From assembly GCF_000970205.1 (NCBI RefSeq), contig NZ_CP009512.1, positions 3,596,001 to 3,660,000 on the forward strand: DNA of 64,000 nucleotides. The letters are read 5' to 3'. Origin of the DNA: Methanosarcina mazei S-6. Its GTDB lineage: Archaea; Halobacteriota; Methanosarcinia; Methanosarcinales; Methanosarcinaceae. The position numbers and the translations under genes were made by a program. The notes beneath the pieces were generated by a model. That model was given only the letters and a program-made list of their open reading frames with translations. It was not told the origin of the DNA and searched no databases. Shown here piece by piece: positions 1 to 64,000 of the stretch; position 1 is the stretch's first letter; each line of letters starts with the position of its first letter.

Positions 1-212
1 AAGGTATGCAGGAAATCAATGCTTCCGATGAAAAAAAAGGCAACCCCTATGAATATAAGGTATCCGTTTTCCAGTCGGGATCTCGATTTCCATACTATAA
101 GAAATATCACATATGCTACATAAACGCTGAAGAGTTCTACCACGGTATGAAAGAGAAGGTAATTTCCAAGGCTGATAAGGTAAAGCAAGCCAATTATCGC
201 AACCCATAACAC
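1..212 (-). CDS. MASE3-domain sensor protein, N-terminal part, cut by window edge
   Basis: The minus strand reads, without a stop, into a membrane sensor segment: WVAIIGLLYLISLGNYLLF, then FHTVVELFSV, and near the edge FFFIGSIDFLHT. The same residues, nearly in register, begin the complete histidine kinase encoded at 3680-5698 (WAVIIGLLHVVSLSNNLLF), so this is a paralogous MASE3 sensor domain of four or more membrane helices. The rest of the gene lies left of the window. No ATG precedes the conserved segment before an in-frame TAG near 273; a GTG at 212 is the best available start. Either a non-ATG start is used or the 5' end is damaged. What output domain follows cannot be seen. Confidence 0.6.
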   Translation of the reverse strand, partial: MLWVAIIGLLYLISLGNYLLFHTVVELFSVYVAYVIFLIVWKSRSRLENGYLIFIGVAFFFIGSIDFLHT

Positions 213-755
213 TGCTTCATAAAAACCTGGTTTAAACGTATTCCTGCTGATGTATGATATATGCAGTTGCCCCCCGTATGCTACTAACCAGATAATTAAT
301 CGATTTCATAGAATAAAACCGCATTGGAATGCATCCGTGAAATGATAAAGGGGCAGAAGCCCCCGATTTCGTACATTGCAATACAAAACTATGGAAAGAG
401 AAAAACAGTAAAATCAAAAATAAGAAGAAGCCCGGAGAAGTCATGTCCTTTTACTGGACTCCCCAATACAGCAGCTCCGGCAATATACTCTCAAGCATAC
501 CTATCCGGAGCAGGACCAATGCCCTCCAGGCAGTTCTTTACTCATTTTTCATACCCGCTAACTTCCTAACTCCACAAATATAACATTATATCATTACTAT
601 TTTAAATTAATTAGCAGAAAAATTTCTTCCAATAAAAAAATAGTTTTATGTAGAAAATTTCAAAGTAATCATAAAATCAGAGTATCTCTTTAAAATTCGC
701 TGCTTTTCCTGTAATCCGGACTCAGAATAACATAATGGTTTGAATTTATAATAAC

Positions 756-802
756 CTATACAGGAGTTACGCGGCTATGATCTATACAGAAATTACGCGG
801 CT
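756..802. repeat. Tandem 26-bp direct repeat in a gene-free stretch
   Basis: Two copies of CTATACAGRARTTACGCGGCT start at 756 and 782. They lie in the roughly 780-bp stretch between the left-edge sensor gene and the phosphoribosyltransferase, in which I see no convincing gene. The surrounding DNA is AT-rich. Confidence 0.75.
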
Positions 803-989
803 GGACTGAAAAATAGACAGCATTTAATCTTCAACTGTATAAACACTGACTCCATAATAATACCGGTTGTGCTTGATTTTGTATTTCAAGTGCGTAAGTC
901 CTACTATACATTTAAGGGTTCAGACATAGATACTATAAATCAACATAGATCGTCTTATGAATTAATCAAGCCAACAGGGGTTGAAGGGA

Positions 990-1646
990 ATGACGGCACA
1001 CTTTAAAGATAGAGCAGACGCAGGAAAACGGCTGGCTAAAGAACTTTCAAAATATTCAAACAGCCCGGACGTGCTGATACTGGCACTTCCTCGGGGAGGA
1101 GTTCCCGTAGCTTTTGAAGTCGCAAAAGAACTGAAAGTAAAAATGGATGTTTTCATAGTGCGAAAGCTGGGAGTTCCTGGAAATGAAGAACTGGCAATGG
1201 GAGCAATTGCATCTGAAGATGTCCGTGTTTTGAATGAAAATATTATAAAATCCTATAAAATACCTGACAGAGTAATTGCTACGGTGGCTGCAAACGAACT
1301 CAGGGAACTGGAACGCAGAGAGCGCAAATATCGTGGAAGCCGCCCAAAGCCGGATATGGAAGGTATGACTGTAATCCTGATAGATGACGGACTTGCAACC
1401 GGAGCAACGATGCATGCAGCAGTTGAAGCCCTCAAGACCAAACGCCCGGCTAAGCTGGTAGTTGCGGTCCCGACCGCTTCCCCTGATATGTGCAAATTCT
1501 TTAAAAAAATAGTGGATGAAATGATCTGTGCTACCACTCCCGAGCCATTTTATGCTGTGGGTGCATGGTATGAGGATTTCAGCCAGACAACAGATGAAGA
1601 AGTCTGTGAGCTGCTGAAGAAAGCACACAGCTTTCCGGCAGAATGA
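990..1646 (+). CDS. Phosphoribosyltransferase family protein
   Basis: A type I phosphoribosyltransferase fold protein of 218 residues. The PRPP-binding loop VILIDDGLATGATM is at residues about 128-141, and the flexible-loop region LPRGGVPVAFEVA is near residue 35. Proteins of this type bind 5-phosphoribosyl diphosphate, but the acceptor base is unknown for this subgroup, so no specific reaction is claimed. ATG 990 is chosen because AGGGG at 976-980 is well spaced; a TTG at 981 is in frame but closer to that site. The next gene, 31 bp downstream, is an alpha/beta hydrolase. Families like these two often occur together or fused, so they are probably co-transcribed. Confidence 0.85.
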   Translation: MTAHFKDRADAGKRLAKELSKYSNSPDVLILALPRGGVPVAFEVAKELKVKMDVFIVRKLGVPGNEELAMGAIASEDVRVLNENIIKSYKIPDRVIATVAANELRELERRERKYRGSRPKPDMEGMTVILIDDGLATGATMHAAVEALKTKRPAKLVVAVPTASPDMCKFFKKIVDEMICATTPEPFYAVGAWYEDFSQTTDEEVCELLKKAHSFPAE

Positions 1647-1677
1647 GTTTACAGGTAAAGAATTCAAAGGGAGAAGC

Positions 1678-2358
1678 ATGAACTCGTCATCGGATAATTA
1701 TAAAAGGGATATTGAAGTCCGGATCCCTGTAGACTCCATAAATCTTGAAGGCAACCTGAATATCCCGGAAGGAGCCAGAGGAATTGTTATTTTCGTTCAC
1801 GGAAGCGGGAGCAGCCGCCACAGCCCGCGAAACCAGTACGTTGCAGACGAACTCCGGAGGGCAGGCCTTGGAACACTTTTGTTTGACCTTCTGACAATCG
1901 AAGAAGAGAGAATTGATATGATGACTCGCCACCTCCGCTTCGATATTGAGCTCCTTTCAAAGCGCCTGATTGATGTAACCGGATGGGTCTTGAACAGACC
2001 GGAAACCAGAGGCCTTAATATAGGTTATTTCGGTGCCAGTACAGGGGCTGCAGCCGCACTCATAGCTGCAAAAGAATATGCTACCGCAGTAAAAGCAGTG
2101 GTTTCAAGGGGAGGAAGGCCTGACCTTGCCGAAAGTGCCCTGATTCATGTAAAAGCGCCCACACTGCTTATCGTAGGCGGGAAGGATATTCAGGTGATAG
2201 ACCTGAATAAATGGGCACTGGAAAGAATAGTCGCACTGGACAAGGAGTTAAAGATAGTTCCGGGCGCCACACACCTTTTTGAAGAGCCTGGAGCTCTGGA
2301 AGAAGTTGCCCGGTTAGCCGGGAAATGGTTTACAAGATATCTTGCAGATGGGGTTTAA
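1678..2358 (+). CDS. Alpha/beta hydrolase (dienelactone hydrolase-like)
   Basis: A cytoplasmic alpha/beta hydrolase of 226 residues. Visible features are the oxyanion-region motif FVHGSGSSRHSPRN near residue 40, the nucleophile elbow GASTG with Ser about 121, a probable acid in GGKD (about 169), and the catalytic His in GATHLFEEPG (about 198). The substrate is unknown. A GGGAG site lies before the ATG. It follows the phosphoribosyltransferase gene closely and is probably in its operon. The last codons (LADGV and stop) are duplicated just beyond the stop by a 25-bp tandem repeat, so the 3' end has been unstable. Confidence 0.87.
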   Translation: MNSSSDNYKRDIEVRIPVDSINLEGNLNIPEGARGIVIFVHGSGSSRHSPRNQYVADELRRAGLGTLLFDLLTIEEERIDMMTRHLRFDIELLSKRLIDVTGWVLNRPETRGLNIGYFGASTGAAAALIAAKEYATAVKAVVSRGGRPDLAESALIHVKAPTLLIVGGKDIQVIDLNKWALERIVALDKELKIVPGATHLFEEPGALEEVARLAGKWFTRYLADGV

Positions 2359-2398
2359 AAAATATCTTGCAGACGGGGTTTAAGAAATATCTTGCAGA
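2338..2398. repeat. 25-bp tandem repeat spanning a stop codon
   Basis: About 2.4 copies of a 25-bp unit beginning TATCTTGCAGAYGGGGTTTAA. The first unit contains the final codons and TAA of the hydrolase gene, and the second repeats the same codons and stop downstream. Confidence 0.85.
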
Positions 2399-2585
2399 AA
2401 GAAAATGAAAAGCCTTTATAGAGAAACTTTGAGAAAATGTTGAAAGGATTAAAAAGATTATCCAGGACTATGGAAAAAGAAATAAAAGAAAAACAGCATC
2501 ATGCAGGACTATAGTCTCAAAACATGAGGAAGAAAATATTTATATCTATTGGTAGCCTACTTATATTTTTCAGATAAACACATTA

Positions 2586-2602
2586 AAAAGAATATATATT
2601 TT
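2586..2602 (+). promoter_or_regulatory. Putative TATA promoter of the CDF transporter
   Basis: An A-rich BRE-like tract runs into AATATATATT about 40 bp before the ATG at 2638. This suits an archaeal TATA box with a leader of about 10-20 nt. It was assigned by eye only. Confidence 0.45.
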
Positions 2603-2637
2603 AATGAATTCAAATATCACAGCTATTCTGAGAAATT

Positions 2638-3609
2638 ATGACAGAAACTGATGGTACGGCAAATGAAGTAATATTTCTCTCAGGGGAAAGTGAAGACTCC
2701 AGGTATTCTCAGGCAGTTCACGTAACAAAAGTTTCTGTGGTTTCAAACATCTTGCTGACGTTTTTTAAGTTTTTTGCAGGAATTGTGGGTAATAGTTCAG
2801 CAATGATAGCAGATGCCGTCCATTCCACGTCAGATTTCATGACCGACATCGCAGTAATAGCAGGCCTGAAGGTTGCCCGAAAGCCCGGAGACAGTACACA
2901 TAATTACGGGCATGGGAAGATCGAAACCCTGTCTGCTGCATTTATAGGGCTCGTACTCATTGCAGTAGCTTTCGGGATTTTCTGGGGAGGGCTCGAGAAG
3001 GTTATTGCTTTTTACCATGGGGAAATGCTGCCTGCTCCCAGTGGAATAGCCCTCAGTGCAGCAGTCCTTTCAATTGTAACCAAAGAATGGCTATTCCGCT
3101 ACACAATAGTATACGCCCGGGGGCTCAGGAGTGATGCTCTTACTGCAAACGCCTGGCACCACCGTTCTGATGCGTTGTCTTCAATAGGGACAATGATAGG
3201 GATTGGAGGTGCAGTCCTTCTCGGAGGCAGGTGGGCGGTACTCGACCCCATAGCTGCTGTCATATTGAGTTTTTTTGTATTCAGAGTGGCAGTCGAGATC
3301 TCGTATAAGAATCTCAACGAACTGCTGGAAGCCTCTCTGGATTCTACAACTTACAAAAGTATTGAGGAAATCCTCATATCCACAGAAGGAGTACTGGGTT
3401 TCCATGAGTTAAAGACCCGAAAGATAGGAAATGCGATGGCTGCAGATGTACACATAGAAGTGGACAGAAACCTGAATATTGTGGACGCACACGAGATTTC
3501 GGTTAAGGTTGAAGACAGGTTAAAGGAAGTCTGCGGCAAAAACGGTTACTTCTCAATTCACGTAGAACCCTGCCCAGAGCACGAACCGGGATATGGAAGA
3601 AAAAATTAA
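2638..3609 (+). CDS. Cation diffusion facilitator (zinc-type metal exporter)
   Basis: An integral membrane protein of 323 residues of the CDF family, which exports divalent metal ions in exchange for protons. Helix 2 carries AVHSTSDF (His62, Asp66) and helix 5 carries AWHHRSDALSS (His174, Asp178). This is the HxxxD/HxxxD tetrahedral site usual in zinc/cadmium transporters. HNYGHGKIE between helices 2 and 3 is also typical. The C-terminal 90 residues form the cytoplasmic metallochaperone-like domain ending in HVEPCPEHEPG. It is monocistronic: a promoter lies just upstream and the next gene is convergent. The metal assignment is inferred from the motifs only. Confidence 0.93.
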   Translation: MTETDGTANEVIFLSGESEDSRYSQAVHVTKVSVVSNILLTFFKFFAGIVGNSSAMIADAVHSTSDFMTDIAVIAGLKVARKPGDSTHNYGHGKIETLSAAFIGLVLIAVAFGIFWGGLEKVIAFYHGEMLPAPSGIALSAAVLSIVTKEWLFRYTIVYARGLRSDALTANAWHHRSDALSSIGTMIGIGGAVLLGGRWAVLDPIAAVILSFFVFRVAVEISYKNLNELLEASLDSTTYKSIEEILISTEGVLGFHELKTRKIGNAMAADVHIEVDRNLNIVDAHEISVKVEDRLKEVCGKNGYFSIHVEPCPEHEPGYGRKN

Positions 3610-3679
3610 ACACAGGAATTTTCCTGAAATGAGATTTCCTTTTGAGATTATAAGTCATTTTTTTGAATACAAAACAGCA

Positions 3680-5698
3680 TCAGGTTTTGACCCCGTTTTT
3701 TACATTTATGCCCAGAATGAACCTGGTTCCCTGACGCCTTTCAAGTTTAACACAGCCATCTATCTGTTCAACGAGGAGATTTACGAGTTGAAGACCGAGG
3801 GAATCTGCATTTTCAAAATCAGTTTCTTCCGGAACACCCTTTCCGTTGTCTGCCACAGTTAAGGTGTAATCAAATCCACTTTCACAATCGACACTCTCAC
3901 CGGAGATTCCTGCTTTTAAGGCTATTTTTTCCGTCCTGTGAAGACCTATGTAAATTTCGCCTCCCTTTCCTTCTGGAAAAGCATGCTTCAGGGAGTTTGA
4001 GACCAGTTCATTGACGATAATTCCCAGAGGGATTGAGGTATCCATATCAAAATGGGCCTGTTCAAGGTCAAGCCTGAGAGTTATTTTATCATTGCCCACA
4101 CGATATGAAGCTAGAAGATCTGCAGTCAGTTTCCTGAGATAGGCGGAAAAATCGAGAGTGTCCATATCGCTGCCTTTGTATAATTCTTCATGAATCAAAG
4201 CCATTGAAGCTACACGGTTCTGGCTCTCACGGAAGGATTCAAGCATTTTTCTGTCACTGAACTTTTCAGCTTCGAGGCTGAGAAGGGACGAGATTACCTG
4301 CAAATTATTCTTGATTCTGTGGTGGATTTCCTTTATGCGGACTTCCTCGATTTTTTGAAGAGCTGCCTCTGCCTTTTTACGTCCGGTAATATCGTGAATA
4401 AATCCCTGGAATTGCCTGGAATTTTTGGATTCTTCCGGAAATTTCTGAAGAAACTCCCTTATCCACCTTATTTCTCCATTTTTTCTCTTTATCCTGTACT
4501 CGGTTTCAATAGAATGATCGGGATTGGAAACAGACCTGTTTATTCTCTCAAAAATAAGATACTGGTCTTCAGGTAAGACCAGATCTGCCCATTTGACCCT
4601 GTGAGAAAGAAAATCTTCTGTACTGTACCCCGTAATCTCTTCAACGTCCCCATCTATGAAAACCGTACCCTTACTATCATCAAAACGGAAACCGATCAGT
4701 CCTTCGATATCCTTCACCAGGGAAGAATAAGTTTTTTCATTAATTCTGGCGTTACAGGTAGAAAAGGCATCTTCCGACTCTTCCGTTTGAACGCCTAGCA
4801 TCCTGTAAATTCGCCCCTGATCGTCCTGAAGAAAAAATGTCTTCCTCCTCAAAGCCTCTTCATTCTGTTTAAGTTCCCTGAAAAGAATACTGCAGGGTTC
4901 GCTGAATCCTGTTGACACTACTGCCCTGTAAACAAAGTAGAAAGACAGTAGTTTAAAATAGTGCCCGGTAACAAACGAAAAATCATCCACATATGTAAAC
5001 CTGGCAAAGATTATTTCTGAAATAATTGTCAGGACTATGGACGCTGTGAGCAGTCTGAAAACATGGTTTTCAAATCTGTCCCTCTTTAAATAAAGAAGAA
5101 CTAATGAGCAGACCAGAATTAGAGAGATTACATATTCACTTATAATTAAAAAATCAGTCAGCCCTCTGCCTTCGATATAGGAGTCCGGAAAGTTCCTTAA
5201 AACAAAGATTGAAAGAAACAAAACAAAAGTAATTCCGGAATATACGATAAATAATTCCCAGGCAAACCTTGCTTTTTCTACAGGACTGATATCTGTTTTT
5301 AAGTTCAATAGCCTGGAATTCGACAATAATAGAGGAGCAATCAGAAACGATACGCTCTCCAGATACCTTGAAGCGATCCATAGCTGGGCAGGAAGATTCA
5401 TGCCGGACCATGAAAAGAACCCCATCCTTTCATAGGATAAAGCATGCAAAAGGTCAAGAGTCCCGATAAAGAAATAGGAGATTCCTATTAACAGTAGATA
5501 CCTGTTTTCAAGAAATGTTTTTGATTCCCAGACAACCAGAAATATAATATATGCGATTATGACGCTGAATAACTCTATAAGTGTATGGAAAAGAAGATTA
5601 TTGCTAAGACTAACCACATGCAGTAAACCTATTATAACTGCCCAGTAGATTATCCTGAAGATTATATTCCGGTTGTTTTTTAGCTCTCTTCCAGACAC
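3680..5698 (-). CDS. Membrane sensor histidine kinase, MASE3-PAS-HisKA_2-HATPase
   Basis: A sensor kinase of 672 residues. Residues about 12-265 form a multi-helix MASE3 membrane sensor. Residues about 330-445 form a PAS/PAC domain ending FIHDITGRKKAEAAL. The HisKA_2 phosphoacceptor is EIHHRIKNNLQ (His459 or His460). The ATPase domain has the N box ELVSNSLKHAF (Asn about 563) and the G1 box VADNGKG (Asp about 616). It would sense a signal at the membrane and phosphorylate a response regulator, which is not in the window. A paralogous sensor starts at the left edge. The 350 bp upstream carry tandem repeats and no other gene. The signal is unknown. Confidence 0.93.
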   Translation of the reverse strand: MSGRELKNNRNIIFRIIYWAVIIGLLHVVSLSNNLLFHTLIELFSVIIAYIIFLVVWESKTFLENRYLLLIGISYFFIGTLDLLHALSYERMGFFSWSGMNLPAQLWIASRYLESVSFLIAPLLLSNSRLLNLKTDISPVEKARFAWELFIVYSGITFVLFLSIFVLRNFPDSYIEGRGLTDFLIISEYVISLILVCSLVLLYLKRDRFENHVFRLLTASIVLTIISEIIFARFTYVDDFSFVTGHYFKLLSFYFVYRAVVSTGFSEPCSILFRELKQNEEALRRKTFFLQDDQGRIYRMLGVQTEESEDAFSTCNARINEKTYSSLVKDIEGLIGFRFDDSKGTVFIDGDVEEITGYSTEDFLSHRVKWADLVLPEDQYLIFERINRSVSNPDHSIETEYRIKRKNGEIRWIREFLQKFPEESKNSRQFQGFIHDITGRKKAEAALQKIEEVRIKEIHHRIKNNLQVISSLLSLEAEKFSDRKMLESFRESQNRVASMALIHEELYKGSDMDTLDFSAYLRKLTADLLASYRVGNDKITLRLDLEQAHFDMDTSIPLGIIVNELVSNSLKHAFPEGKGGEIYIGLHRTEKIALKAGISGESVDCESGFDYTLTVADNGKGVPEETDFENADSLGLQLVNLLVEQIDGCVKLERRQGTRFILGINVKNGVKT

Positions 5699-5819
5699 AT
5701 TTATCCCGTATCAATAGTGTTTCTGTACGCAGAGGAGCTACTGAGTTTATATTATATATATTATGGCATTTTTATAATGGATGTTAGAAAATAGTTTGTA
5801 CTGAAATAATTCCTGAGAT

Positions 5820-5884
5820 TTAAAAATTAAGGAGATAAAAATTAAGGAGATAAAAATTAAGGAGATAAAAATTAAGGAGATAAG
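5820..5884. repeat. Four tandem copies of a 15-bp unit
   Basis: The unit ATTAAGGAGATAAAA is repeated four times with no or almost no change, in the divergent spacer between the histidine kinase and the peroxiredoxin. Each unit contains a ribosome-site-like AAGGAGAT, but no start codon follows. Confidence 0.9.
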
Positions 5885-6050
5885 GTAAAGAAAAAACGGT
5901 CAGAAAGTATTATTTATGAGATACAAAGAGCAGAAAAATAACCGTAAAGCCACTACTAACTTACAAATTCATCAGTAACTTATAAAGCTATTAATAATTA
6001 AAATAGAAAAACAAATATTAAATTGAGGAAAAAATAAACTGGGGAAATTT

Positions 6051-6515
6051 ATGACAGACGAAATACGAGTAGGGGAAACTATCCAGGACTTCCGTCTAAG
6101 AGACCAGAAGAGAGAAGAAATACATCTTTATGACCTGAAAGGCAAGAAAGTCCTCCTGTCCTTCCACCCTCTTGCCTGGACACAGGTCTGCGCACAGCAA
6201 ATGAAGTCACTTGAAGAAAATTATGAGCTTTTTACAGAACTCAACACTGTACCCCTTGGTATAAGTGTGGATCCCATACCTTCAAAGAAAGCCTGGGCAA
6301 GAGAGCTTGGAATCAACCACATTAAATTACTTTCGGACTTCTGGCCTCATGGGGAAGTTGCCAGAACCTGCGGGATATTCAGGGGAAAAGAAGGTGTCTC
6401 AGAAAGAGCTAATATAATTATTGATGAAAATCGGCAAGTGATTTATTTCAAGAAATATCTAGGGCATGAGCTTCCTGATATAAAGGAGATTATAGAAGTT
6501 CTGAAAAACAAATAA
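6051..6515 (+). CDS. Peroxiredoxin (AhpC/TSA family)
   Basis: A thioredoxin-fold peroxidase of 154 residues that reduces hydroperoxides. The PxxxTxxC active site is PLAWTQVC, with peroxidatic Cys47. A second cysteine, Cys107 in ARTCGIF, could be a resolving residue. Length and the GISVDPIPSKKAWA segment fit the BCP/Prx1-like group. ATG 6051 follows GGGGA at a good distance. The electron donor is not visible. The gene appears monocistronic, with tRNA-Thr on the opposite strand downstream. Confidence 0.9.
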   Translation: MTDEIRVGETIQDFRLRDQKREEIHLYDLKGKKVLLSFHPLAWTQVCAQQMKSLEENYELFTELNTVPLGISVDPIPSKKAWARELGINHIKLLSDFWPHGEVARTCGIFRGKEGVSERANIIIDENRQVIYFKKYLGHELPDIKEIIEVLKNK

Positions 6516-6591
6516 GGTCTAAAAAGGAAATTTCTGAAAACCTGCCCGATGACAGCCCTGAAAAAGAGGTTTTAAACAAGGAAAACAAAAA

Positions 6592-6662
6592 GCCGCCGGA
6601 GGGATTTGAACCCTCGGCCTGCTGATTACGAATCAGCCGCTATACCGCTAAGCCACGACGGC
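6592..6662 (-). tRNA. tRNA-Thr (CGT anticodon)
   Basis: The minus strand folds into a complete 71-nt cloverleaf. The acceptor stem is GCCGTCG/CGGCGGC with one G-T pair; the anticodon stem is GCTGA/TCAGC around loop TTCGTAA (anticodon CGT, reading ACG); the T arm is GAGGG-TTCAAAT-CCCTC. No CCA is encoded. It stands alone between convergent protein genes. Confidence 0.96.
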
Positions 6663-6987
6663 ACATGGATTGAAGAATAAGCAGACTTAAAATAGCGATC
6701 AAGAATTTAACTATTTCGCTCGTTAAAGTTATTATCTTTCCTCAAAAAGAAGAATTACAGAACGGAAAAACAATAGCTTCTGACTACTTTTTTACTCTTT
6801 TTTTATTTTTGATTAGCAGTAACCATTGTTTATTCTTTTATGCACGTTTCTGAGTTCTGATTCTATAACTTCTTTTTTCCCACCCGCAAAGGAATTTTTA
6901 CTGAAATCTGATCCCTTACGCAATCAGGTGCCAGCGCGCAGGGGGCTGAAACTCCAAACTTCAAAGAAACTGGCAGCGGCATAGATT

Positions 6988-7998
6988 TCAAAGAATCTTC
7001 GCCTCGATGCAGATGTTATACTGGTGAGGAGCATATGAACGGACTACCCTTTTCTCGAGAACCTCGACCTTTCTTCCTGCTTTTTCCGCAGCTTTCCGGA
7101 TAAGTTCAATAGAACTTTCAAAGAGGTCGTCTTCAGGGGTTATTCCGTAGTAGTGGATTATTCCTCCCTGCTTTGTAAGAAGGACAGCAGAATCAAGGAA
7201 TTCATAAGCATTATGGGGCAGGTTCATGATTACATGATCAGCAGTTCCTGCAAACCTTTTTGCCTCTTCTCTGGCATCACCTTCGATTGCTTCAATATTT
7301 TTTGCCGAATTGAGCGAAATATTTTCATTCAGATAGCGTACTGCTTCAGGGTTTTTGTCTATTGCCACAACCCTGGAAGGCTTTTTGCTTTTTGCAAGCA
7401 GGATACTGTAGGGGCCAACCCCGGCAAACATATCGACAACAGTATCCTCTTCCTTAATCCAGGAGAGAATTCTTGAACGTTCCGTAGAAAGGCGAGGAGT
7501 AAAATAAGCCCTTGAAAGGTCTACTTTATAACGGCAGCCATACTCCCTGTGGATTGTTTCGGTCCTGTGCTCGCCTGCAATTACCTCAAATTCCCTTACC
7601 CTGAATTCCCCGATAACAGGAGTAAGAGGCTTGACAACGGATTTTATATTCGGCTGAGTTTTCAGGAGGGCATCTGCGATCTTTAGAGCGGTTTTTGCAT
7701 CCAGTTTCTCGTCTTCCAGGAGGGCAATGTCTCCTATGACTTCATAGGCGGGAGTGAAACCGAGGATGTCTTCAGGGACAGGCTTTTTTTCCAGGGGCTC
7801 GAAATCAAAGAATGTAAGTTCAGAACCTTCAGGCAGCCCTTCCAGTTTCCCGGTATCAGGCTCTCTGGAAAGTGGGAGATAAAGGAAGGTTTCATCCGAA
7901 CCGATCTTCAAAGAATTATCAAGAATTTCAAGACCAAGGAGTATCCTTCTTGCAGGTTCTCCTTTCTTTCGGGGGACTTTTATACACTGCCTTCTCAT
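6988..7998 (-). CDS. trm5: tRNA (guanine37-N1)-methyltransferase Trm5
   Basis: A 336-residue archaeal Trm5, which transfers a methyl group from S-adenosylmethionine to N1 of G37 in tRNAs and so prevents frameshifting. The N-terminal D1 region is followed by the D2 motif FRVREFEVIAGEHRT (about 132-146), YFTPRLSTER (about 165-174), the SAM loop DMFAGVGPYS (189-198) and the catalytic NLPH motif (259-262). Gene length and domain order match full-length Trm5 enzymes. It is monocistronic; about 325 bp downstream, up to tRNA-Thr, hold no gene I can see. Confidence 0.92.
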   Translation of the reverse strand: MRRQCIKVPRKKGEPARRILLGLEILDNSLKIGSDETFLYLPLSREPDTGKLEGLPEGSELTFFDFEPLEKKPVPEDILGFTPAYEVIGDIALLEDEKLDAKTALKIADALLKTQPNIKSVVKPLTPVIGEFRVREFEVIAGEHRTETIHREYGCRYKVDLSRAYFTPRLSTERSRILSWIKEEDTVVDMFAGVGPYSILLAKSKKPSRVVAIDKNPEAVRYLNENISLNSAKNIEAIEGDAREEAKRFAGTADHVIMNLPHNAYEFLDSAVLLTKQGGIIHYYGITPEDDLFESSIELIRKAAEKAGRKVEVLEKRVVRSYAPHQYNICIEAKIL

Positions 7999-8186
7999 GA
8001 AAAATCGACCTTTCGGAAACCTAAGGTTATCCTTGTATTATTAAACTATCCCAATTTTCAGTTTCACTGATGGACAAGGTTTTCCTGATATAGGAAAAGA
8101 TTTCAGGTAGAGAAGAGATTTCAGAAACTCTGTTAAAAAAAGATGGAATTCTAAAGCATGCAAAGATAAACACCGCAGGATATTTG

Positions 8187-8456
8187 ATGGGATCCCTGTC
8201 TCTGATATATATGGCATACTCCGCAACCAGGCTTATAATTGCCGGAAAAGCACCTGCGGCAGTATTTATTCACGGCCCTTTCGGGCTTGTCACTCTCGCT
8301 CTCAGCTCTTTGTTCGTGGCTAACAGGTGGAGCTGGAAGACAGTCAAAAATATGAGAGCTCTTGTAGTTTTATTCCTATCGACTTTCAGTGGGGGAGTCT
8401 ATCTGTTTTCAGTGCTGAGTAAAAGGGAAAAAATTTTAAAAGATATACAACAATAA
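8187..8456 (+). CDS. Small membrane protein of unknown function, possibly 5'-extended
   Basis: A predicted membrane protein of 89 residues with three hydrophobic segments (about 1-18, 25-47 and 60-78). I do not recognise the family. ATG 8187 has an AGGAT site 6-7 bases upstream; a TTG at 8184 is in frame. The frame stays open upstream and reads plausibly (ETLLKKDGILKHAKINTAGY) back to an ATG at 8070, interrupted only by a TAG at 8091-8093. The real protein may therefore be longer, with the TAG either decoded as pyrrolysine or a nonsense mutation. It is convergent with the LysE gene, with a 25-bp gap. Confidence 0.6.
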   Translation: MGSLSLIYMAYSATRLIIAGKAPAAVFIHGPFGLVTLALSSLFVANRWSWKTVKNMRALVVLFLSTFSGGVYLFSVLSKREKILKDIQQ

Positions 8457-8481
8457 AGAATCCCTGTTAGAAAAAATATTA

Positions 8482-9135
8482 TTAGAACAGTTGAGCTGCG
8501 CCTTTATAGTTAAACATGAAATAAAGCCCAAAAAATATTAGAAACGTTCCGCACGCGTAGAGGATGTACCTGTGTGTTTGTTGAGAAAACAGGGTTTTTC
8601 CACGGCTGAAAGACCCGGATATTGCAGTAAACCAGCTGAGGTCTGCGGTCCAGTGCCCCAGGATATAGGCTATTGAGATGATAATCCCCAGTTCATATGC
8701 CTTAAGTACAAGCGCACTTCCAGCAGTTAGCCACCAGATCCAGAAGTAAGGATTGGAAACTGAGGTTATCAGGCCCAAAGCTACGGGATTTGAAGTCAAT
8801 TTCAGGCCAGACGTCTCCGGAGAAAGTCCTGCAGAAGCAGTAGTTTTTGCATCTTTTACCGTAAGCAGTCCGAAAACCGTAAGGGAAAAACCTCCAATGA
8901 TGGAAACAGCTGAAATCGCTCCACTTCCGATAAAAGAAGCAACCCCAAAGAGAATCAGAATAGAAAGTACAAGCTCAACCAGAATGTGCCCGAAAACGAC
9001 CTCCGGCCCTGCAAGCCACCCTTTTTTGAGTGAAAGCTCTATGGTTGCAAAAAGCATGGGCCCGGGGACCAGGGCGCCAGTAAGCCCGATGGTGAAGCCC
9101 AGGAGAAGGGCTCTGAAGATCTCAAGTGTAAGCAT
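8482..9135 (-). CDS. LysE-family amino-acid exporter
   Basis: A membrane protein of 217 residues with about six hydrophobic helices. The N-terminal GLTGALVPGPMLFATIELSL and the later SNPYFWIWWLTAGSALVL are typical of LysE/RhtB exporters, which export amino acids or related small molecules. The substrate cannot be predicted. A repeat-rich 400-bp spacer lies upstream. Confidence 0.85.
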   Translation of the reverse strand: MLTLEIFRALLLGFTIGLTGALVPGPMLFATIELSLKKGWLAGPEVVFGHILVELVLSILILFGVASFIGSGAISAVSIIGGFSLTVFGLLTVKDAKTTASAGLSPETSGLKLTSNPVALGLITSVSNPYFWIWWLTAGSALVLKAYELGIIISIAYILGHWTADLSWFTAISGSFSRGKTLFSQQTHRYILYACGTFLIFFGLYFMFNYKGAAQLF

Positions 9136-9230
9136 TATAACCCATGGTTAATATAAATTTACGTAGTTTTTATAAAAATATTTTGATTATCAGAACCATG
9201 CGTTTTTTATAACTCTGTTTTGTAAAGCTG

Positions 9231-9365
9231 TTTTGGAATCTGCTTTAGAATCCATTTTGGAATCGGTTTTAGAATCCGTTTTGGAATCGGTTTTAGAATC
9301 CGTTTTGGAATCGGTTTTAGAAATTAGATTTATATTTGCTTTAGAATCTGCTTTAGAATTTGCTT
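9231..9365. repeat. 24-bp tandem repeat array
   Basis: The 24-bp unit, made of TTTTGGAATCGG followed by TTTTAGAATCCG, is repeated nearly four times between 9231 and 9322. Degenerate half-units (GCTTTAGAATYTG) continue to about 9365. The array fills part of the 400-bp spacer between the LysE gene and tfb; no gene is visible there. Confidence 0.9.
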
Positions 9366-9535
9366 AATAAATTCAATTTATATTTATTAAAATTAAAAAA
9401 GATACTCTCTGGAACAGTTTATGAGCACAGCCGCGAATAAAGTTCCATGAAAAAGGGAAGAAAAAGAGGGCACATTCAACCCTCTGTCTGCCTGAAGAAC
9501 ATCAATCAGCCTGGCTGAAAAAAAAGAAGAAAGAT

Positions 9536-10549
9536 TTAGAGGATAATCTCGATATCCAGTTCTTCTGCAAGCTCTTTATACCTGTTCCTGATGGTGACTT
9601 CCGTGACCCCGGCAACATCTGCAACTTCACGCTGAGTCCTGCGCTCTCCGCAAAGAATGGATGCAATGTAAATTGCTGCTGCGGCAACTCCTGTGGGGCC
9701 TCTTCCGCTTGTGAGTTCTTTTTCCGAAGCCTGCCTGAGGATCTCAACGCTCTTGGACTGGACTTCTCCTTTCAGGTTAAGCCCGGAGCAGAACCTTGGG
9801 ACATAGTCGATTGGAGAGGTGGGCATGAGCTTCAAGGCAAGTTCTCTGGAAATAAAACGGTAAGTTCTTCCGATTTCTTTCCTGCTTACCCTGGAAACCT
9901 CTTCGATCTCGTCAAGGGTCCTCGGGACACTGCACTGGCGGCAGGCTGCATATAGTGCTGCTGCGGCTACACCTTCAATGCTTCTTCCACGGATGAGGTT
10001 CTTGTCCACAGCTTTTCTATAGACAACTGCTGCTGTCTCCCTGACAGTCCTCGGAAGACCGAGAGCCGAAGCCATCCTGTCAAGTTCTGAAAGTGCAAAA
10101 GCCAGGTTTCTTTCGGTTGCGTTACTTACACGGATTCTACGCTGCCATTTTCTTAAACGGTAAAGCTGGGCACGGTTTTTGGAGGAGATAGACTTTCCGT
10201 AGGAGTCACGGTTTCTCCAGTCAATCATTGTGGAAAGCCCTTTGTCGTGGATTGTATATGTCATGGGCGCGCCCACACGGGAACGCTTCATGCGCTGATC
10301 GTGATCGAAAGCTCGCCATTCCGGTCCTTCATCAACAAAGTCGGCATCAATGACAAGTCCGCAGTCCCCACACACGAGCTCCGCTCTCTCATAGTCGTGC
10401 ACTAGGTTTCTGCTACCGCATTCTGGACACACGGCCTTTTCATTCTCAACAGTTTGCTCTTTTTGTTTTTCTTTGCGAGCTTTAATCATGGCACGTATTT
10501 TTTCCCTTTCAAGGGTGTCCGAATAGCGAACTCTTTCGACTTCTACCAT
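9536..10549 (-). CDS. tfb: Transcription initiation factor TFB
   Basis: A 337-residue archaeal TFIIB homologue, which recruits RNA polymerase to TBP-bound promoters and contacts the BRE. The N-terminal zinc ribbon has Cys41, Cys44, Cys60 and Cys63 ([15 protein letters not shown]). The B-finger/linker region with EWRAFD follows, then two cyclin folds. The second ends in a helix-turn-helix [20 protein letters not shown] that reads the BRE. Length is normal. It lies downstream of gar1 on the same strand but has its own TATA-like box in the 190-bp gap. Confidence 0.97.
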
Positions 10550-10623
10550 ATTATATCACCTTACAAATTAACATGACCATATGTCTATCCCTGAATTTCA
10601 AGCCTGTACGATATAAATCACAG

Positions 10624-10638
10624 AATATATATAAAAGA
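10624..10638 (-). promoter_or_regulatory. Putative TATA promoter of tfb
   Basis: The minus strand reads CTTTTATATATATTC about 75 bp before the tfb start, giving a leader of about 50 nt. It was judged by position and sequence only. Confidence 0.5.
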
Positions 10639-10739
10639 AGGGAGAAGAAAACTCGCGGCTATGACTAGCGAAAAACTTATAAACGGGTTAAAGTTTAACC
10701 ATAACGAAGGATTAAAATCATTATCGAACGTCAGATATC

Positions 10740-11009
10740 TCACCGAATATAGACCCTCTCATTGACTAGAGCCCGAGTTTCAGAATCAGGAATTCGCTTA
10801 AAGCCCTTCACTAAAAAATATGGATGGTTTACAGGTCCAAAGATACTGGAGATTGTACCAATCCGATTCAGAGCCTTATCAACAACAACAGAATTCAACT
10901 TAGGAAGACTACCTGAGACCTTATCGGGTTTTACCTCATCCCCTCTAATTATCAGGTTTCTAACACCTGACCTGTGCAGCACGGTACCGAGTCGTTTCAT
11001 GTCAGCCAC
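10740..11009 (-). CDS. gar1: H/ACA RNP protein Gar1
   Basis: An 89-residue homologue of Gar1, a component of the H/ACA guide RNP that makes pseudouridine in rRNA together with Cbf5, Nop10 and L7Ae. The single beta-barrel domain shows RLGTVLHRSG, then VVDKALNRIGTISSIFGPV and YFLVKG. Start: GTG at 11009 has GAGG 11 bases upstream, while ATG at 11000 is a shorter option. A gar1-tfb order is common in euryarchaea. Confidence 0.9.
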   Translation of the reverse strand: MADMKRLGTVLHRSGVRNLIIRGDEVKPDKVSGSLPKLNSVVVDKALNRIGTISSIFGPVNHPYFLVKGFKRIPDSETRALVNERVYIR

Positions 11010-11124
11010 GAATAGTTATGCCTCTATACTCAGGGCAGAAATACCCTGGCTTCGAGTGGAATAAAACTATCAGTCTTAAATAAGAAAATATATTATCGAC
11101 TGAAAAGCATATGTAGTCTATGTT

Positions 11125-11140
11125 CATTATATATAAAGAT
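11125..11140 (-). promoter_or_regulatory. Putative TATA promoter of gar1
   Basis: The minus strand reads CTTTATATATAATG about 120 bp before the gar1 GTG, which implies a leader of roughly 90 nt. Confidence 0.45.
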
Positions 11141-11225
11141 ATCGCAAGACGTATATTATACATAGGTTATAACGAAATTAAGGCAGTGAGGTATAAAATA
11201 AAGAGAAAGTGAGACCACAATTAAG

Positions 11226-11345
11226 CTTATATATTAAATGGACATTGCTGGCAACAATCAGATTAAGCTCTGATGATTAGTCAGTAACTGGACTACAATG
11301 ACCTTAATTCGGAGAGGAGAAACACCGTCCAGCTTCTTAAAGTAA
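11226..11345 (+). promoter_or_regulatory. Upstream copy of the ppdK promoter and structured leader
   Basis: A TATA-like CTTATATATTAAATGG is followed by CATTGCTGGCAACAA, a perfect 6-bp hairpin ATCAGA/TCTGAT (11257-11262 and 11269-11274), and GGAGAGGAG before a string resembling the ppdK start (GTCCAGCTTC). It matches, part for part, the leader directly before ppdK 490 bp downstream. The pseudo-start is soon followed by a stop. About 370 bp without a gene lie between the two copies. Also visible is a 15-codon frame from ATG 11298 to 11345, which I do not count as a gene. Confidence 0.6.
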
Positions 11346-11713
11346 GAATTGTATACGTAAATATCTGTAATTGATAAGTCTGCTACAAGAGAAGTTATTT
11401 ATTTTGAGCTGGCTTTTCTCTCCTTGACAACAGACCACTGCTCTAAATATATTAGAACAGTCTCAGGAATAAGAACTAAAATATCAGCACTTAAAGGGAA
11501 AATAAAATTCTCCTATTTTATTTTTATACATAGTTATTTACTATGATTGTTCTTCTGAATTTTACAGTTCACTTTAAGGTACTGTTATTTAGTAATCACA
11601 TGTTTAGCTTAAATTCAGAAATATTTTAAATAGTGAAATTATGAGTAAATAAGATACACAGAGATTAATTAAATTAAGAAATCAAAGAATAAAGTACAGG
11701 GAAGTAAACCACA

Positions 11714-11819
11714 AGTTTATAATAATTAAATAGCCATTGTTGGCAACAACCGGACCTATGGTCTGGAAATAATTGACTTTAGCTCCGATTAATGATCTCG
11801 AATCCAGGGAGGAGAATCA
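11714..11819 (+). promoter_or_regulatory. ppdK promoter and structured leader
   Basis: A TATA-like AAGTTTATAATAATTAAA precedes CATTGTTGGCAACAA. A 7-bp hairpin CCGGACC/GGTCTGG (11750-11756 and 11760-11766) follows, then a strong GGGAGGAG ribosome site before the TTG start. The GGCAACAA box and hairpin position are kept relative to the upstream copy, while the stem sequence differs and still pairs. Confidence 0.6.
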
Positions 11820-14474
11820 TTGTCCAAGTTCGTATATTTTTTTGGAAAAGATGTAACTGATGGAAAAAGTAGTATGAAAGACCTGCTTGGAGGTAAGGGT
11901 GCAAACCTTGCCGAGATGGCAAATCTTGGAGTTCCCGTACCACCAGGTTTTACGATCTCAACTGAAGTCTGTGTTCTTTATTTAAAGGAAGGAAAATATC
12001 CAGAAGAGGTTCTCAGACAGGTAGAAGAGGCGATCGATAAATTAGAAAAATTAAACGGCAAAAAGCTGGGAGATCCCGAAGATCCGCTGCTTGTTTCAGT
12101 AAGATCCGGAGCACGGGTGTCCATGCCAGGAATGATGGACACTGTTCTGAACCTTGGACTTACGGACAAATCCGTAATCGGGCTCGCAAATAAAGTCAAT
12201 GACAAAAGATTCGCTTACGACTGCTACCGAAGATTCATCGCCATGTTTGGGGACGTGGTGCTCGGGGTTGAATTCAGAAAATTCGATTCCTTAATCGACG
12301 ACAAGAAAAAGGAGCTTGGAGTCAAGTCCGACACAGACCTCGATTCAAAAGCTTTACAGGAATTGGCAGAGAGATTCAAGGAAGTAATCAAACTCGAAAA
12401 AGGATTTGAATTCCCACAGGATCCTAAAGTTCAGCTTCAGATGGCAATCAACGCTGTTTTTGATTCATGGAATAACCAGAGAGCCATCACCTACAGGAAG
12501 CTTAACGCTATTGATGACAGCTGGGGCACAGCCGTCAATGTACAGACAATGGTCTACGGTAACAGAGGGAACACCTCAGGTACAGGCGTTGCTTTTACCA
12601 GAAACCCGTCAACAGGTGAAAAGAAGTTTTTCGGAGAATACCTCATCAATGCACAGGGCGAAGATGTAGTTGCAGGAATAAGGACTCCCGACTTTATTGA
12701 TACTCTCGGAAACAAAATTCCTGAAGCCTATGCCCAGCTTGTGGACATCTGCCAGAAACTTGAAGCCCATTTCAAGGACATGCAGGACATAGAGTTCACA
12801 ATCCAGGAAGGAAAACTCTATATGCTGCAGACCAGGACCGGAAAGCGCACAGCTGCTGCCGCAGTAAAGATTGCGACCGAGATGGTGGCAGAAGGACTCA
12901 TAGACAAAGAAACTGCTGTCAAAAGAGTTAATGCTGAACATATTGACCTTCTCCTGCACCCGAGAATTGACCCGAAAGCAAAACTCGAAGTAATAGCAAA
13001 AGGTCTCCCTGCATCACCAGGAGCCGCTGTCGGAAAGGTGGTCTTTACCGCTGAAGATGCAGAAGAGATGGCAGAAAACGGCGAGAAAACAATTCTTGTC
13101 CGTACCGAGACCTCACCTGAAGACATAGGTGGAATGGCAGCTGCACAGGGAGTTCTCACCGTGCGCGGAGGGATGACCTCTCATGCTGCAGTCGTAGGTA
13201 GAGGCATGGGTAAGCCGTGTGTTGTTGGTTGCGGAGAAATCTCAATCGACATGAAGAACGCCCTCTTTATGGTTAACGGTTTCACAATTAAAGAGCACGA
13301 CTACATCACAATTGACGGAAGCGTTGGAAGCGTCATTATCGGAAAAGTAGACCTTATAGACGCAGAAATAAATGAGGACCTGAAAAAGCTCCTTATATGG
13401 GCTGACAAGATAAGGACTCTGGGAGTAAGGACAAACGCTGACAACCCGGCTGACGCAGCCCTCGCCCGCGAGCTCGGAGCAGAAGGTATCGGGCTTTGCA
13501 GGACAGAGCACATGTTCTTTGGCGAAGACAGGATCCCTGCAGTAAGGGAGATGATCATGGCCGAAGATGAAAAATCAAGGAAGAAAGCTCTCAAGAAACT
13601 GCTCCCAATGCAGAAAGAAGACTTCCTTGGAATCTTCCGCAGTATGGAAGGCCTGCCCGTAACCATCAGACTCCTTGACCCGCCTCTCCACGAATTCCTC
13701 CCGGACAAAGAAGAACTTGACGCAAAACTTAGAGAACTTGAAACATCGGGAGACTGCGGAAAGATCGATGGTGTAAAGAAAGTAATCCAGCGTGTAGTTT
13801 CACTTAAGGAACTCAACCCAATGCTCGGCCACAGGGGATGCAGGCTCGGAATTACCTATCCTGAAATATACAACATGCAGGTGCGTGCAATCATGGAGGC
13901 AGCCTGTGAACTTACTGCCGAGGGAATGGAAGTAGTTCCTGAAATCATGATTCCGCTTGTGGGCATTGTAAAAGAGCTCTCCCTCTCCAGAGAGGAAGTA
14001 TGCAAGACTGCAGAAGCCGTAATGGCTGAGAAGGGCATGAAGATCGACTACAAGGTAGGGACCATGATCGAACTGCCCAGGGCTGCAATCGTCGCAGACC
14101 AGATCGCAAAAGAAGCTGACTTCTTCTCCTTCGGGACAAACGACCTGACACAGACAACCTTCGGGTTCAGCAGGGACGATGTGTCCAAGTTCGTGCCTAT
14201 TTACCAGAAGGCAGGCATCCTTGAACACGACCCCTTTGCAGTCCTTGACCAGGAAGGCGTTGGCGAGATCATGAAGATAGGTATCTCAAAAGGCCGCTCC
14301 GTTAAACCCAAACTCAAGATGGGAATCTGTGGAGAACACGGAGGAGAGCCGAAATCCATTGCTTTTGCTCACGAAATAGGTATTGACTATGTGAGCTGCT
14401 CCCCTTACAGAGTGCCCATTGCAAGGCTTGTGGCTGCTCAGAGCACAATGGAAATGAGAGACGCAAAAAAATAA
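11820..14474 (+). CDS. ppdK: Pyruvate phosphate dikinase
   Basis: A full-length 884-residue enzyme interconverting pyruvate + ATP + Pi with phosphoenolpyruvate + AMP + PPi, an entry to gluconeogenesis in methanogens. The N-terminal ATP-grasp domain starts with GGKGANLAEMANLGVPVPPG. The phosphohistidine is His455 in GGMTSHAAVVGRGMGKP. The C-terminal TIM barrel carries GLCRTEHMFF and the catalytic Cys837 in MGICGEHGGEP. The start is TTG, decided by the GGGAGGAG site ending about six bases upstream. A duplicated leader suggests regulated expression. A hairpin terminator follows. Confidence 0.98.
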   Translation: MSKFVYFFGKDVTDGKSSMKDLLGGKGANLAEMANLGVPVPPGFTISTEVCVLYLKEGKYPEEVLRQVEEAIDKLEKLNGKKLGDPEDPLLVSVRSGARVSMPGMMDTVLNLGLTDKSVIGLANKVNDKRFAYDCYRRFIAMFGDVVLGVEFRKFDSLIDDKKKELGVKSDTDLDSKALQELAERFKEVIKLEKGFEFPQDPKVQLQMAINAVFDSWNNQRAITYRKLNAIDDSWGTAVNVQTMVYGNRGNTSGTGVAFTRNPSTGEKKFFGEYLINAQGEDVVAGIRTPDFIDTLGNKIPEAYAQLVDICQKLEAHFKDMQDIEFTIQEGKLYMLQTRTGKRTAAAAVKIATEMVAEGLIDKETAVKRVNAEHIDLLLHPRIDPKAKLEVIAKGLPASPGAAVGKVVFTAEDAEEMAENGEKTILVRTETSPEDIGGMAAAQGVLTVRGGMTSHAAVVGRGMGKPCVVGCGEISIDMKNALFMVNGFTIKEHDYITIDGSVGSVIIGKVDLIDAEINEDLKKLLIWADKIRTLGVRTNADNPADAALARELGAEGIGLCRTEHMFFGEDRIPAVREMIMAEDEKSRKKALKKLLPMQKEDFLGIFRSMEGLPVTIRLLDPPLHEFLPDKEELDAKLRELETSGDCGKIDGVKKVIQRVVSLKELNPMLGHRGCRLGITYPEIYNMQVRAIMEAACELTAEGMEVVPEIMIPLVGIVKELSLSREEVCKTAEAVMAEKGMKIDYKVGTMIELPRAAIVADQIAKEADFFSFGTNDLTQTTFGFSRDDVSKFVPIYQKAGILEHDPFAVLDQEGVGEIMKIGISKGRSVKPKLKMGICGEHGGEPKSIAFAHEIGIDYVSCSPYRVPIARLVAAQSTMEMRDAKK

Positions 14475-14495
14475 AGAAACTGAAATTTGAATTCC

Positions 14496-14528
14496 GGCAG
14501 GACTAAATCCTGCCTTCAACCTCTTTTT
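14496..14528 (+). terminator. Hairpin terminator after ppdK
   Basis: A perfect 7-bp stem GGCAGGA/TCCTGCC with loop CTAAA starts 21 bp after the ppdK stop and is followed by a T-rich tract ending in TTTTTT. The next 400 bp to the insertion element hold no gene I can see. Confidence 0.6.
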
Positions 14529-15010
14529 TAAAAAAGTTACTTTCTTGAGCGGAGCAAATCTATCTGTCGATCCGGATTTGAAAAGCTCGAAATGTCCTGA
14601 TCCAAAAACCTCTCATCAAAAGGACATCTGCCATTGATCAATCCTATATTCGGCATGTCGGCATTAAATTCTGAGAATTTTTACTGATAGTGTTTTTCGA
14701 ACATTACACAAATATGTGTTGTGTTTGAAACTGGTTAACATATAACCAAAATCTCACGACATATATAAACAATGAACCATTTTTGCAATAATGTTTTGTA
14801 TCAGGGATAATGTGTTTCCCAGCAAAAACGTTATCAGTAAAAATGTTACGAAAAAAACAAGTTACCTGCCGAAAGCAGGATCAATTGAATGCAAAAGTGA
14901 TTGTTACTGATAAAAAAGCTTGAGACAAAAGCAAAAATCAAATTGCGGGCGGCCACCCCACCCTAAAGGATGGGGTATGCTTCGGGCCGCCCGCCCGGTT
15001 GTTCTGGTAG

Positions 15011-15475
15011 TTAGAAATCATCAAGTTTTCTTTGCTCGGATCTCATGAATCTATACAATTGAGACTCTTCACTCGGTTTTCCTTGCGATTCTTTAATGTA
15101 ATGCTTAATTGTATCAGCAGTTACGTTTCCAACGGATCGATAGAACTTTCCATTTGACCATAGACTTCCACCCCAATACTGTTTTTTAAGATCAGGATGG
15201 AGCTTGAACAGTCTGTAAGAACTGCCTCCTTTCAAATATTGAATTACCTCTGACAGAGAATTACTTGGATGGAATTCCAGAAACAAGTGAACATGATTGT
15301 CTACTACTTCCATTGCATGTATTTTGTAGCCATTTTTAGTGCAAATGTTACTGAAAATTAACTCGGAATCTTTTTTAATTCGCTTATTGTAGAATATACT
15401 GTATCGATACTTAGGCACCAACACGATGTGGTAGGTAATCTGACCATAGCCATGGCTAAAACTGTGTAATTCCAA
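15011..15475 (-). CDS. tnpA: IS200-type Y1 transposase TnpA
   Basis: A 154-residue HUH single-strand transposase. The metal-binding HUH motif is in VVDNHVHLFLEF (about residues 58-69), and the nucleophile tyrosine is in TIKHYIKESQ (about 125). The ITYHIVLVPKYRY N-terminus is characteristic of the family. Length and motifs are intact, so the enzyme could be active. A strong hairpin lies 15 bp before the start codon. Confidence 0.92.
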   Translation of the reverse strand: MELHSFSHGYGQITYHIVLVPKYRYSIFYNKRIKKDSELIFSNICTKNGYKIHAMEVVDNHVHLFLEFHPSNSLSEVIQYLKGGSSYRLFKLHPDLKKQYWGGSLWSNGKFYRSVGNVTADTIKHYIKESQGKPSEESQLYRFMRSEQRKLDDF

Positions 15476-15489
15476 CTAATATCACATCC

Positions 15490-15521
15490 TAGCCATAGAT
15501 GGCTGGCACCATCTGTGGCTA
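15490..15521 (-). promoter_or_regulatory. Hairpin upstream of tnpA start
   Basis: A 13-bp stem TAGCCATAGATGG/CCATCTGTGGCTA with one G-T pair and a 6-nt loop ends 15 bp before the transposase ATG. IS200 elements often hold tnpA translation low with a 5' hairpin; this one could do so or could be an inner end-recognition hairpin. Confidence 0.6.
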
Positions 15522-15959
15522 TGGTGCCAAAAACAAGCTTATTTTACAAAAAAAGTAAGGATTTAGATATTTAAGGTGGAAAACGAAGAGGCGAGGGTTC
15601 ACTTCATCCCCGACCTAAAGGACGGGGTATTCGTGACCCTCTGCGCTCCCGTAGTAATTAATGAAGAACACAATTAATGAAGAACACTCTTGTAAATATG
15701 ACTGATAACATACTCGTTCGGCAGTATGTTATGACTTGATAAGGATTAATTGAAGTGTTAACATAAATGACTCGATATAATGATTTTATATTTTATATAT
15801 CAATGCTCGAACACACGTCAAGGCAACATACTGTATTTATACCTTCTATCCAGACCATCAAACAATTACAGATTAAGAAATAGTTACAGACTTGATAGAA
15901 TTATGACAAACAGATAGTTTAATGGAATTGAGAGAAGATTTATAAAGAATTAAGTAAGA

Positions 15960-16104
15960 GGAATTTATGGAGTTCAAATGTTCTTTCCAGATTCAGCCGA
16001 ACTCCCTAAATATGCCCTGTTAGGCATGGTTAGGTTAGCTCTGCGTATATTTAAGCTTGCCTGATTTTGCTCTCCTAGGGTAAAACAACTTAGGAGTTAG
16101 ACAA
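15960..16104 (+). promoter_or_regulatory. Structured 5' leader (instance 1 of 5)
   Basis: The leader starts about 25 bp after a TATA-like ATTTATAAAG. It contains stem GGAGTTC/GAACTCC (15969-15975 with 15999-16005), a second stem ATGCC/GGCAT (16012-16016 with 16023-16027), the stretch TTAAGCTTGCC, and CTCCTA pairing with the ribosome site TAGGAG just before the ATG. The order and spacing match the leaders at 49.6, 56.9, 62.1 and 63.9 kb, although the stem sequence differs. Confidence 0.6.
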
Positions 16105-16968
16105 ATGATTAAGAACAAAGTTATGATAGCCCTTCTTTTGGCCATGCTGGCTGGTATAACATTGATACCATCTGTGAGCGCGAGTGAAAACAATGAAATC
16201 AATGCAGAAGTGAATATGGATGATGCCCTCACTACAGAAGAAAAGATAATTAGTAGTATTCCTTCGAATCAAAACTCTGTAGAAAATATTACAAAAGCTA
16301 AAGAACTTTTAGAAAAAGTTAAAGCACAAAATATACAGGAAATTTCTGATTCAGTAAATAAATCTACAAGTGGAACACAAATAAAATCAGCAACCACTGT
16401 TACCCTAGGAACGGATAAAACACTTACTACTGCAGACATAGGAAACTCTGGAACCTCAACTTCGGGAGCAGTACCTAATTTTAAAGATGCTGACTATTCT
16501 ACAAGTTATAGACGAGCTAGAGCATCGGTATTAATCGGCCCGGGAGGATACGGAACTGGTGGTGCTTGGGCATGGGTTGGAAAATCTATTTATGTGTCAG
16601 GTTCTGGCTCCCGATCAGCAAATATTAGAATGGCTGGGAACATAAAAGGTGAAACCAGCGCTTTCGCTGGTGGACAAAGTAATACAGATATAAATTTAAT
16701 AGTAAAAGACACAACAACAGGAACTTCATACACTACTTCGATATACAGCCAATCAGCTGGAGGAGTGGGGGATTATATTGTCGATGAAAGTTTTAATGAT
16801 GGAATTTCGGTAACTCTACAAGCGGGTCACTATTATAATATATACGTCTCAGTAGATGGGAGTACTGCAGTTTATTATGCAGGTGAAGCAGGATCTGATT
16901 TCGGCCCAGGGGACGGCGACGATGGAGGGCAAAAAGTCAGTTATTCTTCGATAGTAATTGATTTTTAA
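16105..16968 (+). CDS. Secreted protein of unknown function
   Basis: A 287-residue protein with a clear signal peptide (MIKNKVMIALLLAMLAG, then TLIPSVSASE, with cleavage after about residue 27). An acidic, coiled-coil-prone stretch (about 40-85) follows, then a Ser/Gly/Thr-rich domain that looks like a beta-sandwich. I do not recognise the family. Cysteines are absent, and a GPGDGDDGGQK turn lies near the C-terminus. It is preceded by the structured leader shared with genes of the 48-64 kb array. A small membrane protein gene follows 320 bp later; the gap shows nothing else. Confidence 0.8.
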   Translation: MIKNKVMIALLLAMLAGITLIPSVSASENNEINAEVNMDDALTTEEKIISSIPSNQNSVENITKAKELLEKVKAQNIQEISDSVNKSTSGTQIKSATTVTLGTDKTLTTADIGNSGTSTSGAVPNFKDADYSTSYRRARASVLIGPGGYGTGGAWAWVGKSIYVSGSGSRSANIRMAGNIKGETSAFAGGQSNTDINLIVKDTTTGTSYTTSIYSQSAGGVGDYIVDESFNDGISVTLQAGHYYNIYVSVDGSTAVYYAGEAGSDFGPGDGDDGGQKVSYSSIVIDF

Positions 16969-17290
16969 TAGCTCAGCACTCTAAAAATAGAGCAGTCTCT
17001 GAACTATAAGCTTTCTCAGTAGTACGGAATTGCAAATTTCAGATTTCGTATTACAAGATATAATTTTTTGATTTTACAAATGTTTAAAATATAATACCAA
17101 TATCAAAACATATCCATAAGAAAGCTGCTCCTAAAACCTGCGATTAAGTTTCAAATCTTGATTTTTAACAATCAATTGATTTTCTGAGTAGGAAAAATAG
17201 TTCTTAAGCCCCGGTGATGTGAAAATAAATTAGTTTTGGATGAACTCGAAAACAAAATTGTAAGCACCATAAATCGCTGTTCTTGTAGAC

Positions 17291-17560
17291 ATGGTTGATA
17301 AAATGAATGAACGCAGAAATGAAATATTAATAAAAATTATTCGATATGCTATTGCTGTTCCCTTTTTTTCTGGAGGAATAGTATTTATCTCTCAAGAAAA
17401 AATTCTCCCTGGTATACTCTCGATTTTGATCGGCATTATACTAACTCCTGCAATCGCAGATCCCATTGAAAGTAAATTGAATTTTTTATCGCTCAGTTTT
17501 CTCAGATTTATAGTTATACTTCTTCTATTAATGGCGATCAGTGCCACACTTTCACTGTAA
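17291..17560 (+). CDS. Small membrane protein of unknown function
   Basis: An 89-residue protein with a charged N-terminus (MNERRNEILIK) and three hydrophobic segments (about 16-34, 38-54 and 68-88). The family is not recognised. No strong ribosome site is visible; starts at 17291 and 17303 are both possible. It lies downstream of the secreted protein gene on the same strand and could be functionally linked, but that is only a positional guess. Confidence 0.5.
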   Translation: MVDKMNERRNEILIKIIRYAIAVPFFSGGIVFISQEKILPGILSILIGIILTPAIADPIESKLNFLSLSFLRFIVILLLLMAISATLSL

Positions 17561-17652
17561 CAAAGCTACTTTAATCGTTAAATCAAAAGAAAATACAAAA
17601 AAAAGGGGATCAAAAAGAAATCGAAATGTAGATGAGCAAAATTAGCCCATCT

Positions 17653-18618
17653 TTAGTATTCTCGTGAGATCATATAGTCAGCAATCTGCAGGAGAAGGGT
17701 TTTTTCAGGACAGTCCCTGAGGACATCCAGTTTTTCTTTGCCTTCTTCTATATATGAAATTGCAAGGTTTTTCACATAATCGAGAGACCCGCATTCTGTA
17801 AGAGTCCTGACTGCCGCTTCGGTCTCTTCGAGAGTTGCTTCACCTTTTCCGAAAATATCCAGCTTCACGCCTTTCTCGAAAGCATTTATGACAATAAGGG
17901 TGTATTTTCCTTCCATAAGGTCGCTGCCCCTTACCTTTCCAAGAACTTCTTCAGGTGCGGTCATATCAAGGACGTCATCATACATCTGGAAGCCTATTCC
18001 TATGAGGCGTCCGTACTCGGATAAAGCCTCGGCAACTTCGTCAGAAGCCCCTCCTAAAAGGGCGCCGATTTTGGCTGCGGCTGCATAGAGGACAGAGGTC
18101 TTCTTTTCCACCATCTCAAGGTACTCGGATTCAGTAACCTTTTTCCGGGTTTCGAAATCCATATCGAGCCACTGGCCTTCGCAGATTTCGGTGCAGGTCT
18201 TTGAAAGGACATCCATGCACTTTAAAACCCTCACAGGCTCGTTTTCGACTTTTGAGAGGATTTCGAAGGCTTTGGAATAAAGGGTGTCGCCGGCAAGAAT
18301 TGCTCCGGCTTCTCCCCATTTTACGTGAACTGCAGGCATTCCCCTGCGGATATCATCCCTATCCATAATGTCGTCATGGATCAGAGTGAAATTGTGCACA
18401 AGTTCCACCGCGACTGCTGCGGGCAAAACAGACCTGAGATTGGAACCGACAGCTTCAGCAGCCAGGATGAGGACTGCCGGACGAAGGCGCTTCCCACCGG
18501 CGTCCACGAGGTAACGGGAAGCTTTATACAGCTCTTCAGGCCGGGTTACCGGAAGCAATTCGTCGATTGCAGCATCAACATGGGAACTTCGATTTTTAAT
18601 TTCATCAACAAGCGTCAT
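17653..18618 (-). CDS. idsA: Isoprenyl (geranylgeranyl/farnesyl) diphosphate synthase
   Basis: A trans-prenyl diphosphate synthase of about 321 residues, which condenses IPP with allylic diphosphates to make the C20 (or C15) precursor of archaeal ether lipids. The first aspartate-rich motif is HDDIMDRDDIRRG (about residue 87), and the second is QMYDDVLDMTA (about 212). Product length depends on residues before the first motif and is not settled here. Several clustered start codons exist; ATG 18618 is favoured by the preceding GTGAT. It lies 35 bp downstream of RNase J in the same operon. Confidence 0.92.
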   Translation of the reverse strand: MTLVDEIKNRSSHVDAAIDELLPVTRPEELYKASRYLVDAGGKRLRPAVLILAAEAVGSNLRSVLPAAVAVELVHNFTLIHDDIMDRDDIRRGMPAVHVKWGEAGAILAGDTLYSKAFEILSKVENEPVRVLKCMDVLSKTCTEICEGQWLDMDFETRKKVTESEYLEMVEKKTSVLYAAAAKIGALLGGASDEVAEALSEYGRLIGIGFQMYDDVLDMTAPEEVLGKVRGSDLMEGKYTLIVINAFEKGVKLDIFGKGEATLEETEAAVRTLTECGSLDYVKNLAISYIEEGKEKLDVLRDCPEKTLLLQIADYMISREY

Positions 18619-18653
18619 AAGCATCACAAGAACACGGGATTTTCATTATAGAG

Positions 18654-19997
18654 TTACTCCTCTATATGTAACACTTCGCCATTTCTGAGAAGGTGTACGG
18701 TATCTCCGAGTACATACCCCGCATCTTCTGCCATTTCGATGTAATGCCCATGCATCTCCATGTCTCCATGAGCAGGAATCACATGTTCGGGATTCACCAT
18801 GCGAAGAAGCTCCCAGTGGTCTTCCCTATAAGCGTGGCCTGATACATGGACATCATCATAGATCCTCCCGCCCTTCATCCTGAGTTTGGTCTCAAGGGCG
18901 TAGCGGTTAGCCTGAGTCATCGGGCTCGGGATTACATTTGCAGAGAAAATAATCCTGTCCCCGGGGTCAATAGTATACGGAGTTTCCCCGTTTGCGACCC
19001 TCACAAGAATGGAACCCGGCTCTCCCTGGTGTCCTGTGACGATAGGCAGGTATTTGTTTTTGCCTTCCTGCATGATGCGCTTAAATGCCCTGTCGACATC
19101 TTTTCTTGTACCGTAAATCTCAACATTCGAGGGAAGATCAAGATAACCGATGTCCCTGGCAGCACCCACATAGCGTTCCATGGAGCGGCCCATAAGCACA
19201 GGAATTCTGCCCATCTCTTCGGCAGCCTCGATAATCGCTTTAAGCCTGGCAATATGGGAAGCAAAGGTTGTAACAATCATCCCGACACCTGATTCCTCAG
19301 TTCCGAGCAGGACATCCCTTACCATGTCTTTTGCTATCTGTTCCGAGGGAGTCTTGCCTGAGCGCCCGGCATTAGTGCTCTCCGTGATCATTGCAATAAC
19401 CCCTTCCTTCCCGAGGGATTTGAAGCGGTCAAAGTCAGGAGCTTCTCCCATTGTCGGAGTCCTGTCCAGCTTGAAGTCACAGGCATACAGGACAGCACCT
19501 GCCGGAGTGTGTACGGCTGCAAGTACACAGTCGATAATGCTGTGCTGGACCCTGATGAACTCTATGGAAATATCTTCCGTAACCTGGTAGGTCCCGCCTG
19601 CCTGCAGAGGGATAACCCTGTTGCAAACCTCAAACTTACGCTCGGACTCTATCTGCTGCCTGATAATAGCTGCAGTATAGGGGGTAGCAAGTATAGGGGC
19701 GTTATACCTGTGGGCAAGCTTCGGAATCGCACCTATATGGTCAAGGTGCCCGTGAGTACAGACGATCGCCCTCACAGTCCCGTTGATTTCTTTCATGATA
19801 GTATCATCAGGAATTGCACCCATCTCGATCAGTTCAAGAGAATGCATTTTGTCAATCTCAACGTCCTCATGGATCTGGACCCTGTCGAGCCTGAGCCCCA
19901 TATCAAGAATGACAATATCTTCACCTATAATTATGGCAGTCATATTGCGGCCCATTTCATTATAGCCGCCGACTGCAACAATACCTATTTCAGTCAT
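18654..19997 (-). CDS. rnj: Ribonuclease J (metallo-beta-lactamase/beta-CASP)
   Basis: A 447-residue archaeal RNase J, a 5'-3' exoribonuclease in RNA turnover. The metallo-beta-lactamase zinc motif THGHLDHIGAIP is near residue 80. Further motifs include YACDFKLDRTP, the beta-CASP domain with TTFASHIARLKAI, and the late VSGHAYREDH and IPAHGDMEMHGHY. It is the first gene before idsA, with a leader of about 240 nt behind a TATA-like box. Confidence 0.93.
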   Translation of the reverse strand: MTEIGIVAVGGYNEMGRNMTAIIIGEDIVILDMGLRLDRVQIHEDVEIDKMHSLELIEMGAIPDDTIMKEINGTVRAIVCTHGHLDHIGAIPKLAHRYNAPILATPYTAAIIRQQIESERKFEVCNRVIPLQAGGTYQVTEDISIEFIRVQHSIIDCVLAAVHTPAGAVLYACDFKLDRTPTMGEAPDFDRFKSLGKEGVIAMITESTNAGRSGKTPSEQIAKDMVRDVLLGTEESGVGMIVTTFASHIARLKAIIEAAEEMGRIPVLMGRSMERYVGAARDIGYLDLPSNVEIYGTRKDVDRAFKRIMQEGKNKYLPIVTGHQGEPGSILVRVANGETPYTIDPGDRIIFSANVIPSPMTQANRYALETKLRMKGGRIYDDVHVSGHAYREDHWELLRMVNPEHVIPAHGDMEMHGHYIEMAEDAGYVLGDTVHLLRNGEVLHIEE

Positions 19998-20253
19998 ATT
20001 TTTTAACCTCTTATTTAATTTGAATATCTTATCCTTGTAAAAACCGAAACCTCAAAAACAGATTCGGTGACGGTCTTATACCAATGAGCATGAATGTAAA
20101 CGCGTGATGCAAAAGCATGGAATAATAATGGAAATTATGATATGGAATCATCTTTTTAGAAAAGTCACTTCTAAAATTTACTTCATATACCCTTAAAGAA
20201 GTCCCCTCCTTGATCAGGTGCATCAGGCTGCATTTCCTAGCAGAAGAATACAC

Positions 20254-20270
20254 TTTAAATATATATTTGT
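20254..20270 (-). promoter_or_regulatory. Putative TATA promoter of the RNase J-idsA operon
   Basis: The minus strand reads GAAACAAATATATATTTAAAG about 260 bp before the RNase J start, a good BRE-TATA combination. It implies a long leader of about 230 nt. This is the only strong promoter-like site I see in the spacer. Confidence 0.5.
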
Positions 20271-21464
20271 TTCAGTATACAAATATTTTAACCTGCCTGA
20301 AACTTTGGAAACTATTTACTATCCTGTCCTTACTGTCCTGTTCTCATGTAGCCAGGATTCTCAGGGGAATCTCCAGAACCTTCAGGAAAATATGTCCTGA
20401 TTCTGCCCTGTACTCTTTCAGAATCTTTCCCTGGTAACAACTATTCTCAAAAAGCCTGTTTCCAGACAGCTTCAGATTAAGGGTAAACTTCTATATTTAA
20501 ATGACTTTGCTAAACTATTTTGTATATTCCAGCGGTTTATTATTCCACATTCCAGGAGCTTATTCCACTTCAACATTTTATTTTTTTATAAAATGTTTTA
20601 TATTTATTACAACGCATATTAAATTTATCATAAATTGATTTATATCCAGCATAAAACATTTTAAAGTTATTATAAATTGAGTTATACTTATTACAAAACA
20701 TTTTAATTTTAGATTAATTCATTCATTCATTAATTCATTCATTCATTCATTAATTCATTCATTCATTTTTATTCCAATAACTTTCTTTATACTTCTGATC
20801 ATTTCCTTTTACGCAAGTATTCTCCTGATTCAGCACGAAATTAAAGTAACTATCTGCTGAATGATTTTTGCAATTGATTTTTATTTCGGTTAATTTGCGA
20901 ATGGTTCCTGATTCAGTAAATGTGAGAAGTGACTCTTGATATTAATTCCTTAAATGATAGCTGAGGGATTATTTGAGGGAATTAATCTCTAATAGAGGCC
21001 TTACAGGACTAATTATTTGAATTAATCCCATAATCGATGATTTTTAAGGAGCAGTTTTCAGGGGAAAATAGCCCCGGTTAACATTTCTAAGGTTTTTATC
21101 CCGGGAAATTTATATCCAGCTGAGGATTTCATTACATAAACCTTAAAAAAGGCATTCTTTTACTCTTCCGGTATACTAAGGGGAAACAAAGCTAATTACT
21201 TTTTCCCTTATTAAATTATAAACCAGCCATTTTTGCATCAATACTGAATTAGTCCCGAATCAGCCTGACCGGTCCAGGCAAATCCTGGCTGATTTTATCT
21301 ATTTTATTTTGAGACATTACTGCCATTTTACCTATAAACGTTATCATAGAATAATCTGTAATCTAGTAAAACTGTAATTGAATAATTTGTGATCGGATAA
21401 ATCTGTTTTGGGTCATACGGGATATGATAAAGGAAGGGATAAGTGTTTTTTCCTGTTCCTTAAA
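20271..21464. other. Gene-free AT-rich spacer
   Basis: About 1.2 kb between the RNase J promoter and the end of fni shows no credible gene on either strand. It holds related AT-rich direct repeats around ATAAAACATTTTAAAGTTAT (20585-20710) and a simple ATTC array. A short CCCCGGTT/GGGG-type inverted repeat occurs near 21070. I assign no function. Confidence 0.6.
20713..20768. repeat. ATTC tetranucleotide array
   Basis: About fourteen ATTC/ATTA tetramers occur in a row with regular TTAA interruptions, giving a higher-order period of about 24 bp. It is slippage-prone simple sequence. Confidence 0.95.
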
Positions 21465-22562
21465 TTAAAGAGCGTTCCCCGGTAAAGAAAGGTCTTTTAC
21501 ATTAAAACCGCGCTGTTCAAGGTATTCGCGTGTCCACCCTGTAACGACAACCGGGGAGTTATGCAGGTCCTTTATATTTCCACAGCCACAGAGAAACATC
21601 GCAGCTTTGAATTCTTCAAGCATGCAGGAAAGCACTCTGACAACCGATTCTTTCCCTTCAAGGGAAGGCCCTACAAACGGCAGGGCAGCACTTGCCGCAC
21701 TGGCTCCGAGAGCGACGGACTTTGCAATGTCAAGCCCGTTTCTTATGCCGCCGGTTGCGATTAGGGGGAGAGAAACCCTTGACTCTATCAGGCTGGCAAC
21801 AGTAGGAATTCCGAAGTCCCAGAAAAGTTCCCCGAGGCGTTCGGAAACCGAATCCCTGCTTTCTTTTGCCCTGTAAACCTCAACCCCTGCCCAGCTTGTG
21901 CCGCCAGCTCCTCCGACATCAATTGCAGAGACTCCTGCTTTCTGGAAGAGAAGAGCGTCTTCCCTGGAAATGCCTGCTCCCGTTTCTTTCACGATCACCG
22001 GGGTTTTGATCTGGGAACATATTTCAGTGATCATATCCAGGCAGCCGGTAGCATCCCTGTCGCCCTCGGGCTGGACTGCTTCCTGAAGGAAATTTAGGTG
22101 AATTGCAAGGGCATCAGCGTCGATCATTTCAATGAGTTTTTCGACCCCTTCAACACCGTACTGGCGGATCTGGGCAGCTCCGACGTTTCCGTAGACAAAA
22201 GCATCAGGTGCTTCATCCCTGACAACCCTGAATGAGTCTTCCTGAGAAGGGTCGTCAATTGCAGCCCTCTGGCTTCCTACCCCTATTCCGACTCCCAGTT
22301 CTTCGGCTGCAGCCGCAAGTGCAGCATTTACAGGGATAGTATCAGGGTGCCCTCCTGTAATTGATGCAATTAAAAACGGAGCTTTAATGCGTTTTCCAAG
22401 AAAATCCACAGAGAGGTCAAGCTCATCCATATTTAATTCCGGAAGCGCCCTGTGAATGAGGGTTACATCTTCAAAGCCAGCACTGACCTGCCTGGCCTCA
22501 ACCGGGCTTTCAGCGCAGAGCTTAAGGTGTTCTATCTTTCGCCTGGAGGTGGTGTTAATCAT
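21465..22562 (-). CDS. fni: Type 2 isopentenyl-diphosphate delta-isomerase
   Basis: A 365-residue FMN- and NADPH-dependent TIM-barrel enzyme that interconverts IPP and DMAPP. Family motifs include the N-terminal TSRRKIEHLKLC, ITGGHPDTIPVNAALAAAA, GVGSQRAAI, LNFLQEAVQPEGDRD (substrate Gln/Glu region) and IATGGIRNGLDIAKSVALGA for the flavin phosphate. It starts 3 bp after the ipk stop, so it is translationally linked. It is the last gene of the long operon. Confidence 0.96.
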   Translation of the reverse strand: MINTTSRRKIEHLKLCAESPVEARQVSAGFEDVTLIHRALPELNMDELDLSVDFLGKRIKAPFLIASITGGHPDTIPVNAALAAAAEELGVGIGVGSQRAAIDDPSQEDSFRVVRDEAPDAFVYGNVGAAQIRQYGVEGVEKLIEMIDADALAIHLNFLQEAVQPEGDRDATGCLDMITEICSQIKTPVIVKETGAGISREDALLFQKAGVSAIDVGGAGGTSWAGVEVYRAKESRDSVSERLGELFWDFGIPTVASLIESRVSLPLIATGGIRNGLDIAKSVALGASAASAALPFVGPSLEGKESVVRVLSCMLEEFKAAMFLCGCGNIKDLHNSPVVVTGWTREYLEQRGFNVKDLSLPGNAL

Positions 22563-22565
22563 GCT

Positions 22566-23348
22566 TCATACCCTTTTATCCGGACTGATCCTGGTCCCTA
22601 TGGATTCCCCATTCAAGAACCTGTAAATATTATCCGCTTTTCCTGCATTGAATATATAGGAGGTGATACTAGAATTTTTGCTGAGTTCAAGGAGTTCCAG
22701 AACCTTCCCAAGCATCCCGCCTGTAACATCAGTACTTCCCGAACCTCCGATGCAGTGTCTAAATTCCTCAAACGTTTCGGGAGTTATTTCAGGCACCGGT
22801 TTTCCTTCCATATCAAGCACTCCGTCCTCAGCCGAACCCAGGCCGAGCCTGGAAATCCCGAGTTCCTTTGCCAGATAGGGAACAATCTGGTCCCCGGAAA
22901 GGATGCAGGTCCCCAGTTCTATGTCCATAGCAACATCCCCATGAAGTACAGGGACAAGGCCCTTTTCGAGCATGAGTTTTATGCTGTCAAGGTACATGGT
23001 CTCTATCCTCCCGTTTCTGCACACGGCACAGTCCATTGGGTGCACGGCAATAGCCCTGACTCCGAAACTGTTCAGGGCACCCACTACTTTTGAAGCGAGT
23101 TTTTTCACGGATTCATGGGTTACGATCGCCCCTTCGGGATCAAATGTCCTGTCAAGCCCGTATTTTTTGGCATAGGTGTGCCCGAAAGACCCGGCTCCGT
23201 GGACCACAATCATTTTTCCCCTGAAGCCTGAAACTTCCTGCGCAATCCTGAGAAGGTCAGCCTCTTTTACAACCCCTTCATACGCACCTTTGTCTGTAAT
23301 GGCGCTGCCTCCGAGTTTAAGGATAACAGGTTCGTTTGAAGCATTCAT
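22566..23348 (-). CDS. ipk: Isopentenyl phosphate kinase
   Basis: A 260-residue amino-acid-kinase-fold enzyme that phosphorylates isopentenyl phosphate to IPP, the last step of the archaeal mevalonate route. Motifs are ILKLGGSAITDK at the N-terminus and VVHGAGSFGHTYAKKYG carrying the conserved His, with LSGDQIVPYLAKELG and GKADNIYRFLNGE further on. ATG 23348 is preferred over an in-frame ATG 36 bp upstream because conservation begins at NEPVILKLGG and a GGTGT site lies upstream. Confidence 0.95.
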   Translation of the reverse strand: MNASNEPVILKLGGSAITDKGAYEGVVKEADLLRIAQEVSGFRGKMIVVHGAGSFGHTYAKKYGLDRTFDPEGAIVTHESVKKLASKVVGALNSFGVRAIAVHPMDCAVCRNGRIETMYLDSIKLMLEKGLVPVLHGDVAMDIELGTCILSGDQIVPYLAKELGISRLGLGSAEDGVLDMEGKPVPEITPETFEEFRHCIGGSGSTDVTGGMLGKVLELLELSKNSSITSYIFNAGKADNIYRFLNGESIGTRISPDKRV

Positions 23349-23481
23349 ATTATCACTTGACACCTTTTTATAAATAACTCTCAATTATAGTCAGATATCA
23401 TGATTTCTGCAACAATAATGATGAAAAGATGGGAATAAAAGCAATCTTATTTTACAGGAAAAACCTTCCGATTAATCCGGC

Positions 23482-24387
23482 TCAATCGACCTTCAACCCC
23501 TGTTCCGTAGGTTTTGTAATGGTCACTTTGCCCCCCGCACCTGCAATGGCTTCCGCTACCTGATTACATTTCTCCGGTGCAGTTAGCGCAACCATACAAC
23601 CACCGCCTCCCGCTCCAGTAATTTTTGCCCCGAAAGCTCCTGCTGCCCTTGCAGAATAGATAAGCTGTGAAAGCTCAAGGATATTAACTCCAAGTGCATC
23701 AAGCAGTCCCTGATTTACATTCATAAGCCTGCCAATAGAAGCATAGTCCCCGGAAAGTACAAGTTGCTCACCGATTCTGGAGATTTTGCCAATAGAAGTC
23801 ATAAGAGGTTCGATAAGATCAGGGTAACTTTCGCGGAGCTGCCTGACGTTTGCCACAAGCTCTTTTGTAGAAGAAAAAACTCCGGTGTCCCCTATAACAA
23901 TTCCACAGTCAGGAGTCTTAAGCTTTCTCCTTTCAGGGATGGTAACGACTCCTCCGAAAGTAGAAACATAGGTGTCAGTAGGGCTCGCTGCACCCTGAAC
24001 TTTTATCTCAATTTCATGCCCCAGTTTCGCAATTTCCTGAAGCGAAAGCCCGAATCCGAAAAGTTCGTTGAGAGCTCCTATGCTTGCAATCGTAACAGCA
24101 GCAGATGAGCCGAGCCCTGACCCAACAGGAATGTCGGAATCAACAGTTAAAAAAACACCATTTATGGGGATAGATTTTCTCATTTTTTCAATCACTGCAG
24201 AGACATAGGGATGTTTTTCAAAATCAAGACCTGTCCTGCCGATCTGAGACTGGATAGTTATGGAGTCATTTAACTCCGCCCGCACCCGGGTCCTTAACTC
24301 TACTGCACACGCTATTGCGGTTTCTCCGTAAACAACCGCATGTTCTCCGAAAAGATAGATTTTCCCGGGCGCAGAACATGAAACCAT
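23482..24387 (-). CDS. mvk: Mevalonate kinase
   Basis: A 301-residue GHMP kinase that makes 5-phosphomevalonate from mevalonate and ATP. SAPGKIYLFGEHAVVYGE opens the protein, the phosphate-binding loop is VGSGLGSSAAVT, and GAFGAKITGAGGGGCMVAL is near the C-terminus. ATG 24387 was chosen because GAGG sits seven bases before it and the family begins at this point; a 14-residue longer frame exists. It lies between the MEMO and ipk genes in the operon. Confidence 0.96.
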   Translation of the reverse strand: MVSCSAPGKIYLFGEHAVVYGETAIACAVELRTRVRAELNDSITIQSQIGRTGLDFEKHPYVSAVIEKMRKSIPINGVFLTVDSDIPVGSGLGSSAAVTIASIGALNELFGFGLSLQEIAKLGHEIEIKVQGAASPTDTYVSTFGGVVTIPERRKLKTPDCGIVIGDTGVFSSTKELVANVRQLRESYPDLIEPLMTSIGKISRIGEQLVLSGDYASIGRLMNVNQGLLDALGVNILELSQLIYSARAAGAFGAKITGAGGGGCMVALTAPEKCNQVAEAIAGAGGKVTITKPTEQGLKVD

Positions 24388-24578
24388 ATTATTCCTCAAC
24401 AGTTTTTCAATTTTGCTGAATTTGAGCACGTTAAGTAATTAACCTTACCCCTGAACGGGTATCTATGAGTAAAAGTAAAAATAGTATAAAAAAACCTATC
24501 CCTGCCCGCCTTTATCCCGGAATTATTCTGACAATCAAAATTTCCCCTGTTTTTCCTGAACCTGCTGGCATTTTTCAG

Positions 24579-25382
24579 TTATTCCACAATAATTGCAGCG
24601 TACCCGACAACAGCGTCCTTATCCCCGGAAACATCGCCACTATTTGCGTATTTGAGCAGAGTAGCCCGTGACCCACCGAGTTTTTTGGAAGCAGTAAGCA
24701 TTGCAGTAATGGGCCCGTATCCGCAGACAGAAGCATTTCTTCTGTAAAGCCTGTCATACATGCCTGAAATATCAAAATTCAGAATAGAGTCTATGACCTC
24801 GGAATCTATCTCCTTTGCACGTTCGGCAGTCTCGTAGTGAGTAAAATCACTGGACGCTATTATGACTGCACGTTTACCACTTTCGGAAATAAGGTCGGCA
24901 AGAAGGTTTCCGACCTCAACTGCAGTTTCTTCATCCTGCATGCCCATGCAGATAGGAAGGATTTTAAAATCCCGCTCGAAGCGGTACTGAAGGAAAGGAA
25001 GCTGGACTTCAATAGAATGTTCGTATTTATGCCCGAGTTCATCCGCATCAACGATACTTCCGAGAAATCCATCGGCGAGTTCGAGGTCAACATCAATATT
25101 TCCAAGTGGGGTTTTCCACGTTTCCCTGGATACTGATACTGGTGAACCATAACCGGTATGGTTGGGACCAAAAATAACATAGGTATCGGCTTCAGGAAGA
25201 GTCGCATAAACATGTGCAGCCACTTTCCCGGAATACATATACCCGGCATGCGGGCAAACAGCTCCCAGGACTTCCTGTTCCCGGATCTCAAGTCCTTCGA
25301 AACACCGTTTAAGTTCGTTTTCCAGATTTTCACAACGCAGGGGATAGAACTGCCCTGCAACTGCTGGCTGTCTCATTTCCAA
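24579..25382 (-). CDS. MEMO family protein
   Basis: A 267-residue protein of the MEMO (AmmeMemoRadiSam-associated) family, related in fold to metal-dependent dioxygenases. Conserved segments are MRQPAVAGQFYP at the start, AVCPHAGYMYSGKVAAHVY, FGPNHTGYG, SIEVQLPFLQ and ASSDFTHYE, which hold the His residues of the putative metal site. The biochemical function in archaea is unknown. Its place between rpsB and mvk is a common archaeal arrangement. Confidence 0.9.
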   Translation of the reverse strand: MEMRQPAVAGQFYPLRCENLENELKRCFEGLEIREQEVLGAVCPHAGYMYSGKVAAHVYATLPEADTYVIFGPNHTGYGSPVSVSRETWKTPLGNIDVDLELADGFLGSIVDADELGHKYEHSIEVQLPFLQYRFERDFKILPICMGMQDEETAVEVGNLLADLISESGKRAVIIASSDFTHYETAERAKEIDSEVIDSILNFDISGMYDRLYRRNASVCGYGPITAMLTASKKLGGSRATLLKYANSGDVSGDKDAVVGYAAIIVE

Positions 25383-25450
25383 TCACCCATAATATAAGAT
25401 ATGGGCAATTTTTATAAACCCTTGCAGTATGCAGGACGGATGCCCCGAAA

Positions 25451-26200
<750 letters not shown>

Positions 26201-26262
26201 TCATAATATATAGAATCAACAATAAAATTCATTCAGCGTCTGAAAGTATCCCAATTACGTTT

Positions 26263-26631
<369 letters not shown>

Positions 26632-26820
26632 TTACTGGTACGGTGAAAGCACGTCAATAAGTTCGACATGGCTGAGGAACATTCTGCGGCAGCAGTAGCG
26701 GGTGATCCCGAGATCATCCAGCACTGCAGCAGCGTCTTCGCCATCGGTGACGCGTCTTTTGTACTCATCCCAATAGTTAGAGATTACTTTTCCACATGAG
26801 AAACATCGGACTGGGATCAT
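26632..26820 (-). CDS. rpoN: RNA polymerase subunit RpoN (Rpb10)
   Basis: A 62-residue zinc-binding subunit of archaeal RNA polymerase. [13 protein letters not shown] carries the CxxC pair and [15 protein letters not shown] the atypical CC pair that complete the zinc site. Length is normal. The stop codon abuts tRNA-Pro with no spacer, and the start is 8 bp after rpsI. Confidence 0.97.
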
Positions 26821-26828
26821 AACTTTCC

Positions 26829-27239
<411 letters not shown>

Positions 27240-27246
27240 TCACCCA

Positions 27247-28090
<844 letters not shown>

Positions 28091-28227
28091 TCACTCACGC
28101 GGAAAAAATCCCTATCGCGTTCGAACATCGCATGACTGCCGCAGCTCAGAAGCCTGAGGCAGTAAATTAAATATCAAGCGAGTAGTCGGATTGGTATGAT
28201 GTGAATAACATTTCTAGTACATAAAGA

Positions 28228-28798
28228 TTATGCGTAATCGGAAAAGCCAAGAACAGTTCTGGAAACCTTTTCGTGTATCCTTTCTATATTGCATCCGAAC
28301 TTCTTTGCCACAATAAGTGCAACTACCCTGATATCCACAAGATAAGAGAGGCGTTCCTGCATGGAATTGATCTCGGAGACAAGCCTCTGTTTGTTTATTC
28401 CGGCATCTGCGGAAATAAAATCGAGGATCTGTTCAAAGGAAATTTCTTCCCTGTTGCGGACGTATGGAACTGTTGTGTGAGTCCAATATTTCTACAGTTA
28501 CTTCATGGGTCCCTGCACTTACGGGTTTTCCGGGTTTTTCTTTGAGCTCAAGAAAATTCTCAGGAGGCTTGAAAGCATGAGGGAGCCGGACACTTTCAAC
28601 ATCAAAACAGGGCACAATTACACCTTCCTTCATGGAAAGCAGCCCTGATTCAAGGGCACGTGCCTTCACTTCGGAAGCTATTTTCGGAGAAAACCATTTC
28701 AGGTCGAAAGCGAGGGAAAACTCGAAGTCCTTTTCCGTAAGGGAAGCTGCAAGATTTTTCTTAAAAGGAGCTGAAACAACGTGTTTAAGTTCTTCCAT
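28228..28798 (-). pseudogene. DUF2240-family gene split by a 55-bp insertion
   Basis: The gene starts at ATG 28798 (GAGG upstream) and encodes MEELKHVVSAPFKKNLAASL, then FSLAFDLKWFSPKIASEV, which I recognise as the archaeal DUF2240 type (function unknown). After KPGKPV the frame enters foreign sequence and stops at 28433. Deleting exactly 28463-28517 restores an open frame, KPGKPVSVRNREEISFEQIL, that runs to TAA at 28228 and gives 171 residues. As found, only the first 106 residues plus a foreign tail would be made. The family identification is from memory of the sequence pattern. Confidence 0.8.
28463..28517. repeat. 55-bp insertion identical to part of the gene at 50891-51301
   Basis: The 55 bp match 51116-51170 at every base, in the same orientation. 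In the source gene they encode AGTHEVTVEILDSHNSSI. There is no target-site duplication or terminal inverted repeat that I can see; the junctions are AAG before and CGT after, on the minus strand. Confidence 0.92.
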
Positions 28799-29032
28799 TA
28801 ATGAGCCTCGAAAAACAACTGGCAACTTCAGTATAGTGATATTATAGTAATGTAGTAGTATGCAGCAGTACGCAGCCTTTCCGGAATAGTAGTATGTAGC
28901 CCCTTTTTGAGTGCAGTTTAAGATTCGGAAAAATTCCGGGAAAAAGTAAAAGTCTCCGGCACAGACTCATTAAACCCGTACCGGAATGAAGCATTTTTCT
29001 GGAATTATCCTTACTGCATTTTCTCAATGGAT

Positions 29033-30604
29033 TCAGAGGGTTACAAGCTTGGCATTAAGGATGCCCGGAACCTGCCTGACCTCATCAAGGATAGCATCGG
29101 AAACATCGGTGTCGACATTAAGAACCATCATGGTCACGCCTCCGACTTCCGACCTGCCAACCTGCATGCCTGAAATGTTGATATTGTTTTTCCCAAGGAC
29201 CATGCAACAGGGACCGATAACGTTCGGTTTGTTTATATGTTTGGCAAAAATCATACGACCAGCCGGGAAGATATCTACCTTGTCATCATCGATGGAAACT
29301 ATCTTGGGCTCATCCCCAACAACGGTTCCTGCGACCATTTTTGTAGATTCTCCGCTGGAGAGCCTGATACTGACAGTGGAAGAATACTCTTCCGCAGATT
29401 CAGACTTGCTTTCTACCACTGCGATTTTTCTGGACTTCGCAAGGATTGGAGCGTTGACATAATTTACCCCGGACCCAACAGCCATTTCAAGCAGCCCTTT
29501 GAGAGCAGAAACTGTAAGTGGTCTGGTATCTTTTCCGGAGATTTCCCCGTTGTATGCAATTTCTACCTTTTCATAATTGCTGTCCACAAGCTGCCCTGCA
29601 ATTTTGCCCATGAGTTCTGAAAGCCTTATATACGGGGCAAGGACTGCCATAGCTTCAGGCTTTACGGAGGGGATATTGATTGCGTTCTTTGCAGACCCGC
29701 CTGTAAGGACGGAAACAACTTCCTTTGCAATGTCGATTGCAACATTAACCTGAGCTTCCTGTGTAGAGGCACCGAGGTGGGGAGTTACGATAACATTGTC
29801 AAAGTTAAGAAGAGGGCTGGAGAAAGGAGGCTCTTCGACAAAAACGTCAATGGCTGCGCCGCCTACCTTGCCGCTTTCAAGGGCTCTTGCAAGGGCTTCT
29901 TCGTTGATAATGCCTCCGCGGGCGCAGTTAAGAACCCGGACTCCTTTCTTCATAAGGGCGAACTGCTCGTCGTCAAGAATGTTTCTGGTTTCCTTGATAA
30001 GTGGGGTATGTACTGTTATGTAGTCAGCCTCTTTTGCGATTTCGTTAACTGTAGCCAGCTTGACTCCAAGTTCCATAGCCCGCTTCTCGGAGATGAAGGG
30101 GTCATATCCCATGAGGTTCATTTCAAGCCCTGCAGCTCTCTTTGCGACTTCAGACCCAATTCTTCCGAGACCTATAACTCCCAGGGTCTTTCCCTTGACC
30201 TCAACGCCCATGAACTTATTGCGCTTCCATTCCCTGGCTTTCAGGGAAGCGTTGGCCTGAGGGATATTCCTCGACATTGACATCATCATGGCAATTGTGT
30301 GCTCTGCTGCCGAGATCATGTTCCCTTCGGGAGCGTTGGCCACGATGATACCTTTCTTTGTGGCTGCATCCACATCCACATTGTCGACTCCGACCCCTGC
30401 CCTTCCGATAATCTTCAGGTTGTCAGCAGCCTCGATTATTCTCTGAGTAACCTGGGTACCGCTGCGTATTACAAGGGCGTCGTAGCCTTTGATCTTTTCC
30501 ACCAGCTCATCTTCACAGAGCCCGGTGCAGACATCAATATCAAAATGTTCTTTTAGGATCTCCAACCCTTCGTTGGAGAGTGAGTCGCTGACCAATACTT
30601 TCAT
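29033..30604 (-). CDS. serA: D-3-phosphoglycerate dehydrogenase
   Basis: A 523-residue long-form PGDH, which starts serine synthesis by oxidising 3-phosphoglycerate with NAD. It has substrate and NAD domains with GRAGVGVDNVD, the Rossmann GLGRIGSEVAKRAAG and the catalytic VTPHLGAST. An intervening ASB domain and a C-terminal ACT domain (NVIGPCCMVLGKNNINISGM, about residue 450) may bind serine as feedback inhibitor. ATG 30604 follows GGAGAAATTGAC; a longer frame upstream lacks conservation. Confidence 0.96.
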   Translation of the reverse strand: MKVLVSDSLSNEGLEILKEHFDIDVCTGLCEDELVEKIKGYDALVIRSGTQVTQRIIEAADNLKIIGRAGVGVDNVDVDAATKKGIIVANAPEGNMISAAEHTIAMMMSMSRNIPQANASLKAREWKRNKFMGVEVKGKTLGVIGLGRIGSEVAKRAAGLEMNLMGYDPFISEKRAMELGVKLATVNEIAKEADYITVHTPLIKETRNILDDEQFALMKKGVRVLNCARGGIINEEALARALESGKVGGAAIDVFVEEPPFSSPLLNFDNVIVTPHLGASTQEAQVNVAIDIAKEVVSVLTGGSAKNAINIPSVKPEAMAVLAPYIRLSELMGKIAGQLVDSNYEKVEIAYNGEISGKDTRPLTVSALKGLLEMAVGSGVNYVNAPILAKSRKIAVVESKSESAEEYSSTVSIRLSSGESTKMVAGTVVGDEPKIVSIDDDKVDIFPAGRMIFAKHINKPNVIGPCCMVLGKNNINISGMQVGRSEVGGVTMMVLNVDTDVSDAILDEVRQVPGILNAKLVTL

Positions 30605-30749
30605 GTCAATTTCTCCAGATAAATACGATAAACATGAGATGCTAAATTTTAACAAAGAATACCAATCAACTTAATCACACTTAAGCGTTATCACATGTTT
30701 TTAGACCTGAATTCTTCACTTCTAAAGCCTGTAAAGTCTTTTCTCCAGG

Positions 30750-31619
30750 TTAACCTACAAGCCTTATGATACCTATTTTCGGCTCGTAGCACTGCCCCCC
30801 TGCAAGAAGAGAGCGGACGACTTCTTCCACCAGCTCCTCGGGTATACCTCTTGAAACTGCAGCGTCTACAAAAGCGGAATAATCAATTCCTTTGCCTCCT
30901 CCCATTTCCCTGAGCAGTTCAAGTACAAACTCTTTCTGGTCAGCCTTGGCTTCTTCATTATCTTCGGATTCAAGATTAAGAGATTTAAGCCCTTCCCGAA
31001 TAGAAGCCTTTAGCTGCTTTGCAAATTCCTGCGGGGCTCGTTCCCTTTCAAGGGCAATGGAAATCCCTTCGGCAAGCTCTTCGGAAATCCCCCTCTCTAG
31101 CAGGCATTCCCCGAGTATTTCTCCGCGGTATCCGCTTGCAAGTGCATCAGAAAAAGCCTCAAGCCTGTCAGTGGTCTGCTCCGCGGTATCAACAACCCAC
31201 CTGTTGCGTATCTCTTCATCCACTACATTCGCTTCTTCTGCCCTGATAGAAACAAAAACCGAGCCTGGTTCAGGTTCGTAAATCCGGGCTTTTCCCGTGA
31301 GTGCTATGAAAGCAGGTACCTGGACCGTTGAAAAGAAGATAGAAGCATCAGGCTGGAACTGCCCTGCATATACCGTAAAAGCCCCTGTAGGATCAACTAT
31401 CCTGGCTTTCCACATTTCGTTCTGCAAGCCTATGCTGTCAAGTTCCGTAAGCACTCCGACTGCAAAAACGCGGTTGAGAATAAGACCAAGAGGGCTGATA
31501 AGAAGGTTTGGGGATTTTGAGTCGGCTGTTTCGGACGCAGGTCTTTCGGATTTATCAAGTTCCCTGCAGGCTTCAAATTCCTTTGCAAAAACCCTCTTTG
31601 CAATTTCACGTTTAAGCAA
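30750..31619 (-). CDS. RPA-associated protein
   Basis: A 289-residue partner of archaeal replication protein A, from the family encoded next to RPA in euryarchaea. An OB-like domain (FAVGVLTELDSIGLQNEMWKAR to ARIYEPEPGSVFVSIR, about 50-125) is followed by a helical region and a C-terminal winged-helix-like domain (GIDYSAFVDAAVSRGIPEELVEEVV). Its start overlaps the end of the RPA gene by 8 bp, so the two are translationally coupled and likely form a complex on single-stranded DNA. Confidence 0.87.
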   Translation of the reverse strand: MLKREIAKRVFAKEFEACRELDKSERPASETADSKSPNLLISPLGLILNRVFAVGVLTELDSIGLQNEMWKARIVDPTGAFTVYAGQFQPDASIFFSTVQVPAFIALTGKARIYEPEPGSVFVSIRAEEANVVDEEIRNRWVVDTAEQTTDRLEAFSDALASGYRGEILGECLLERGISEELAEGISIALERERAPQEFAKQLKASIREGLKSLNLESEDNEEAKADQKEFVLELLREMGGGKGIDYSAFVDAAVSRGIPEELVEEVVRSLLAGGQCYEPKIGIIRLVG

Positions 31620-32973
31620 AGCTTATCCCTTCCCTGGAAACTTCTGAGCTCTGTTCTCCTTCATCCGGCCCGAGCCTGCGCAGCAGTTCAACAACCCTGA
31701 CAGCAAGATCATCTTCAGGCACCCAGGCATTTTCCGCAACAAAAGAGGCTCCATATTCTCCATTTGAGGAATTCCCGCGAACTGCCAGGTAGCGGCCTGT
31801 AAGGAAACGCCTGAGGTCTTCGTAAACAGCGTCTTTAGAAATGTCGGAAAACATTAGCTGTTCAGCTTCTTCAAGTGTCTTCCCGTATATAATTTCTGCG
31901 AGTTCCCTTGGAAACATAACCGACATCGCCCCTGTACCGTCGTCCAGAACGGCTTTAATCCGCATATCCCTTATGCCCTCCACCCTGCCGTGCACCCTGC
32001 AGTTTGATTTTTGAATGACACGGCTGCATTCGGGACATCGTGAAATTATCCCCGAGCCCGGCCTGACGGAGACGATATTACCTGCAGTAACCACATCGAA
32101 CATGCTGTCCCTTGAGGCTATTTCTTCAATTTTTATAGGGGAAGGGTCTTTTGAAGAGGATTCGAAAGTAAAGGCAAGCTTTTCAGCTTCTTCAGCAGGT
32201 ACTGGAGAGATTCTGGTGCTGCTTATAAAATTAATAGAAGGCATGCCTCTGAACATGCGGATCTGGGCTCCTTCTATCCTGATTATGCTCCCAATATCAA
32301 TTCCGGGGAGTTCAACCCAGGCGGTGAAAGGCAGCCTGGCAGTCTCATCCGCGAGCACACCAGAAATTACTTTTGATTGCTTGCCCCTGACAGGGACTTC
32401 CCTGTGGGAAAGCTGGAGTACACAGGCTGTGGTGCTTACAGAAAAGTCCGCAGAGCCTATTTCAATTAGTTTCTTTAAAGGGGTTTTAGAAAGTTCGGAT
32501 AGCCCTGGAAGGGAAGAGTCGGAAACCCCGGATACCAGGGACTGTTCCCCGATAGAGAGCCTGATCCTGTTCTGCCAGAGGCGGGTATAGGCATTTTTGA
32601 TATTAATTACATCCCCGATAGAGCCCGGAAGTTCTTTCCAGGAAGAAAACATGACAGAACCCGTTTCGTCTGCAAGGATCCCTGTATACAGTTTTGAAGG
32701 CCCGTCCTGAACTCCTTCCTGAGGGCGGAGTGCTTTTTCTCCCATGTCAAGGATCCTGCCCGTTATTTCAAAATTCTTAAGGGAAGCTGAAAGGTCCTTT
32801 ACTTTCAGGATTTTCCTTTTCCCACCAAACTTGCGGAGTATAGTCTCCTTTGCAACCTCAGGCGAAACGCGAAAAGCAAGAAGCTTATAAAATTCTGCCC
32901 TTATGCCGGTTTTTTCAAGATCTCCAAGCGCCCTGGTTAGCTCTTCAAGATGGGGCGCAATTTTCTCGTCCAT
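31612..32973 (-). CDS. rpa: Replication protein A (single-stranded DNA-binding)
   Basis: A 453-residue euryarchaeal RPA with repeated OB folds. Two similar repeats stand out: ITGRILDMGEKALRPQ to TAWKELPG-like SSWKELPGSIGDVINIKNAY, and SGVLADETARLPFTAWVELPG. A zinc-finger domain with CPECSRVIQKSNCRVHG is in the C-terminal third. It binds single-stranded DNA in replication and repair. ATG 32973 follows GGAGG; an 11-residue longer frame is unlikely. It resembles the zinc-finger RPA paralogues of Methanosarcina; which paralogue is not assigned. Confidence 0.92.
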   Translation of the reverse strand: MDEKIAPHLEELTRALGDLEKTGIRAEFYKLLAFRVSPEVAKETILRKFGGKRKILKVKDLSASLKNFEITGRILDMGEKALRPQEGVQDGPSKLYTGILADETGSVMFSSWKELPGSIGDVINIKNAYTRLWQNRIRLSIGEQSLVSGVSDSSLPGLSELSKTPLKKLIEIGSADFSVSTTACVLQLSHREVPVRGKQSKVISGVLADETARLPFTAWVELPGIDIGSIIRIEGAQIRMFRGMPSINFISSTRISPVPAEEAEKLAFTFESSSKDPSPIKIEEIASRDSMFDVVTAGNIVSVRPGSGIISRCPECSRVIQKSNCRVHGRVEGIRDMRIKAVLDDGTGAMSVMFPRELAEIIYGKTLEEAEQLMFSDISKDAVYEDLRRFLTGRYLAVRGNSSNGEYGASFVAENAWVPEDDLAVRVVELLRRLGPDEGEQSSEVSREGISFA

Positions 32974-33006
32974 TTTAAGCCTCCATTTCAGACAATAATA
33001 AAACAA

Positions 33007-33414
33007 TTCAGATATAAGGTTTTTAGGTTTTAAGGATTTTAGATTTCAAGAGTTTTAACCTTTAATCTGGAGCTGTTTTAGCCTTTAATCTGAAGCTCCG
33101 GTTTTGTAAGTTGCCCCCGGCAGCCGCCTGATCCAGACCAGCAAGCTATTTTAGTCTTTCAACCCCAGCTTTTCAAGAATAATTGTTCAGAATTTAGAGT
33201 CCCAAAAATATATCATTTCAAACGAATCTTTTTTCTAATAAAATATTGAAAGAATAATCTCTGAAAAATAAACGTGATTCATTTATGAAAAATAGATAAG
33301 ACCCTTTCCTGGAAAAAGGATGAAATGAGAAAAATAGAAGATTAAAGGCTTTTAAAAAGATAAGATAAAACAAAGAGATTGTAAAGAAATGGAAGAGTAA
33401 AAGGGGAACTAAAT
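33007..33414. other. Divergent spacer between RPA and surface-protein genes
   Basis: About 400 AT-rich bp hold the promoters of both flanking operons. Imperfect direct repeats of TTTTARCCTTTAATCTGRAGC (33052-33095) are visible. No gene was found. Confidence 0.5.
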
Positions 33415-34518
33415 ATGAAAAATATAAAAGAAAAGGGCTCACAGGCATTAAAAATTACAGCAACTGTCTTTATTCTGGCAGTTATATGCATGTCTTCTGC
33501 CGCTTCTGCAGCAAACCTGCATGTAGACCCTGAAGCAGAAGAAGGCTATACTACAATTCAGGCTGCCGTAGATGCTGCAAATGCAGGGGACACTATATTT
33601 GTAAGCCCGGGAACTTATGTTGAAAACCTCAAAATAGACAAACAGGTAAGAATCTGGTCTGACTCGAGAAACCCTGAAAATACGATTGTAAGGCCGTCTG
33701 ACCCTGCAGAAAGTCCCGTAGAAATAACCGGGGAAAGGGTAACTTTCAGCGGTTTTGGGGTAGAGGACTCGGAAAAAGCAGGGATTTTACTGTCAGGAGC
33801 TACCAGCTGTTTTATCAATAATAACAGAGCGCAAAATTCAAAATACGGGATTCTCCTGCAGGATGCAGAGAGTAATAACATAAACGGGAACGTAATAACC
33901 CTGAACGAAGCAGGATTAAGGCTCGAAAGCTCCAGATCAAACACTATTCAGGACAACCTTATTGCTTATAACTACGGGCCAGGAATCTCCCTTGAGGAAA
34001 GCAGCAGGAACATTTTCTTTAATAACTATTTTAAAAACGCCGAAAACATTGAAGAGAACGCCGCAAATGCAGACAACACCTGGCAGAGCACCCTGACAGT
34101 CAAAAGAAACCTTATAAGGGGGCCCTATATAGGCGGGAACTTCTGGGCAGACATTGAAGGCACAGGTTACAGCGAGACCTGCGAGGATAAAAACAGCAAT
34201 GGGATATGTGACGCCTCATACACGTTAAATGGAGGCGGGTCCGATAACTCTCCGCTTTTCCCTAAAGTTCCCAGCGCTGTCACTGCCCTTGAAAACAAAC
34301 TGGATGCCGAAGCTTATGAACTGGGCATGGAAACCAGAGGCGTGGAAGTAAATGAGACTGAAAACCCCGCGGGCGAGCAGACAGGAGAAAACGGACCAGA
34401 AGGGGAAGAAAATAAAACTGCTGAAACAGAAGCTTCTGAAAACGGCACCCCGGCACCGGGAATCGGGTTTGCAATAATGGCAGCCGGAGCGGCTTATTTC
34501 CTGAAGAGGAGAAAGTAA
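33415..34518 (+). CDS. Surface-anchored right-handed beta-helix (NosD-like) protein
   Basis: A 367-residue secreted protein. A signal peptide (about 1-32, ending SSAASAA) precedes a pectate-lyase-like beta-helix: YTTIQAAVDAANAGDTIFV, then short repeats such as SKYGILLQDAESNNINGN and SRSNTIQDNLIAYN typical of NosD/CASH domains. An acidic Glu/Thr/Asn stalk (about 300-345) leads to the C-terminal PAPGIGFAIMAAGAAYFLKRRK, a PGF-CTERM-like sorting tail with basic end. It probably sits in the cell envelope. No enzymatic residues are assigned. AGGGGAA lies before the ATG. Confidence 0.87.
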   Translation: MKNIKEKGSQALKITATVFILAVICMSSAASAANLHVDPEAEEGYTTIQAAVDAANAGDTIFVSPGTYVENLKIDKQVRIWSDSRNPENTIVRPSDPAESPVEITGERVTFSGFGVEDSEKAGILLSGATSCFINNNRAQNSKYGILLQDAESNNINGNVITLNEAGLRLESSRSNTIQDNLIAYNYGPGISLEESSRNIFFNNYFKNAENIEENAANADNTWQSTLTVKRNLIRGPYIGGNFWADIEGTGYSETCEDKNSNGICDASYTLNGGGSDNSPLFPKVPSAVTALENKLDAEAYELGMETRGVEVNETENPAGEQTGENGPEGEENKTAETEASENGTPAPGIGFAIMAAGAAYFLKRRK

Positions 34519-34591
34519 CTGAAATAAAAGACAGGAAAAAAGAGATAGAAAGAAAAGAACGGGCAGTTTTCTGTCCGTTTTCTTTCCCTGA

Positions 34592-36307
34592 TCATTTGTG
34601 AGCAAAGTACGCCACGACATTTTCTCCGTCTACGGCGTCGATCCTGCAGAAACCGAAGCGTTCAAACTGGACAATATTATCAAGCTCGGTCTCGATCCCG
34701 CGTTCTCCTGTCCCTTCGATATCGCCCTCTGGCCCGCAGACTTTCACAGGAATTCCATCAACCGGCACCCAGTGGATGATTTTTCCTTTTGCTTTTTTGA
34801 GGTCTTCGAGAGAGGTTTCGGAGCGCTTAACCCGCAGCGGGGAAAGGGAAGTAATTTCAACGTTGCAGAGATCTTTTAAGCGGAGGACAGAACCTACATT
34901 GAGCTTTTCAATGTCCTCGGCACAGACAAGAACCTTATTTTCGATAGAGATTTCCCTCATTCCTCTTGCATGGTCTGTTGGGTGACGGGGGACCTTTGCG
35001 ACCACAGGTTTCATACCTTCAATTTCAAGCTCCACAGGGTTCCAGACAAAGAAATAGCGGTTTGCAACCGGGTCCACGATTTTGCGGTTCTCGGCATAAA
35101 GAGATTCCATGCTGATGCTCACATCGGTCATCCCGACTCCCATTTCTATCATGAACTTTTTGAGAGCTTCAGCCCTAATTCCACGGCGCCTGATTGCCCT
35201 TATTGTCGGCAGGCGGGGGTCGTCCCAGCCGCTGTATTCTCCGGATTCGATAGCTTTACGCAGGGTACTTGTGCTGAACTTTCCGAACTCATGGATCTTT
35301 ACCCTGCCCCAGTGAGTTGTTTTCGGGTATGTCCAGCCGAAGTATTTGTAAATGTATGTCTGCCGTTTTTCACTGTCGATAAGGTCTTTACCCCGGATGA
35401 TGTGGGTCATACCGAGCTCGTGGTCTTCGATAGCACCTGCAAAGTCCAGAAGGGGCCAGACGATGTATTTATTTCCAATCTCAGGGCGTGGGTGGGACAT
35501 TTTTCTAATCCTGAATGCTCCCCAGTCCCGAAGTGCAGGGTCTTTGTGCTCTATATCGGTCTTTATGCGCAGAACAGCCTGCTGGTCTTCATATTCTCCG
35601 GCAAGCATCTTTTCCCAGTGCATAAGGTTTTCTTCAGGGTCTGTGTCCCTGTGAGGGCAGGCCTTTTTGGAGTCTTTTAACCTTTTGAAGTCTTCTCCTT
35701 TACAGAAACAGACATAGGCTTTTCCCATCTCAATCAGTTTTCTTGCATAATCGTAATAAATCGGGAAACGGTCAGAGGCACGTACAACCTGGTCAGGCAC
35801 AACCCCGAGCCATTTAAAGTCGTCCATGTACCAGTCATAGGCTTCGAGCATGGGACGCTTTATATCAGGGTCAGTGTCATCAAAGCGCAGGATAAACTTT
35901 CCTTTATACACTTTTACATACTCGGAATTGACAACCATTCCCCTTGAACTTCCCAGGGTTGCGGGTCCGTTGGGATTTGGGGCAAAGCGCATTACAACCT
36001 TACCGGTTTCGGCTCCCTCAAGAGGTTTTAAGCCTTTGTCAGGCTCTTTCTTTACACTCAGAGCCTCTATAAGCTCGGGAGCGATTTCCGACAGGCGGGC
36101 TTCCCAGGCTTCAGGGTTTCCTTTAGCAATTTCTGAAACTATATTTTCAAGGGCAGCAGATACCCCGCTGGGGTCAGCCCTCAACTGGGGACATTCCCCC
36201 ATAACTTTACCCATAACAGCTTTGGGCTGTGGGGCTTTTCCGTATTTTACAGCATTTTGAAGAGCGTATTTTTCAATTATTTTAATATCTTCAGGACTTA
36301 AGGTCAT
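34592..36307 (-). CDS. gltX: Glutamyl-tRNA synthetase, archaeal type
   Basis: A 571-residue class I synthetase that charges tRNA-Glu. The ATP motif corresponding to HIGH is in FAPNPNGPATLGSSRGMV (about 108-125), and the KMSKS counterpart is in EFGKFSTSTLRKAI (about 347). An N-terminal helical extension and a C-terminal beta-barrel mark the archaeal/GlnRS-like form. Glu-tRNA is also the substrate of HemA at 43.2-44.5 kb. GGAGAAT precedes the ATG. Confidence 0.97.
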   Translation of the reverse strand: MTLSPEDIKIIEKYALQNAVKYGKAPQPKAVMGKVMGECPQLRADPSGVSAALENIVSEIAKGNPEAWEARLSEIAPELIEALSVKKEPDKGLKPLEGAETGKVVMRFAPNPNGPATLGSSRGMVVNSEYVKVYKGKFILRFDDTDPDIKRPMLEAYDWYMDDFKWLGVVPDQVVRASDRFPIYYDYARKLIEMGKAYVCFCKGEDFKRLKDSKKACPHRDTDPEENLMHWEKMLAGEYEDQQAVLRIKTDIEHKDPALRDWGAFRIRKMSHPRPEIGNKYIVWPLLDFAGAIEDHELGMTHIIRGKDLIDSEKRQTYIYKYFGWTYPKTTHWGRVKIHEFGKFSTSTLRKAIESGEYSGWDDPRLPTIRAIRRRGIRAEALKKFMIEMGVGMTDVSISMESLYAENRKIVDPVANRYFFVWNPVELEIEGMKPVVAKVPRHPTDHARGMREISIENKVLVCAEDIEKLNVGSVLRLKDLCNVEITSLSPLRVKRSETSLEDLKKAKGKIIHWVPVDGIPVKVCGPEGDIEGTGERGIETELDNIVQFERFGFCRIDAVDGENVVAYFAHK

Positions 36308-36540
36308 AGAAAATTCTCCAGAAATAAACCTTGATTAAATCTTAATCGGAGGCGATAAGAATATCATAAATTTTAACTGAATGGATAATCCGCACAGAGG
36401 TGGACAGTCCCCGATATATTGAAAGGGACAATTGCGGAAAAACATGTAAATTGGGTTATAAAAAGTCACCGAAGCCAGGAACTCCAGAGAAAGAGCCTGA
36501 GAGCAAAAATCGTTCGGAAAGGACTTTCAGGTAAATGCCT

Positions 36541-36846
36541 TTACTTCGGGATAGAAGCTTCAATCTCCCTTATCCGGGACACTTTTTCATCAATCTTACT
36601 AACTTCCTGTTCGAAGTTCTGCAGGAATTTATGGACAGCATCCCCGGGAACAGCTCCCTGAGCTGAAGGTTTTATAAGATTTGCCTGTTCAAGGACTCGA
36701 AGGGAATAACGCACCTTATGGTTCTGCATCCCGGTAACCTCTGCAAGTTTAAGGATTCCTATGGGGCCTTCTTCAATTACCTTTTTGAGCACGATCAGGT
36801 GGCGCTCCGTAAGTTCAAGTTCGGTTGCAATATTCTCGAGCAGCAT
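36541..36846 (-). CDS. Winged-helix DNA-binding protein
   Basis: A 101-residue protein. Residues about 14-62 form a winged helix (HLIVLKKVIEEGPIGILKL, VTGMQNHKVRYSLRVLEQANL), and the C-terminal 30 residues are a charged coiled coil. It is a likely transcription regulator. The start codon overlaps the stop of the FAA hydrolase gene by one base (TGATG), so the pair is coupled. The target is unknown. Confidence 0.8.
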   Translation of the reverse strand: MLLENIATELELTERHLIVLKKVIEEGPIGILKLAEVTGMQNHKVRYSLRVLEQANLIKPSAQGAVPGDAVHKFLQNFEQEVSKIDEKVSRIREIEASIPK

Positions 36847-37580
36847 CAGACAACCTCGTTTCTAAGTGTTCCTATACCCTGGACCTCGACTTCCACTGTG
36901 TCCCCCCTGTGGAGCTCTCCAACTCCAGAGGGTGTTCCTGTAGCTATAACGTCTCCCACTTCCAGGGTCATAATTTCGGTGATGAACTCAATAAGGTAGG
37001 GAATGTCAAAAATTAAGTTTGAAGTGCTTGAGGACTGTTTTGTTTCCCCGTTTACCCTGCAGGAAATCTTTGCATCGGAGATATCAAATTCTTCCGTAGA
37101 TACTATATAGGGCCCGAGGGCTGCAAAGGTATCAAAGCTCTTTGCCCTTGTCCACTGTCCGTCTTTTCTCTGGAGGTCACGTGCGGTCACGTCATTAAAA
37201 CAGGTATATCCTGCAATGACATCCTCGGCTTTTTCGGCTGAAATGTTTTTACAGCGCTTTCCGATAACGACTGCAAGCTCGGCTTCAAAGTCCACCCTTG
37301 TACTGGATGCAGGGTAAATGATCTTGTCCCCATGCCCTATAACCGCAGAAGGAGGCTTTAAAAAAAGGACAGGGGATTCAGGGATTTCCATAGAAAACTC
37401 TTCAGCATGATCCTTATAATTCAGGCCGACACAGACAATTTTAGAAGGGAAGGAAGGGGGCAGAACGCGAAGTTCCGAAAGTTCAAACGTCCCGGCAGAG
37501 GTCCCTCCATTGGGATAAACACGCCCACCTTCAATTTCTCCATAAAAAATGGTATCTCCTGACCTGAACCTACCAATCAT
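36846..37580 (-). CDS. Fumarylacetoacetate hydrolase family protein
   Basis: A 244-residue FAH-fold metal-dependent hydrolase or isomerase/decarboxylase. It has NYKDHAEEFSMEIPESPVLFLKP, the metal-binding VDFEAELAVVIGKRCKN with the ExE pair, DVTARDLQRKDGQWTRAKSFDTFAALGP, and the C-terminal DVIATGTPSGVGELHRGD. Archaeal members are of uncertain substrate (acylpyruvate or oxaloacetate-type). It is 77 bp downstream of pyrK. Confidence 0.9.
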   Translation of the reverse strand: MIGRFRSGDTIFYGEIEGGRVYPNGGTSAGTFELSELRVLPPSFPSKIVCVGLNYKDHAEEFSMEIPESPVLFLKPPSAVIGHGDKIIYPASSTRVDFEAELAVVIGKRCKNISAEKAEDVIAGYTCFNDVTARDLQRKDGQWTRAKSFDTFAALGPYIVSTEEFDISDAKISCRVNGETKQSSSTSNLIFDIPYLIEFITEIMTLEVGDVIATGTPSGVGELHRGDTVEVEVQGIGTLRNEVV

Positions 37581-37657
37581 ATCTTCGCCTTCCTTATCCT
37601 ATTTTTGCGGGTCTTTCACTCCGCTTTCTTTCATTTTTTAAGAGGATATATCCAAAC

Positions 37658-38437
37658 TTAAATTTTAACTCTTCGCCCGCTGGCGTCCCGTGAGTATTTC
37701 CCGAGCTCGGAACCTATGAGCTGAGTGCCGGAAAACACAGGCCCGTCCTTGCAGACCCTGAGGCCGGACCTGTCTATGCAGCACGCCCCGCATACCCCGA
37801 TACCGCATTTGAAATAACGGTGAAGGCTGAACTCTGATTTTTCCAGCACTTCTCTCTCTTCAAGGAACCTGAAAACCGAAGCCATCATTATTTCAGGTCC
37901 GCAGACCGCAATTCTGTCATAGGATGTAACATCAAGGTTTTTGAGTACATCAGTCACAAACCCTTTAAATCCTTTTGAACCGTCATCAGTAGACACATAA
38001 ACAGTTCCGAGAGCTTCGAAACGACCTTCAAAAAGCAGGTGCTCTTCACTCCGTGCCCCGAGAACGGTATTCACTTCCGCACCTGCCGCAAAAGCTGCTT
38101 CGGCATACGGTGAAAGAGGAGCAGCTCCGACCCCGCCAGCTATAATAAGAACCTTTTCTCCTTTTGCAGGAAGGGTAAAACCTTTTCCAAAAGGACCCCT
38201 TAGCCCGAAAGAGTCTCCTTCTTTTAACTCAAAGAGCTTTGAAGTCGCCTCTCCCACTTTCTGGACGGTTATGGAATTATTTCTTGAGAGCCCCATGGGA
38301 ACCTCATCCACACCCCTGACCCAGACCATTACAAACTGGCCCGGCTCCATATCCTCAAATTTGTGGTCAAAGAAAAAAGTCCTGATCAGAGGGGATTCTT
38401 CAATTATCTGTGTTATGGTAGCATTAAGAGGAAGCAT
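37658..38437 (-). CDS. pyrK: Dihydroorotate dehydrogenase electron-transfer subunit
   Basis: A 259-residue flavoprotein that passes electrons between PyrD and NAD(P) in pyrimidine synthesis. It has an FAD region ([26 protein letters not shown]), an NAD-binding [18 protein letters not shown], and a C-terminal 2Fe-2S site with cysteines in [24 protein letters not shown]. Its start overlaps the pyrD stop by one base, as expected for subunits made together. Confidence 0.96.
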
Positions 38438-39342
38438 CAGACCATCTCGTGGGCAAGCCCTGTAATTTTCTTTATATCAGAATAGCCTTTTCTTTTGAGG
38501 AAAGCTTCTATTCCTTTGCCTATTTCAGAGAATATACCTACCCTGTCATATACCGCAGACCCAACCTGAACAGCGGCTGCACCTGCCATTATCATTTCCA
38601 CAGCGTCTTCCCAGGAAGAAACTCCTCCCACGCCGATTACCGGGATTTCCAGGGCAGTGAAAAGGTCATAAACACATTTTACTGCTACGGGCTTAACAGC
38701 TTTTCCCGAAAGCCCTCCTGAACGGTTTCCAAGCACAGGGTACCCGGATTCAATGTCAATAGCCATTCCCTTTACCGTGTTGATCGCAACAACGGCGTCC
38801 GCGCCCCCGGACTCGGCTGCATTTCCAATGCATGTAATGTCCGCAACATTGGGAGTCAGCTTGACCCAGACAGGTACATTGACAACATCCTTTACCGCCG
38901 CCGTAACTGCTTCAACGAGGCAGGGGTTGGAACCTATTGCAGCCCCGTAACCCTCTGCATGGGGGCAGCTCACGTTAAGTTCGAAAGCATCGGGCTTTGC
39001 CGGGAGCAGCCCCTCTGCAACTTCAGCGAATTCGGAAGGGGTGCCCCCGAAAATGCTTGCAATTACCGGAGCATCAGAGTTTTCTTTTGCAAACTCCAGC
39101 TCCTGGAGGAAGCCGGGATAGGAAGGGTTTGGAAGCCCCATGGCATTTAAAAAGCCGCAGTCCAGCTCAATCATGCTCGGGTTTGGATGACCGGTTTTGG
39201 GAGCAGGACCTATGGATTTGGTCACAACTGCACCAGCTCCCCCTTCACGTGCGACCCTGCAGAGGGAAGCCCCGGTTGTCCCGAGCACCCCGGCTGCAAG
39301 AATAGTGGGATTTTTTAATTTAAGTCCGGTAAGAGTATACAT
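38437..39342 (-). CDS. pyrD: Dihydroorotate dehydrogenase, catalytic subunit (class 1B)
   Basis: A 301-residue FMN enzyme that oxidises dihydroorotate to orotate. It has [32 protein letters not shown], the active-site region [13 protein letters not shown] with the class 1B catalytic Cys, and [29 protein letters not shown] for the FMN phosphate. ATG 39342 has GGAG eight bases upstream; an in-frame extension of 14 residues is not conserved and would overlap hemC. The partner gene is pyrK. Confidence 0.96.
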
Positions 39343-39380
39343 TAAATAACTCCGTTTCCTGCCCGCAGGCAGTTTCTGCA

Positions 39381-40331
39381 TCAATAATCACAGGAATTTT
39401 CGGAATCGGCACCTCTGGAAATCTGAAGGAGCGCTTCCTCAGCAAGTCTCCTTCCGCCCATCTCCACGAGTCTGTGCCCGAGTTCCCTGGCTTTCTCAAT
39501 TCCTCCGCGCAGGGGGATAAATTCGTCGATCCTGATAGCTTCCCTGCCGTCAAGAGAAAGGACTTCAGCCCGGACATGGATCTCCTGCCTGTCAGGTGTA
39601 ATTTCAGCATACGAACCCACAGGAGTTGTACATCCCCCTCCGAGCTCGGCGATAAGGATGCGTTCGATTTCGGTAACAATCCTGCTCTCGGTATGGTCAA
39701 GCATGGAAACTGCGGCTTCAGCTTCAGTGCCTTCTCTTGTTACCACTGCAACCGTGCCCTGGTTAGGAGAAGGGCAGAAAAAGTCAGGGGAAAGGATTTC
39801 CCCTTCAATCTCCCAGCCCATGCGTTCAAGACCTGCCTTCGCGAGCATAATCCCGTCATACTGACCTTCCCTGAGTTTTCTGAGCCTTGTGTCGATATTG
39901 CCTCTGAGGTTCTGGGTAATAATGTCAGGCCTGTACCTCCTGATCTGGGCAGTCCTTCTCAGGGAACTTGTGCCTATAATTGACTGTTCAGGAAGCTCGT
40001 CAAGCGGAGTCCCGTCGTATGTGAGCAGAATATCAAAAGGTGTGTCCCTCTTCAGGACAGCAACGGTGGGAATCGCTTTAGGACGGATTGTGGGCATGTC
40101 CTTCATGGAATGGACTGCGATATCTATTTCCCCTGCAAGCATGACATCATCCAGTTCCCGGACAAAAGCCCCGACTCCTCCGGATACGGCGTGCAGAGGG
40201 CGGTCAGTAAACCGGTCACCGCTGGTTTTTATAATCTTAATACTGGTTTCAACGCCTTTTTCTTTAAGGAGGCGTGCAACATTCTCGGTCTGGGCAAGCG
40301 CAAGCTGGCTGCCCCGGGTACCTATTATCAT
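39381..40331 (-). CDS. hemC: Hydroxymethylbilane synthase (porphobilinogen deaminase)
   Basis: A 316-residue enzyme that polymerises four porphobilinogens into hydroxymethylbilane. IIGTRGSQLALAQTENVARLL opens it, HSMKDMPT and GTSSLRRTAQIR are active-site loops, and the cysteine that carries the dipyrromethane cofactor is in ELGGGCTTPVGSYAE. It is the last tetrapyrrole gene of this minus-strand run, with pyrD 38 bp on. Confidence 0.97.
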   Translation of the reverse strand: MIIGTRGSQLALAQTENVARLLKEKGVETSIKIIKTSGDRFTDRPLHAVSGGVGAFVRELDDVMLAGEIDIAVHSMKDMPTIRPKAIPTVAVLKRDTPFDILLTYDGTPLDELPEQSIIGTSSLRRTAQIRRYRPDIITQNLRGNIDTRLRKLREGQYDGIMLAKAGLERMGWEIEGEILSPDFFCPSPNQGTVAVVTREGTEAEAAVSMLDHTESRIVTEIERILIAELGGGCTTPVGSYAEITPDRQEIHVRAEVLSLDGREAIRIDEFIPLRGGIEKARELGHRLVEMGGRRLAEEALLQISRGADSENSCDY

Positions 40332-40393
40332 GTGGAATCCTCAAACGTTTTAAAACATAAATCTGAAAGACAAATCCTCAGGAACGTAAGCCC

Positions 40394-41668
40394 TCAGAGA
40401 TTTTCCGAATAAGCTTCAAGGGTCTTTTCAATATCCTCGTCACTGTGGACTGCTGATATGAAGTTGGTCTCAAACTGTGAAGGAGGCAGGAAAACCCCGC
40501 TTGCAAGCATCCTGTGGAAGAAAGCAAGGTAACCCTCTTTATCACACTTCAGGACTTCCTGGTAATTATGCGGCTCGTCCCCGAAGAAGATCTTGAACAT
40601 GGAAGCTATTCCGCATACGTGGTAGTCAAGCCCTTCGTCCTCAACGATTTCCGAAAGTGCAGCCCTCATATAATCGCCGGCTGAATTTAGCTTTGCATGA
40701 ATATTTTCCTCATTCAGGTAATCGACCATGGCAATGCCAGCAGCCACTGAACATGGGCTACCGCTGAATGTACCTGCCTGATAAACAGCTCCGGAAGGTG
40801 CAATCATTTCCATAATTTCACGCTTTCCTCCGAAGACACCGATTGGAAGACCTCCGCCCACAATCTTTCCAAGAGTGGTCATGTCAGGCACGACTCCGAA
40901 ATATTCCTGTGCCCCGCCCATAGCAAGCCTGAAACCGGTAATAACTTCATCGAAAATGAGAAGTACATCGTTTTCTTCCGTGAGTTTCCTGAGCTCTTCG
41001 AGGTATCCCGGAAGTGGCAGCACAGGGCCTATATTTCCGAGTACAGGTTCTATGATCACTGCTGCAAGGTCGTCCCTGTTCTTTTCCACAAGCGAGGTCA
41101 TCGTCTCAATATCATTATAAGGAGCCTGCAGGGTGTGTTTCGTGAAATCTGCAGGGATGCCCAGAGAATCAGGCTCTCCAAGGGTTGTTGCCCCTGAACC
41201 TGCTTTTACGAGCACGGCGTCATGAGCTCCGTGAAACCCGCCTTCAATCTTGATGAATTTGTTCCTGCGCGTAAAGCCGCGTGCGAGGCGGAGGGCACTC
41301 ATAGTCGCTTCCGTACCTGTAGACACAAAACGGAGCATGTCAATGCTTGGATAGTAGCTTGCAACCTTTTCTGCAAGGGTTACTTCAAGCTCGGTAGGGG
41401 TCCCGTAAAGCCATCCCCTGTCAAGCTGCTGCCTGATTGCTTCTTTTATGACAGGATGGTTGTGCCCGAGGATAGCAGGTCCGTAGGCAAGGCAGTAGTC
41501 AATATATTCGTTTCCGTCAAGGTCCCTTATCTTCGAACCATTAGCAGAAGCGGTATAGAAAGGATAGGGCTTGATAGCTCTTACCGGGCTGCTAACCCCG
41601 CCCGGAATAAGGGTTTTTGCTTTCTCATACATCTGTCTGGACTTCTCAAGTGTAATCTCAGATACCAT
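40394..41668 (-). CDS. hemL: Glutamate-1-semialdehyde 2,1-aminomutase
   Basis: A 424-residue PLP enzyme converting glutamate-1-semialdehyde to 5-aminolevulinate. [45 protein letters not shown] and the PLP-lysine region [18 protein letters not shown] (Lys in LGK) are clear. It acts right after HemA. The 380-bp spacer upstream carries tandem repeats only. Confidence 0.97.
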
Positions 41669-41721
41669 GAACTCTCACCGGATAGATTTGAACGTTTGAT
41701 AAAGGGGTAAGTGATTAATTT

Positions 41722-41788
41722 AGTAAGTAAATCAAATTTAAATTGAGTAAGTAAATCAAATTTAAATTGAGTAAGTAAATCAAATCAA
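41722..41788. repeat. 24-bp tandem repeat between hemL and hemB
   Basis: About 2.7 copies of a 24-bp unit (GTAAGTAAATCAAATTTAAA then TTGA) lie just upstream of hemL. The 260 bp beyond, to hemB, show no gene. Confidence 0.9.
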
Positions 41789-42047
41789 AGCGAAGAGGCT
41801 CTGGAATTCTTGAATCATAGAGAGCCTCTGGATCTGGATGATTCTCTTTTCTATGCTTCTTATTTATCCATATAACAGAGCCTTCCACTATTAAGCAGTT
41901 ATTGATGGAGGCAATTATAATAACAGCATACAGGCAATTATGATGGTCTTATACAGGCAGAATTAACAGGCAGGCTTAAAAATGAAAAGTAAAAGGAAAG
42001 GAAAAAACAGACTGAAGCCCCTTAAAAAATAATGCCTGAAGAAGCTG

Positions 42048-43022
42048 TTATTTCAGCATCCTAGCAGCATCCTTTGCAAAGTAGGTGATGATGAAATCCG
42101 CACCTGCCCTTTTTATGGAGATAAGGGACTCGTAAATAGCCTTTTTCTCATCAATCCAGCCGCTGGCTGCTGCGGCTTTGATCATGGAATATTCCCCGCT
42201 CACATTGTATGCGGCTGTTGGCATGCCGAACTCGCTCTTGACCCTGTACACGATATCAAGATACGGAAGCCCGGGCTTCACCATAAGAATATCCGCACCT
42301 TCTGCCACATCAAGGGCTACTTCCCTGAGAGCTTCGTCACTGTTTGCAGGGTCCATCTGATAGGTTGAACGGTCCCCGAAGGAATAACCGGATTCTGCAG
42401 CTTCTCTGAAAGGACCGTAGAAACAGGAATGATATTTTGCGGCATAGGACATAATAGGAATATTCTCAAACCCGCTTGCGTCAAGAGCCATACGGATTGC
42501 ACCTACCATCCCGTCCATCATTCCTGAAGGAGCTACCATATCTGCTCCGGCTCTTGCGTGGCTGACAGCAATTTTTCCCAGGACTTCCAGGGTGGGGTCA
42601 TTCAGGACTTCCTGAGTTTCAAAGTCGACTATTCCGCAGTGGCCGTGGCTTGTGAATTCGCACATGCAGATATCCGTGATCACAACAAGCCTGTTTCCAA
42701 GTTCGGCTTTGATTCTCCTAACAGCTTCCTGAACCACGTCGTTTTCCCCGCAGGAAGTGCTGCCCTCGGCATCTTTGAATGCAGGGACTCCGAAAAGGAT
42801 CACTGCCGGAATCCCGAGGTCTGCAATCTCTTTTGCCTCTTTTGCAACCTCAGAAAGGGGAAAATTGTATATTCCCGGCATGGAAGAGATCTCAACAGGG
42901 GAATCAATATTCTCATTCACAAAAATGGGCATAACCAGGTCGTCCACGGATAAGGTGGTCTCACGCACAAGGTCCCTGATCTTCCCTTTTCTCAACCTTC
43001 TCAACCTGATTTCTGGAAACAT
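42048..43022 (-). CDS. hemB: Porphobilinogen synthase
   Basis: A 324-residue enzyme that joins two 5-aminolevulinates. A zinc-type Cys cluster is visible in [17 protein letters not shown]. The first Schiff-base lysine region is [19 protein letters not shown] and the second is [33 protein letters not shown] follows. Full length. Confidence 0.97.
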
Positions 43023-43195
43023 GTGATCACTCCTGAAATATGAAATGCTTACCTGTGAATTGATTTGATTGTTTTTATTGAGAATTGATTTGTTTTATCT
43101 GTAAATTTATTTGATTATTTATTACTGTGAACTGGATTAGTATTTTTGTTTCAACCCTTGAATTATTCCGTTTTTTATTTTCCTGTACCCCGAGT

Positions 43196-44542
43196 TTAAT
43201 CTTTTACAGCATATTCTTCTTTGACCTCTGCCTGTTCTTTTGTACAGCCGGGTTTTATCTGGTCAAACTTTGCCTGTTTTATTTTTTCAAATCTCACCTT
43301 CTCCTTGTCGAGGCAGAAGACCCTTGAAACCACATCAAGAAACTCTTCGTTCCCGAGTTCTGCAGCCTGGCGGAGGACTTTGGTAGGTTCTCCCAGGATC
43401 TTGTTAACAATAGAACGGGTCAGGTCGTCAAGAACCTCGGTTTCTATATCCCCGATGGTATGATAGGAACTTAAACGGTTGACAGCTTTTTGCCTCTCTC
43501 TTAGCCGGACATCATATACCTGCTTGTAAAGCTCGGAAATCAACCTGTCGGCTTTCTGGCGTTTGTACTGGAGGTTTAAAAGCCGGATCTCTTCCTGAAT
43601 GATGGCTTCGGCTTTTTTTGCTTCTTCTTTCCTCATCCTGAGAGTCCTTTCACTTATGACTCTAAGGTTGTCGATATTGCAGAGTTCGACATTTTCAAGC
43701 TCCACAACGGATTCCTCAATGTCCCTGGGATTTGCGATATCGATAAGAAGGAGTTTCCTTTCCCTGCACTTTATGGCTTCTTCAACAATTTCCCGCGTAA
43801 GGATATAATGAGGAGCTCCCGTACCGCTTATAACTACATCAGCACCAGGTAGGTAATCCCTGATATCATCAAGCCTGACCGCGTGCCCACCGAGTTCGTA
43901 GGCGATTTCTTCAGCTTTCTTATAAGTGCGGTTTGCAATATAGATAGCCTCAATATCCTTTTCGGCAAGGGCTTTTGCGACAAGGACTCCAATCTCTCCT
44001 GCCCCAATAACAAGCACGTTTTTTCCTGTAAGCCCCCCGAAGATATCTTCAGCAAGGTCCACGGCAGCAGAGCCTATGGAGACCGAACCTTTATTGATCC
44101 GGGTCTCATTCCTTATCCTTTTTCCTACCTGAATGGCTTTTTCAAATGCCGTTTCAAGGATTTTACCGGTTGTCCCGGCTTTCTTCGAATAAGCGTAGAG
44201 GTCCTTAATCTGCCCGAGGATCTGGTCTTCCCCCACAATCATGGATTCGAGGCCTCCTGCAAGCCTCAGCAGGTGTTCCAGGGACTCGTCATGCCCGTAA
44301 AAGTCAATAATATGGGTGGAAGCTCCCATTTCTTTTGCAAAAGAGAAAAGTACACTGCTGCTCTTGGGGGAAACAACGTAGATTTCAACACGGTTGCAGG
44401 TTTTTAAAACGACGCACTCATACACATACTCATGCTTGTAAAGGTTACGGAGCAGACCGTCCAGGTCTCCGTGCCAGGCGGACTCCATTTCCTCAACTTT
44501 TGCTTTTTTATGGGATATAACCATACTTGAGATTTCTGTCAC
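43196..44542 (-). CDS. hemA: Glutamyl-tRNA reductase
   Basis: A 448-residue NADPH enzyme that reduces Glu-tRNA to glutamate-1-semialdehyde, the first committed tetrapyrrole step. The catalytic Cys is in VVLKTCNRVEIYV; the NADPH domain starts NVLVIGAGEIGVLVAKAL; and GGLESMIVGEDQILGQIKDLY is family-defining. The C-terminal dimerisation helix region is present, with a charged tail of about 25 residues. Confidence 0.97.
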   Translation of the reverse strand: MTEISSMVISHKKAKVEEMESAWHGDLDGLLRNLYKHEYVYECVVLKTCNRVEIYVVSPKSSSVLFSFAKEMGASTHIIDFYGHDESLEHLLRLAGGLESMIVGEDQILGQIKDLYAYSKKAGTTGKILETAFEKAIQVGKRIRNETRINKGSVSIGSAAVDLAEDIFGGLTGKNVLVIGAGEIGVLVAKALAEKDIEAIYIANRTYKKAEEIAYELGGHAVRLDDIRDYLPGADVVISGTGAPHYILTREIVEEAIKCRERKLLLIDIANPRDIEESVVELENVELCNIDNLRVISERTLRMRKEEAKKAEAIIQEEIRLLNLQYKRQKADRLISELYKQVYDVRLRERQKAVNRLSSYHTIGDIETEVLDDLTRSIVNKILGEPTKVLRQAAELGNEEFLDVVSRVFCLDKEKVRFEKIKQAKFDQIKPGCTKEQAEVKEEYAVKD

Positions 44543-44719
44543 AGAGAGCCTCCGGATAGAATGAATAAGGGAATAGAATGAATAATATAAGGAATTATAA
44601 ATTAAACTTTGTCCGGAAATCCTCAGCCGTTTTTCACTAAAGGGTTTCCATTAAAGAACGAATGCCCGAGATTACTCAGGGTGATTCGAGATTGTTCCAG
44701 GTTATTTGATTACTCAATA

Positions 44720-45391
44720 TTATTCGAAATTACCGACATTGTCCGAAATTATCTTATATGCTTCTTCTGCCGCTTTTTCGTAGGATTCGGAAAAGCCGTT
44801 CCAGACTTTTTCATTTTCAAGGACCTTCCAGAGAAGAACTTTCCTTTTTTTCTGTTCTTTTATATGCAGTTTTAGGAAACTCCTGAGCTCGTCCTGAAGC
44901 CGGATCATATCGGAATATGCAGGAGTTATCACATTTTCTATCTGTTTACGGGTATATTTAGAGACCGCAGGGCTATGCCCGAGGGTGGAAATCCCTATTA
45001 CAAGGTCTCCTCTTTTGATGACCGAGGGGATTACAACACTACCTAAAGCATCCACCTGATTAATCAAAATATCGCTTTCCCCGGCAATATTACTTATCTT
45101 CCGGTTAAGCTCGGAGCTGCTGGTCGCAGGGATGACAAGAAAAGCCCCTGAAACGATTTCCCTGAGTTTGGAGTCCGTGGCTGCCGTAAGGTCAAGCTTT
45201 GACAAACGGACCTGACCCGATGCCTCAAGCTCCTGAAGCCTTTCGGAAAAGTCGAGGCTGACGACAACTGTGTCCGCGCAGCCGCAGAAAAGTTCGGCTT
45301 TGCGCTCCCCGACCGACCCGCCTCCGAAAATCACTATTTTCCTGCCTGAAAGGTCAAGCATGAGGGGGAGAAAATTGTTTGTTTCAGCCAT
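44720..45391 (-). CDS. sirC: Precorrin-2 dehydrogenase (SirC/Met8-like)
   Basis: A 223-residue NAD enzyme that oxidises precorrin-2 to sirohydrochlorin, the branch to siroheme and, via Ahb, heme. It begins PLMLDLSGRKIVIFGGGSVGERKAELF (Rossmann fold) and contains IPSVIKRGDLVIGISTLGHSPAVSKYTRKQIE, typical of CysG-N/Met8. Whether it also inserts iron is unknown; methanogens have a separate chelatase. Tandem repeats lie directly upstream. Confidence 0.9.
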   Translation of the reverse strand: MAETNNFLPLMLDLSGRKIVIFGGGSVGERKAELFCGCADTVVVSLDFSERLQELEASGQVRLSKLDLTAATDSKLREIVSGAFLVIPATSSSELNRKISNIAGESDILINQVDALGSVVIPSVIKRGDLVIGISTLGHSPAVSKYTRKQIENVITPAYSDMIRLQDELRSFLKLHIKEQKKRKVLLWKVLENEKVWNGFSESYEKAAEEAYKIISDNVGNFE

Positions 45392-45405
45392 TTTCAGAGA
45401 CCTCG

Positions 45406-45484
45406 CAAATGAAAGCTACGGTAAACAAATGAAAGCTACGGTAAACGATAGATTGGTGTTTAATGATAGATTGGTGTTTAATAA
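45406..45484. repeat. Two adjacent short tandem duplications
   Basis: CAAATGAAAGCTACGGTAAA occurs twice (45406-45446), followed at once by two copies of GATAGATTGGTGTTTAAT (45448-45484). They sit between ahbB and sirC. Confidence 0.92.
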
Positions 45485-45602
45485 TAGTGTTTAATAAATT
45501 CTGGGTAAATGAAATAAATGAGCGATATTGGGTAATAAGTACGTAATAAATGAATAATAAACGGGTAATAAATACTTTAAAGCCAGCTTTTACAGCCAGC
45601 CC

Positions 45603-46061
45603 TTAAAGCCTTACCCCGGTTTTCTTGAACTCTTTTTCGCTGAAGAAAAGGGTGTAGTCCTTAATTCCGGTAGCTTCCGAAATTTTCTCAGCTACTTTTT
45701 CGCAGTCTTCAGGGTTATAAGAATGGACCATTGTAAACAGGTTATACTGCCAGTCAGGATAGCGAGGGCGTTCATAACAGTGCGTGACTTCGGGAAATTC
45801 AGCCATGATATTCCCTACCTTTTCGATCTGCTCATCGGGAACATTCCAGACACACATTGCATTGGCTTTTATGCCTATGGCTCTGTGCCCGATTGAAGCC
45901 GCAAAGCGACGGATCTTCCCGGCTTTCTGGAGGTTTTTAAGCCTGTCAACAACCTCCTGTTCACTGATTCCAAGTTCAGAAGCAAATCCTTTGAAAGGGG
46001 AATGAGTGATAGGAATTCCGTCCTGCACCAGTTTTAACAGTTTTACATCCGTTTTATCCAT
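45603..46061 (-). CDS. ahbB: Siroheme decarboxylase subunit (AhbB-like), copy 1
   Basis: A 152-residue Lrp/AsnC-fold protein: an N-terminal helix-turn-helix-like region (DVKLLKLVQDGIPIT, ELGISEQEVVDRLKNLQ) and a ligand-binding domain with VTHCYERPRYPDWQYNLFTMVHS. AhbA and AhbB together decarboxylate siroheme to 12,18-didecarboxysiroheme. The A/B assignment follows gene order only. ATG 46061 is preferred because AGGTGA lies 4 bases upstream. The protein is identical to the copy at 51394-51852, and the DNA differs at about two positions. Confidence 0.87.
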   Translation of the reverse strand: MDKTDVKLLKLVQDGIPITHSPFKGFASELGISEQEVVDRLKNLQKAGKIRRFAASIGHRAIGIKANAMCVWNVPDEQIEKVGNIMAEFPEVTHCYERPRYPDWQYNLFTMVHSYNPEDCEKVAEKISEATGIKDYTLFFSEKEFKKTGVRL

Positions 46062-46065
46062 AATT

Positions 46066-47675
<1,610 letters not shown>

Positions 47676-47807
47676 GAATTAATGGTTTATATTATGGAAG
47701 TCAAGGTTAATAGATTTACAAATTAACCATAATTAGGGATTTGCATATAATCAAAGGATGGAATATAGGTCAGAATCCATTTTACTTAAAGTTAGTATAT
47801 GAAACTT

Positions 47808-47854
47808 GAGAGGTCATATTAATAAAGTAATATTAATATTGTGTCATTTCAAAC
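47808..47854 (-). promoter_or_regulatory. Conserved upstream element of ahb operon, copy 1
   Basis: Forty-seven bp starting GAGAGGTCATATTAATAAAG are almost unchanged in the second ahb operon, although flanking DNA is diverged. It includes the palindrome AATATTAATATT (47829-47840) and TATA-like sequence on the minus strand. It probably combines promoter and operator; the ahbD start is about 150 bp away. Confidence 0.55.
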
Positions 47855-47859
47855 GGTTA

Positions 47860-48425
47860 ACTGTAAAAAGAGACGGGGAAGTAAAGCTTTGTCCTAGTGG
47901 AAAACTGAAGATTTACCGTCATATACTTGTAATTTCGCCGGACAGTATGAAGCCCGAAAGACTCGCATCAGCCCAATCATCCGCACCCCTGCAGAAAAAC
48001 ACTTCCTAGAAAGTACGGTTACTGGCAAAAATCTGAGCGCAAGCAGTAAAGTCAGCTTTGGGGTCATTGAAAGCTTGGAAAGAAAAAGACGACAAAGAAA
48101 TAGGAATAGAGTTACTTCAAAACAGTTTTAGATGAAGTTTGACTCTATCTATTCTCTTTCTTTATTTATCCGATAATGTTAGGAAAAAATCGAATCTGTT
48201 CTATATTTATTTAAATAATAAAGTTCATAGCCATTTATTTTCTTCACAAAATATCTTTATCTCTTTCTCGGATATGCTTTTGTTAAATAGAAACTGTAAA
48301 TCATTTTTTTCTCTTAGCGTATTTTCGTAAATTTTGACAAAACCTCATTTAATACTCAATTTATCCTTGTTCTGGGGAAAAATTGTGTAGCCTTCAAAAG
48401 GCTACCTGAATAGTTGCATTTATTA
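47860..48425. other. Gene-free spacer at the edge of the accessory region
   Basis: About 560 bp of AT-rich sequence between the ahb promoter region and the first accessory gene. Short open frames exist on the plus strand but lack ribosome sites and recognisable content. Confidence 0.5.
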
Positions 48426-49046
48426 TTAAATTGTGTTCAATAACTCCTCCTGACTAATATTTTGATTCCATCCTATGGCTCTCCCATCATCGGTTAATGT
48501 GAACTTACCCTGCATGTATCCTGTAACTTTGAAGTGTTCAGGACCAGTATCCTTAGTACCTGGGCTAGTATCTTCAGTTAGATATAGCAAAACTTTTTCA
48601 CCTGTTTTAAAGCTCGGTTCATCTTCTACCGCCATTGTATCATTTCCGACTTTTCCACCCTCCACTCTCACAATAACCTCTTCGGATGATAATGGGTTTT
48701 TGACATATTTGTCTACACTTATGATGATATCAGTATAGATGAGGTCATAAGGGCCGAATTCAACTACTTTATCTGGTCTTTTTCCGTCGGCAGAATTCCA
48801 TTTACTTGGAAGTATTTCCTTGACTGTACCCATAACGATCACGTCAGAATTTTTACTTAAATCCTCAAGAGTGTATTCTTCAAGCAAAAAACTCATGCTA
48901 CCGCTTAAGGGCTCATCGATATTATTTGAAGGTTTACTATTTTCTTGTGAAGATTGCATAGAGTTGGAGAATGCTAAACCTAACACGATCAGAGTGAGTG
49001 CTCCAACCAAAACGATTCCATATTTTACATTGTTTCGACTCGTCAT
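48426..49046 (-). CDS. Membrane-anchored protein of unknown function
   Basis: A 206-residue protein with one N-terminal membrane segment (about 9-26), a Ser/Asn linker and an extracytoplasmic domain (about 55-206, DVIVMGTVKEILPSKW to GPEHFKVTGYMQGKFTL) that looks like an all-beta fold. The family is not recognised. It starts 13 bp after the metalloprotease stop, behind AGGTGATG, so the two genes form one operon. The product could be a partner, substrate or inhibitor of the protease. Confidence 0.75.
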   Translation of the reverse strand: MTSRNNVKYGIVLVGALTLIVLGLAFSNSMQSSQENSKPSNNIDEPLSGSMSFLLEEYTLEDLSKNSDVIVMGTVKEILPSKWNSADGKRPDKVVEFGPYDLIYTDIIISVDKYVKNPLSSEEVIVRVEGGKVGNDTMAVEDEPSFKTGEKVLLYLTEDTSPGTKDTGPEHFKVTGYMQGKFTLTDDGRAIGWNQNISQEELLNTI

Positions 49047-49059
49047 AATTCATCACCTA

Positions 49060-49599
49060 TTAGGGGTAAATGTAGCAGATACCTGCTATATCATCGGAGT
49101 GTAAACTTCTTTTCTTTGTTTCCCCTGTTGACATAGTACTGTACATTGTTGCTTCAGTATTGCTAGAATGACCCAAACTTAACCAGTGCCCAAATTCATG
49201 AGTAGCAGCACTTTGTACGTCGAAATATCCTGATGCTCCTGTAGTAGACCAACTCTTATCACTATTAAATCTTACAATACATTTCGTCATCGAGGTACCA
49301 CTATATGTCTCAGTAGTTGTCGCTAGCGGTCCACTTGATCCAAGTGACGTATAGTAAAGTTTGTTTTCACACCCTATCTGATAAAAGAAGAAATTTGCAC
49401 CAGCATTATTCCACGCACTCATAGCCTGAGTCAGAGAATTTGACCAAGAACTTGGAATTGAGGAATCCTTGTCGACTTGGGCAAATCCGGAATGCCAATA
49501 ACGCCCATTGTAGGTATACGCCGATGCCGGAGAAATAATGCTGACCAATGATATCGTAATCAACAAAGCTCCTATCAACATTTTTTTTCTATGCTTCAT
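49060..49599 (-). CDS. Secreted matrixin-like zinc metalloprotease
   Basis: A 179-residue secreted protein. The signal peptide is MKHRKKMLIGALLITISLVS and the residues up to about 28. The zinc site HEFGHWLSLGH (HExxHxxGxxH) is followed by a Met-turn in EATMYSTM, which places it in the metzincin/M10 group. No propeptide is visible. ATG 49599 is chosen because AGGAGG is 10 bases upstream and the signal peptide starts there. It is expressed from the conserved structured leader and is divergent from a DUF1724-type regulator. Confidence 0.88.
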   Translation of the reverse strand: MKHRKKMLIGALLITISLVSIISPASAYTYNGRYWHSGFAQVDKDSSIPSSWSNSLTQAMSAWNNAGANFFFYQIGCENKLYYTSLGSSGPLATTTETYSGTSMTKCIVRFNSDKSWSTTGASGYFDVQSAATHEFGHWLSLGHSSNTEATMYSTMSTGETKKRSLHSDDIAGICYIYP

Positions 49600-49740
49600 A
49601 TTTTTATTTCCTCCTACTAATCTCCTAGGAGGCAAGATCGAGCAAGCCTTAAGTACCCTTAAAGCTATCATTCCCTTGCCTCAGGGCATGTGAAGTTCAA
49701 ATCTGCTCTGGAGGGTTGTTTGAACTTCACATTCAAAAAT
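49600..49740 (-). promoter_or_regulatory. Structured 5' leader (instance 2 of 5)
   Basis: On the minus strand the leader folds as: outer stem GTGAAGTTCAAA/TTTGAACTTCAC (49690-49701 with 49719-49730), hairpin TGCC/GGCA (49677-49680 with 49685-49688), stem AGCTTTAAG/CTTAAGGCT, and CCTCCT (49627-49632) able to pair with the ribosome site AGGAGG (49610-49615) 10 bases before the ATG. A TATA-like AATAAATGTATAG near 49760 would start the RNA at about the outer stem. Confidence 0.65.
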
Positions 49741-49773
49741 CTCTCTTAATCTTCTCCTATACATTTATTACGG

Positions 49774-49790
49774 TGATGAATTTTTCATCA
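49774..49790. promoter_or_regulatory. Palindrome conserved in all three divergent spacers
   Basis: TGATGAATTTTTCATCA is a perfect 7-bp inverted repeat about a 3-bp centre. The identical site occurs at 57022-57038 and 62227-62243, each time between the leader and the regulator promoter, so it is a good candidate operator for the neighbouring regulator. Confidence 0.5.
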
Positions 49791-50035
49791 GCTTGATTAA
49801 CATCCATTAAACCACTTCTCTTTTTCATCAAAAATAGTAAAGTTTCATAGCTCTAATTGACGTCAGGAATTCGATCTTACTTTCAGCAAATAATTTGGAG
49901 ATTATTTCCTTCACTAAACCATAAAATTAACAAAAAGATAGCAACATGCATGCCCCAACAAAAGAAAAGAATATATTACGTCAAAACAATTTAATAAGAA
50001 AGTAAGGAAAAAAGTCTGTAGATGCGGCAACAGGA

Positions 50036-50851
50036 ATGAATAATTTCGAAATTTATAAGAAGATGGGCGATGACGTTCAGACAATATATAGGTCAAGACT
50101 TCTAACAGAGATACTTCTATCATTAAATGAGGGCAGCAGAAAGCTTTCCCAACTGCGTGAAATTACCGGAAGCACATCTCAGGCACTAATTCCGAAGCTC
50201 AGGAAACTCGAAGTGGATCACCTGATAGAAACAAAAGGACGCGAATATTTCCTGACGTCAGCAGGAAAAATTGTAGCTTCAGGAATAGCTGACTCTTTTG
50301 TAACATTTTGGACAATTAATAAATTTAAGCATTTCTGGATAAGACATTACCTCGAAGGAATTCCCAGTCCTTTGTTAAAAGAAATAGGATGTCTTTATGA
50401 GTCAGAAGTCCTCAAGGATCGAGGCATGAAGATCCTTAATGTCTACAACAATCAGTTAAAAATGCTTAAAGAAGCAGATCATATATACGGTATATCGTCC
50501 GTAGTAACCGAAGTGTATGCTGATGCTATCTCTGAAAGAGTGAAAGAAGGGGTCCCTGTCGAGCTTATAGTTCCTCTTCATGTTGCGGAAGAATTGAAGC
50601 GATCACCTTATCTGAAAAAAATAGAAGCACTGAAAGATTATGAAAACTTCAAATTAATGGTCATGGATGAAGATATTAAAGTTGGGCTCATTGTTACGGA
50701 TAAACGCCTTTCTCTGAACCTGTACAAAAAAGAAGGTATTGAGTACGACATAAGCACAGGCCTGTTCAGCTTTGACTCGAAGGCCATTGAATGGGGAGAG
50801 ATGCTTTTCTGGTATTGTAAAGGGAAGGCAGACTTCACAAAATTTCAGTGA
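50036..50851 (+). CDS. DUF1724-type winged-helix regulator, cassette 1
   Basis: A 271-residue regulator of the Methanosarcina ArsR-like/DUF1724 type to which the Msr methyltransferase regulators belong. The winged helix is about residues 10-85 (ILLSLNEGSRKLSQLREIT, LIPKLRKLEVDHLIETKGR); the C-terminal 180 residues form the regulatory domain (ELIVPLHVAEELKRSPYLKKI). The ATG is fixed because a 1-bp difference puts the ATG 15 bp upstream, used in other copies, out of frame. TATA-like AAGAATATATTACG lies near 49967. From 50405 on, the DNA is nearly identical to cassette 2. Ligand and targets unknown. Confidence 0.85.
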   Translation: MNNFEIYKKMGDDVQTIYRSRLLTEILLSLNEGSRKLSQLREITGSTSQALIPKLRKLEVDHLIETKGREYFLTSAGKIVASGIADSFVTFWTINKFKHFWIRHYLEGIPSPLLKEIGCLYESEVLKDRGMKILNVYNNQLKMLKEADHIYGISSVVTEVYADAISERVKEGVPVELIVPLHVAEELKRSPYLKKIEALKDYENFKLMVMDEDIKVGLIVTDKRLSLNLYKKEGIEYDISTGLFSFDSKAIEWGEMLFWYCKGKADFTKFQ

Positions 50852-50890
50852 TGTAGAAACTTGTTAGAAAATAACTGGATAGTCACCTTC

Positions 50891-51301
50891 TCAAACCGTA
50901 TATACCATTATCAGTATTGGATCCTCGTTTTCCCAATCTATATCTATGACAGCGGTGCTCCAGCGATGTAAGGATATTGGAATGTTTTTCTCTTCAATTC
51001 CGTTATCCAGTGTAATCTTGAATGTATATTTTTTCATTCCAGTAGAATATTGAAGACCGGACGGTTTTGCTTCTGAAGCCCTTTCACCAGGATAAAGCTT
51101 GTATGATTCTTTGAATATGGAACTGTTGTGTGAGTCCAATATTTCTACAGTTACTTCATGGGTCCCTGCATCATTATTTCTGATTTCAAAAAAATTAGGT
51201 AAAGCCGGACCGCCCAGAAGAAATATCAATGCACAATAACCCACGAATGCAGCTAAAAGTATGATTAACAAAAGTAAAAGTATTTTTCTAATATTTTGCA
51301 T
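50891..51301 (-). CDS. 136-residue single-pass membrane protein, cassette 1
   Basis: A protein with an N-terminal hydrophobic segment (about 7-31, LLLLLIILLAAFVGYCALIF) followed by a beta-rich domain: FFEIRNNDAGTHEVTVEIL, YKLYPGERASEAKPSG, KYTFKITLDNG, RWSTAVIDIDW. It resembles an extracytoplasmic Ig-like or carboxypeptidase-regulatory-like sandwich, but I do not recognise a named family. Convergent with the regulator gene, 40 bp apart. Full-length paralogues are at 63344-63754 and, with an internal TAG, at 53879-54289. Codons 37-55 are the source-equivalent of the 55-bp insertion at 28463. The region upstream is cut at 51337 by the ahb duplication. Confidence 0.75.
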   Translation of the reverse strand: MQNIRKILLLLLIILLAAFVGYCALIFLLGGPALPNFFEIRNNDAGTHEVTVEILDSHNSSIFKESYKLYPGERASEAKPSGLQYSTGMKKYTFKITLDNGIEEKNIPISLHRWSTAVIDIDWENEDPILIMVYTV

Positions 51302-51393
51302 TTGAAATCCCTCTTATTTAGAGAAGTAGAAAGGGGATAAATGAATAATAAACGGGTAATAAATACTTTAAAGCCAGCTTTTACAGCCAGCCC

Positions 51394-51852
51394 TTAAAGC
51401 CTTACCCCGGTTTTCTTGAACTCTTTTTCGCTGAAGAAAAGGGTGTAGTCCTTAATTCCGGTAGCTTCCGAAATTTTCTCAGCTACTTTTTCGCAGTCTT
51501 CAGGGTTATAAGAATGGACCATTGTAAACAGGTTATACTGCCAGTCAGGATAGCGAGGGCGTTCATAACAGTGCGTGACTTCGGGAAATTCAGCCATGAT
51601 ATTCCCTACCTTTTCGATCTGCTCATCGGGAACATTCCAGACACACATTGCATTGGCTTTTATGCCTATGGCTCTGTGCCCGATTGAAGCCGCAAAGCGA
51701 CGGATCTTCCCGGCTTTCTGGAGGTTTTTAAGCCTGTCAACAACCTCCTGTTCACTGATTCCAAGTTCAGAAGCAAATCCTTTGAAAGGGGAATGAGTGA
51801 TAGGAATTCCGTCCTGCACTAGTTTTAGCAGTTTTACATCCGTTTTATCCAT
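51394..51852 (-). CDS. ahbB: Siroheme decarboxylase subunit (AhbB-like), copy 2
   Basis: The product is identical to that of 45603-46061 (152 residues, same Lrp/AsnC fold and VTHCYERPRYPDWQY ligand region). The two genes differ at about two silent bases, while ahbA and ahbD next to them differ much more, which points to recent gene conversion of this end. The same AGGTGA site sets the start. Confidence 0.86.
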   Translation of the reverse strand: MDKTDVKLLKLVQDGIPITHSPFKGFASELGISEQEVVDRLKNLQKAGKIRRFAASIGHRAIGIKANAMCVWNVPDEQIEKVGNIMAEFPEVTHCYERPRYPDWQYNLFTMVHSYNPEDCEKVAEKISEATGIKDYTLFFSEKEFKKTGVRL

Positions 51853-51856
51853 AATT

Positions 51857-53465
<1,609 letters not shown>

Positions 53466-53630
53466 AAATTAGCTGTTTTTATTTATGGCTGTTAAAGTTT
53501 AATGAGATTTACAAATTAACGATTCTCAGGAAGTTAGAACCACAGCCCGAAGGCTGAATAGGGGTCAGATTCGTTTTACCTAGAGTTAATCTGTAGAATC
53601 TTGAAAGGGGAAGGTCCGGATTCGAAACCT

Positions 53631-53677
53631 GAGAGGTCATATTAATAAAGTAATATTAATATTCTGCCATTTCAGAC
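53631..53677 (-). promoter_or_regulatory. Conserved upstream element of ahb operon, copy 2
   Basis: This is the counterpart of 47808-47854, with the same AATATTAATATT palindrome (53652-53663). Surrounding sequence differs. The 200 bp to its right, up to the next gene, are AT-rich without a gene. Confidence 0.55.
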
Positions 53678-53878
53678 GAAAGACTGTAAAAAAAGAAGAA
53701 GATCAAAGTGTTACGAATTTCTATCTCAGCCAGATATATTGACAATTAATTTTCAAATCAAGCCTTTCAGAGCTGAAATAATAAACATAAATTCGATTGC
53801 AGGCAAATAAAAAATCAATAATTCGTAAATATAAATTTAACTAATGGTAAGCTTCTGGATCAATAAAAACCCTGTCTT

Positions 53879-54289
53879 TTAAACCGTAACTACCCCTATC
53901 ATTATCGGATCTTGATAATCCCAGTATATATCTATAGTCGCCGTACTCCAGCGGTCCAGAGATACTGAAGTATTTTCCTCTGCAACGCCGTTATCTAATA
54001 TAATTCTAAAGGTATATTCCTTCAATTCAAAAGAGCTTCTCAAGTTAGCCGGTTTTGCTTTTGAGACTGATTCGTTTGGGCGCAGTTTGTATGATTCCTT
54101 GAATACAGATTCATTATCTGAATCCAATATCTCGACAGATATTTCATGGGTCCCTACATCATGATTTGTTAATTCAAAAAAAATTATCTAAAGCTGGCCA
54201 CCGAGAAGAAATATTAATACATGATAACACATGATTGCAGCTAAGGGTATGAATAACAGAAATAAAAATATTTTTCCGTAATTTCGCAT
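53879..54289 (-). CDS. 136-residue membrane protein paralogue with in-frame TAG at codon 34
   Basis: Starting at ATG 54289 the frame runs 137 codons, the same length as the intact paralogues, and aligns with them throughout: MRNYGKIFLFLLFIPLAAIM, then LIFLLGGQL, TAG, IIFFELTNHDVGTHEISVEIL and on to RWSTATIDIYWDYQDPIMIG. The only interruption is TAG at 54188-54190, at the residue that is Leu34 in cassette 1. It may be read as pyrrolysine or be a recent nonsense mutation. If TAG stops translation, only a 33-residue membrane peptide is made. Product otherwise as for 50891-51301. Confidence 0.65.
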
Positions 54290-54321
54290 TTGTAATCCCC
54301 CTCATTTGGAAGGACGGTTTT

Positions 54322-54845
54322 TTAACCTTCATAGTCATAGAGTTTGATCAAAAAATACCCGAGCATAGGGCCGGCACCGCAGTTAACTATCGGGCCATCA
54401 GGATAAAGATATGGTTTTACCTCGCAGATAGAACTATCTCTTTAGCCTGTAGGGTTGAACTGAACTCGTCCAGCTGGGAAGTATTCTTAATTACCGGAAC
54501 ATTTCCATACGCTTTTAGTACATTTGGATCATATATCGGACTTTCAGGATTTGTATAGTTTTTAAGGGATTCTTCATTTAGTTTTAAGAGCAGAGAGATT
54601 GTTTCCTCCAAATTATTATGCCAAGTAGAGTACGGTACATCATATACGGCTATTTCTGCCCAGTAAATCGTTTCCTCTATAATTTCATTCTGACCAGGTG
54701 CATGGAAAGTATCTGCAAATGCGGGCCCTGAAAACAGGACTAGAATCAAAAAAAGATATTGATTTTTTACCCCTATTATCACCAAAACTTCCCAAAAATT
54801 AATTATTATGCGCAAAGTATGTACAGATACCTTACTCTGTCTCAC
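54322..54845 (-). pseudogene. Frameshifted propeptide-like secreted protein
   Basis: The first part has a signal-peptide-like stretch (YLFLILVLFSGPAFADTFHA) and YDPNVLKAYGNVPVIKNTSQLDEF, matching DPNFIAAYGNIPTFESLEER of the serine protease propeptide. It stops at 54417. In another frame the next stretch reads KPYLYPDGPIVNCGAGPMLG down to TAA at 54322, matching the following propeptide segment KYFYPNGPVIAYGY. A frameshift near 54425 therefore broke the gene. The start codon is uncertain (GTG 54782 is possible). Confidence 0.65.
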
Positions 54846-54928
54846 TGTTAAGGAGTTTCATTAACATAATATTCCGGCCCATGTCAATTATACCACGATC
54901 TATAATTTCCGTGCGGTACTTTGCCAGA

Positions 54929-55576
54929 TTAATACCTGATCCTACACACAAGATATAATCCGAACAATCCATACATAAAACTGAAACCTGGAACGTTATT
55001 TGGTTTTTCTTTACTCGTCTCTGAGCCTGATTTAGTTTGTTGGTTTGTATTATTTTCAGTTTCATTAAGATCTGCCGCGTCCGACAATTCGGTAAGCTCA
55101 GATACATTTCCACGGAAAAACACTAAAGGAACTTCATTAACTCCAATCCGGCTTGCATGAGAATCAAAAATTTGATAAATTTCATCCATAAAAGACTTTT
55201 CAATTTCCTTATTTACCTCTACCTTAAGAACTCCCATGTTAGTGAATCCATAATTTATAATAGGGCCATCTGGATAGAAATATTTCGACATTTCACGCTC
55301 ATTAGCATTGACTTCGGTATTTACTTCAGTATAGATTAAATCAAGAGTATCAAGCCATTTTTTCCTTTCTTCCAAACTTCCAAAAGCAGGTATATTTCCA
55401 TAAGCAGCAATAAAATTCGGATTACTTTTCAATTCGTTAAGGGTTTCCGGGCCAAAATTAAGTGTTTCATTTTCCAAAATATCTTCTCCATTTTGAGAAC
55501 TAGAGCCTAAAGCACAATTTCCTAAAATATTTGCTAGTATGACGCATAGTAATATATTCAACATCTTTAAGTTCAT
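54929..55576 (-). CDS. Stand-alone protease-propeptide-like surface protein
   Basis: A 215-residue protein with a signal peptide (about 1-25), then a domain (about 40-150) closely similar to the propeptide of the neighbouring serine protease: FGPETLNELKSNPNFIAAYG, KKWLDTLDLIYTEVN, KYFYPDGPIINYGFTNMGVLKVEV. No protease domain follows. Instead an Asn/Thr/Ser linker leads to NNVPGFSFMYGLFGLYLVCRIRY, a PGF-CTERM-type anchor. It could bind and inhibit or help fold the protease at the cell surface. GAGGAGAT precedes the ATG; the gap to the protease gene is 170 bp. Confidence 0.78.
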   Translation of the reverse strand: MNLKMLNILLCVILANILGNCALGSSSQNGEDILENETLNFGPETLNELKSNPNFIAAYGNIPAFGSLEERKKWLDTLDLIYTEVNTEVNANEREMSKYFYPDGPIINYGFTNMGVLKVEVNKEIEKSFMDEIYQIFDSHASRIGVNEVPLVFFRGNVSELTELSDAADLNETENNTNQQTKSGSETSKEKPNNVPGFSFMYGLFGLYLVCRIRY

Positions 55577-55747
55577 GTATCTCCTCTCATTTCATATTCT
55601 TTGGTTATAATAAATTTGCATATAATATATATTAAAAAATAAAAAATAGTCAGTATCATTCCAATTTGAATAATGCGATATTGCTGCATATAATTTATAT
55701 CGCATTATTTCAAGGTGGAAATCTGAGCAATGTTTCTAACTGCATAT

Positions 55748-56848
55748 TTATGCTGTAAGAGGAGTTACACCTAAATCAGACTGCACTCCAGACACTGGAG
55801 AAAATATTGAAGTCGAGTAGCCTGAATTATATGTTCCTACTCCTCCCCAATGGATTCCCACAATTTTAACACCGCCACTAACATAAACGTATACAGGGGC
55901 ACCACTGTCTCCACCGTCGCAGTTATATCCTGCAACATATTGTCTATACAAAGTACCAAGAGGGTTATCGTACGATGTTCTAATCTCAGTAACGCTTCCA
56001 TAACTCCTTCCTGTCGTGATACCCGATTTATAAACTGTATCTCCTATAGCGGCATTCTCATGTGATTTTACATCTTTTAGCACATCCGTATCTGTATCGT
56101 ATATCTTTGCAGCTACGTTAGAATATGGAACCCATGAGGCATCTGCATAATGTCCCCCAACTTTACTCACTGTTCCGACTTTGTTAGCACTCGGCCCAGC
56201 AGTAGGTTGCCATATTTGATCCCCAATAGATGGTGCAGTATGTCCTGCAACAACATAACCTTTAGTTCCACTACTAGTTTGTGCAGAAAAACCAAGGGTT
56301 GATTGCTTAATTCCATCTGGTTTTTCTGTGCATATTTTTATTCCTCCGATTATCGGACGCCATGAGCTAGTACGACTAGTTGGCGTAGGAAGGTCTTCAT
56401 ATACAATTATTAATGGAACATCTTTTACGGCAATATTTTGCCCATAGTTAGAAAATAGATCATAGAGCTCATTTTCTTTAGCTGCATCGATTTTTTGTCC
56501 TTTTTCGATTGCAACCTTAAGAACGCCATCAATGGTGTAACCATAGGCTATAACAGGACCATTTGGATAGAAATACTTTGACATTTCTTTTTCAAAATTG
56601 TCGTTAACTTCAGTATATATTTTATCAAGCGTATCAAGCCACTTTTCCCTTTCTTCCAAACTTTCAAAAGTAGGTATATTTCCATAAGCAGCAATAAAAT
56701 TCGGATCATTTTTCAATTCTTCAAGAGTTTCCGGGCCAAAGGTAAGCTTCTGCTCAATCACTTCTTGTGCACTTACTGCTGGCACAACAGCCATGCTCAT
56801 CAGCAGCATTGTGGCAAGCAGTAAACTTAATACAAATTTTTTCTTCAT
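55748..56848 (-). CDS. Secreted chymotrypsin-like serine protease with propeptide
   Basis: A 366-residue S1-type protease of the alpha-lytic/streptogrisin kind. It has a signal peptide (MKKKFVLSLLLATMLLMSMA, ending VVPAVSAQ), a propeptide of about 130 residues, and the catalytic domain: His in GYVVAGHTAP, a probable Asp in DASWVPYS, and Ser in NCDGGDSGAPVYVY. ATG 56848 is used because it begins the signal peptide and AGGAG lies 10 bases upstream. It follows the structured leader and is divergent from regulator 2. The signal peptide nearly matches that of 59388-60116. Confidence 0.88.
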   Translation of the reverse strand: MKKKFVLSLLLATMLLMSMAVVPAVSAQEVIEQKLTFGPETLEELKNDPNFIAAYGNIPTFESLEEREKWLDTLDKIYTEVNDNFEKEMSKYFYPNGPVIAYGYTIDGVLKVAIEKGQKIDAAKENELYDLFSNYGQNIAVKDVPLIIVYEDLPTPTSRTSSWRPIIGGIKICTEKPDGIKQSTLGFSAQTSSGTKGYVVAGHTAPSIGDQIWQPTAGPSANKVGTVSKVGGHYADASWVPYSNVAAKIYDTDTDVLKDVKSHENAAIGDTVYKSGITTGRSYGSVTEIRTSYDNPLGTLYRQYVAGYNCDGGDSGAPVYVYVSGGVKIVGIHWGGVGTYNSGYSTSIFSPVSGVQSDLGVTPLTA

Positions 56849-56990
56849 TTCATACTCACTCCTGTTCATTCCCAGGAGGCAAGATCAAGCAAGCCTTAAG
56901 TACTCTAAAAGCTATCATTTCCTTGCCTCAGGGCATGTGAAGTTCAAATGTGCTCTGGAAGGTTTGTTTGAACTTCACATTCAAAAATCT
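56849..56990 (-). promoter_or_regulatory. Structured 5' leader (instance 3 of 5)
   Basis: Outer stem GTGAAGTTCAAA/TTTGAACTTCAC (56937-56948 with 56967-56978) with an 18-nt loop, hairpin TGCC/GGCA, a slightly mismatched AGCTTTTAG/CTTAAGGCT stem, and CTCCTG able to pair with the ribosome-site CAGGAG. Relative to instance 2, both arms of the last pairing changed together (C-G added). Confidence 0.65.
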
Positions 56991-57021
56991 CTCTTAAACT
57001 TCTCCTATACATTTATTACGG

Positions 57022-57038
57022 TGATGAATTTTTCATCA
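57022..57038. promoter_or_regulatory. Conserved palindrome, cassette 2
   Basis: This is the TGATGAATTTTTCATCA palindrome, identical to those at 49774 and 62227, in the divergent spacer before regulator 2. Confidence 0.5.
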
Positions 57039-57283
57039 GCTTGATTAACATTCATTAAACCAATCCTCTTTTTCATCAAAAATAACGGAATTTCAGAGCT
57101 CTAATTGATGCCACGAATTCGACCTACTTTTAGCAAATAATCTTGAGATTCTTTTCTTCACTAAGCTATAAAATTAACAAAAAAGGTAGCAACATACATG
57201 CCCCTACAAAAGAAAAGAATATATTACGTCAAAACAATTTAATAAGAAAGTGAGGAAAAAATTTGTAGATGCGGCGACAGGAA

Positions 57284-58099
57284 ATGAATGGCTTCGAAAT
57301 TTATAAGAAGATGGATGATGACGTTCAGGCAATATATAGATCAAGACTTCTAACAGAGATACTTCTATCATTAAATGATGGCAGTAAAAAGCTTTCCCAG
57401 CTGCGTGAAATTACCGGAAGCACGTCTCAGGCACTAATTCCAAAGCTCAGGAAACTCGAAGCGGATCACCTGATAGAAACAAAAGGACGCGAATATTTCC
57501 TGACGCCAGCAGGAAAAATTGTGGCTTCAGGAATAGCCGACTCTTTTGTAACATTTTGGACAATTAATAAATTTAAGCATTTCTGGTTGAGACATTACCT
57601 CGAAGGAATTCCCAGTCCTTTGTTAAAAGAAATCGGATGTCTTTATGAATCTGAAGTCCTCAAGGATCGAGGCATGAAGATCCTTAATGTCTACAACAAT
57701 CAGTTAAAAATGCTTAAAGAAGCAGATCATATATACGGTATATCGTCCGTAGTAACCGAAGTGTATGCTGATGCTATCTCTGAAAGAGTGAAAGAAGGGG
57801 TCCCTGTCGAGCTTATAGTTCCTCTTCATGTTGCGGAAGAATTGAAGCGATCACCTTATCTGAAAAAAATAGAAGCACTGAAAGATTATGAAAACTTCAA
57901 ATTAATGGTCATGGATGAAGATATTAAAGTTGGGCTCATTGTTACGGATAAACGCCTTTCTCTGAACCTGTACAAAAAAGAAGGTATTGAGTACGACATA
58001 AGCACAGGCCTGTTCAGCTTTGACTCGAAGGCCATTGAATGGGGAGAGATGCTTTTCTGGTATTGTAAAGGGAAGGCAGACTTCACAAAATTTCAGTGA
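57284..58099 (+). CDS. DUF1724-type winged-helix regulator, cassette 2
   Basis: A 271-residue paralogue of the regulator at 50036. The C-terminal two thirds are identical to cassette 1 at the DNA level, while the winged-helix part has a few changes (DDDVQAIYRS, LNDGSKKLSQ). An in-frame ATG at 57269 would add MRRQE, but the corresponding ATG is out of frame in cassette 1, so ATG 57284 is preferred. The spacing of GAGG (57253) fits neither start well. TATA-like AAGAATATATTACG lies near 57215. Confidence 0.84.
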   Translation: MNGFEIYKKMDDDVQAIYRSRLLTEILLSLNDGSKKLSQLREITGSTSQALIPKLRKLEADHLIETKGREYFLTPAGKIVASGIADSFVTFWTINKFKHFWLRHYLEGIPSPLLKEIGCLYESEVLKDRGMKILNVYNNQLKMLKEADHIYGISSVVTEVYADAISERVKEGVPVELIVPLHVAEELKRSPYLKKIEALKDYENFKLMVMDEDIKVGLIVTDKRLSLNLYKKEGIEYDISTGLFSFDSKAIEWGEMLFWYCKGKADFTKFQ

Positions 58100-58138
58100 T
58101 GTAGAAACTTGTTAGAAAATAACTGGATAGTCACCTTC

Positions 58139-58366
58139 TCAAACCGTATATACCATTATCAGTATTGGATCCTCGTTTTCCCAATCTATATCTATGACAG
58201 CGGTGCTCCAGCGATGTAAGGATATTGGAATGTTTTTCTCTTCAATTCCGTTATCCAGTGTAATCTTGAATGTATATTTTTTCATTCCAGTAGAATATTG
58301 AAGACCGGACGGTTTTGCTTCTGAAGCCCTTTCACCAGGATAAAGCTTGTATGATTCTTTGAACAT
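58139..58366 (-). pseudogene. C-terminal half of a 136-residue membrane protein, fused in frame to upstream lipoprotein gene
   Basis: Bases match the 3' half of the cassette 1 gene almost perfectly (MFKESYKLYPGERASEAKPS to the end), but the membrane segment and first beta strands are missing. The sequence joins the stop region of the lipoprotein gene at 58373. The frame is continuous across the joint: TV, TAG, SSMFKESY. If TAG is read through, a 245-residue lipoprotein fusion results; otherwise this half lacks its own ribosome site and is probably silent. Confidence 0.7.
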
Positions 58367-58372
58367 GGAACT

Positions 58373-58876
58373 CTAAACAGTAGAAGTATTTTGATTTATT
58401 TCTGTAACCGTCTCAACGACTACTTCTTTTTCTTCATCAACCAGGAAATCTACTATCTTGTTTCCAGACTGAATTCTCAAAGCGGGAGCACATCCTGGGC
58501 CGTCATAATTTTCAGGTGTTGGATGACAGGAATAAGTCACACCCATTATTGTCCCTCCTTCCTGAATTAACTGTCTCACACGGTTGTCTTTGAGTGCGAT
58601 TTTAGCTATATTAGAAGCATCTGTTTTGAGCCATTCTGACTCCGATTCATCATAAGGTGGAAGTACTTCAATCGCAGAGTAATTAATATCTAAATTATCT
58701 ACTCCTTTGCTTACAGATGTATTAGTACTGTCTGATGTCTGAGAAGAATTCTCAATCGATTCTTGGCCTATACATCCAGCGAAGCTACAGATAAGCAAAA
58801 AAATAGTCAGGAAAATAACTTTAAATTTATTATTTTTAATACAAAAAGAGTCTGTGAACAAGTTCTTTTCCTCCAT
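58373..58876 (-). CDS. Lipoprotein of unknown function, ending in TAG
   Basis: A 167-residue protein with an N-terminal membrane segment and lipobox SFAGC (Cys about 35), then an acidic Ser/Thr linker and a small domain (about 70-160: SEWLKTDASNIAKIALKDNR, GGTIMGVTYSCHPTPEN, KIVDFLVDEEKEVVVE). The family is not recognised. It would be anchored on the outer face of the membrane. The stop is TAG, directly followed in frame by the truncated membrane-protein fragment. It faces the remnant regulator at 59011. Confidence 0.72.
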   Translation of the reverse strand: MEEKNLFTDSFCIKNNKFKVIFLTIFLLICSFAGCIGQESIENSSQTSDSTNTSVSKGVDNLDINYSAIEVLPPYDESESEWLKTDASNIAKIALKDNRVRQLIQEGGTIMGVTYSCHPTPENYDGPGCAPALRIQSGNKIVDFLVDEEKEVVVETVTEINQNTSTV

Positions 58877-59010
58877 ATATCCTTTTTGTCTACTTTATTC
58901 TTTAATTTTATAGGAGCATAACAATAAAATATAAAAGATAATGAGACAATTTTTTACCTGCATTATTTGTTTAATAGATCTTTGATTGGTCTTGTCCGTG
59001 AGTTATTGAT

Positions 59011-59092
59011 CAGTTCTGACTTGAAAGCCACTGGATGGGAGAGAGGCTCTTCTGGTATTGTAAAGGGAAAGCAGACTTCACAAAAGTGCAAA
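59011..59092 (+). pseudogene. Remnant of a fourth DUF1724-type regulator gene
   Basis: About 80 bp match the last codons of the regulators: one frame reads WMGERLFWYCKGKADFTKVQ against WGEMLFWYCKGKADFTKFQ. An in-frame TGA just upstream and the absence of the rest show it is a relic. Its orientation and place, before a minus-strand small membrane protein gene, repeat the cassette layout. Confidence 0.75.
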
Positions 59093-59151
59093 TATGATTT
59101 TGTAGAAATTATGGCAACCGGTGTAAAAAACAAAGATTTAGCAAGTCCTCT

Positions 59152-59337
59152 CTAATTAATTCCCAATTTAACAACAGCCCAGTAGAAAAGAATCCCGATA
59201 AGAAAAGATACCATAAGTGAGATTTTGATTGACATATAATCATTTATTACATTTTTAGCCACAACTTCACTAAGTATGATCATACCAATAACCATAAAAA
59301 TTGAAATTAAAATCCCTAATATACGTTGTCTTTGCAT
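59152..59337 (-). CDS. Small two-helix membrane protein
   Basis: A 61-residue protein with two hydrophobic helices (about 7-27 and 39-56) and short charged ends. The stop is TAG. It lies 50 bp after the gene for a secreted protein with an Ala/Gly-rich hydrophobic stretch and may be co-transcribed with it. The family is not recognised; a protective or accessory membrane protein for its neighbour is one guess. Confidence 0.55.
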   Translation of the reverse strand: MQRQRILGILISIFMVIGMIILSEVVAKNVINDYMSIKISLMVSFLIGILFYWAVVKLGIN

Positions 59338-59387
59338 GTTACCACCTAATAAAAAACTGGCTGATTAAAAAATCAGCCCACACTCAA

Positions 59388-60116
59388 TTAAATCCAATAC
59401 CAATGACTACCAATTTTCACGTAAATCGTACCTGTTAATAGCATTGAGGGTATATTTGCGTAAGGTATTCTTACATCTAAGCTGCCATCGGACTTCTGTT
59501 CCTGCCAATAAACAGTTTGCACTGCTACAGCGAGTAGAGCACTAAGTATTATTGAAGCAGTAGGTGTAAAAAATGAACCTATGATAGCACCTATTGCTCC
59601 AGCTGCACCTGTTCCCACATCTGCAACCCAATTTGCATCTCTTTCGCTGAAGTAAATGTGCACTCCCCCTGTTAAAGTGTCACCATACTGCTCGATATAA
59701 CTTCCATGCCAAAAACTTGTCCTAGCTACAGAAATTGCTGCTGCAGCTGCCGAACTATCATTGAGACTTGAAGCAGATACGAGCTTTTTGGATACCAATT
59801 CATTCTGATCTACAAAAGCAAAATTTACTCTGTTAGGATTCTCTTCATCTTTCCATGAAATAGTGTATCCAATTGATCCATCTTGTTTCTTGAAAGATAC
59901 TATTTTTTCGTCATCGGTTTCTTTCAATACATTCACATTTTCTGATACTTTTTTGAGGTCTTCCTTAGAAATTGATTTTTTGTTCGAAATGTCTATTGCA
60001 TCAGCATGCTCTTTATTTTGAGAAATGTCAGCCTGTGCACTTACTGCTGGTACAATAGCCATGCTTGTCAGCAGCATTGCAGCAAGCAGTGCACCAAATA
60101 CAAATTTCTTCTTCAT
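59388..60116 (-). CDS. Secreted protein with Gly/Ala-rich hydrophobic segment
   Basis: A 242-residue protein with signal peptide MKKKFVFGALLAAMLLTSMA, ending VVPAVSAQ-like (IVPAVSAQ). A charged region of about 80 residues follows, then ARTSFWHGSYIEQYGD and a long hydrophobic stretch (about 165-203, VGTGAAGAIGAIIGSFFTP, then SIILSALLAVAVQTVYW). The overall shape recalls secreted peptide toxins with hydrophobic cores, but no family is recognised. The signal peptide closely resembles that of the serine protease, and the ribosome-site region (CCTCCTGG then CAGAAG) matches leader instance 3, without the outer stem. Confidence 0.72.
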   Translation of the reverse strand: MKKKFVFGALLAAMLLTSMAIVPAVSAQADISQNKEHADAIDISNKKSISKEDLKKVSENVNVLKETDDEKIVSFKKQDGSIGYTISWKDEENPNRVNFAFVDQNELVSKKLVSASSLNDSSAAAAAISVARTSFWHGSYIEQYGDTLTGGVHIYFSERDANWVADVGTGAAGAIGAIIGSFFTPTASIILSALLAVAVQTVYWQEQKSDGSLDVRIPYANIPSMLLTGTIYVKIGSHWYWI

Positions 60117-60189
60117 TTCATACTTACTTCTGTTTATTTTCCAGGAGGCATTTTATGTGACAATTCATTTTTTGAGAACTCATTAAGCT

Positions 60190-61368
60190 TCAGGAAAAAG
60201 ATTTTGCTATATTAAGCAGTTCTGCCTTATCGAAAGAGGAGACGATAGTGACTTCAAGCTCTTCATTTTCCCAGGTTAGAGCTTTCATATTTCCACCAAA
60301 TATCGGAGAAATCGTACCGTTCATGTTATTTACCTGAATATATTCTCCTTCACTTTCAAAATTCTGAATTTCATGTAAACCTTTTTCAGAAACACCTTCG
60401 ATGATACGTATTTCATTATTTCCTTTCGTATACACGAGAGTGATTTTTTCGTAATGCTGCCCTGCAAAAATACTAAACCCACTATGGACAAAAGTTGAAT
60501 AAGGTGTATCCTTACTGGAAGAGACCATTGAATAATTAAATTCATAGCCCTCCGGGAGATATTCAGGAGTGAGTATTTCAAAATCAATAAACTGTTTTGC
60601 TTCTTCAAGCGTCATTTTTTCGGTTTCATTTTTGAAGTCTTCCGATCCCAGTACTTTTACCTGCGCGCCATCTGGAACTTTAAATTCAAATTCAGAATCT
60701 GGAATTCCAGTATTCAACTTCATATCCCGAATTTCTATCTCAAGATAAATATTCTCTTTGTTGTCGTATATTTCAGACCTGAGGAGCATCCAGTTTTCTC
60801 TGTCAACCCATATTTTTGATTTCCATTGGAGCGATTCGTTTTTCTCGGAAGGGGTAAGCTCAAGTACATATGCGTTTTTCCCATCGATGTTTTCGGTCCC
60901 GAGGAGGGAAGGTAGCTTCCCATTAAGGATAATACCATTTAAAAACTCAGCGTAAACATCAGGCTCGAAGAGTTTCAAATCATTAAAATCATCAGAAATC
61001 TCCGTTTTGAAAACAGTCCTGGATTCGGAACTATAGATCCATTGGAAATCTCCGTCAGATGCCATAATTACTTCCGTATCTTTATCCGGGCTTAAAATAG
61101 TCATTTTCATTAAATCGGGTTTTTTCCATATAACTTCATGCACTTCTGGATTCTGCTGCCTTGAAGTTGAATTTACATACATAGTAAAAGAATAGTCTTC
61201 GAGACTGTCCATTCCCATCTGCATGCTAGACACAATTTCTTCAGCACTGGGTTGAGTGTTAGATGAAACTTCTTCGGCACCGGACTCTTCTGCGCAACCT
61301 GAAATAAAAATGGAGAGGGTTATCAGGAACAAGATGAGCAGTAAATATCTTTTGGAACTAATCTTCAT
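60190..61368 (-). CDS. LolA/RseB-like lipoprotein with DUF4367-type C-terminus
   Basis: A 392-residue lipoprotein. The lipobox is IFISGC (Cys about 25). Residues about 45-235 resemble LolA/RseB-type lipid-binding folds (YSFTMYVNSTSRQQNPEVHEVIWKKP, GDFQWIYSSESRTVFKTE, KIWVDRENWMLLRSEIYD). A C-terminal domain (about 250-392, FEILTPEYLPEGYEFNYS, LVYTKGNNEIRIIEGVSEKG, LTWENEELEVTIVSS) resembles DUF4367. Archaeal members probably act on the outer face of the membrane; the ligand is unknown. Confidence 0.8.
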   Translation of the reverse strand: MKISSKRYLLLILFLITLSIFISGCAEESGAEEVSSNTQPSAEEIVSSMQMGMDSLEDYSFTMYVNSTSRQQNPEVHEVIWKKPDLMKMTILSPDKDTEVIMASDGDFQWIYSSESRTVFKTEISDDFNDLKLFEPDVYAEFLNGIILNGKLPSLLGTENIDGKNAYVLELTPSEKNESLQWKSKIWVDRENWMLLRSEIYDNKENIYLEIEIRDMKLNTGIPDSEFEFKVPDGAQVKVLGSEDFKNETEKMTLEEAKQFIDFEILTPEYLPEGYEFNYSMVSSSKDTPYSTFVHSGFSIFAGQHYEKITLVYTKGNNEIRIIEGVSEKGLHEIQNFESEGEYIQVNNMNGTISPIFGGNMKALTWENEELEVTIVSSFDKAELLNIAKSFS

Positions 61369-61610
61369 TTATTTACCCCAATTTAGAGACATTTTGTATT
61401 AATTCTATCTTCTAAGGAAGCCAACACAGCTTATTTTTGAATAATAGGTAAAAATTTAGATTTACACTCATCCAGATTTTAAATCTAACCTTTTAGCCCG
61501 AAATCGAGATATTATAGCTTGGATAGTCCCAAATAACAATCCGAATGGGCATAAATTCACAAAGATTCTCAACACTGCCTTTTCAACACATCAACTTCCG
61601 AAAATTGAGT

Positions 61611-62054
61611 TTAAATAACACAATTGCAGGAGCCCTCTCGAATTGCGATTAAAGTCTTTACAGGCAGATATGCGTAACATTTTGCTTCCAATTTCACGTT
61701 TGTCCTGTAATTCCCACTGCTTGGTACATCGATTGTCTCTGCCCCAGAAGCTGTGCATGAGCTTGGAACCTGGTGAACAATTGCAGGCAAATTGATGGGT
61801 TCACTTATCCAAATTGTTATTTTCATCTCACAAGGAGCAGGAAAAGGAAATTCTTTAGAAGTTGTTTGACATCCGCTTACAAACCATGATACATTCATGT
61901 ATCGACTTCCATTGGAACGCTGATATAATTTGGAAGTAAACTTTATGTATATGTCTCCGGTACCATCCAGATATTCCCTAGTGCAGCTATTTATAAGTGT
62001 ATCTGCTAAAACAAGGTCTGGTTCTAAAAGTTCACTTTTTTGCTTTTCACACAT
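61611..62054 (-). CDS. Cysteine-rich protein, apparently lacking its signal peptide
   Basis: A 147-residue protein rich in beta strands and with nine cysteines (INSCTREY, VSGCQTTSKEF, APCEMKI, SSCTASG, AKCYAYL, GSCNCVI), usual for a secreted disulfide-bonded domain. No signal peptide is encoded, and the best ATG lies 22 bases from the GGAG site, which is too far. The leader upstream is the conserved one, so the 5' coding end has probably been lost or recombined. The 240 bp downstream to the lipoprotein start hold no gene. Confidence 0.55.
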   Translation of the reverse strand: MCEKQKSELLEPDLVLADTLINSCTREYLDGTGDIYIKFTSKLYQRSNGSRYMNVSWFVSGCQTTSKEFPFPAPCEMKITIWISEPINLPAIVHQVPSSCTASGAETIDVPSSGNYRTNVKLEAKCYAYLPVKTLIAIREGSCNCVI

Positions 62055-62195
62055 ATTGTATGCACTTTTTTTCTTTACTCCAGAGACAGGATCAAGCAGC
62101 CTTAAATATTTGCAAAGCTATCATTCCCTTGCCTCAGGGCATGTGAAGTTCAAATCTGCTCTGGAGGGTTGTTTGAACTTCACATTCAAAAATCT
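62055..62195 (-). promoter_or_regulatory. Structured 5' leader (instance 4 of 5)
   Basis: The outer stem GTGAAGTTCAAA/TTTGAACTTCAC (62143-62154 with 62172-62183) and hairpin TGCC/GGCA are kept. The next stem is weaker, and the anti-ribosome-site pairing is mostly gone, consistent with a damaged 5' gene end. Confidence 0.6.
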
Positions 62196-62226
62196 CTCTT
62201 AATCTTCTCCTATACATTTATTACGG

Positions 62227-62243
62227 TGATGAATTTTTCATCA
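62227..62243. promoter_or_regulatory. Conserved palindrome, cassette 3
   Basis: Third identical copy of TGATGAATTTTTCATCA, in the spacer before regulator 3. Confidence 0.5.
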
Positions 62244-62489
62244 GCCTGATTAACATTCATTAAATCACTTCTTTTTTTCATGCCAAATAGTAAAGTTTCA
62301 GCGTTCTAATTGACGTCAGAAATTCGATCTTACTTTCAGCAAATAATCTGGATATTACTTTCTTCACTAAATCATAAAATTAACAAAAAGATAGCAACAT
62401 ACATGCCCCAAAAAAAGAAAAGAATATATTACGTCAAAACAATTTAATAAGAAAGTGAAGAAAAAAATCTGTAGATGCGGCAACAGGAA

Positions 62490-63305
62490 ATGAATCATTT
62501 CGAAATTTATAAGAAGATGGATGATGACGTTCAGGCAATATACAGGTCAAGACTTCTAACAGAGATACTTCTATCATTAAACGAGGGCAGTAAAAAGCTT
62601 CCCCAACTGCGTGAAATTACCGGAAGCACGTCTCAGGCACTGATTCCGAAGCTCAGGAAACTCGAAGCAGATCATCTGATAGAAACAAAAGAACATGAGT
62701 ATTTCCTGACGTCAGCAGGAAAAATTGTGGCTTCAGGAATAGCTGACTCTTTTGTAACATTTTGGACGATTAATAAGTTTAAGCATTTCTGGTTGAGACA
62801 TTACCTCGAAGAAATTCCAATTCCTCTGTTAAAAGAAATCGGATGTCTTTATGAGTCTGAAATCCTCAAGAATCGAGGCATGGAGATCCTTAATATCTAT
62901 AACAACCAGTTAAAAATGATTAAAGAAGCAGATCATATATACGGTATATCGTCCGTGGTAACCAAAGGAGATACCGATTCTATTTCTGAAAGGGTGAAAG
63001 AAGGAGTCCCTGTCGAGCTTATAGTTCCTCTTCACGTTGCAGAAGAATTGAAGCGATCACCTTATCTGAAAAAAATAGAAGCACTGAAAGATTATGAAAA
63101 CTTCAAATTAATGGTCATGGATGAAGATATTAAAGTTGGGCTCATTGTTACGGATAAACGCCTTTCTCTGAATCTGTACAAAAAAGAAGGTATTGAGTAC
63201 GACATAAGCACAGGCCTGTTCAGCTTTGACTCGAAGGCCATTGAATGGGGAGAGATGCTTTTCTGGTATTGTAAAGGGAAGGCAGATTTTATAAAATTTC
63301 AGTGA
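62490..63305 (+). CDS. DUF1724-type winged-helix regulator, cassette 3
   Basis: A 271-residue paralogue of the regulators at 50036 and 57284, and the most diverged of the three (for example LVLKEIPIPLLKEI-type changes, VTKGDTDSISERV in place of VTEVYADAISERV). The last 80 or so codons are again nearly identical to the others. ATG 62490 is used for the reason given for cassette 2; ATG 62475 is in frame. TATA-like AAGAATATATTACG lies near 62420. Confidence 0.84.
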   Translation: MNHFEIYKKMDDDVQAIYRSRLLTEILLSLNEGSKKLPQLREITGSTSQALIPKLRKLEADHLIETKEHEYFLTSAGKIVASGIADSFVTFWTINKFKHFWLRHYLEEIPIPLLKEIGCLYESEILKNRGMEILNIYNNQLKMIKEADHIYGISSVVTKGDTDSISERVKEGVPVELIVPLHVAEELKRSPYLKKIEALKDYENFKLMVMDEDIKVGLIVTDKRLSLNLYKKEGIEYDISTGLFSFDSKAIEWGEMLFWYCKGKADFIKFQ

Positions 63306-63343
63306 TGTAGAAACTTGTTAGAGAAAAATCTGGACAAGCCTCT

Positions 63344-63754
63344 TCAAACAGTTCCTATCATTATCATTATTGGAGCCTCGTTATCCCAATCTATTACTAT
63401 AATAGGTGTGCTCCAACGATGTAAGGATACCGGAATAGTTTTCTCTTCAACTCCGTTATCCAGCGTAATCTTGAATGTATAATTCTTCATTCCGATAGAA
63501 TATAGAAGACTAAATGGTTTTGCTTCTGAAACACTTTCATCCGGATAAAGATTGTATGATTCTTTAATTATTGAATTGTTGTGCAAGTCCAATATTTCTA
63601 CAGTTACTTCATGGGTCCCTGCATCATTGTTTCTGATTTCAAAAAAATCAGGTAAAGCCGGACCGCCCAGAAGGAACATCAATGCATAATAACCTATAAT
63701 TGCAACTATGGGTATGATCAGCAAGAAGAGAAGTATTTTTTTAATATTTTGCAT
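63344..63754 (-). CDS. 136-residue single-pass membrane protein, cassette 3
   Basis: An intact paralogue of 50891-51301 with the same length and layout: membrane helix (ILLFLLIIPIVAIIGYYALM), then NNDAGTHEVTVEILDLHNNS, KNYTFKITLDNGVEEKTIPV and RWSTPIIVIDWDNEAP. It lies convergent to regulator 3, 38 bp apart. A degenerate form of the structured leader lies upstream of it, unlike cassette 1 where the upstream region was replaced by the ahb copy. Confidence 0.75.
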   Translation of the reverse strand: MQNIKKILLFLLIIPIVAIIGYYALMFLLGGPALPDFFEIRNNDAGTHEVTVEILDLHNNSIIKESYNLYPDESVSEAKPFSLLYSIGMKNYTFKITLDNGVEEKTIPVSLHRWSTPIIVIDWDNEAPIMIMIGTV

Positions 63755-63864
63755 TTGAAATCCCTTCTATTATAGAAGAAGATTTGGTATCTCCTTCAAA
63801 ATCGCCAAAAGGAGTACTCCTACTCCAAACCCTTTACTATTTATCGATCTCCCTTCTGACGATT

Positions 63865-63980
63865 TTCTGGAAAGCTAGGATCAGGCAAGTTTTAATTATT
63901 CGCAAAGTTAACATAAACCCATGCCTCGGACAAGATATGGATCAAAACATACTCTGGAGGTTGTTCGGACTATATAAACT
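63865..63980 (-). promoter_or_regulatory. Degenerate structured leader (instance 5 of 5)
   Basis: Read on the minus strand, GTCCGAACAACCTCCAGAG, then GTCCGAGGCATGGG and AAAACTTGCCTGATC follow the order of the other leaders (TTCAAACAACCCTCCAGAG, GCCCTGAGGCAAGGG, AAGGCTTGCTCGATC). The outer stem no longer pairs well. It is about 110 bp from the ATG at 63754. A TATATA-containing stretch at the far right may be its promoter. No other gene is seen to the window end. Confidence 0.5.
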
Positions 63981-64000
63981 GTTTTTCTAATATACCGTAT

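Follow-up and report, generated by a model that had tools for sequence, protein, structure and literature searches.

A covarying 5′ leader of secreted-protein genes in Methanosarcinales with the anatomy of a two-state translational switch

In translational riboswitches and four-arm attenuators, an anti-Shine-Dalgarno arm masks the ribosome site and can itself be captured by an upstream arm, while in the RNA thermometers ROSE and fourU a hairpin masks the ribosome site. To our knowledge, archaea have yielded few cis-regulatory RNA switches so far, and we are aware of none with exported proteins as its regulon. The leader family described here shares the logic of the riboswitches and attenuators, in that an upstream arm and the Shine-Dalgarno (SD) sequence are alternative partners of its third arm; it differs from them in being archaeal, multicopy and linked to secreted-protein genes, with no known ligand, leader peptide or sequence relation. 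With ROSE and fourU it has in common the hairpin over the ribosome site, but, unlike them, it possesses a covarying competitor helix and a predicted default fold in which the ribosome site is open.

One diverged member of the family has been met before, in another capacity. The 5′ UTR of MM2442 is the cis target of the antisense RNA sRNA162, the first 65 nt of which bind the leader in vitro (Jaeger et al. 2012, PMC3510493); sRNA162 and sRNA171 form a pair in Methanosarcina mazei, whereas only one copy each is reported for M. acetivorans and M. barkeri (PMC3510493). The MM2442 leader (L023/L052; 68 bits) contains the outer stem P1, arms 1 and 2, the hairpin P3, arm 3 and the SD arm in the same order as the other copies and is transcribed as an mRNA leader, but in the earlier account it is an antisense target only, and not one of 26 leaders, part of an order-wide family or a switch. 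As to sRNA162 (RF02792), it belongs to the strand opposite to the leader family, its first 65 nt being exactly complementary to P1 and arms 1-2 in the leader of MM2442. When the sense leader was compared with 4227 Rfam models, nothing but sub-threshold antisense sRNA162 and chance matches emerged, and a search of open-licence papers yielded no description of the leader family. The statement of the first-pass annotation that no such family had been described therefore stands for the sense leader, which is in no Rfam family, but must be qualified for MM2442, already described as the sRNA162 target though not as belonging to a leader family. In our estimate the RNA family is new, while its functional kind, that of the ribosome-site switch, is known and its setting unusual.

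Copies of the leader in the window

The window is a stretch of 64,000 nt (C1:3596001-3660000) of the 4.14 Mb genome of M. mazei S-6. The five places at which the described parts had been noticed in order all carry them: the copies at 16 kb (plus strand), 49 kb and 56 kb (both minus strand) are intact, that at 62 kb is decayed and that at 63.9 kb, though degenerate as had been said, still reaches 68 bits (E 1.7e-11) with the covariance model described below. At 16, 49 and 56 kb, P1, arm 2, P3, arm 3 and the SD arm succeed one another in this order, with a signal-peptide ORF following at 20-30 nt; judged by this layout, both the 62 kb and the 64 kb copy are decayed. The features are as follows.

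15916..15938, plus strand: UAS-like promoter element of the 16 kb copy, AGTTTAATGGAATTGAGAGAAGA (position read from the window sequence; consensus aGTTTGAtnATTTgGACAGAAAA)
15939..15947, plus strand: TATA box of the 16 kb copy
15967..16007, plus strand: P1 outer stem of the 16 kb copy, ATGGAGTTC (15967-15975) with GAACTCCCT (15999-16007); P1 covaries
16013..16026, plus strand: arm 1 TGCC (16013-16016) and arm 2 AGGCA (16022-16026) of the 16 kb copy; arms 1:2 conserved, without covariation
16035..16060, plus strand: P3 hairpin of the 16 kb copy, TTAGCT with AAGCTTGC; covaries
16070..16080, plus strand: arm 3 of the 16 kb copy, CTCTCCTAGGG; partner arm 2 or arm 4
16089..16096, plus strand: arm 4, the ribosome-site arm of the 16 kb copy, CTTAGGAG
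16105..16968, plus strand: gene after the 16 kb leader, secreted protein of unknown family, 287 aa, signal peptide MIKNKVMIALLLAMLAGITLIPSVSA
49756..49765, minus strand: TATA-like box of the 49 kb copy, AATGTATAGG
49690..49730, minus strand: P1 outer stem of the 49 kb copy, GTGAAGTTC with GAACTTCAC
49675..49688, minus strand: arm 1 TGCC (49685-49688) and arm 2 AGGCAAG (49675-49681) of the 49 kb copy
49646..49665, minus strand: P3 hairpin of the 49 kb copy, GCTTTAA with TTAAGGC
49624..49636, minus strand: arm 3 of the 49 kb copy, CTTGCCTCCTAGG; partner arm 2 (AGGCAAG) or arm 4
49610..49617, minus strand: arm 4, the ribosome site of the 49 kb copy, GTAGGAGG
49060..49599, minus strand: gene after the 49 kb leader, secreted matrixin-type metalloprotease (Pfam PF00413, E 2e-16)
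56937..56978, minus strand: P1 outer stem of the 56 kb copy
56922..56935, minus strand: arm 1 (56932-56935) and arm 2 (56922-56928) of the 56 kb copy
56893..56912, minus strand: P3 hairpin of the 56 kb copy
56871..56883, minus strand: arm 3 of the 56 kb copy, CTTGCCTCCTGGG
56859..56864, minus strand: arm 4, the ribosome site of the 56 kb copy, CAGGAG
55748..56848, minus strand: gene after the 56 kb leader, secreted serine protease (PDB relatives streptogrisin B and alpha-lytic protease, E 2.7e-06)
62143..62183, minus strand: P1 outer stem of the decayed 62 kb copy (arm 3 remnant 62080-62089)
63866..63978, minus strand: degenerate fifth copy
49623..51124, strand not assigned: duplicated block of FilR1-like gene, intergenic region and leader, 90-96% identical to 56870-58372 and 62078-63500
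50036-50851, 57269-58099 and 62475-63305, divergent: HTH genes (MM2441-like or FilR1-like), also found at L033, L097, L121, L131, L198 and others

The arms had been quoted correctly, both for the outer stem (GTGAAGTTC/GAACTTCAC at 49, 56 and 62 kb, GGAGTTC/GAACTCC at 16 kb) and for the ribosome-site pairs (CCTCCT/AGGAGG, CTCCTG/CAGGAG and CTCCTA/TAGGAG); the AAGCTTGC-type segment is likewise present, but is now read as the 3′ arm of a third hairpin, P3. In the 62 kb copy (62055-62195), P1 and the central hairpin are kept while the ribosome-site hairpin and the Shine-Dalgarno are gone, the strongest pairing to the ribosome site amounting to just -1.1 kcal/mol; the adjacent ORF lacks a signal peptide, leaving an orphan leader.

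What did not hold is the treatment of the 49, 56 and 62 kb copies as three independent instances. All three lie at the end of one duplication of 1.4-1.5 kb, 90-96% identical, and are therefore not independent evidence. The genes behind the duplicates are unrelated to each other and the homology stops within the leader, at arm 3 (TGCCTCC), a pattern that would suit a leader at which secreted genes are captured.

Distribution of the family and the genes behind it

A search of the M. mazei S-6 genome by BLAST and profile detected further copies, e.g. before MM2442 and MM2449. With a covariance model built from 21 copies (R1), 26 matches were obtained in this genome, all with E <= 3.4e-9. Matches were present in 27 of the 31 Methanosarcina genomes, with up to 36 per genome, counts in which a few weak ones are the same element on the opposite strand; the R1 match was absent from the assemblies G011, G016, G017 and G019, two of which are at least 92% complete. 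More broadly, 67 of 112 genomes of the family and 97 of 186 Methanosarcinales genomes carry the leader, in 17 of 27 genera, including Methanosarcina, Methanolobus, Methanohalophilus and Ca. Methanoperedens. No match was found in 52 genomes of the same class outside Methanosarcinales, which served both as false-positive control and as clade limit. The E-values of the 26 copies, the order-wide occurrence and the empty control exclude chance; a scan with an exact DNA pattern was set aside as too permissive, giving many chance matches in bacteria.

Downstream of the leader, a signal-peptide-like ORF follows 153 of 173 distinct copies, compared with 11 of 51 background genes of the window (Fisher p 2e-19), as called by a crude hydropathy criterion (a positively charged start and a hydrophobic segment) rather than by SignalP. 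The ORF typically starts ~20-30 nt past arm 3. Signal peptides are often alike (KxGIGxLLxAMLLVSMAFVPAVSA), and the mature parts are diverse, 141 of them falling into 50 unrelated clusters, so that a structured 5′ leader common to unrelated secreted-protein genes, as first proposed from the window, is borne out on a far larger set. Recognisable products are mostly secreted peptidases, namely matrixin, reprolysin-like, C39-like and, at 56 kb, streptogrisin-like serine protease; the remaining ones belong to no recognisable family. The check suggested in the first-pass annotation, i.e. a covariance-model search of Methanosarcinales, has thus returned covariation (below), signal-peptide genes downstream and an occurrence in about half of the genomes searched.

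Covarying helices and the two proposed folds

Since alignments fitted to R1 lean towards their own structure, a swap test was added, in which the duplex energy of each copy's own two arms is compared with that of arms exchanged between copies, over 72 non-redundant copies. Four helices gave a signal: P1 (z -14.4); arm 2 with arm 3, that is GGCA with TGCCTCC, enclosing P3 (z -4.9); P3 itself (z -4.6); and arm 3 with the Shine-Dalgarno (z -6.0). Eight further region pairs, three of them negative controls, ranged from z -1.5 to +1.8. For P1, in two separate R1-fitted alignments, compensatory changes occur at 9/9 and 8/9 pairs, with arm variants such as GGAGTTC/GAACTCC, GGTGTTC/GAACACC and GAAATCC/GGATTTC, so that both arms of the outer stem do change together, as had been noticed; P3 has two-sided changes at 3/4 pairs in both alignments. 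The ribosome-site hairpin, too, is real by its swap test.

The TGCC/GGCA hairpin (arms 1:2) had been listed among the paired elements, and its two arms are indeed conserved, but they do not covary (z +1.3 on the 72 copies). As a covarying hairpin it was rejected, z running from +1.3 to +2.7 and being near zero or positive in each clade; GGCA covaries instead with the later TGCCTCC arm. RNAalifold, applied to the copies of the M. mazei S-6 genome, picked the arm2:arm3 helix unprompted. Arms 2 and 3 being highly conserved, the covariation of this helix rests mainly on flanking pairs.

In tests within three clade groups, P1 and arm2:arm3 hold in all three, the latter weakly within Methanosarcina alone (z -2.1), P3 in two of the three and arm3:SD in both Methanosarcinaceae groups. 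In the most distant families, arm3:SD is weak (z -1.6), the hairpin there hardly varying from CCTCC/GGAGG; in this group, one of the negative controls goes as far as z -2.2. Covariation strongly supports P1, P3, arm2:arm3 and, save in these most distant families, arm3:SD.

Arm 3 contributes at least 3 nt to both of its helices in 59 of the 72 copies; arm2:arm3 and arm3:SD are therefore mutually exclusive, which gives the leader the build of a two-state translational switch, with two exclusive helices, both covarying, one of which masks the Shine-Dalgarno. The role as an RNA switch that had been suggested for the leader gains support from this pair of helices. In folding calculations, the minimum-energy structure contains arm2:arm3 in 81% of copies, and constrained folding makes this helix the more stable one by a median of 3.9 kcal/mol. 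When P1 and arms 1-2 are blocked, a state that complete pairing to the first 65 nt of sRNA162 would bring about, the mean unpaired probability of the Shine-Dalgarno drops from 0.61 to 0.11, being lower in 58 of 61 leaders, and in the copies of the M. mazei S-6 genome accessibility goes from 0.48 to 0.08; blocking P1 alone did not lower it.

We consider it probable that the leader is a two-fold 5′ element controlling translation of a secreted-protein module, with the Shine-Dalgarno freed or masked by arm 3. As the 5′ RNA of this multigene module, it would fold into P1, P3 and four arms. In the ON state, usually the more stable fold, arm 3 (TGCCTCC) would pair with arm 2 (RAGGCA), leaving the Shine-Dalgarno free; in the OFF state, arm 3 would pair with arm 4, which is the Shine-Dalgarno itself. 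Whenever arm 2 is occupied, or the pairing of arms 1 and 2 is stabilized, arm 3 would go to the ribosome site and translation would be shut, which, going by the folding calculations, would make the leader a default-on switch that closes when arm 2 is taken. Against the simplest form of the OFF state stands the fact that arms 1:2, required there, are without covariation. From anatomy and folding we infer that the two folds form in cells and control translation, as well as the kinds of agent that may govern them: an antisense RNA, a protein, a metabolite or temperature are candidate triggers.

Temperature alone is an improbable agent. A thermometer in which the hairpin simply melts would agree with the moderate stability (mean -7.7 kcal/mol) of the helix between the Shine-Dalgarno and arm 3, but it needs no covarying competitor such as arm2:arm3, and the predicted ground state mostly leaves the Shine-Dalgarno free already.

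The loop of P1 (e.g. 49699-49721) is mostly 21-25 nt long. It has a CCARAG-like core, conserved only loosely, and pairs with no other part of the leader; pairings of the loop with the linker, arm 3, the SD region or the early coding region gave no swap-test signal and were discarded.

P1 with its loop of 20-25 nt might be the receptor for a metabolite, or for an RNA-binding protein reporting cell state or secretion load, that stabilizes one of the folds. We hold this to be possible though somewhat doubtful: P1 covaries in every clade, its partly conserved loop is unpaired with the rest of the leader and the regulon of exported proteins, many of them peptidases, is coherent, but the loop varies from 13 to 31 nt and is too loosely conserved to resemble most metabolite riboswitch cores. 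Advanced more readily, and still tentatively, is the wider proposal of an order-wide archaeal cis RNA switch in Methanosarcina, Methanolobus, Methanohalophilus, Ca. Methanoperedens and relatives, which would gate a regulon of secreted proteins (proteases and unknown exoproteins), sense a ligand or protein reporting the state of the cell or its envelope and move as a promoter-leader cassette that captures secreted genes.

Promoter, divergent regulators and antisense RNA

Transcription starting downstream of the stems, which the first-pass annotation had named as fatal to its reading, is contradicted in the one mapped member, MM2442: its start, mapped by RACE (PMC3510493), was placed ~13 nt upstream of P1 (on L009). 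In the remaining members, the spacing of the TATA box suggests a start just upstream of P1 as well. The positions of TATA-like boxes show two peaks, one ~25 nt ahead of the element and another ~20 nt further upstream, and copies of the second peak (e.g. L121, L131, L114 and L137) carry an extra 5′ hairpin, P0, in the gap (p 2e-10), the stems of which vary with compensation (AACATC/GATGTT, CACATT/AATGTG, GACACA/TGTGTC). A P0 that fills the gap together with a TATA box shifted by ~20 nt is what is expected if P0 is transcribed.

Just upstream of the TATA box, a conserved 23-bp element, aGTTTGAtnATTTgGACAGAAAA, occurs in 21 of the 26 copies of the M. mazei S-6 genome and before about half of the leaders outside Methanosarcina; it is a candidate activator site. 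An inverted copy often faces the divergent gene. Divergent HTH genes, FilR1-like or MM2441-like, are found at 33 of the 173 leaders; the MM2441-like regulator, with a hydrophobic N-terminal segment, is divergent to 23 leaders, those of Ca. Methanoperedens included, and the FilR1-like one to 10.

These regulators and the conserved element upstream of the TATA box would suit control at the level of DNA only, with P1 as a palindromic operator and the leader pairing as incidental. Such a role is very improbable, because P1 lies downstream of the start, its half-sites are 13-31 nt apart with no fixed spacing or helical phase, and P3, arm2:arm3 and arm3:SD covary as well, the last being sensible only in RNA. 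The variable spacing and the downstream RNA-level pairing led P1 solely as a DNA operator to be rejected.

Fainter still is the prospect of leader-peptide attenuation, whereby a short ORF opening with an RTG in the foot of P1 would be translated and the position of the ribosome would select the fold. Close to the expected start, the copies of Methanosarcina have a frame that opens with TTTATGGAG... and extends to as many as 30 codons; in the MM2442 leader, two sORFs have been reported (PMC3510493). The start triplet is nevertheless missing in 34 of the 72 non-redundant copies, stops are scattered relative to the arms and the foot of P1 still pairs when the triplet changes; the frame of the Methanosarcina copies is not conserved, no conserved short ORF over the arms was found in the 72 copies, and upstream-ORF attenuation was rejected.

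As regards antisense RNA, the M. mazei S-6 genome has both the sRNA162 and the sRNA171 loci. The start of sRNA162 lies opposite the GGCA arm (RF02792 match from L009:1501), from where the RNA runs antisense over arms 1-2 and P1. Because sRNA162 and sRNA171 are complementary to P1 and arms 1-2 at two loci, antisense pairing is the best-documented candidate trigger of the switch; for the other copies, a protein or metabolite bound to P1 and its large loop would be as likely as an antisense RNA.

A stronger version, in which opposed promoters overlap at every locus, a BRE/TATA inside the P3 region yields an sRNA162-type RNA and the leader is mainly its target, seems unlikely to us. In its favour, both sRNAs begin at the GGCA-arm complement and cover P1, nearly every copy has, on the antisense strand, a TATA-like TTTAAR in register, sub-threshold RF02792 matches lie antisense to several other leaders and sRNA162 binds the MM2442 leader in vitro as cited above. 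TTTAAR is, however, the 3′ side of the covarying P3, which gives a separate reason for its conservation; the AAGCTTGC segment was accordingly not taken to prove a promoter on the antisense strand, which is kept as a possibility. Just three sites in the M. mazei S-6 genome (2827951, 2822585 and 3536578) pass the RF02792 gathering cut-off of 78 bits, none of them a window copy (the 16 kb copy reaches 28.5), the antisense RNA is documented at two loci only and the SD hairpin covaries although it lies outside the antisense RNA.

In sRNA162 itself (L009 1501-1690), stem-loop 3 appears to be two inverted aGTTTGAtnATTTgGACAGAAAA promoter elements that are transcribed, and stem-loop 1 seems to be the antisense of P1. 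The conserved structure of sRNA162 may, to judge from these correspondences, partly reflect DNA elements and the opposite strand.

Both M. mazei and M. acetivorans are genetically tractable. If the switch reading is true, much of what methanogens and anaerobic methane oxidisers secrete in the way of peptidases is under the control of one RNA element. The reading would also offer a mechanism for the puzzling second target of sRNA162, in that the antisense RNA takes arm 2 and arm 3 closes the ribosome site.

Follow-up and report, generated by a model that had tools for sequence, protein, structure and literature searches.

In the window, the 64,000-nucleotide stretch of the Methanosarcina mazei S-6 genome analysed here, a secreted serine protease is encoded beside a second protein which carries the N-terminal domain of the protease precursor and an anchor-type tail, and no protease. 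This domain, termed PRO here, is ~113 residues long and has no Pfam match. The pairing of the two genes is near-obligate when seen from the protease side, and its subtype specificity is real. We propose, with a probability of roughly 55%, that the partner is a cognate trans-acting propeptide, which would restrain or retain the neighbouring protease at the surface of the producing cell. The proposal draws on what the sequences show: the identity of the domain, a signal peptide with an anchor-type tail, adjacent genes that are matched by subtype, the trans arrangement in genome G374 and four chimeric orphan genes. The features of the locus are as follows.

55748–56848, minus strand: secreted S1 (alpha-lytic/streptogrisin-like) serine protease precursor (ORF, phmmer, structure model)
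56390–56749, minus strand: PRO domain within the protease precursor (profile match, E 3e-40)
54929–55576, minus strand: stand-alone partner of 215 aa, with a signal peptide, one PRO, a low-complexity linker and a C-terminal tail of PGF, hydrophobic and basic parts
55103–55465, minus strand: PRO domain of the stand-alone partner (profile search; model blocks with pLDDT 81–97 over the domain)
56604–56746, minus strand: 143-nt repeat, protease copy (repeat search of the window)
55320–55462, minus strand: 143-nt repeat, partner copy, 89% identical to 56604–56746
54322–54845, minus strand: degenerate PRO gene of another partner subtype (frameshifted, stop in mid-domain, no anchor)

The protease, its partner and their surroundings

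The protease ORF at full length spans 55748–56869 on the minus strand; counting from the second Met gives the end at 56848 and a precursor of 366 aa. The precursor consists of a signal peptide (residues ~1–29, by eye), the PRO domain (~34–152), a linker with SRTSSW and the mature enzyme from residue ~164–166 onward (RP-IIGG). DPNFIAAYGNIPTF and KYFYPNGPVIAYGY, which the earlier note had placed in the propeptide, are both found in the ORF translation. Residues 189–368 of the longer reading matched streptogrisin B (phmmer, E 2.7e-6), and the catalytic part also matched alpha-lytic protease. The predicted structure (pLDDT 84.8, pTM 0.73) superimposes on alpha-lytic-type proteases with a Z of ~26 over 188 residues, starting from model residue 164, which aligns with mature residue 15A of alpha-lytic protease; for L5, alpha-lytic and streptogrisin-type chains the Z values are 26.6–24.6, with 177–189 residues aligned. 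The catalytic His, Asp and Ser are invariant in all 47 paired proteases described below. With this triad in a chymotrypsin fold, the window protease fits the S1 alpha-lytic/streptogrisin-like class, which we take to be MEROPS subfamily S1E, and like other precursors with a propeptide before an IIGG/IVGG-like mature start it has PRO followed by IIGGIKI. A Pfam search at E ≤ 1 gave no family for either the protease or the partner, and their NCBIfam matches were all below cut-off, the catalytic part matching the Rv1815 family serine proteinase at E 1.1e-4 with 21.7 bits against a cut-off of 175. M. acetivorans, M. mazei and Methanococcoides burtonii have no trypsin-family protease in Table 1 of PMC2605481.

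The partner gene starts 171 bp downstream of the protease gene, likewise on the minus strand. Its PRO domain is recognised by the profile at E 8e-41, NPNFIAAYGNIPAF and KYFYPDGPIINYGF are present in its translation, and the protein shares 51% identity over 147 residues with the signal and propeptide region of the protease (E 3e-46), which bears out the earlier description of this neighbour as the same domain without protease. The likeness of the two genes is beyond chance by a wide margin.

The same description assigned a PGF-CTERM anchor to the partner. The PGF motif, hydrophobic segment and basic end can be recognised by eye, whereas a search of a model library that may lack this short model reported no PGF-CTERM sorting model for the window partner at E ≤ 1. 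Five of ten other partners gave weak, sub-cut-off matches (E 0.008–0.27) to anchor-bearing models, namely PGF-anchored substrate-binding protein, MAST and Heimdall-CTERM. Archaeosortase A is encoded by one gene in the genome of the window (TIGR04125, 264.9 bits). A C-terminal hydrophobic stretch is present in 44 of the 47 partners versus 2 of the 47 proteases, PG followed by F, V, I, L or M stands within the last 35 residues of 38 partners, and the anchor-like motif is wholly absent from three (L077, L190:16372 and L203). Most partners display the features of putative PGF-CTERM/archaeosortase A substrates, with PGF motif, hydrophobic segment and basic end. The partner of locus L208 is a vivid case: it tracks the propeptide of its own protease as far as IPVEE and then passes directly into the anchor, so that an anchor appears to stand in place of the cleavage tail and the enzyme.

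A third, frameshifted copy had been noted at 54322–54845. It is real and frameshifted, and it proved to be truncated as well and related to another subtype. Its first frame (54417–54845) shows 69%, 65% and 60% identity to L226, L060 and L088, respectively, all of which carry a PRO subtype different from that of the window partner. Its second frame stops after LYDYEG, which leaves out the anchor and the final portion of the domain. The gene is a dead relative of another partner type and no copy of the window partner.

The window locus is assembled from repeated segments. FilR1-type regulator genes occur three times on the plus strand (50036–50851, 57269–58099 and 62475–63305), with 93–94% identity over the 300-nt stretch compared, and the stretches upstream of them are repeated likewise. 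A region with a membrane ORF of ~136 aa occurs four times, at 50886, 53874 (degenerate), 58134 and 63339. The beginning of the protease gene with its signal peptide (56766–56870) recurs with 87% identity at 60034–60138, the start of a 242-aa secreted protein without family assignment (59388–60116).

As for the fold of PRO, Foldseek returned no known fold at E ≤ 0.001, and a second structural comparison gave Z values of at most 5.1 with a mixed list of OsmC, CDF-transporter and ribosomal domains. The C-terminal part of the alpha-lytic protease pro region (3pro_D) appeared at rank 31 with a Z of 3.9 and an rmsd of 2.7 over 66 residues, tied with unrelated folds; no I9 chain was among the 50 structural matches listed, which rules out nothing. 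In Pfam at E ≤ 1, neither the alpha-lytic pro region family (presumably named Pro_Al_protease) nor Inhibitor_I9 was matched by the protease or the partner.

Pairing and subtype matching across genomes

The PRO profile matched 52 of 294 genomes of a phylum sample and 26 of the 30 genomes of the genus. The S1 profile of these proteases matched 36 of the 111 genomes of the family survey, some of them by fragments or distant relatives only, and the protease occurs in at least 13 genus genomes among the matches listed in that survey. All places listed for proteases were included in the examined loci, PRO loci were picked among the matches listed in the phylum and genus profile searches, and ORFs were called mechanically from stop to stop. 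The named loci with the family include Methanosarcina, Methanolobus and Methanococcoides; all nine have a PRO-only gene beside a protease or the remains of one, and as they overlap the loci of the G-numbered genomes they were kept out of the counts.

Of the 56 family protease ORFs whose S1 domain spans 150 aa or more, 47 have a PRO-only neighbour within 1.6 kb: 45/48 outside the metagenome-assembled genome (MAG) G347 and 2/8 within it. A first tally had stood at 47/51; the five further ORFs all come from G347 and were counted as unpaired, including two (L210 and L214) whose upstream side is overlapped by a PRO ORF in a different frame, which was taken as their own propeptide. Two proteases of damaged appearance (L091 and L190:3455) and two whose propeptides are split over two frames (L040 and L107) were counted, while L218, a distant relative (S1 E 3.8e-7, no PRO), was excluded and L217 has less than 150 aa of S1 domain. 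The 47 pairs are spread over 30 genomes. In 43 of them the partner lies downstream on the same strand, with a median gap of 115 bp and a largest gap of 493 bp. Given about eight PRO-only genes per 4.5-Mb genome, the chance of finding one within 1.6 kb of a given protease is by arithmetic below 1%. Apart from the six unpaired proteases of G347, those without a partner are L039 (aberrant C-terminus), L192 (at a contig end) and L043, which is intact and truly alone. Outside the family, three (L111, L128 and L130) of the seven protease loci have a PRO-only neighbour; the other four are L122, L123, L127 and L129. The genome of the window has a second protease of another subtype (L031:4405–5496, minus strand; genome 397–409 kb), whose nearest PRO-only gene (6981–8237, plus strand) is 1.5 kb off on the opposite strand, the usual order being downstream.

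Winged-helix-like genes (by eye), several with membrane segments, adjoin PRO proteases in several genomes (L122:3997–4512, L123:5609–6130, L127:4061–4540, L129:3899–4594, L043:3272–4006 and L006:71–862), and perhaps they encode regulators of these proteases. The ORF at L091:3348–4451, which has no signal peptide, joins an N-terminal part that looks winged-helix-like by eye in frame to a truncated PRO and an S1 domain.

Across the 47 pairs, the similarity of catalytic domains between genomes correlates with that of the partner PRO domains (r = 0.826). Partners were shuffled inside the 12 genomes with at least two pairs, which controls for the shared ancestry of genomes; the shuffled mean was 0.498 (sd 0.084, maximum 0.797), and none of 5000 shuffles reached the observed value. 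For 24 of the 47 pairs the nearest protease and the nearest partner elsewhere belong to one and the same locus. In a tree made by a quick method from few columns and 238 rows, distinct protease clades have their own partner clades, and in a four-protease array (L190; G353) each protease is followed by a different type of partner. Protease and partner probably diversified jointly, by subtype. A recent origin of the partners by copying of the propeptides beside them was rejected: of 44 partners, L208 alone resembles its own propeptide more than it does partners elsewhere, and for 5/44, the window pair included, the own propeptide is the closest propeptide.

How might a separate PRO protein serve the protease? 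In G374 two proteases have no PRO match, and a signal-like N-terminus leads almost directly into their mature start (RPAIGG). An anchored PRO gene lies ahead of each, with 38 bp between the ORFs in one case and a 40-nt overlap in the other. Read most simply, the propeptide acts here in trans from a putatively membrane-held protein. In the L190 array one protease is without its propeptide and the partner is kept, and at L062, L066, L076 and L198 an open partner ORF lies beside a broken protease. Proteases that are seldom without a partner, partners that are often without a protease, and decayed proteases together make the pattern predicted for a protective partner; counter-cases are L043 and the reverse case L077, in which the protease is intact and the partner is frameshifted after its first PRO. 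An SRTSxW-like tail next to the cleavage site is present in 26 of 44 proteases versus 1 of 69 partner domains. Contacts between such a tail and the active site are reportedly critical in alpha-lytic protease (Peters et al. 1998), and with the tail missing from the partners, tight product-like inhibition is no safe assumption.

These data bear on a different role, in which the anchored PRO proteins would be folding helpers or surface docking sites in trans and inhibition would be incidental. The G374 arrangement speaks for it, as do partners without the tail expected near the active site and the anchor-like motif in 38–44 of the 47 partners. Yet 44 of the 47 paired proteases carry PRO in cis, which would make a foldase in trans redundant, and the asymmetry of loss suits protection better. 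We consider this role unlikely, although it retains appreciable weight.

Orphan PRO genes and chimeras

Seen from the PRO side the pairing looks different. In ten closed Methanosarcina genomes (G000, G001, G002, G012, G013, G020, G024, G026, G027 and G028, each in one or two contigs), in which the domains in the examined loci sum to the profile-match numbers, the protease is represented by 8 ORFs and PRO without a protease by 42. Six of the 42 adjoin a protease. Around the other 36, no protease ORF of the size counted here (S1 domain of 150 aa or more) lies within 1.6 kb, and seven of the ten genomes have no such ORF in their PRO loci. Left outside the 42 are a 165-aa PRO-only remnant in L216, beside an 86-aa protease remnant, and the degenerate copy in the window. 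The earlier note had asked whether propeptide paralogues always pair with this protease: this holds nearly from the protease side outside G347 and is false in the other direction. The stand-alone domain is, in the letter, widespread without the protease, an outcome that the note had named as refuting its reading.

Part of the unpaired genes can be explained by the asymmetry of loss together with four chimeric orphans. In L073 (G029), the 5′ part of the window protease gene and ~110 bp before it are matched at 82.8%, and the 3′ part of the window partner at 94.5%. Compared with L061 of M. spelaei, L083 (G021) matches the protease 5′ part at 84.0% and the partner 3′ part at 94.7%, and L033 (G001) matches a 5-kb upstream flank with the protease 5′ part at 91.6% and the partner 3′ part at 69.9%. 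L229 (G004) aligns with 1.7 kb of the upstream side of the window locus, including the protease start, at 84.8% and with the partner 3′ end at 75.9%; it is the weakest case among the four. At the protein level, allowing one junction gains 24, 34, 43 and 21 identities for L073, L083, L033 and L229, with the best junctions after residues 42, 47, 89 and 119, respectively; as a control, the gain is at most 4 for five true partners. The junctions in the relatives lie within or before the part of the gene that corresponds to the 143-nt repeat. The other window-clade orphans gave gains of 0–12, depending on the reference (L035, L049, L053 and L063, which form one clade), and 0–6 (L085). By these sequence comparisons, four of the nine window-clade orphans are clearly chimeric, with the 5′ part derived from a protease gene and the 3′ part from a partner gene.

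These four orphans are explained by recombination between the PRO repeat of the protease and that of the partner, which would have cut out the protease and left an in-frame signal peptide, PRO and anchor. That the orphan is ancestral and the protease was gained later is less simple, since it would not match the signal peptide of the orphan to the protease and its 3′ half to the partner. Different junctions are no proof of independent excisions, as the choice of reference pair shifts the best junction of a single orphan. Excision between the repeats always leaves an anchored PRO, and therefore a leftover PRO alone is no proof of selection. Beside the L073 chimera (~3450–4290; L008:9–842), after a stretch resembling the FilR1 region of the window, lies the gene of a secreted protein whose signal peptide is of the protease type and which has a metalloprotease-like HEASH motif (by eye).

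The orphan families have dN/dS values of 0.18–0.52, which indicates purifying selection and hence that the orphans are still used. Anchored proteins have one or two PRO copies, and elsewhere PRO is fused to HEAT repeats, a NosD-like β-helix or a cohesin domain. In two-PRO proteins of 558–598 aa the N-terminal ~250 residues have no Pfam match (L036, L051 and L083 scanned). The HEAT-fused and tandem-PRO orphans under purifying selection show that PRO also has a use independent of the protease. At L094:4727–6268 an anchored two-PRO protein has a cohesin domain (Pfam), and three proteases (L197:3508–4743, L201:4105–4944 and L202:3932–5497) end in repeats that look dockerin-like by eye, none of them reported by Pfam at E ≤ 0.01; dockerin-like repeats and a cohesin on the PRO protein of another genome are perhaps a second way of holding at the surface.

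It is not hard to extend the protease-independent use to the whole family and to regard PRO as a general surface domain of methanogens that binds ligands or partners, with adjacency to the protease arising from tandem duplication. The fusions, the selection on orphan families and the wider occurrence of PRO than of the protease would agree with this. However, nearly every protease outside G347 has an adjacent PRO-only gene, and the subtypes match within genomes. That no more than one of 44 partners is closer to its own propeptide argues for an adjacency that has persisted and is not due to recent duplication. As an account of the pairs we find this improbable, although it too retains appreciable weight. 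That the extra copies are functionless by-products of neutral tandem duplication, as the very similar L208 pair (normalised score 0.85) and the degenerate copy in the window might suggest, is very hard to reconcile with dN/dS values of at most 0.57 in every pair compared, with an architecture whose anchor-type tail is kept across genera and with the subtype matching.

Proposed role and comparison with known systems

We therefore return to the reading of the partner as a cognate trans-acting propeptide. The partner would be exported and then held at the cell surface by its archaeosortase-type C-terminal anchor, where it would display the domain that serves the protease as propeptide. Most likely it binds the protease, mature or still maturing, in the manner of the propeptide, and docking would keep the protease restrained, retained at the surface of the producer, or both. 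Such restraint could spare the envelope of the producer from digestion by its own enzyme. The idea of the earlier note, that an anchored copy could protect the producing cell or hold the enzyme at the surface, is thereby partly supported. Loss of the protease can come about by recombination between the PRO repeats, after which one anchored PRO protein would remain. A more tentative extension is a poison-protection module, in which the protease would attack the envelopes of neighbouring cells, the anchored PRO would confer subtype-specific immunity, and the many orphans, some of them products of excision of the protease, would be immunity retained against the proteases of other strains; we regard this as doubtful.

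If the proposal is true, the pair offers a first way into the control that methanogens exert over the proteases they secrete, and these organisms may have an antagonism-immunity system. The cognate and non-cognate pairs, several per genome, would be a ready set for the study of specificity. Among the matches listed in a search of the open-access literature (titles and starts of abstracts), nothing was found on a pair of protease and anchored PRO.

Parts of known systems resemble the pair to different degrees. In archaea, protection of a producer by part of a precursor has a precedent in halocin C8/HalI, whose precursor matures to an immunity peptide and the active agent (PMC11509114). There the target is a 76-aa peptide antibiotic and one gene is involved, whereas the methanogen case concerns a protease and a gene pair.

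The pro region of alpha-lytic protease is the propeptide of the same kind of protease. Different from it, PRO has no Pfam match to a pro region, and the weak fold match is shared with unrelated structures. We know of no separate anchored copy of the alpha-lytic pro region. In that enzyme, the cleaved junction of the pro region is described as lying across the active site (PMC2829044).

The I29 propeptide-like inhibitors are animal proteins directed against cysteine proteases, with a domain unrelated to PRO. CTLA-2, crammer and BCPI are among them (PMC4089206), and they share with the partner the stand-alone, propeptide-like character. The stand-alone subtilisin propeptide-like inhibitors (MEROPS I9) include Plasmodium SUB1-ProM, Toxoplasma MIC5, Pleurotus peptidase A inhibitor 1 and yeast peptidase B inhibitor, and in SUB1-ProM, as in the methanogens, a freed propeptide fold is encoded as a gene of its own beside protease genes at a conserved locus (PMC6993865). 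The I9 inhibitors target S8 subtilases, whereas the methanogen protease is an S1 alpha-lytic-like enzyme, and the methanogen partner is archaeal, has no Pfam match, ends in an anchor-type tail and often carries PRO in tandem. In the papers cited here, stand-alone propeptide-like inhibitors are directed against subtilisins and cysteine proteases, and the methanogen case would add an alpha-lytic-type protease. PRO appears to be an uncatalogued domain that works like a propeptide inhibitor around such a protease, putatively surface-anchored and matched by subtype. By analogy, then, the methanogen pair would work most like the stand-alone subtilisin propeptide inhibitors, while being no member of that family by sequence.
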